DNA from: a virus
IMG/VR virus record: IMGVR_UViG_3300033153_002211
Span: 1-20,188 of that record
Reading direction: 5' to 3' (one strand)
DNA: 20,188 nt
Position numbers and translations under genes: made by a program. Below are positions 1 to 20,188 of the stretch, piece after piece. The notes beneath the pieces are model-generated. The model searched no databases. It was given only the letters and a program-made list of their open reading frames with translations, and was not told the DNA's origin. Each line of letters begins with the position of its first letter. Within the stretch, counting starts at the first letter, position 1.

Positions 1-1
1 T

Positions 2-1450
2 TTCAACAAGAAAGCGTTGATTGAAGCCAAAAAAGAAACATACTTCGGTCAATTAGCAGATGTAATTGCTATGCCGAAAAACATGGGTAAAACCATTAAA
101 CAATACCATTACTTGCCTTTGCTCGATGACCGCAACGTCAATGACCAAGGTATCGATGCAGCCGGTTTAACTGGTGCAAATGGCGAACAGAATATCACTA
201 TTACAGTGTCTGCTCCTGGTATCGATAATGATGGCGCAGTAGCTCCTGGTTTAGGTGGTGAAGTAGTATTCGCTGGTACTGGTAGTACTCCTGCATTAGC
301 AGTAACTGATGTACAAACTAAAATCAACGCATGGGCTGAAGCATTAGCAATCGTTGGTGGTCTTGAATTGACTATTATTGGCGCAACAGAAGATTTACGT
401 TACACTGATATTGTTAATGATTCAGATGGTTTGGCGTATGCTTTAGGTTATCGTTTTGCTCCAATTGAAGAAACTTCAGCTTTATTAATTGCAGCTGATC
501 GTGTTAAGCAAGATCTTGGTAACATCTATGGTTCTAGCAAGGACATCGGTACTATTTCTGGTAAGCTTCCGGCTTTATCTGAAAATGGTGGACGTGTTAA
601 CCGTGTTGGCTTCACTCGTGTTCAAATTGAAGGTACTATCACTAAGATGGGTTTCTTCGATGAGTATACTCAAGAAGCTATCGACTTCGATTCAGATTCT
701 GAGTTAGAAGGTCATATCATCCGTGAGTCTGTAATGGGCGCGAATGAAATTACTGAAGATGCATTGCAAATTGATTTACTTCAAGGTGCAGGTGTAACTC
801 GTTTCGCAGGTGGTGCAACTAATATCTCTGAAATTACTGGTGTAACTGCTTCTGGCATTACTGAAGTAACTTATCAAGATCTTATGCGCTTATCTATTGA
901 TTTAGATAACAACCGTACTCCTAAGAAGACTAAGGTAATCACTGGTACTCGTATGATTGATACTCGTACTATCGATGCAGCTCGTATTATGTACATTGGT
1001 TCAGAAATGATTCCTTCATTCCGTGCAATGCAAGATTTACATAGTCAACCTGCATTCGTACCTGTACATCAATATGCAGCTGGTACTAACACTGTTACTG
1101 GTGAGATTGGTTCTGTAGATCAATTCCGTATCGTTGTTGTTCCTGAGATGATGAAGTGGGAAAGTGCTGGTGCAGCTGAAGGCGTAAATGCTGGTTACTT
1201 AGCTACTGGTGGTAACTACGATGTATTCCCAATGTTAGTTGTTGGTGAAGGCTCGTTCACTACTATCGGTTTCCAAACTGATGGTAAATCTGTTAAGTTC
1301 AAGATCAAACATGCTAAGCCAGGTTCAACTGAGTCTTACGCTAATGATCCATACGGCGAGACTGGTTTCTACAGCATTAAATGGTACTACGGTACTATGA
1401 TTTTGCGTTCAGAACGTCTAGCGGTAGTATACTCAGTAGCTGCTTACTAA
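2..1450 (+). CDS. Major capsid protein, N4 gp56 type (5' end outside window)
   Basis: This is the HK97-fold-type major coat protein that forms the icosahedral head. The reading frame is open to the left edge (first full codon at 2), so the true start lies upstream. A TTG at 17 lies inside conserved sequence and is not a credible start. The visible 482 residues match my memory of N4 gp56: YFGQLADV, MPKNMGKTIK, HYLPLLDDRN and NDQGIDAAG near the N terminus, GSSKDIGTISGKLP and ENGGRVNRVGFTR in the middle, ITGTRMIDTR, MYIGSEMIPSFRAM, GSFTTIGFQTDGK and GFYSIKWYYGTM near the end. It is longer than the roughly 400 residues I recall for N4 gp56. The excess is about 110 residues of Gly/Ala/Val-rich sequence between NDQGIDAAG and YGSSKDIG (about bases 185-520). 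No start site or RBS can be judged here. Family assignment is firm; the domain role of the insert is unknown. Confidence 0.93.
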   Translation, partial: FNKKALIEAKKETYFGQLADVIAMPKNMGKTIKQYHYLPLLDDRNVNDQGIDAAGLTGANGEQNITITVSAPGIDNDGAVAPGLGGEVVFAGTGSTPALAVTDVQTKINAWAEALAIVGGLELTIIGATEDLRYTDIVNDSDGLAYALGYRFAPIEETSALLIAADRVKQDLGNIYGSSKDIGTISGKLPALSENGGRVNRVGFTRVQIEGTITKMGFFDEYTQEAIDFDSDSELEGHIIRESVMGANEITEDALQIDLLQGAGVTRFAGGATNISEITGVTASGITEVTYQDLMRLSIDLDNNRTPKKTKVITGTRMIDTRTIDAARIMYIGSEMIPSFRAMQDLHSQPAFVPVHQYAAGTNTVTGEIGSVDQFRIVVVPEMMKWESAGAAEGVNAGYLATGGNYDVFPMLVVGEGSFTTIGFQTDGKSVKFKIKHAKPGSTESYANDPYGETGFYSIKWYYGTMILRSERLAVVYSVAAY

Positions 1451-1551
1451 GAGCTCGAGTATATAAGTTGGTGTCCCCAGAGATGGGGGCATCCATCTTT
1501 AATTAATTAAACGAGGTACCAACCTCATATAAAAAGGTAGAGGATATTATT
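1451..1551 (+). promoter_or_regulatory. Intergenic leader between capsid gene and next gene, two hairpins
   Basis: This is the longest non-coding stretch in the virion operon. It holds a G+C-rich hairpin at 1470-1493 and a smaller one at 1513-1526, then an A/G-rich ribosome binding site (GGTAGAGGA, 1536-1544) 8 bases before the ATG at 1552. It may lower expression of the downstream genes relative to the capsid protein by partial termination, RNA processing or translational control. That role is inferred; only the structure is seen. Confidence 0.5.
1470..1493 (+). terminator. Hairpin after capsid gene, possible weak terminator
   Basis: Bases 1470-1478 can pair with 1485-1493 (core TGTCCCC with GGGGGCA, including two G-T wobbles) around a 6-base AGAGAT loop. 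The following sequence is ATCTTTAATTAATT, so the T tract is poor. This fits a leaky terminator or an RNA-processing/stability hairpin that would leave more capsid mRNA than downstream mRNA. Confidence 0.45.
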
Positions 1552-2106
1552 ATGACAGATAAAACAGAATTAGAAGTATTAAAAGAAACAGCAACCAAGT
1601 TAGGTATCACATTTAGTGGTAATATTGGTGTAGGGGCACTATCAGCGAAAATAGATGCGTTTAATAAAGAAGAAGTTAAAGAACCAACAGAATTAGTTAT
1701 ACCTAAGGTAGCTTATAAAGCTCCTGAGTCTAAGGCAGCAGCAGCTCAACGGCAGCGTAAAGAGGCTAATAAACTCGTACGTATCGTTGCTACATGTATG
1801 AATCCAAATAAGAAATCGATGACAGGTGAGTTTTACTCTGTATCTAATGCTGTTATCGGTACAATTAAGAAGTACATACACTTTGATGCAGAAGACGGTT
1901 GGCATGTTCCAGCTATCATCGTTGATCACTTACGTGAGCGCAGGTGTCAGATCTTTGTACCTTCGGTTACTACTACTGGTAAGAAGATTATGAAGGGTAA
2001 GTCAATCAAAGAGTTTAATGTAGTTGTACTACCTCCACTTACTGAAACTGAACGCCAAGAACTTGCTGAACGCCAAGCAATGAGTGGCACAATTGATAAG
2101 GAATAA
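1552..2106 (+). CDS. Conserved phage capsid-cluster protein with N-terminal HeH/LEM-like motif
   Basis: This 184-residue protein lies directly after the capsid gene, the place of gp55 in N4-like genomes. Residues about 6-36 (ELEVLKETATKLGITFSGN, then IGVGALSAKI) resemble the short helix-extended-loop-helix segment often found at the ends of phage capsid-neighbour proteins. A Lys/Arg/Ala/Gln-rich linker follows at about 55-80. The C-terminal two thirds contain LVRIVATCMNPNKK, a GWHVP box and RRCQIFV, ending with IKEFNVVVLPPLTE. I recognise this combination as a conserved phage family without a demonstrated function. Its basic character suggests contact with nucleic acid or the capsid interior, which is inference. 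The start is set by AGAGG 8 bases before ATG. The stop is 2 bases from the next start. Confidence 0.8.
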   Translation: MTDKTELEVLKETATKLGITFSGNIGVGALSAKIDAFNKEEVKEPTELVIPKVAYKAPESKAAAAQRQRKEANKLVRIVATCMNPNKKSMTGEFYSVSNAVIGTIKKYIHFDAEDGWHVPAIIVDHLRERRCQIFVPSVTTTGKKIMKGKSIKEFNVVVLPPLTETERQELAERQAMSGTIDKE

Positions 2107-2108
2107 TC

Positions 2109-2609
2109 ATGGCTGATATTGCAATCACAGATATTACTACTGGAGCCGTTGATGGCTCCGGTGTTTTTGATAAGTTTATGCAAGCCGGTGAAGCTCATTT
2201 ACTCCGTGAATACAAAAGTAATCGTATCACAGGTAAAGAGTACTCAACAGTATACTTAGGTATGATGCAGTCCGCTATGGCTCAAGCTATACAGTATTTA
2301 TCTGCGTCTAAACAAGCTGATTTATTAGCTCAGAAGAAGATTACAGAAATAGCTCAAACGGTTGATGCTACAGGCGGAACCATGAAGAAGCAACAAGATC
2401 TTATTGGTGCTCAGACAACTGGTTTTGATCAGGATGCTAAAGCTAAGTTAGCTAAAATTATGACAGATGTATACAATATTAATCGTTCGGCATTGGGAGC
2501 AAGTGCTTCTACTCCAGGTGGTTTAGATGATGTTGATATTTCTTCAGTTATAGCAAAGGCTGCAGAATCCATTGATGTGATTATTGATGTTACCCCGCCA
2601 GCAGCATAG
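2109..2609 (+). CDS. Conserved phage structural-cluster protein, 166 aa
   Basis: The protein starts with a Thr/Gly-rich segment ending in GSGVFDKFMQAGEAHL, followed by REYKSNRITGKEYSTVYLG and a helical region that is rich in Gln and Ala. The pattern (VFDKxM, HLxxEY, RITGKEYxxVYLG) is one I know from many podo- and siphophage head-gene clusters, where the product is annotated hypothetical or as a virion protein. Residues about 60-130 look long-helical with heptad-like spacing, so an oligomeric capsid-associated or scaffold-like role is possible but unproven. AAGGA before the ATG overlaps the end of the upstream gene. Its own 3' end overlaps the next start by about 23 bases. No enzymatic motif is seen. 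Confidence 0.78.
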   Translation: MADIAITDITTGAVDGSGVFDKFMQAGEAHLLREYKSNRITGKEYSTVYLGMMQSAMAQAIQYLSASKQADLLAQKKITEIAQTVDATGGTMKKQQDLIGAQTTGFDQDAKAKLAKIMTDVYNINRSALGASASTPGGLDDVDISSVIAKAAESIDVIIDVTPPAA

Positions 2610-3087
2610 TTCTTATGTAGATGCCTCTCGAACGTATAACTTGGTTACTATAGAAGATAGCCAGGTAGAGGCAGATTGTAACCGGTATATGGATTCCATT
2701 ACCGGTTTAGTTTTTCATGAGTCTGAGAAACTTCATCAAGCCAACTTAATGACTGATGCTGCTCAATCAGGGTTAGCATTAGCAGTTGAGGCAGAAGATG
2801 AAGTTCTTGGTTTTATGTATGCAGTCCCCGTAGGTCGGCTACGATACAACTTAGTATGCCTACACACCTCGAGTCCTGTTGCTAAAGCATTATTAGTACA
2901 TGAATTATATCGCTTAGGTAAAATACTACGATACACTCCTAGAGACCCTGTATGTGAGGTCCATAAAGAGCTTATGCAACCAATGTCATATAAGATGTTT
3001 AAAATGAACAGAATTGAGTCTATAAAGATGAACCGCGAGTACAATACACAAGCACAGTTAGACCAACTTAACTTAGAAGAAGTATAA
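2587..3087 (+). CDS. Unknown 166-aa capsid-cluster protein, weak GNAT-like pattern
   Basis: The frame opens at a TTG (2584) followed directly by ATG (2587). I prefer the ATG, although neither has a clear RBS; translation probably depends on coupling with the overlapping upstream gene. The middle (SGLALAVEAEDEVLGFMYAV, then LVCLHTSSPVAKALLVHELY) has the strand-strand-helix pattern of a GNAT acetyltransferase fold, but no clear acetyl-CoA binding loop (Q/RxxGxG/A) is present. An inactive GNAT-like fold used structurally, or no relation at all, are both possible. The stop overlaps the next ATG as TAATG at 3085-3089. Its place between capsid-associated genes and the large membrane-like protein suggests a virion or assembly role. 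Confidence 0.7.
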   Translation: MLPRQQHSSYVDASRTYNLVTIEDSQVEADCNRYMDSITGLVFHESEKLHQANLMTDAAQSGLALAVEAEDEVLGFMYAVPVGRLRYNLVCLHTSSPVAKALLVHELYRLGKILRYTPRDPVCEVHKELMQPMSYKMFKMNRIESIKMNREYNTQAQLDQLNLEEV

Positions 3088-5312
3088 TGGCTAGTTGCCT
3101 CGATCCATTAGATATTATTCCTGATTCTCTGGAAGATTTTGTTTCAGATGTATTCTGGACTGAACTAGCTTTAGCAGGTATATATACTGAAGACACTTGG
3201 AAAAGTATTGGTCTTCCTCAAGTAGCATTGTTATTCAATTTACTTGGGTATGATGATGAAGAGATTTATGCTGTCCAATCCAATACCATCCCTCTGATGC
3301 CTGAGGCTGTTCCGAATAGTTTACTAGCCGCTGTAGAGTTTGGTACTCACCATGAGTTAGATTTAGTCCAACAAATAAAATCAGTAATCTTAACAGGGGC
3401 TCCAATAACAGCTACTCATTACCATGATTATGGTGAGAGTACCTACCTACATGGACTACCTGTAGGTCGAGCCGCCCATACCAGTGTGGATGTTGTTGAG
3501 TTACAAAGTATTATTGAAGCTGAGTTAGGTGATACTATAACCATTTTACAAGCTACTTCAGGGGTACCAAATGAGCGGGAGTGGAGTCTTAATTGGATGC
3601 GCGAAAATGATCCCCAACCTCTTAGTAGTTGGGAATACCTTAGTGTGGACCAGGTAAAAATTAATTACGATCTTCCAGAAGGGCTCTATAACTATTTTGA
3701 TGCTTTCTTGTATGGGTTTGAAAATGTAAATCTACATTATAAAGTAGACGATACCGATACTACTCCTGCTAATTATATTTTTCAAACTGGTATATGGACC
3801 ACAGGTAATTATTTCATCGTACTATATGAAGATTCAGCAGGAAAGACCTGGTACTGGTTATATCATCAAGGTGATGGTACATACCCATCCTTAGATGAAA
3901 ATACTGCTGCAGGTCTATATGATTTAGATTTACTCCCTATTGTTCCCTTAATGAAAGAATTTGAAAATTGTAATGATCCAACGGCGCCAGAGTATATTGC
4001 TGCTGAGGATACAACTAGTAGAGAAATATTGAATATAGTCAACATGGACTATGATTTATTAATTGAACAGTTAAATGACAATCCAGATATAGAGCATATC
4101 CAGGATGCCTTTTTCTCATTCTCTATGAATGTGTACTCTCAAACACAAGGAGGGCTTCAAGCCTTATTCTTAATGTTTAAGAATTTCCAGGAAAACGCTG
4201 GCATAAGTAAAGCGTCTTATGAAGCTAATCCTGATGGAGCAAGTATAAATATCGTAAGGATGGAAGAACAGTACTTTCATAGTGTACTTGCTTTCAATTG
4301 GGCTACCTCCACAGAGGTATCAGGTACTATAGCTCCAGTTGGAGAGTTTGCATCTGATGTTACGATACTTCCTAACGACACTCCAGCTGAGGATGGTAGT
4401 GGAGGTAAGGTTAATAGCTATATGCTATTCCAATATCAACATTCAGCAGGTACATATACTGAAATTAAGATACATGGTATGTTTGGCCAGTCTGTAATTC
4501 TTACAGTTCCTGGAGTATTTAAAACATATACAATTGAATTATCTACTGATGAACAAATGAGGTCTAATTTCTCTATACCCTTATCCTTAGCAACGCTAGA
4601 GTTTATGGACTATACTGCAAGAGATACTGTACTTTATGAGTCTCTCTCGTTAACAATATATGCTGTAGATTATGTCCATTTAGAGTGGTATGAAACTAAG
4701 AAGTTTATGAACTTAGTGTCCGCAGCCTTAATGATTATTTCATTTTTAATCCTAATATTCTCTTGGGGCTCTGCCAAATCAGTCTCTGCATCGTTATGGG
4801 CATTAGCACAGCAAATACTGGTTCAATATGCATTAAAATGGGCACTCACAGAATTATTAATCAAATATGGTGATGATGATATAGCTAAAACAGCAATCAT
4901 CTTGGCTTACCTTTATTTCTCAGGTACACTGGGAGGTGGTGGTACTGACTTCTTCAGTGCGGCTACATTACTTGAATTGGTTACAGCAGTTAATATATCC
5001 ATAGCTGTAGATATGTCCATACTACAAGATCAAATAGAAGATTGGACTAAAACTAAAGAAGAAAAGCAGGAAGAAATTGATGCAGCTCGAGATTTCCTTC
5101 ATAGTTCAGATTCCTTAATTGACCCATTTGATGTAATAAATGTTATGTATACTAACCCATATGAGTCTCCAAGTGACTTCTATACCCGTACAGTACATAC
5201 AGGTAATCCCGGGGTAGCTACCTTATCTATTATTGAGAATTTCCATGACCAGGCTTTACAATTACCTGAATTAAGTGCTAATCCCGTTAGTTCTAGCCCT
5301 TCTACAGGATAA
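3087..5312 (+). CDS. Large virion-cluster protein with hydrophobic membrane-like block
   Basis: 741 residues. The N-terminal 530 residues are acidic and aromatic-rich with no motif I can name. Then come four hydrophobic stretches: about 542-560 (LVSAALMIISFLILIFSW), 570-592, 600-617 and 625-646, the third followed by a Gly run (GTLGGGG). A charged helical segment (EDWTKTKEEKQEEIDAARDF) and a Ser/Pro-rich tail follow. A multi-helix hydrophobic block in a late phage protein placed between capsid and internal proteins fits a product delivered into the host envelope during DNA ejection, comparable in role to T7 internal core proteins. A tail or host-membrane protein is the alternative. Translation is coupled to the upstream gene by TAATG, and there is no strong RBS. 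Function is inferred from context; only the hydrophobic block is seen. Confidence 0.75.
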   Translation: MASCLDPLDIIPDSLEDFVSDVFWTELALAGIYTEDTWKSIGLPQVALLFNLLGYDDEEIYAVQSNTIPLMPEAVPNSLLAAVEFGTHHELDLVQQIKSVILTGAPITATHYHDYGESTYLHGLPVGRAAHTSVDVVELQSIIEAELGDTITILQATSGVPNEREWSLNWMRENDPQPLSSWEYLSVDQVKINYDLPEGLYNYFDAFLYGFENVNLHYKVDDTDTTPANYIFQTGIWTTGNYFIVLYEDSAGKTWYWLYHQGDGTYPSLDENTAAGLYDLDLLPIVPLMKEFENCNDPTAPEYIAAEDTTSREILNIVNMDYDLLIEQLNDNPDIEHIQDAFFSFSMNVYSQTQGGLQALFLMFKNFQENAGISKASYEANPDGASINIVRMEEQYFHSVLAFNWATSTEVSGTIAPVGEFASDVTILPNDTPAEDGSGGKVNSYMLFQYQHSAGTYTEIKIHGMFGQSVILTVPGVFKTYTIELSTDEQMRSNFSIPLSLATLEFMDYTARDTVLYESLSLTIYAVDYVHLEWYETKKFMNLVSAALMIISFLILIFSWGSAKSVSASLWALAQQILVQYALKWALTELLIKYGDDDIAKTAIILAYLYFSGTLGGGGTDFFSAATLLELVTAVNISIAVDMSILQDQIEDWTKTKEEKQEEIDAARDFLHSSDSLIDPFDVINVMYTNPYESPSDFYTRTVHTGNPGVATLSIIENFHDQALQLPELSANPVSSSPSTG

Positions 5313-5313
5313 G

Positions 5314-5322
5314 TGGTATAAT
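5314..5322 (+). promoter_or_regulatory. Candidate extended -10 promoter inside the operon
   Basis: TGGTATAAT lies just after the stop codon of the 741-residue gene and fits the extended -10 consensus TGnTATAAT of sigma70. No good -35 is found 16-18 bases upstream, which is tolerated with an extended -10. A start about 7 bases downstream would leave a leader of about 20 bases holding the RBS AGAGGA (5338-5343) of the next gene. In AT-rich DNA such a match can arise by chance. Confidence 0.35.
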
Positions 5323-5350
5323 GATTAAATATAACCAAGAGGATTAAATA

Positions 5351-5824
5351 ATGCCGTACAATAGTATATTCGACACAAGTAGGATTGCAGATTCTCCCAG
5401 ATATAATTTGGGTAACCCTGCAGCCGCAGGGCCTGCAATTGCGGGGGGTGGTAGCCCATACTCCTTTAACTATGGTTCTGATTCACCTAATACACCTGTT
5501 TCGGCTTCACCAGGGGCGGGACTACCAAAACAAGATAAGGGCTTTTCCTTTGGGGAATGGGCTGATATTGGCACCGGACTTGTTAATGCATATACAGGTT
5601 ACGAAGGACTTAAGTTAGGTAAAGAACAATTTGGTTTTGCTAAAGACTCCTTCAATAAGAATCTGGCTAATCAAGCTCAGTTGATTAATAATCAGCAGGA
5701 AGCTAATCAGCGTGCTCGTTTAGAAACATCTGGACAATATACCGGTGAAGGTGGACAAGCTAATTTACAGCAAGATCTGCAATCATATTTAAAGCCACGT
5801 CAGGTTTCTGGCGCACCAATCTAA
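5351..5824 (+). CDS. Probable internal virion protein, 157 aa
   Basis: The N-terminal half is Gly/Ser/Pro/Ala-rich and probably disordered (AAAGPAIAGGGSPYSFNYGS). From about residue 65 it changes to FSFGEWADIGTGLVNAYTGY, then EGLKLGKEQFGFAKDSFNKN and a Gln/Asn-rich helix (LANQAQLINNQQEANQRAR). A short amphipathic or hydrophobic segment followed by a KxQFxFxKxxFNxNLxNQ helix is a recurrent pattern in small phage structural proteins encoded next to ejection proteins. I recognise the pattern but know no assigned function. AGAGGA lies 7 bases before the ATG. The gene's stop TAA (5822-5824) is embedded in the strong RBS of the next gene, so the two are coupled. Confidence 0.72.
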   Translation: MPYNSIFDTSRIADSPRYNLGNPAAAGPAIAGGGSPYSFNYGSDSPNTPVSASPGAGLPKQDKGFSFGEWADIGTGLVNAYTGYEGLKLGKEQFGFAKDSFNKNLANQAQLINNQQEANQRARLETSGQYTGEGGQANLQQDLQSYLKPRQVSGAPI

Positions 5825-5829
5825 GGAGG
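5823..5829 (+). promoter_or_regulatory. Consensus Shine-Dalgarno overlapping the upstream stop
   Basis: AAGGAGG is the full consensus and the strongest ribosome binding site in the window. It overlaps the TAA of the upstream gene and sits 4 bases before the ATG at 5834, suggesting high or tightly coupled expression of the 381-residue protein. Confidence 0.8.
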
Positions 5830-5833
5830 CGTT

Positions 5834-6979
5834 ATGCCAACATTAAAATGGAGTAACGTAACCGGTGATGATACTAATGCAGGTACAGCATCTTTACAAC
5901 AGGCAGGATCTTTATTTGGTAAAGCATTTGAGAACTTCTCAGGTGCTGTCGAGGGTCGTAAGACACGGCTTACTAAAGAAAATACAGATCAAGTACTAGA
6001 TAAGTTACGTGGTATTGCGTCGACTGAAGATTTTGATGCTCAAGCTGGGGATTTTAGTGATCTTGGTGCTTTAAAAGAGCAGGCAGGAGGCTTCTTAGAC
6101 ACTTCAGCTATCAGTAAAGCTTTAGCTAGTAAAGTCCCAGAGTTACGTGCAGAAGATACTCGTGTTCGTAATGAATTAATTGGTCAAATACCTAACCAGG
6201 TTATTGATGCAAATCAACCAGGTGTTGCAGGTGCTTTAGATTATAAAGGTCAGGTTGCCCGGGTAACTCAACAAGTACGTGATGCCGGTGGCTCAGCTGG
6301 AGATGTCCAGAAGTCAGTGGCTGCTTTAAAAGCTCAGTTAGATGAGCGTGCAAGTCTGTCTCCTACTCAACAAGTTGCTGTAGCACAGAATGCAAAGGAA
6401 TTAGATATCCTGAGTAATGCTGCTCAACAACAAGCTCAAGCAGATTTAGATGCATCATTGGCCGCTAATCCAGTATCCCATACATTGAATGCTGAGGGTA
6501 ATGCTATGTCTCTACAAGATGTGTATACTAAGGCTCGTACAGATTACCCTAAATCTTCTTGGTTAGCAGGGGCAGGCGGATCAGATTTAACGGGTTCAAT
6601 CAAAAAATATCAACTAAATGGTATTACTAAGAATGGTTCTGTTGGTATTAAAGTAGGAGATAAATTCAAGGAGGGTACACGTAAAATTGAACCTTGGATG
6701 TTCTCAATGGCAATGGATTTGACTGGGCAAACATATGGTGATGCTTGGGGTAATGCCACTGTAGGTAAGACTGCTTTTAAAGAAACATTAGCTTCATTAG
6801 CTTTTGATCCAAAGTATAAAGTTATGGCTGCTAACGCTGCTAAGGCTAAACGTGATTTCTCCCGACGTTCTACTGAATTACAGTTGGCTCGTCTTAAAGA
6901 AGGTGCTCAATTTACTAAAGATATCAAGTCTTCCCAGAGTACTAAGTTATTAGAGCAACTACAACGTGAAGCGAAGTAA
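5834..6979 (+). CDS. Probable internal (ejection-type) virion protein, 381 aa
   Basis: A largely helical, Ala/Gln/Lys-rich protein without Cys. It opens with LKWSNVTGDD and a segment GSLFGKAFENFSGAVEGRKT, an N-terminal pattern I associate with internal virion proteins of podoviruses. Residues about 130-215 are rich in Gln and Ala with heptad-like hydrophobics and are probably coiled coil. A more globular part around 235-310 (YPKSSWLAGAGG, then KIEPWMFSMAMDLTGQTYGD) is followed by a basic helical tail. No catalytic motif is seen, including no lysozyme-type glutamate motif. Its position between the 157- and 836-residue proteins, in the gene range that holds N4 gp51-gp54, supports packaging inside the head. 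The exact role is unknown. Confidence 0.7.
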   Translation: MPTLKWSNVTGDDTNAGTASLQQAGSLFGKAFENFSGAVEGRKTRLTKENTDQVLDKLRGIASTEDFDAQAGDFSDLGALKEQAGGFLDTSAISKALASKVPELRAEDTRVRNELIGQIPNQVIDANQPGVAGALDYKGQVARVTQQVRDAGGSAGDVQKSVAALKAQLDERASLSPTQQVAVAQNAKELDILSNAAQQQAQADLDASLAANPVSHTLNAEGNAMSLQDVYTKARTDYPKSSWLAGAGGSDLTGSIKKYQLNGITKNGSVGIKVGDKFKEGTRKIEPWMFSMAMDLTGQTYGDAWGNATVGKTAFKETLASLAFDPKYKVMAANAAKAKRDFSRRSTELQLARLKEGAQFTKDIKSSQSTKLLEQLQREAK

Positions 6980-6982
6980 TAC

Positions 6983-9493
6983 ATGCCACAAGACTATAAT
7001 CCACAAGCTCTCTCGGAGTTCAAACGAGCCAATTTAGACTCGAAGATCTTCGATAAACAAGCAGGTACGTCAGCTAAACTTGCCAGTATATTTGGTCCAA
7101 GTGAGGCTGATATTGCCCGTGATGCAGATATTGCTAATTTACGTCAATTGGCTCAACAAGAGCATGCTGCTACAGTACAACGTGAAGGTGAAGCGGTACT
7201 TTCTGATGAAGCAGTAGAAGGCCCAGTAGGCTTTGCTGCGAACCAAGCCTTAAATCTTACAAGTAAATTTGCTGATGTAGTAATTGGTCAAACCTCTCGT
7301 TTAGGTATCAACCTTGCAGATGCATTTGATGATGCAACTATTCCTACTGAAGATAAGCAACGTTATCAAACTATTCAAGATAAACGCGAAGCTGGTAATA
7401 TACTCAATAAGCAATTAAGTGAAATGGCTTCTAAACCTGCTGGTACGTATACTCCTGCACAGATTGATGAAGTACGTGCACAGTATGACTCTACCCAGTT
7501 AACTGAAGAAGAGGAATTATTCTCGGATCCAAATAAACAACGTACCTCGAAAGGTGAAGCTTCTTTCAAGAAATTAGAGAAAGCTAAAATTCGTGATCAA
7601 ATGCGTGAGATTATGACTCAGCCCTTTGCTCAGTTAGAAAAGTGGGTTAATAAAGGCAATAAAGATAAAGCCGTTGCCCGGGTCCGCGATGAAGTGGAAC
7701 GTGCTGCTATTGAATTTGATGACGATAACTATGGTGATGCTGTAGGTACTGTTTTTGGCGCCGTAAGTAACTTAGTTACTGATGATATAGACGCTGCAGG
7801 TGAGTTATTAATTGATTCCGCAGCCCATATGATTGCTTTAGCCAAGAATGCTCCAGTTGCCATTGCAACAATTGGCTCAGATATGTTGTCCTCATCTACG
7901 AAAGAGTTTGAGGAAGAACACAAACGTCCAGCAGAACCTAAAGAAATGGCCTATATGGCATTGCTAGTTTATGGTTCAGTTGGTTTAGATGCTATTGGTG
8001 CTAAAGTGTCCTTAGGAGCCTCAACAGGGTTCCATTCTATAGTAAATACCGCTAAGAAGCTTGATCTAAAGGTCCCTAAGAGCTTAGTAGATACAGCCAC
8101 CCAATTAGGTAAAGTAGTCCCTACAGCTCCCCTAAATGTAGCTAGGGCTGCAACAGTGGAAGGTGTGACTGAAGCAAGCCAGGAGGTACTAGAACAACAA
8201 GCTGTAACGCAAGATATCTCTAAAACTGATGTCAAACAAGCTTTAGTTGGTGGTGTTATTGGTGCTGCAATTGGTGGTGGTATGCGTGCTCCTTCTGAAG
8301 CTGTACAGGCTGCCGATTCTATCCGGAAGAATGCTAATAAAGCATCTACTGCTATTATAGAGAAGGCCAATAAAGCAGGTGTTGGTAAGACGGATGATAT
8401 TATTGCTGAATCTCTGGAGTCTGGAGATATTGAAACCGGTATAAACGAAATTAAGAATACTGATTTTAGCCTCATTCCTAAGGAACAACAGCATAAGTTA
8501 TTAGATGATTTTGAAGAATTGATTTCTCTGTATGAGAAGAATCTCGATGTAGATGGTCCAACCATATTAAAATATGAACAGGAATTAAACCATCTCTGGG
8601 CTATTGTTACTGATTCTAAAGCAGAATCTTCTGTAAATGAAGCTGTTGAGGAGTTACAAAAAGGCCCAAGTGAATCTGCCAACGAGACCTTAGCTTCACA
8701 TGTACGTAATAGTGCTACTATATCACCAGCTGATGTTAAGCGCAGCCTGGGTAGTAACTCATCATTCAAAGAGACGGCTACCCCAGAACAAATTAAAGTA
8801 GTTGAAGATCTCAATGACTTCAATGAAGCTGTAAGTACTGCTCGTAACATTGATAATGTTACAGATAATGTGCTTAAGGGGTCCAAAGATAGTAAATTTA
8901 TTGGTATCGAAACCCATATGAGCAATGCTAGACGCGCTATAAACAAGGGTGATACCAAGGGAGTGGCCACTGTACTCGCTAAATTAGACAATTTTCTACA
9001 AGGACAGAATAAGAAGTTGCAGAATAAAGGTAATACTCCTAAGTTCATACAACAAATACAGAATGAAGTTAACCTCATTGAGGCTACGATCCAACAGATT
9101 GAAACATTGTCAGGCGGAGTGAAGGCTGAGGCAAAACCAAAGGCGAAGCCGGAGGTTGCAGCCGATAAGCCGAAAGCAGCTGTAAAGAAGAGTGTACAAG
9201 TAAAAGACTTATTTGAATATAAAGATGGTAAACCTGTAGGGCGTGCAGCTAATATAGCTACTATATACGCACAGTACCGTAAAGGTAAGTCTAAGGAAGA
9301 AGTAGCTAAAGGGCGTGTAGAGTTTAATAAGATATTGGCTGAAATTAATGATATCCAGTATACTACACTCAGTAAGATTGATATCACCCGGGAAGCAGGG
9401 GATAAAGAAATTAAATTTAACGCAGCACAAGAATACGAAACTCTTACTAAACGTATGAGTGGGTTAGAAACCATATGGAAAGAATGTAAATAA
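6983..9493 (+). CDS. Large internal (ejection-type) virion protein, 836 aa
   Basis: A long helical, charged protein with apolar patches at about 272-300 (LLIDSAAHMIALAKNAPVA), 322-345 (MAYMALLVYGSVGLDAIGA) and 420-433 (ALVGGVIGAAIGGG). The last follows a segment TVEGVTEASQEVLEQQAV that I know from giant phage internal proteins, where EGxTExxQE precedes a glycine-rich, membrane-prone helix. A Lys/Ala/Pro linker (AKPKAKPEVAADKPKAAVKK) at about 715-738 separates a C-terminal domain. This composition suits a protein that threads through the tail and inserts into the host envelope. No enzyme motif is evident. The start has no strong RBS and lies 3 bases after the upstream stop, so it probably depends on coupling. 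The long open frame on the opposite strand is a shadow of this gene. Confidence 0.75.
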   Translation: MPQDYNPQALSEFKRANLDSKIFDKQAGTSAKLASIFGPSEADIARDADIANLRQLAQQEHAATVQREGEAVLSDEAVEGPVGFAANQALNLTSKFADVVIGQTSRLGINLADAFDDATIPTEDKQRYQTIQDKREAGNILNKQLSEMASKPAGTYTPAQIDEVRAQYDSTQLTEEEELFSDPNKQRTSKGEASFKKLEKAKIRDQMREIMTQPFAQLEKWVNKGNKDKAVARVRDEVERAAIEFDDDNYGDAVGTVFGAVSNLVTDDIDAAGELLIDSAAHMIALAKNAPVAIATIGSDMLSSSTKEFEEEHKRPAEPKEMAYMALLVYGSVGLDAIGAKVSLGASTGFHSIVNTAKKLDLKVPKSLVDTATQLGKVVPTAPLNVARAATVEGVTEASQEVLEQQAVTQDISKTDVKQALVGGVIGAAIGGGMRAPSEAVQAADSIRKNANKASTAIIEKANKAGVGKTDDIIAESLESGDIETGINEIKNTDFSLIPKEQQHKLLDDFEELISLYEKNLDVDGPTILKYEQELNHLWAIVTDSKAESSVNEAVEELQKGPSESANETLASHVRNSATISPADVKRSLGSNSSFKETATPEQIKVVEDLNDFNEAVSTARNIDNVTDNVLKGSKDSKFIGIETHMSNARRAINKGDTKGVATVLAKLDNFLQGQNKKLQNKGNTPKFIQQIQNEVNLIEATIQQIETLSGGVKAEAKPKAKPEVAADKPKAAVKKSVQVKDLFEYKDGKPVGRAANIATIYAQYRKGKSKEEVAKGRVEFNKILAEINDIQYTTLSKIDITREAGDKEIKFNAAQEYETLTKRMSGLETIWKECK

Positions 9494-9509
9494 TTAAGAG
9501 GATACACCC

Positions 9510-10814
9510 ATGAGTAATTATATTGGTGATTTCATAGAAGATTTCACAACACTAAGTTTTAAATTTTTAACTGTAAACATAGCAAATAATACTGCTAGTG
9601 TCCCTACTACTTTAGCTGGAACACCAGTAATAAGTGTATATAAAGAGGGTGATCTTGTTCAATCGGTAGCTGGTATAACTTTAACTGTTGATTTTGATGG
9701 AGTAACTGGGTTAAACCATGTGCTTATTGATTTATCTGCAGATGCATTTTATGTTGCTAATGCTAATTATGATGTAGTAATTACAACTGGTACTGTAGCT
9801 GGCGATTCTACGATAGGACGAGTTGTTGCAACCTTTAGTATTGAAAATCGTTCATTAGAAAAGGTAGTATCTATTGTTTCTAATATCGCCACTGGTGCGG
9901 CTGCTCCATCCGTACCCCCTGAATCTGCTTTAATAACTACAGGAACTGAAGTTAATACCTATGCATCTGCTATAAATCTAGATGGTGGTTATCATGAAGT
10001 TTCTGATGTTGCAGGAGCAATTGATTTCTACTATGAATTTGATATTGGTTCTAATCGATTGGCAGCAAGTGTTGCTATGAATGGTCGATTAGAAGGTAAA
10101 GATGATGTGATCGGAGTTTATGCCTGGAATTGGGTAACTACAGCCTGGAACCAAATAGGTTCTATGATTGGTATTTCTGCGGGTGGCGATGATGGTGTGG
10201 CTGTATTTACTGTTCAAACTGATCATACTGGTATTGGTGCTGATTTAGGTAAAGTGCGTATCCGTGGGTTGGCATCTGGTTTAACAGCCGCTACCTTCTT
10301 TATTGATCGAGCAGTTGTGCGTCATGCTACTAATCCTACAAGTCAACAAACTTTAGGCACAATAGATGATGTCTCAGCAACTCAATATGTTTTTGATACT
10401 GATTTAGTTCAAGCTACTGGTATATGGAATGATGCACAGATAACTTTCACAAGTGGTGCATTGGAGGGTGAAACTAAAATTATTGATACTTTCGTTGCCG
10501 GCGTTATTACTTTGGATGAGCCTTTAACTGGTGTTCCTGCAAATGGAGATACATTTGTTATTCGCCATGCACATACTCATACAATTACTCAAATTAGTCA
10601 GTCTGTTAGATCGGAAATGGATACCAATTCCACTAAGTTAATTGCTCTCCTTGCTAGTTTAGGTATTGTAGATGCTATTGTAGATGCTATTAAAGCTAAG
10701 ACAGATAACTTAACTTTCACTAAAGCTTTAGAATTGGATGCTAATATACAATCTATTAATGGGTCTACTGTTGTAGGTGATGGACAAGCTACCGGCTGGG
10801 AAGGGCAACCTTAA
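9510..10814 (+). CDS. Modular phage fibre/appendage protein, 434 aa
   Basis: Four modules can be read. Residues 1-115 carry the beta-rich segment GTPVISVYKEG, GITLTVDFDGVTGLNHV, YDVVITTGTVAGDS and ATFSIENR, an N-terminal domain that recurs in phage fibre and baseplate-attached proteins. Residues 145-275 look like a lectin- or galactose-binding-type jelly roll (YYEFDIGSNRLAASVAMNG, ending FFIDRAVVRHA). Residues 285-352 (IDDVSATQYVFDTDL to VPANGDTFVI) and the C terminus (VDAIKAKTDNLTFTKALELD, then INGSTVVGDGQATGW) are widely shared fibre-associated modules. The likely role is host-surface binding or linking fibre parts. AAGAGGA lies 7 bases before ATG. The stop overlaps the next ATG. Its place between internal proteins and the vRNAP differs from N4, whose appendage genes lie elsewhere. 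Confidence 0.8.
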   Translation: MSNYIGDFIEDFTTLSFKFLTVNIANNTASVPTTLAGTPVISVYKEGDLVQSVAGITLTVDFDGVTGLNHVLIDLSADAFYVANANYDVVITTGTVAGDSTIGRVVATFSIENRSLEKVVSIVSNIATGAAAPSVPPESALITTGTEVNTYASAINLDGGYHEVSDVAGAIDFYYEFDIGSNRLAASVAMNGRLEGKDDVIGVYAWNWVTTAWNQIGSMIGISAGGDDGVAVFTVQTDHTGIGADLGKVRIRGLASGLTAATFFIDRAVVRHATNPTSQQTLGTIDDVSATQYVFDTDLVQATGIWNDAQITFTSGALEGETKIIDTFVAGVITLDEPLTGVPANGDTFVIRHAHTHTITQISQSVRSEMDTNSTKLIALLASLGIVDAIVDAIKAKTDNLTFTKALELDANIQSINGSTVVGDGQATGWEGQP

Positions 10815-10963
10815 TGGCTATTGGCTATAATTGGAAAGAAGGATCCTGGGTTACTGCTAGTTGGGCTACTACTGCCTGGCGGGCAATATCCACATTTGCA
10901 GCTGGTTTGTTAACTAGAACTCATATAATTGCTGCTGAAGACCGAACACAAGGAGTCAAATAA
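10814..10963 (+). CDS. 49-aa tryptophan-periodic peptide in fibre cassette
   Basis: A small gene read directly from the sequence: start ATG 10814, stop TAA 10961-10963. It overlaps both neighbours by one base as TAATG, which is the best support that it is translated. The N-terminal half has tryptophans at residues 7, 12, 17 and 22 (GYNWKEGSWVTASWATTAW), an exact five-residue period. The rest is an Ala-rich hydrophobic stretch and a polar tail. I do not recognise a named family, but short Trp-repeat proteins of this style do occur beside phage fibre genes. A role in fibre assembly or attachment is inferred from the neighbours only. Confidence 0.75.
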   Translation: MAIGYNWKEGSWVTASWATTAWRAISTFAAGLLTRTHIIAAEDRTQGVK

Positions 10964-11313
10964 TGAGTATTTATACTAACGATCCAGTCAAAGATCCAAG
11001 TGATGTTCTGGATTATAAAACTGACTTTGCTAATACCTCTAATGGAGGCGATGTAGCAGATCATTTGCAATTAGGAGAGGTAATAACCTCTATAAATGTA
11101 GTTGCAAGTGATGGAATTAATGTACATGATGGCGTAACAGTGTATAATGGTGTTACAAGACCAGCACCTGCTAATACAGATAATAATACAGCAATACTTT
11201 TTTGGTTATCTGGTGGGAATCACCCAACTAATTACTTAGTTACTGTGACAATTACAACTAGTGCAGATCGCACAATTGAACGGTCAAGGTTAATTCAAGT
11301 ACGACAAAATTAA
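10963..11313 (+). CDS. Fibre-tail adaptor-like, Ig-like beta protein, 116 aa
   Basis: The start motif DPVKDPSDVLDYKTDFAN, the later GGDVADHLQLGEVITSINV, a central variable part, FWLSGGNHPTNYLVTVTITT and the end DRTIERSRLIQVRQN follow the layout of small phage proteins annotated as fibre-tail adaptors. These have a DPxxxLDYxxD start, a LxxGExIxS strand, WLSGG, then a T-x-x-GR-like strand before the final V-x-V-x strand. The fold is probably a single immunoglobulin-like beta sandwich. AAGGAG lies 7 bases before the ATG, and the ATG also overlaps the upstream stop. With the 434- and 49-residue proteins it forms a three-gene appendage cassette. The role of joining a fibre to the tail is inferred from family resemblance. 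Confidence 0.72.
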   Translation: MSIYTNDPVKDPSDVLDYKTDFANTSNGGDVADHLQLGEVITSINVVASDGINVHDGVTVYNGVTRPAPANTDNNTAILFWLSGGNHPTNYLVTVTITTSADRTIERSRLIQVRQN

Positions 11314-11323
11314 GGAAAGACAT

Positions 11324-14300
11324 ATGGGCAGTAAAACATGCATCTACGAGAATGCTTCAATATTAGGAAAGGTAGATGGTGCTGCCTTGGTCAAGTCTTT
11401 TGAGTTAGCCTTGGATAATGGGTTAACTGAGTCACAAGCATTTGTACAAGCTATGGCCGAGATGGCCCAACAAACTGAGTCCAGTCTGGAACAGTTACGC
11501 TCTGAACTTAATGTAAACTATGAAGTTAAGATCAAGGTACCTAAAGCTTCATTCTTATCAGAAGCACATTCATTTATCGATTCAGAAACCTCTGCAGGTA
11601 GTTTTGCGAAAGACCTATTAGCAGGTGGTATTGGTGTTAAGAAGCCTGGGTTCATTAAGAACACTTTGGCTACATTCTTACAAGCCAAAAGAAAATCCAA
11701 GAAAACCAGTATATTAGCCTCTTCATTTAACTTCTTCAGCCGTTATGCTGATGGTTACCGTGCGCCTGGATTACCTAAATTAAATGAAAAACAAGAAGCC
11801 GGCTTAAATCAGATTGCTGAATTTGCTAAAGAATTCCACACACGTGCTACTGAATTGAACTTCTTTGTGCAGGCCAAGAACTTATATCAAAACAACTTCG
11901 ATTCATCTGATGTTAAAGGTAAAGAGTCATTTGGTGATCCATCGGGTTACTTTACACAAGAAGATGCAGAAGGTAATAAGTTCCTTAGTGAGAACCTTAC
12001 CGGTGCTATGGTAGTCGCTGCTGTTAATTGGATTGGTACACAAGGTTCTAATACTTTATTTAATGATGAAGCCGCTATTGCAAGCATCCTTGGATTACAC
12101 CCCGGGGAAGAACTTCCAGCTGGAGCATTTGATCTCCAGTTAGTGGGGGATGTACGTACTGTACTTGCTGAGCAATTAGGCGCTGCTGTATTTACTCTTA
12201 CCGGTTTAGAAGGTAAGAAAGATATCGATGGTGACATGGTTGACCGTATGCAGCTTGCTTTAGGTGAGTCGGTGATTGGTATTCTTGTTGATATGGGCCA
12301 TATAGAACAAACAGCTATATCCTCTGAAGTGATGGGTAGTTTAACTGATGGTTCTGTTCAAGTAGAAACCGGTGCTGCTACCAATTTTGTTAAGATCAGT
12401 AGTGAATTAAATGCGAAGGGTTACCCGGAACCTTCCCAGAAGTCTGCATCTCTTATTGATACAGTAAGATATAGTGATAAAGTAATCACAACACTGTTTG
12501 ATATTGAGTCATACCAGAAGGACGTGTCCTTCGAGCCTATAATTACTGTAGCTACTAAAGTAAAGAACACTACTCAGACTGTAGCCAAGAAACAACAAAG
12601 TGCACTTAAGAAAATGCAAGATGTTGAGCAGGGTATGCTTACTAATGAATTACAACTATTCACCGCCTTAGGTGAAGAAACAGTTATGGAATTACTTGGT
12701 ATAGTTGAAGATATTAAAGCTCTACCTATTACTAAGCGTAAGAAACAATTAGGTAAGAACTTAGCTATTGAACGTGAAGTTAAGAATGTTGCTAAATTTG
12801 TAGAGAGCATGCCAGCTCCGGATGCAAGTTTTTATTATGTCCACGAAGTGTGGAAGAATTTACGTATGGGTCTGTCCAGTTCATTAATGAATCCCCAGGC
12901 CAGTAAAGTACACCGGTTTCTGACTGGGGCTAAATCTTGGAAAACAACTGTTAAGCCAGGTGATACTAACACTCTTAATTATTTTAAAGTAGCAGTGGCC
13001 CAAGCATTTGGTAAAGATATTGACAAGCAAACTATAGACGAATCAGTTGCTCAATTTTATGAGTTATATGCTAATGTAGCTATACAGAAAGCTTTGAACC
13101 ATATTGAAAAACTACAGTCTGGTAAAGAATTAACTGTGACTGGTAAAGAAGCCATTACAGATGCAATGCAGTTGTTCAATGAAGAAGGTAAAGCAACTAT
13201 TAAACCAGATGCACGTATTCATGCCATGGCTGGTTTAGTTGCCTTGAATGCATATGATAAAGCTGTTCAAACGGCTCCCTTTGGTCAAGAGATCGGAGAA
13301 GCATTTGATAATACATTGGCTCTCGAGACTGACGGTATCACCAACGGTGTTGCAATTGGTTTACTTCAATCTATGTTAGAAGAAAATTCAGCAGAGATGT
13401 TGGAGTCCATGGGTTTATATACAGATAATAAGACTACTGATTTTGGTGCTTGGATCGATGGTGTTACTAATATTGATTCATATCAGCGCTTATCAATAAC
13501 CTGGGCGGAGATCTTTAATAATGATACTGAGCTTGATGAAAAAGATAAGAAGTTTATTAGATCGGTTACTGGTCAGTTAACAGAAATTGTTGATGGTAGA
13601 CATACTGCTACTTCAACTGGCCGTAAGTTAGCTAAATTACCTCTTATGACAAGTAATTACGGTGCTACTATTAAGAAGATTGTCGATCTATTTGGTGATG
13701 ACGCCGTCGAGCGTTTATATGATCGTATGTATGATGCAGAGAGCCAATCAGATTTGAATATTATTTTCCAAGAATTAAGCACGCATAATGGTGCATCCAT
13801 TGCAGCTCCGGATATTAAAGAACTCAATGAGTATACTTTACCAGCCCCTGTAATTAAGAAATTTAAGAAGGGTATCGCCAGTACTATGGGTGTTGCTTTA
13901 GAAATGGCTATTAGTCAACAGTTTAAGGGCTTTAGTGAGTATCGTAATGCATTGAATGCCTCATTCAAGATTATGTTCACAGTATTTAAAACTAAATATG
14001 ATGAAGCAGTTACTGCTGCAGAGAAAGAAAAAGGCACCTCATTAACTGAAGTAGAGAAAGAAGCTTTAATTGAGGACCTCCGTCAGTACATGCCTGCTAT
14101 TAAAACGGCAATCTCGAGTAAGGAATCTGATAAATTAGTTATTATGAAGACCACTAAGTCACGTAACTACGATAATAATAATCATTCCGTACAAGTTAAG
14201 TTCTCACGTCCATTAGAAAATACTGAGACCCTTAAAGGTAAGAAGTCGAGCTCTATGAAAGGTACTATTGCTAAGCGCGATTATACTGATGGTGGAGTTG

Positions 14301-17300
14301 CGGGTGGTGTGTTATCAACACAAGCGATTGATGCAAGTATTATGGTTCACATTATGGAGAACTTTGAGTCTCTAAATGTACATGATGCTACAATTTCTGG
14401 TTTAGATACAGTTGTTGATGCAACTCAGGAATACTCTAAAGAGTTCTTAGAGTTAAATGAACGCTACAGTGTATTAGAAGCAACAGTTGAAGCACTTCAT
14501 GATGTACTTAAGGCTTCTGCCGGTACAGTCAACTTAGATGCTGTATTAGAAGATACTACCTTAGCAACGTTCTTAACAGAGTTAGAAGCAACAGCTAAAA
14601 AGGTTAAGACTGCACGTGATGAGTACTTCCCTACGGTTACAGCAAGCTCTCAAGCTGCATTAGATGGGGCGGGTTGGGTAATTGCGAAAGAACAAAGTAA
14701 AGAAGAGATTATTGAAGATCTTAAAGACTATGAGTTATCTCATGTAGATCAAGCTATTAAAGATATGCTACGCCCATTAGGCTCACAAAGTGCTGCATTT
14801 GATTTCGATTCATTCCAGGCTGCTTATGAAGTTAACCTAACAGCTGATAATACTGTAAGTACTTTTGAGAATTTACAATCAAGCTTTGAAGGTGATGTTA
14901 AAGATTCAGATGAACATGTAGAACATCTACGTGGTGTTATAAGTGGAATTGTTAATAAGGTAATTAGTGAAGCGGATGCTGCACCGGTAGCGTTGGGAAT
15001 CAACGTGAGGGGTACTGAGGTTTTAGGTCAGATTTCGGATGGAGTTATTCAGATTCAAGCTGGACGCTCTAAATCTGTAGAGAACACTTCTCAACTGTCT
15101 ACACAAGAAGTATTTGTACACGAACTAACTCATCATATTACTGATTTCGCATTACAAACAGATTTCTTCTATCGTACTCAGATTGAGAAACTTCGTGCAC
15201 AAGTTAAGAAACATATGACTGTTGAAGATTTTATGCCAGATCATGTTGCAATATCTGTAACAGAGGACTATAAAGCTGCTAAGAAGCGCTATGATTACAT
15301 ATTCTCTGGTAAAGATTCATTACAAGAGTTTGTAGCATTTGCTATGACTAATGCTCAACTACGTAAGAAGTTAGCCGCGATTCCGGCTGCGCCTACACGC
15401 GACTTAACTTCTGGTTCTTTATGGGACCGATTGAAAGAGTTATGGAATTCTATTTTAGACTTCGTACAAGGTAAGATATATGGTACCAGCGATGTTATGG
15501 CTGATGAAGCTTTAGATTTACTGGTTGGTAAGTTAGTGGACACTAACAGTCGTTACCATGAATCAATTCGATCCAAATTAGGTATTGTTGGTCAGATGGA
15601 TATTAAAACCATTGCTGCTCTAAATAAATTTATTTGGGCTCCTATGAAGAATTACCATCTCCAGCAACGGGCCAAGAAGAAACTTACCCCGGTAGGCAGA
15701 GTAACCAAGACATTAACAGGTGTTCCTTATGTGCTTAATAGTAAAGTGGATAAGTCAAACATCTTACACGCACTTAAGCAGGTCTTAAACCTACTTCATA
15801 TTACTGAGCGCGGTTTCTTAATTAAGTTGGCTCGAGAGATACAAGGTATAACTGCAGATAACTCTAAGTGGCACCAATTACTCCGTCTTAGTAAGATGTA
15901 CGTCGATCAAGAGCGTAGACACGTAGCTGAGCTAATAAGTAGAGAAGTATTGAATTCATTTAAAGCAGGTAAGCTTACTGACGCAGAGGCCGACTCTATC
16001 AACCAAGCGTTGTTAATGACAGATCTAGCTGTACTTCAAGGTAAGTACGACTTAAGTCAGCTGACTAAGCTATTAAGAAATGAAACATTCCGTAACTCTG
16101 AAATGACTAAGATTCAAAAGCAATTGGATGCCTTCAATGTTAACGGCAAAGGTAATGGTAATTACTATATTCGCCAAGCTTTAAACCTGGGTGAGATTAT
16201 GGCAACCGGGATATCTTCAGAAGATAATCCTATGTTGAATGCGTTTAATATTGTAGAGATGCGTAACCTAACAAAAACAACAACTGGTGACCTTGCATTG
16301 GCAGAGGAGCTTGTAGACCAATTGGCTTCACTTAGTGCATTACAACACACAGATCAAGAAATCAATGTGCGGGCTGCTGGTGTCGTTTCACGTGAGTATA
16401 AGGGTGACCCAAAGGCAAACGGGATCCAGTTCACTTTAGAAACTGCTGAGAACTTTAAGAAAGAGTCTTTAGAAAAACTCTTCCATGGTAATAAGTCACA
16501 AACTATAAAAGGGTATACAACTGAAATAACGAATCCTAATATTGAGATGCGTATTGGTGAAGATAATGCAGCAACTATTGCAGAAATGAAGTCTCTTGGG
16601 TTTAGAAAAGAGACCGGCCTTGGAAAGGACGACAAAGACGGAAACAGAAAGCCGATGGCTCTATATGTCACGAAGTCAGCTGCTCAGAATACTTACTTGA
16701 AAGCAACAGTATCTTTGACTAACCAAATTGCTAAAGGCACAGACATTATGGAAGCCCTGAGGGTAACTGGTAGCCGGACATCTAATGTAGAACGTATTGC
16801 TGCTATGCATACACTGGCCAAAGGTAAAGCTTCTTCTGTAGAAGAACAGTTTAATTCTCCTAAACGTAAAACCAAGAAAGTTAATAATAACATTTTGGTT
16901 CCAGTTGTAGATGAAGCCGGTAATATTACTTCTTACCGCTATATGATGACTGAAGCTACTAAGAGCAGTATCTTAGAAAAGAGCAACAAATTTGACATTA
17001 TCCTGGGCCGCATGCAAGCGAGTATTCATGACAAGGTGAAATCAGCTGAAGTAAATAAAGAAGTTATCAATTTGGCTCATAAAGAATTTAAAGATGCTAA
17101 AAGCCTAAGAGGTTTCGTTAAGATTGGGCCTAAAGTTGCTGATCCCCGTTACCGTGAAATCTATTCTATGATGCCTAAAGATATGAAGCGAGAAATGGAA
17201 GCTGTATGGGGTGATGATACGATCCAGGTTAAAGAAGAACTTATTGATTTAATATTTGGGTACCGTAAGTTATCAATTGCTGATATCACATTACCTCTTA

Positions 17301-18340
17301 CACAAGTTAAAATATTTGATGGTATTGATAAAGTATTACCTGGCGCTAAGCAAGGTGTACGTGCTGTTGAACGTGGTATACAAGAATTTGTTAGTGTGGC
17401 TAAAGACAACATAGTAATTAAGTCCGGTATCGTATTATGGGATAACGTAGCTAGTAATAATGTATTACTTATGGTGAAAGGTGTGCATCCAAAGCACATT
17501 GCTAAGGATTCTGCTCTTGCTTATAAAGCTCTTGAAAAGTATCAAGAAGAAATCAAGAAGAGAGCTGCTGCACAACACAAGTTGGATATATCTAAGGGAT
17601 TATCTGCGATTGCACGTAAGAATCTTACGAAGCAGATTGAAAGTTATACTGATAGTATACAAGCTAACCCAGTTCGTGGATTAGTAGAGGAAGGAGTGTT
17701 CCAATCAATCGTTGAAGATATTGAGATCAACGCTGATGATTATAGTTACCGTGGTAAGTTTGGTAATTACATACAAGGTATCACTGGTAAGATTACCGAT
17801 AATGAAGGTATAACTTCTAAAGCAACTATGGGCGCTACTGAGGTTTATAAGCAAGCTTATATGACCAAAGATACTCTTATATATCAACAGCTCTTAAAAT
17901 TCACTCAGAAGAGTGATTTTGTAGCACGATTTGTACTACATCAGCATCATATGCGTAATATTGATCGTAAGCATGCTAAGAAAGCATTAACTAAAGAACA
18001 GTTAATAGGGGAAAAACAGAAAGCGTTAATGGATGTAATTGAAACATTCGTTAACTATGATGTACCGACAAGCCCTGCCTTACAATATCTAAATGATATT
18101 GGTGTCTTAATGTTTACTAAGTTCTTATTCCGTATTCAAAAAGTAATTCTACGGACATTTAAAGAGAACCCTGCTAATACAATGGCCTTATATGCTCTTG
18201 AGAATGCAGTTGGTGACTTGGCAAGTATTGATGATTCATTCTTACCATGGAGTAACTTAATGAGTAAATTCAATATGCCTATATCAGGTGTCTGGGATTC
18301 AGCTACTCAAATATCTGCTGCAGAACTCTGGTTACAATAA
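11324..18340 (+). CDS. N4-type virion RNA polymerase (vRNAP) with zinc-metalloprotease-like module
   Basis: 2338 residues, the N4 gp50 counterpart: a T7-superfamily single-subunit RNA polymerase packaged in the head and injected to transcribe early genes. Motifs in order: VWKNLRMG (R514) followed by SLMNPQASKVHRF, in the place of the T/DxxGR motif; motif A, ETDGITNG with D670; motif B, RKLAKLPLMTSNYG, a perfect Rx3Kx7YG with R767, K771, Y779; motif C, LNVHDATISG with H1020-D1021. Their spacing (156, 101, 250 residues) is close to N4 mini-vRNAP as I recall it (R424, D559, K670, D951). Downstream, VFVHELTHH (H1266, E1267, H1270) and LQEFVAFAMTN (E1335) read as a metalloprotease zinc site. About 1000 further helical residues follow and may serve encapsidation, as in N4. 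It is shorter than N4's roughly 3500 residues, mostly at the N terminus. AAGGA lies 7 bases before ATG. Confidence 0.93.
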   Translation: MGSKTCIYENASILGKVDGAALVKSFELALDNGLTESQAFVQAMAEMAQQTESSLEQLRSELNVNYEVKIKVPKASFLSEAHSFIDSETSAGSFAKDLLAGGIGVKKPGFIKNTLATFLQAKRKSKKTSILASSFNFFSRYADGYRAPGLPKLNEKQEAGLNQIAEFAKEFHTRATELNFFVQAKNLYQNNFDSSDVKGKESFGDPSGYFTQEDAEGNKFLSENLTGAMVVAAVNWIGTQGSNTLFNDEAAIASILGLHPGEELPAGAFDLQLVGDVRTVLAEQLGAAVFTLTGLEGKKDIDGDMVDRMQLALGESVIGILVDMGHIEQTAISSEVMGSLTDGSVQVETGAATNFVKISSELNAKGYPEPSQKSASLIDTVRYSDKVITTLFDIESYQKDVSFEPIITVATKVKNTTQTVAKKQQSALKKMQDVEQGMLTNELQLFTALGEETVMELLGIVEDIKALPITKRKKQLGKNLAIEREVKNVAKFVESMPAPDASFYYVHEVWKNLRMGLSSSLMNPQASKVHRFLTGAKSWKTTVKPGDTNTLNYFKVAVAQAFGKDIDKQTIDESVAQFYELYANVAIQKALNHIEKLQSGKELTVTGKEAITDAMQLFNEEGKATIKPDARIHAMAGLVALNAYDKAVQTAPFGQEIGEAFDNTLALETDGITNGVAIGLLQSMLEENSAEMLESMGLYTDNKTTDFGAWIDGVTNIDSYQRLSITWAEIFNNDTELDEKDKKFIRSVTGQLTEIVDGRHTATSTGRKLAKLPLMTSNYGATIKKIVDLFGDDAVERLYDRMYDAESQSDLNIIFQELSTHNGASIAAPDIKELNEYTLPAPVIKKFKKGIASTMGVALEMAISQQFKGFSEYRNALNASFKIMFTVFKTKYDEAVTAAEKEKGTSLTEVEKEALIEDLRQYMPAIKTAISSKESDKLVIMKTTKSRNYDNNNHSVQVKFSRPLENTETLKGKKSSSMKGTIAKRDYTDGGVAGGVLSTQAIDASIMVHIMENFESLNVHDATISGLDTVVDATQEYSKEFLELNERYSVLEATVEALHDVLKASAGTVNLDAVLEDTTLATFLTELEATAKKVKTARDEYFPTVTASSQAALDGAGWVIAKEQSKEEIIEDLKDYELSHVDQAIKDMLRPLGSQSAAFDFDSFQAAYEVNLTADNTVSTFENLQSSFEGDVKDSDEHVEHLRGVISGIVNKVISEADAAPVALGINVRGTEVLGQISDGVIQIQAGRSKSVENTSQLSTQEVFVHELTHHITDFALQTDFFYRTQIEKLRAQVKKHMTVEDFMPDHVAISVTEDYKAAKKRYDYIFSGKDSLQEFVAFAMTNAQLRKKLAAIPAAPTRDLTSGSLWDRLKELWNSILDFVQGKIYGTSDVMADEALDLLVGKLVDTNSRYHESIRSKLGIVGQMDIKTIAALNKFIWAPMKNYHLQQRAKKKLTPVGRVTKTLTGVPYVLNSKVDKSNILHALKQVLNLLHITERGFLIKLAREIQGITADNSKWHQLLRLSKMYVDQERRHVAELISREVLNSFKAGKLTDAEADSINQALLMTDLAVLQGKYDLSQLTKLLRNETFRNSEMTKIQKQLDAFNVNGKGNGNYYIRQALNLGEIMATGISSEDNPMLNAFNIVEMRNLTKTTTGDLALAEELVDQLASLSALQHTDQEINVRAAGVVSREYKGDPKANGIQFTLETAENFKKESLEKLFHGNKSQTIKGYTTEITNPNIEMRIGEDNAATIAEMKSLGFRKETGLGKDDKDGNRKPMALYVTKSAAQNTYLKATVSLTNQIAKGTDIMEALRVTGSRTSNVERIAAMHTLAKGKASSVEEQFNSPKRKTKKVNNNILVPVVDEAGNITSYRYMMTEATKSSILEKSNKFDIILGRMQASIHDKVKSAEVNKEVINLAHKEFKDAKSLRGFVKIGPKVADPRYREIYSMMPKDMKREMEAVWGDDTIQVKEELIDLIFGYRKLSIADITLPLTQVKIFDGIDKVLPGAKQGVRAVERGIQEFVSVAKDNIVIKSGIVLWDNVASNNVLLMVKGVHPKHIAKDSALAYKALEKYQEEIKKRAAAQHKLDISKGLSAIARKNLTKQIESYTDSIQANPVRGLVEEGVFQSIVEDIEINADDYSYRGKFGNYIQGITGKITDNEGITSKATMGATEVYKQAYMTKDTLIYQQLLKFTQKSDFVARFVLHQHHMRNIDRKHAKKALTKEQLIGEKQKALMDVIETFVNYDVPTSPALQYLNDIGVLMFTKFLFRIQKVILRTFKENPANTMALYALENAVGDLASIDDSFLPWSNLMSKFNMPISGVWDSATQISAAELWLQ
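15110..15331 (+). other. HExxH metalloprotease-like site within the vRNAP gene
   Basis: This marks the coding segment for the HELTH motif (codons from 15119) and the candidate third ligand, Glu in LQEFVAF (GAG at 15326). The EFVAxAMTN context resembles the third-ligand segment of metallopeptidase domains in large phage multi-domain proteins. Proteolytic activity is inferred from motif and context only. Confidence 0.65.
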
Positions 18341-18344
18341 ATTG

Positions 18345-18518
18345 TTAATCTACCTCGTCTTTATAGACTTGGTAGGTGGCATACCCAATTATCCCTACAA
18401 TAAGCGCTGCAATTAGTGCAATAATTATAGGAATAGCTACAGATAAGAAAGCAATTATCAGACATACTATTACAACAGCCACACTTGCTTTCCATAAAGC
18501 TCTTAATTTCTTAAACAT
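18345..18518 (-). CDS. 57-aa small membrane protein
   Basis: Read directly from the minus strand: ATG at 18518-18516, stop TAA at 18347-18345. AAGG lies about 7 bases before the ATG, and the gap to the upstream gene is 8 bases. It has a basic N terminus (MFKKLRALWK), one continuous hydrophobic region at about residues 12-48 with a proline at 30 (probably two membrane helices or a helical hairpin), and a charged C terminus (YKDEVD). I do not recognise the family. A holin-like, superinfection-exclusion or host-membrane role is possible, but the sequence gives no way to choose. It ends 4 bases from the stop codon of the vRNAP gene on the other strand. Confidence 0.75.
   Translation of the reverse strand: MFKKLRALWKASVAVVIVCLIIAFLSVAIPIIIALIAALIVGIIGYATYQVYKDEVD
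18350..18375. terminator. Hairpin at the convergent gene junction, weak bidirectional terminator candidate
   Basis: CTACC (18350-18354) pairs with GGTAG (18371-18375) and GTCT with AGAC, separated by a 2-base mismatch, around a TTAT loop. It lies inside the 3' end of the 57-residue gene, 10 bases past the vRNAP stop. No good T tract follows in either direction, so termination is uncertain. Confidence 0.35.
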
Positions 18519-18526
18519 AATTTACC

Positions 18527-18940
18527 TTAAAAAAGTGATTTAGGAGGAGATACGTCCTCGGGGGATACAGTTGTAAATAATCCACCATCCCCATTATTTT
18601 CTGCCGCAGCCATAATGTTATCAGTATGACGCGTAAGTGCTTCAGCATCAGGTGCAATAACTTTAACTTCAACTTCACCTTGAGATATAATAGGTATAAT
18701 TTCTTCCAATACAACTTCTTCTACTTCAGGATGATAAGCAATTGCTTCTTCTACTGTAGTAGGAACTTTATTTGTAATCTGCTCAGTAATTGTTACTGTA
18801 GCACGGTTACCATTACCACCACGGCCATTAACTAAGGCAACATCTACATGTTTACCATCTAAGTTAAAGCCTTGTGCAGCGATGTGTGCTGATATAGCTT
18901 GTTTGATGCTATCCGCATCTAATTCTAATTTAATACTCAT
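18527..18940 (-). CDS. Unknown 137-aa acidic phage protein
   Basis: The N-terminal 55 residues form a compact unit: IKLELDADSIKQAISAHIAA, then GFNLDGKHVDVALVNGRGGN and RATVTIT. This matches a small alpha/beta domain, with a helix ending in QG, a strand, and GRGxNGxxAxVxI, that I have seen at the N terminus of hypothetical proteins of many lytic phages. The remainder is acidic and Glu/Val-rich (EEAIAYHPEVEEVVLEEIIP), then low-complexity towards the C terminus, and probably disordered. There are no catalytic motifs. AGGA lies 5-6 bases before the ATG, and the gene sits between the zinc-ribbon gene and the 57-residue membrane gene in one minus-strand unit. Function unknown. Confidence 0.78.
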   Translation of the reverse strand: MSIKLELDADSIKQAISAHIAAQGFNLDGKHVDVALVNGRGGNGNRATVTITEQITNKVPTTVEEAIAYHPEVEEVVLEEIIPIISQGEVEVKVIAPDAEALTRHTDNIMAAAENNGDGGLFTTVSPEDVSPPKSLF

Positions 18941-18945
18941 AATTC

Positions 18946-19077
18946 CTACTTACGTTTAGTATCGCCACAAACAGTACAGCGAGAATCGCCTTTGTTGCCG
19001 CCATTATTGTGAACACGTTTGCCTTTGCCATAACGCTTGTCCTGGAAGGCATTCTTACATGTGCATCGTTTAATCAT
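18946..19077 (-). CDS. 43-aa zinc-ribbon-like small protein
   Basis: Read directly from the minus strand: ATG at 19077-19075, stop TAG at 18948-18946. The sequence holds two cysteine pairs, CTC (residues 5 and 7) and CTVC (34 and 37), separated by a basic Gly/Lys/Asn-rich loop (FQDKRYGKGKRVHNNGG). This is a compact Cys4 zinc-binding layout. I recognise near-identical small proteins (RCTCKxxFQDKxYGKGxRVHN and RCTVCG) from many virulent phages, where no function is established. AGGA precedes the ATG by about 7 bases (AAAAGGAATAACAATG). It may bind nucleic acid or a host protein; this is inference from charge and zinc-ribbon type. Confidence 0.85.
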   Translation of the reverse strand: MIKRCTCKNAFQDKRYGKGKRVHNNGGNKGDSRCTVCGDTKRK

Positions 19078-19128
19078 TGTTATTCCTTTTTGGTTAAATA
19101 TGTTTATCTAAAATATTCATTACCCCAG

Positions 19129-19230
19129 CTACCATACTATTAATCTTCCTATGAAATAGAGGATCCAATTGGTATGCTTGGTGTAGAATCCTTCAATTAG
19201 ATCGTCCATTAGTGCTTGTTTATCTATCAT
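19129..19230 (-). CDS. Tiny ORF (33 aa), probably a frameshifted small gene
   Basis: The ATG at 19230-19228 overlaps the TGA of the RusA gene as ATGA, and AAGG lies 8 bases before it, so initiation here is well supported. The frame reads MIDKQALMDDLIEG, then FYTKHTNW, and stops at TAG (19131-19129). The -1 frame, open from 19192 to a TAA at 19096-19094, gives ILHQAYQLDPLFHRKIN then SMVAGVMNILDKHI. This continues the helical character more naturally and reaches the normal distance to the RBS of the next gene. Either a short peptide is made as read, or one base has been lost near 19190 from an original gene of about 45 codons, or the ribosome shifts. The family is not recognised. Confidence 0.5.
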   Translation of the reverse strand: MIDKQALMDDLIEGFYTKHTNWILYFIGRLIVW

Positions 19231-19616
19231 ATTTTAGCCTTGGTTATAGTTATTTCTACCCGGGGATTTTCCTTATCAACTCCACCATATGATTCTGATG
19301 AGCCAACAATCCAATTAAAATCATCATCTTCAATACGTCCCATCTCAACTAAAGCATCTTGAAAATACTTCTTATGGACGGATACGACATTATCGATATC
19401 TAATGATCTTCTTGTTTTTGCAAATATTTCATAGTGGATAGTGATAGGATAATCAATCACCGGTAGTAATTGAATTTGGTTGGCCATAGCATTGGTTCGG
19501 TTGAGAACCAAATAATGAGCATTACGATAATTATTTAGATTAAGTATAAACCACTGCTTAGCTTTTCTTGGCTTGGTCTTTCCACGCCAAACTTTTAGTG
19601 GAGAGCTTAAGATCAT
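19227..19616 (-). CDS. rusA: RusA-family Holliday junction resolvase
   Basis: The 129-residue length fits the roughly 120-residue RusA family, homodimeric endonucleases that cut four-way DNA junctions symmetrically using carboxylate-bound metal. Visible features are the N-terminal strand/turn WFILNLNNYRNAHYLVLNR common in phage RusA-like proteins, the core DIDN motif (D73, D75, N76) followed by lysines 82-83 and the helix YFQDALVEMGRI, then the acidic cluster EDDDF (D97-D99) matching the third catalytic Asp, and a final strand PRVEITI. Its start overlaps the upstream stop (TAATG), and its stop overlaps the next start (ATGA). In this phage it would resolve recombination and branched replication intermediates before packaging. 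Confidence in family is high; activity is inferred. Confidence 0.9.
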   Translation of the reverse strand: MILSSPLKVWRGKTKPRKAKQWFILNLNNYRNAHYLVLNRTNAMANQIQLLPVIDYPITIHYEIFAKTRRSLDIDNVVSVHKKYFQDALVEMGRIEDDDFNWIVGSSESYGGVDKENPRVEITITKAKI

Positions 19617-19834
19617 TATCTAGCAATCCTTATAGTTATTTGTTGTTGGTCCATCTCAAAATTAATATTATGATCCAACATAGCAATAAGATTAGAAGCT
19701 AACTTCTGTCTCATAGCAAATTCAATATCTACAAGTGCTTGCTCTAAGATAGGTTCAGCTACTTCTTTTAATGATACATTTAAGTCTTCTAATAGGCGCT
19801 CTTTTAGGAAGCTTATGTCCATGGTTAAGGCCAT
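19616..19834 (-). CDS. Unknown 72-aa helical phage protein
   Basis: A mostly helical, acidic small protein: SFLKERLLEDLNVSLKEVAE, then PILEQALVDIEFAMRQKLAS, ending in a short strand QQQITIRIAR. A second ATG at codon 5 is possible, but the first overlaps the stop of the ligase-like gene as TAATG, which argues for the longer form. Its stop overlaps the RusA start in the same way. No family recognised. Coupled translation with the resolvase and the ligase-like enzyme suggests a nucleic-acid metabolism accessory role, but nothing in the residues shows this. Confidence 0.72.
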   Translation of the reverse strand: MALTMDISFLKERLLEDLNVSLKEVAEPILEQALVDIEFAMRQKLASNLIAMLDHNINFEMDQQQITIRIAR

Positions 19835-20188
19835 TAGTCTTTACACCATTTACCATTAGGACTATTAAACGTATGCTTTGTATACATCTTAAATGAATGA
19901 TAGAAACATACTACACCTTCTGGTCTCATAGGAGCCGGCGAGGCTGTTAATAACTGATCCATTACATCAGGAATCGTAGTTGGTTCCAATGTACCTTCAT
20001 AAAGAATAGGCACTACGTGACAGCATGCTGGACGATTAGGATTATCTGGATTCCAACGGAATGTATTAAACAGGAAGAACTTACGTTCTGCTAGACTGTG
20101 AGGATTCTTTTGAATACCTGGTCCAGCCCACTCACCATAGTGATGTCCATCACCAAGGTTTAAAATATCTTCTAGGTTTTCATTAACC
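19834..20188 (-). CDS. RNA/DNA ligase-like nucleotidyltransferase, C-terminal part (5' end outside window)
   Basis: Read directly from the minus strand. The frame is open to the right edge and ends in TAA at 19836-19834, giving the last 117 residues. It shows the landmarks of the ATP-dependent RNA ligase/nucleotidyltransferase fold: HHYGEWAGPGIQKN (a motif III-type GEWxGxGIQ box), ERKFFLFNTFRWN (the following core strand), RPEGVVCFYH (motif IV, EGVV) and KMYTKHTF (motif V-type lysine). The KxxG adenylation lysine must lie upstream, beyond the window. The C terminus ends soon after motif V, so the protein has little or no C-terminal accessory domain, as in small phage RNA ligase-family proteins. 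The substrate (nicked RNA or DNA) cannot be told from this part. It is translationally coupled to the 72-residue gene. Confidence 0.85.
   Translation of the reverse strand, partial: VNENLEDILNLGDGHHYGEWAGPGIQKNPHSLAERKFFLFNTFRWNPDNPNRPACCHVVPILYEGTLEPTTIPDVMDQLLTASPAPMRPEGVVCFYHSFKMYTKHTFNSPNGKWCKD

Follow-up and report, generated by a model that had tools for sequence, protein, structure and literature searches.

The window, meaning the whole stretch of DNA that was analysed, is a 20,188-base virus record from an N4-like podovirus. Its gene content is N4-like: a major head protein (phrog_1357) and structural genes are followed by an open reading frame of 2338 codons, and a module transcribed in the opposite direction encodes a RusA-like resolvase and a partial RNA ligase. 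The following features make up the virion RNA polymerase (vRNAP) locus.

6983–9493, + strand: N-terminal domain (NTD) of the vRNAP as a gene of its own, 836 aa; phrog_2206 positions 31–472, E=3.8e-20
9510–10814, + strand: 434-aa protein without assigned function, encoded between the two vRNAP genes; in contigs L007 and L008 its ends are conserved and its middle varies
10963–11313, + strand: 116-aa fibre-tail adaptor of the Gp77 family, also lying between the vRNAP genes; PF23148, E=9.1e-13
11324–18340, + strand: vRNAP gene, 2338 aa, covering the RNAP and C-terminal part but lacking the usual NTD; phrog_2206, E=0, and tblastn matches to phage records
13331–13333, + strand: RNAP motif A, D670
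13622–13660, + strand: RNAP motif B, R767 to Y779 (Y779 read directly)
14384–14386, + strand: RNAP motif C, D1021
15602–18337, + strand: C-terminal helical region, counterpart of most of N4 C2; phmmer match to N4 vRNAP (11gp/11fw), query 1270–2288

Judged from its sequence, the open reading frame at 11324–18340 encodes a Schitoviridae (N4-like) vRNAP. The product is a giant protein with the single-subunit RNAP motifs A, B and C that mark this group. The motif residues named in the initial annotation (D670, R767, K771, Y779 and D1021) lie exactly at the positions given there, and D670, R767, K771 and D1021 are invariant in an alignment of seven vRNAPs. The protein is a distant member of its family: tblastn matched 468 phage records, all below 60% identity, the best being Vibrio phage JSF3 at 28%.

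An NTD, RNAP and C-terminal domain (CTD) in one chain are typical of N4, are not strictly required for the family, and are not found in the window, where the 2338-residue protein holds the RNAP-CTD part. The 836-residue protein matches residues 179–784 of a single-chain vRNAP (L015, E=1e-40); the 2338-residue protein begins at about residue 888 of that chain, and the break falls in the NTD-RNAP linker region. A profile of the NTD from the N4-type architecture, built with the window left out, also finds the 836-residue protein (E=9.4e-15). Against phage isolate records this protein had no match at E<=0.001. The same split arrangement is present in contigs L007 and L008, with the same two genes in between, one of them the Gp77-like fibre-tail adaptor. 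In L037, a short vRNAP lies behind other genes and the contig ends before any NTD gene. Two further candidates (L138 and L155) were rejected as split vRNAPs, since their pieces overlap out of frame and are probably sequence frameshifts. In L026, around position 9806, the vRNAP appears as 1092 and 2164 residues with an ATGA overlap, either a real split or one frameshift. A 512-residue open frame on the minus strand opposite the NTD gene (7969–9507 of the window) is probably a shadow ORF. Text searches of the literature turned up no description of a split vRNAP. According to a review that cites unpublished work, injection requires the NTD and encapsidation the CTD (PMC4496689); the naturally split polymerase suggests that the NTD, which genome injection reportedly requires, does not have to be in one chain with the RNAP-CTD part. 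A separable NTD also helps to pull apart ejection, encapsidation and transcription experimentally.

Behind the polymerase core, vRNAPs carry two tandem homologous zincin slots, S1 upstream and S2 downstream. The window protein has the following features in this region.

14888–15601, + strand: zincin-like domain occupying slot S2 (residues about 1189–1426), with slot S1 absent; S2 profile 266–275 bits, AF2 model with zincin topology
15119–15133, + strand: HELTH, residues 1266–1270, two putative zinc ligands and putative general base
15326–15328, + strand: E1335 in LQEFVAF, putative third zinc ligand

The HELTH motif lies where it was first noted, 245 residues past D1021, and the proposal of E1335 as its third ligand gains support from conservation. 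Across 35 aligned vRNAP domains with an intact S2, the columns of H1266, E1267, H1270, E1335 and F1336 are the sole invariant ones. In a larger set of domains chosen by HExxH alone, the E1335 column holds glutamate in 46 of 46 S2-intact and 116 of 116 S1-intact domains. Comparison of vRNAPs, which the initial annotation had put forward as a check, thus finds HExxH conserved together with the E1335 column in S2-intact domains, and a conserved HExxH with a downstream glutamate ligand is what characterizes a zincin-like MPTase. A meaningless HExxH arising by chance in a helical region is conceivable in a protein of such length, as the motif appears in 4.7% of composition shuffles of the 2338-residue protein. 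However, only 0.02% of shuffles contain HExxH followed by xxEF(V/I/L/A)A at zincin spacing, and the motif is invariant across homologues that are mostly 20–38% identical to the window domain. The shuffle frequencies and the conservation in 35 domains rule out this reading, whose probability we consider negligible.

The AF2 model of the domain (mean pLDDT 80.3, about 90 in the active-site helices) contains a helix (model residues 18–36), three strands (45–49, 56–60 and 63–67), the HExxH helix (82–101) and a helix (154–164) that includes E1335 as model residue 157. This order, an N-terminal helix, three strands, the HExxH helix and the Glu helix, is that of the zincin core and agrees with its description in PMC5512222. 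A Foldseek search of the PDB placed anthrax lethal factor first (E=0.019, prob 0.69), then a putative metallopeptidase and more zincins; several zincins ranked near the top, and no match reached E<=0.001. Structure prediction and fold search, also proposed at the outset, therefore gave the element order of a zincin together with weak PDB matches. Against viral models, the best matches were other vRNAPs. The window domain had no Pfam family match at E<=0.1, zincin models included, and did not reach the curated cut-off of the named peptidase families (PF18818 MPTase-PolyVal, SprT-like, M91 and M85); SprT-like, M91 and M85 were matched only weakly, among relatives. A phmmer search of the PDB with the 450-residue region alone gave no match. 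Conservation and AF2 topology support the original zinc-metallopeptidase-like reading, and residues about 1189–1426 very probably form a zincin-like zinc-peptidase domain, a grading that concerns the identity of the domain and not its role.

To place this domain, we used a set of 162 vRNAPs drawn from three viral-contig scans, six phage records and the window. The relatives on viral contigs were found with an alignment query; a single-protein query of the contigs found none. S1 is intact and S2 dead in 114 of these proteins, S2 is intact with no S1 in 44 (the window included), both are intact in two, and two are exceptions. None of the 162 is devoid of an HExxH zincin, in a set that was gathered by similarity to vRNAPs, so that an unseen clade without one is possible. 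A zincin-like domain is a regular component of the C-terminal region of Schitoviridae vRNAPs. The profiles of the two slots match each other (hhalign 98.8%, E=1.2e-16 without the dual proteins; E=0.07 for the reversed control), and the match is still strong with the misplaced domains of L009, L033 and L038 left out of the S1 seeds. This match indicates that the slots are tandem homologues.

Both motifs occur in the proteins of phages PG11 and phi 1, in which they lie 237 and 235 residues apart, respectively. Phi 1 and VCO139 (L064 and L027), about 94–97% identical nearby, differ by the presence or absence of an in-frame 654-nt block that contains a complete S1 zincin. A recent copy of phi 1's own S2 was rejected as the source of this extra S1, which shows little similarity to S2 beyond the motif and is closest to other S1 domains. 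The two exceptions are L072, with an HExxH zincin N-terminal to the polymerase core, and L192, with HESIH in S1 and a further HExxH domain. Extra HExxH domains N-terminal to the core were observed in L038, L034, L072 and L012; L038 has two of them besides an intact S2. Separately, the S1 part of the A3 profile matched residues 413–570 of PDB 9sfn chain G, a 1337-residue 'internal virion protein' (E=3.8e-19). This sequence match suggests that the domain may also occur in internal virion proteins outside vRNAP.

In the dead S2 domains, the site is lost as a whole: neither His nor the third-ligand Glu is left in 114 of 116. The commonest replacement (44 of 116) pairs Glu at the H1270 position with Arg at the E1335 position; the two could form a salt bridge in place of the zinc. 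The dead S2 of L077 is predicted to be without the three strands. A tree built from the C-terminal helical region of vRNAPs requires about five changes of the slot labels; the pattern is consistent, over these few events and not over 162 independent ones.

A zincin-like peptidase domain in N4 vRNAP was reported by Iyer et al. in 2017 (region 2130–2448; PMC5512222), and again in 2021 for N4 and Pectobacterium phage CB1 (PMC8472413). The N4 cryo-EM preprint of Bellis et al. (2025) places the conserved HExxH in C1, residues 2124–2375 (PMC12633501). The initial annotation's statement that no protease had been described in N4 vRNAP was thus wrong in view of these three papers, and the novelty it gave to the polymerase-peptidase fusion falls with it: the fusion has been known since 2017 and is found throughout the family. 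Two points look unreported, namely the tandem zincin slots with the complete site kept in one of them, and the separate NTD gene.

With respect to mechanism, one zinc would most likely be held by H1266, H1270 and E1335, and the most likely reaction is peptide-bond hydrolysis with E1267 as the general base. The domain would most likely act after the protein leaves the capsid, possibly on a protein encountered in the course of ejection or inside the host. Cleavage of another protein is the role we lean towards, at somewhat below even odds. Alternatively, the target may be the vRNAP itself: a limited cut in the disordered RNAP-CTD linker would free the polymerase from its inhibitory C-terminal domain. 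Self-processing into an active product of about mini-vRNAP size was the idea of the initial annotation and was also raised by Iyer et al. (PMC5512222). The domain sits directly behind the RNAP and adjoins this flexible linker, seen in N4 as an invisible 23-residue connection, and the N4 CTD inhibits transcription (PMC12633501), an inhibition that a linker cut after ejection would lift. Iyer et al. also inferred self-cleavage for P1 DdrB (PMC5512222). However, the N4 polymerase reportedly enters the virion without processing (PMC5512222), and recombinant purified full-length gp50 gave no evidence of degradation (PMC12633501). Given this reported packaging in uncut form, a cut in some other protein of the virion or the host is no less likely than one in the linker. 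Moreover, the window clade keeps its full active site even though its NTD is already a separate gene. Detachment of the NTD would need no peptidase here, and the N-terminal half of the proposed mini-vRNAP release is moot in the window. We consider self-cleavage after ejection less likely than cleavage of another protein.

A role without any proteolysis appears less probable still. The fold could be metal-binding or structural, or could carry out other HExxH chemistry, as HExxH also occurs in non-peptidase enzymes such as radical-SAM-associated ones (Bellis et al., PMC12633501), and the survival of the paralogous N4-type S2 without its ligands shows that the scaffold can be valuable without zinc. 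Against this stand the general-base position E1267, whose invariance in intact domains equals that of the ligands, and the joint loss of the ligands, of which neither kind persists in nearly all dead S2 copies. Of the 162 diverged proteins, nearly all have the complete HExxH and Glu in one slot or the other, which speaks for a catalytic activity that is required. We consider a non-peptidase zincin fold improbable.

We give a probability of roughly 0.6 to the reading that selection preserves a working zincin in the vRNAPs of this family, a minimum of one and mostly just one, placed in either of the two homologous tandem slots. Where the working zincin occupies S1, S2 would be a pseudo-zincin whose ligands have been exchanged together, frequently with Glu for His and Arg for Glu. 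The window clade has its NTD as a gene of its own and its peptidase intact, so the peptidase would serve a step other than NTD release; since the NTD is made from a separate gene, its release is not what the peptidase is kept for in this clade. With the comparative slot pattern, the role of the C-terminal region of vRNAPs, a long-standing question, can be put to the test.

In its order of elements, the window domain resembles the PF18818-type MPTase of phage and plasmid polyvalent proteins, with an HEXXH helix and a downstream Glu helix behind a three-stranded sheet, but differs from it in that no Pfam zincin model matches the window domain even at the permissive threshold used above. The likeness to the catalytic domain of anthrax lethal factor, the weak best PDB match and also the match that Iyer et al. 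obtained for N4 with HHpred (PMC5512222), is one of fold only; no sequence-level relation is shown, and the fold match is not evidence of a toxin. Among phages, Vibrio phages JSF3 (Pacinivirus) and VCO139 share the S2-only architecture, with HELVH and LHEFVA, but have a single chain that includes the NTD (3022 residues in JSF3), at 28% identity to the window protein. The N4 vRNAP (gp50) likewise has an HExxH zincin-like domain, C1, behind a single-subunit RNAP. It differs in being one chain of 3500 residues, whereas the window NTD is a separate gene, and in holding its motif, HELVH at 2228, in S1, whereas the window HELTH is in S2. Because the N4 motif is that of S1, direct alignment sets the dead N4 S2 opposite the window motif, at about residue 2450, where the ligands are gone (QSVFQMVTAA and LLPTFLG). 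Homologues that align through this region without the three residues, a finding that the initial annotation would have held against its motif, therefore do exist in the N4-type S2, yet an intact paralogous domain lies just upstream in each. The dead S2 copies thus explain how a simple alignment with N4 would lead to a mistaken rejection of the motif in the window.
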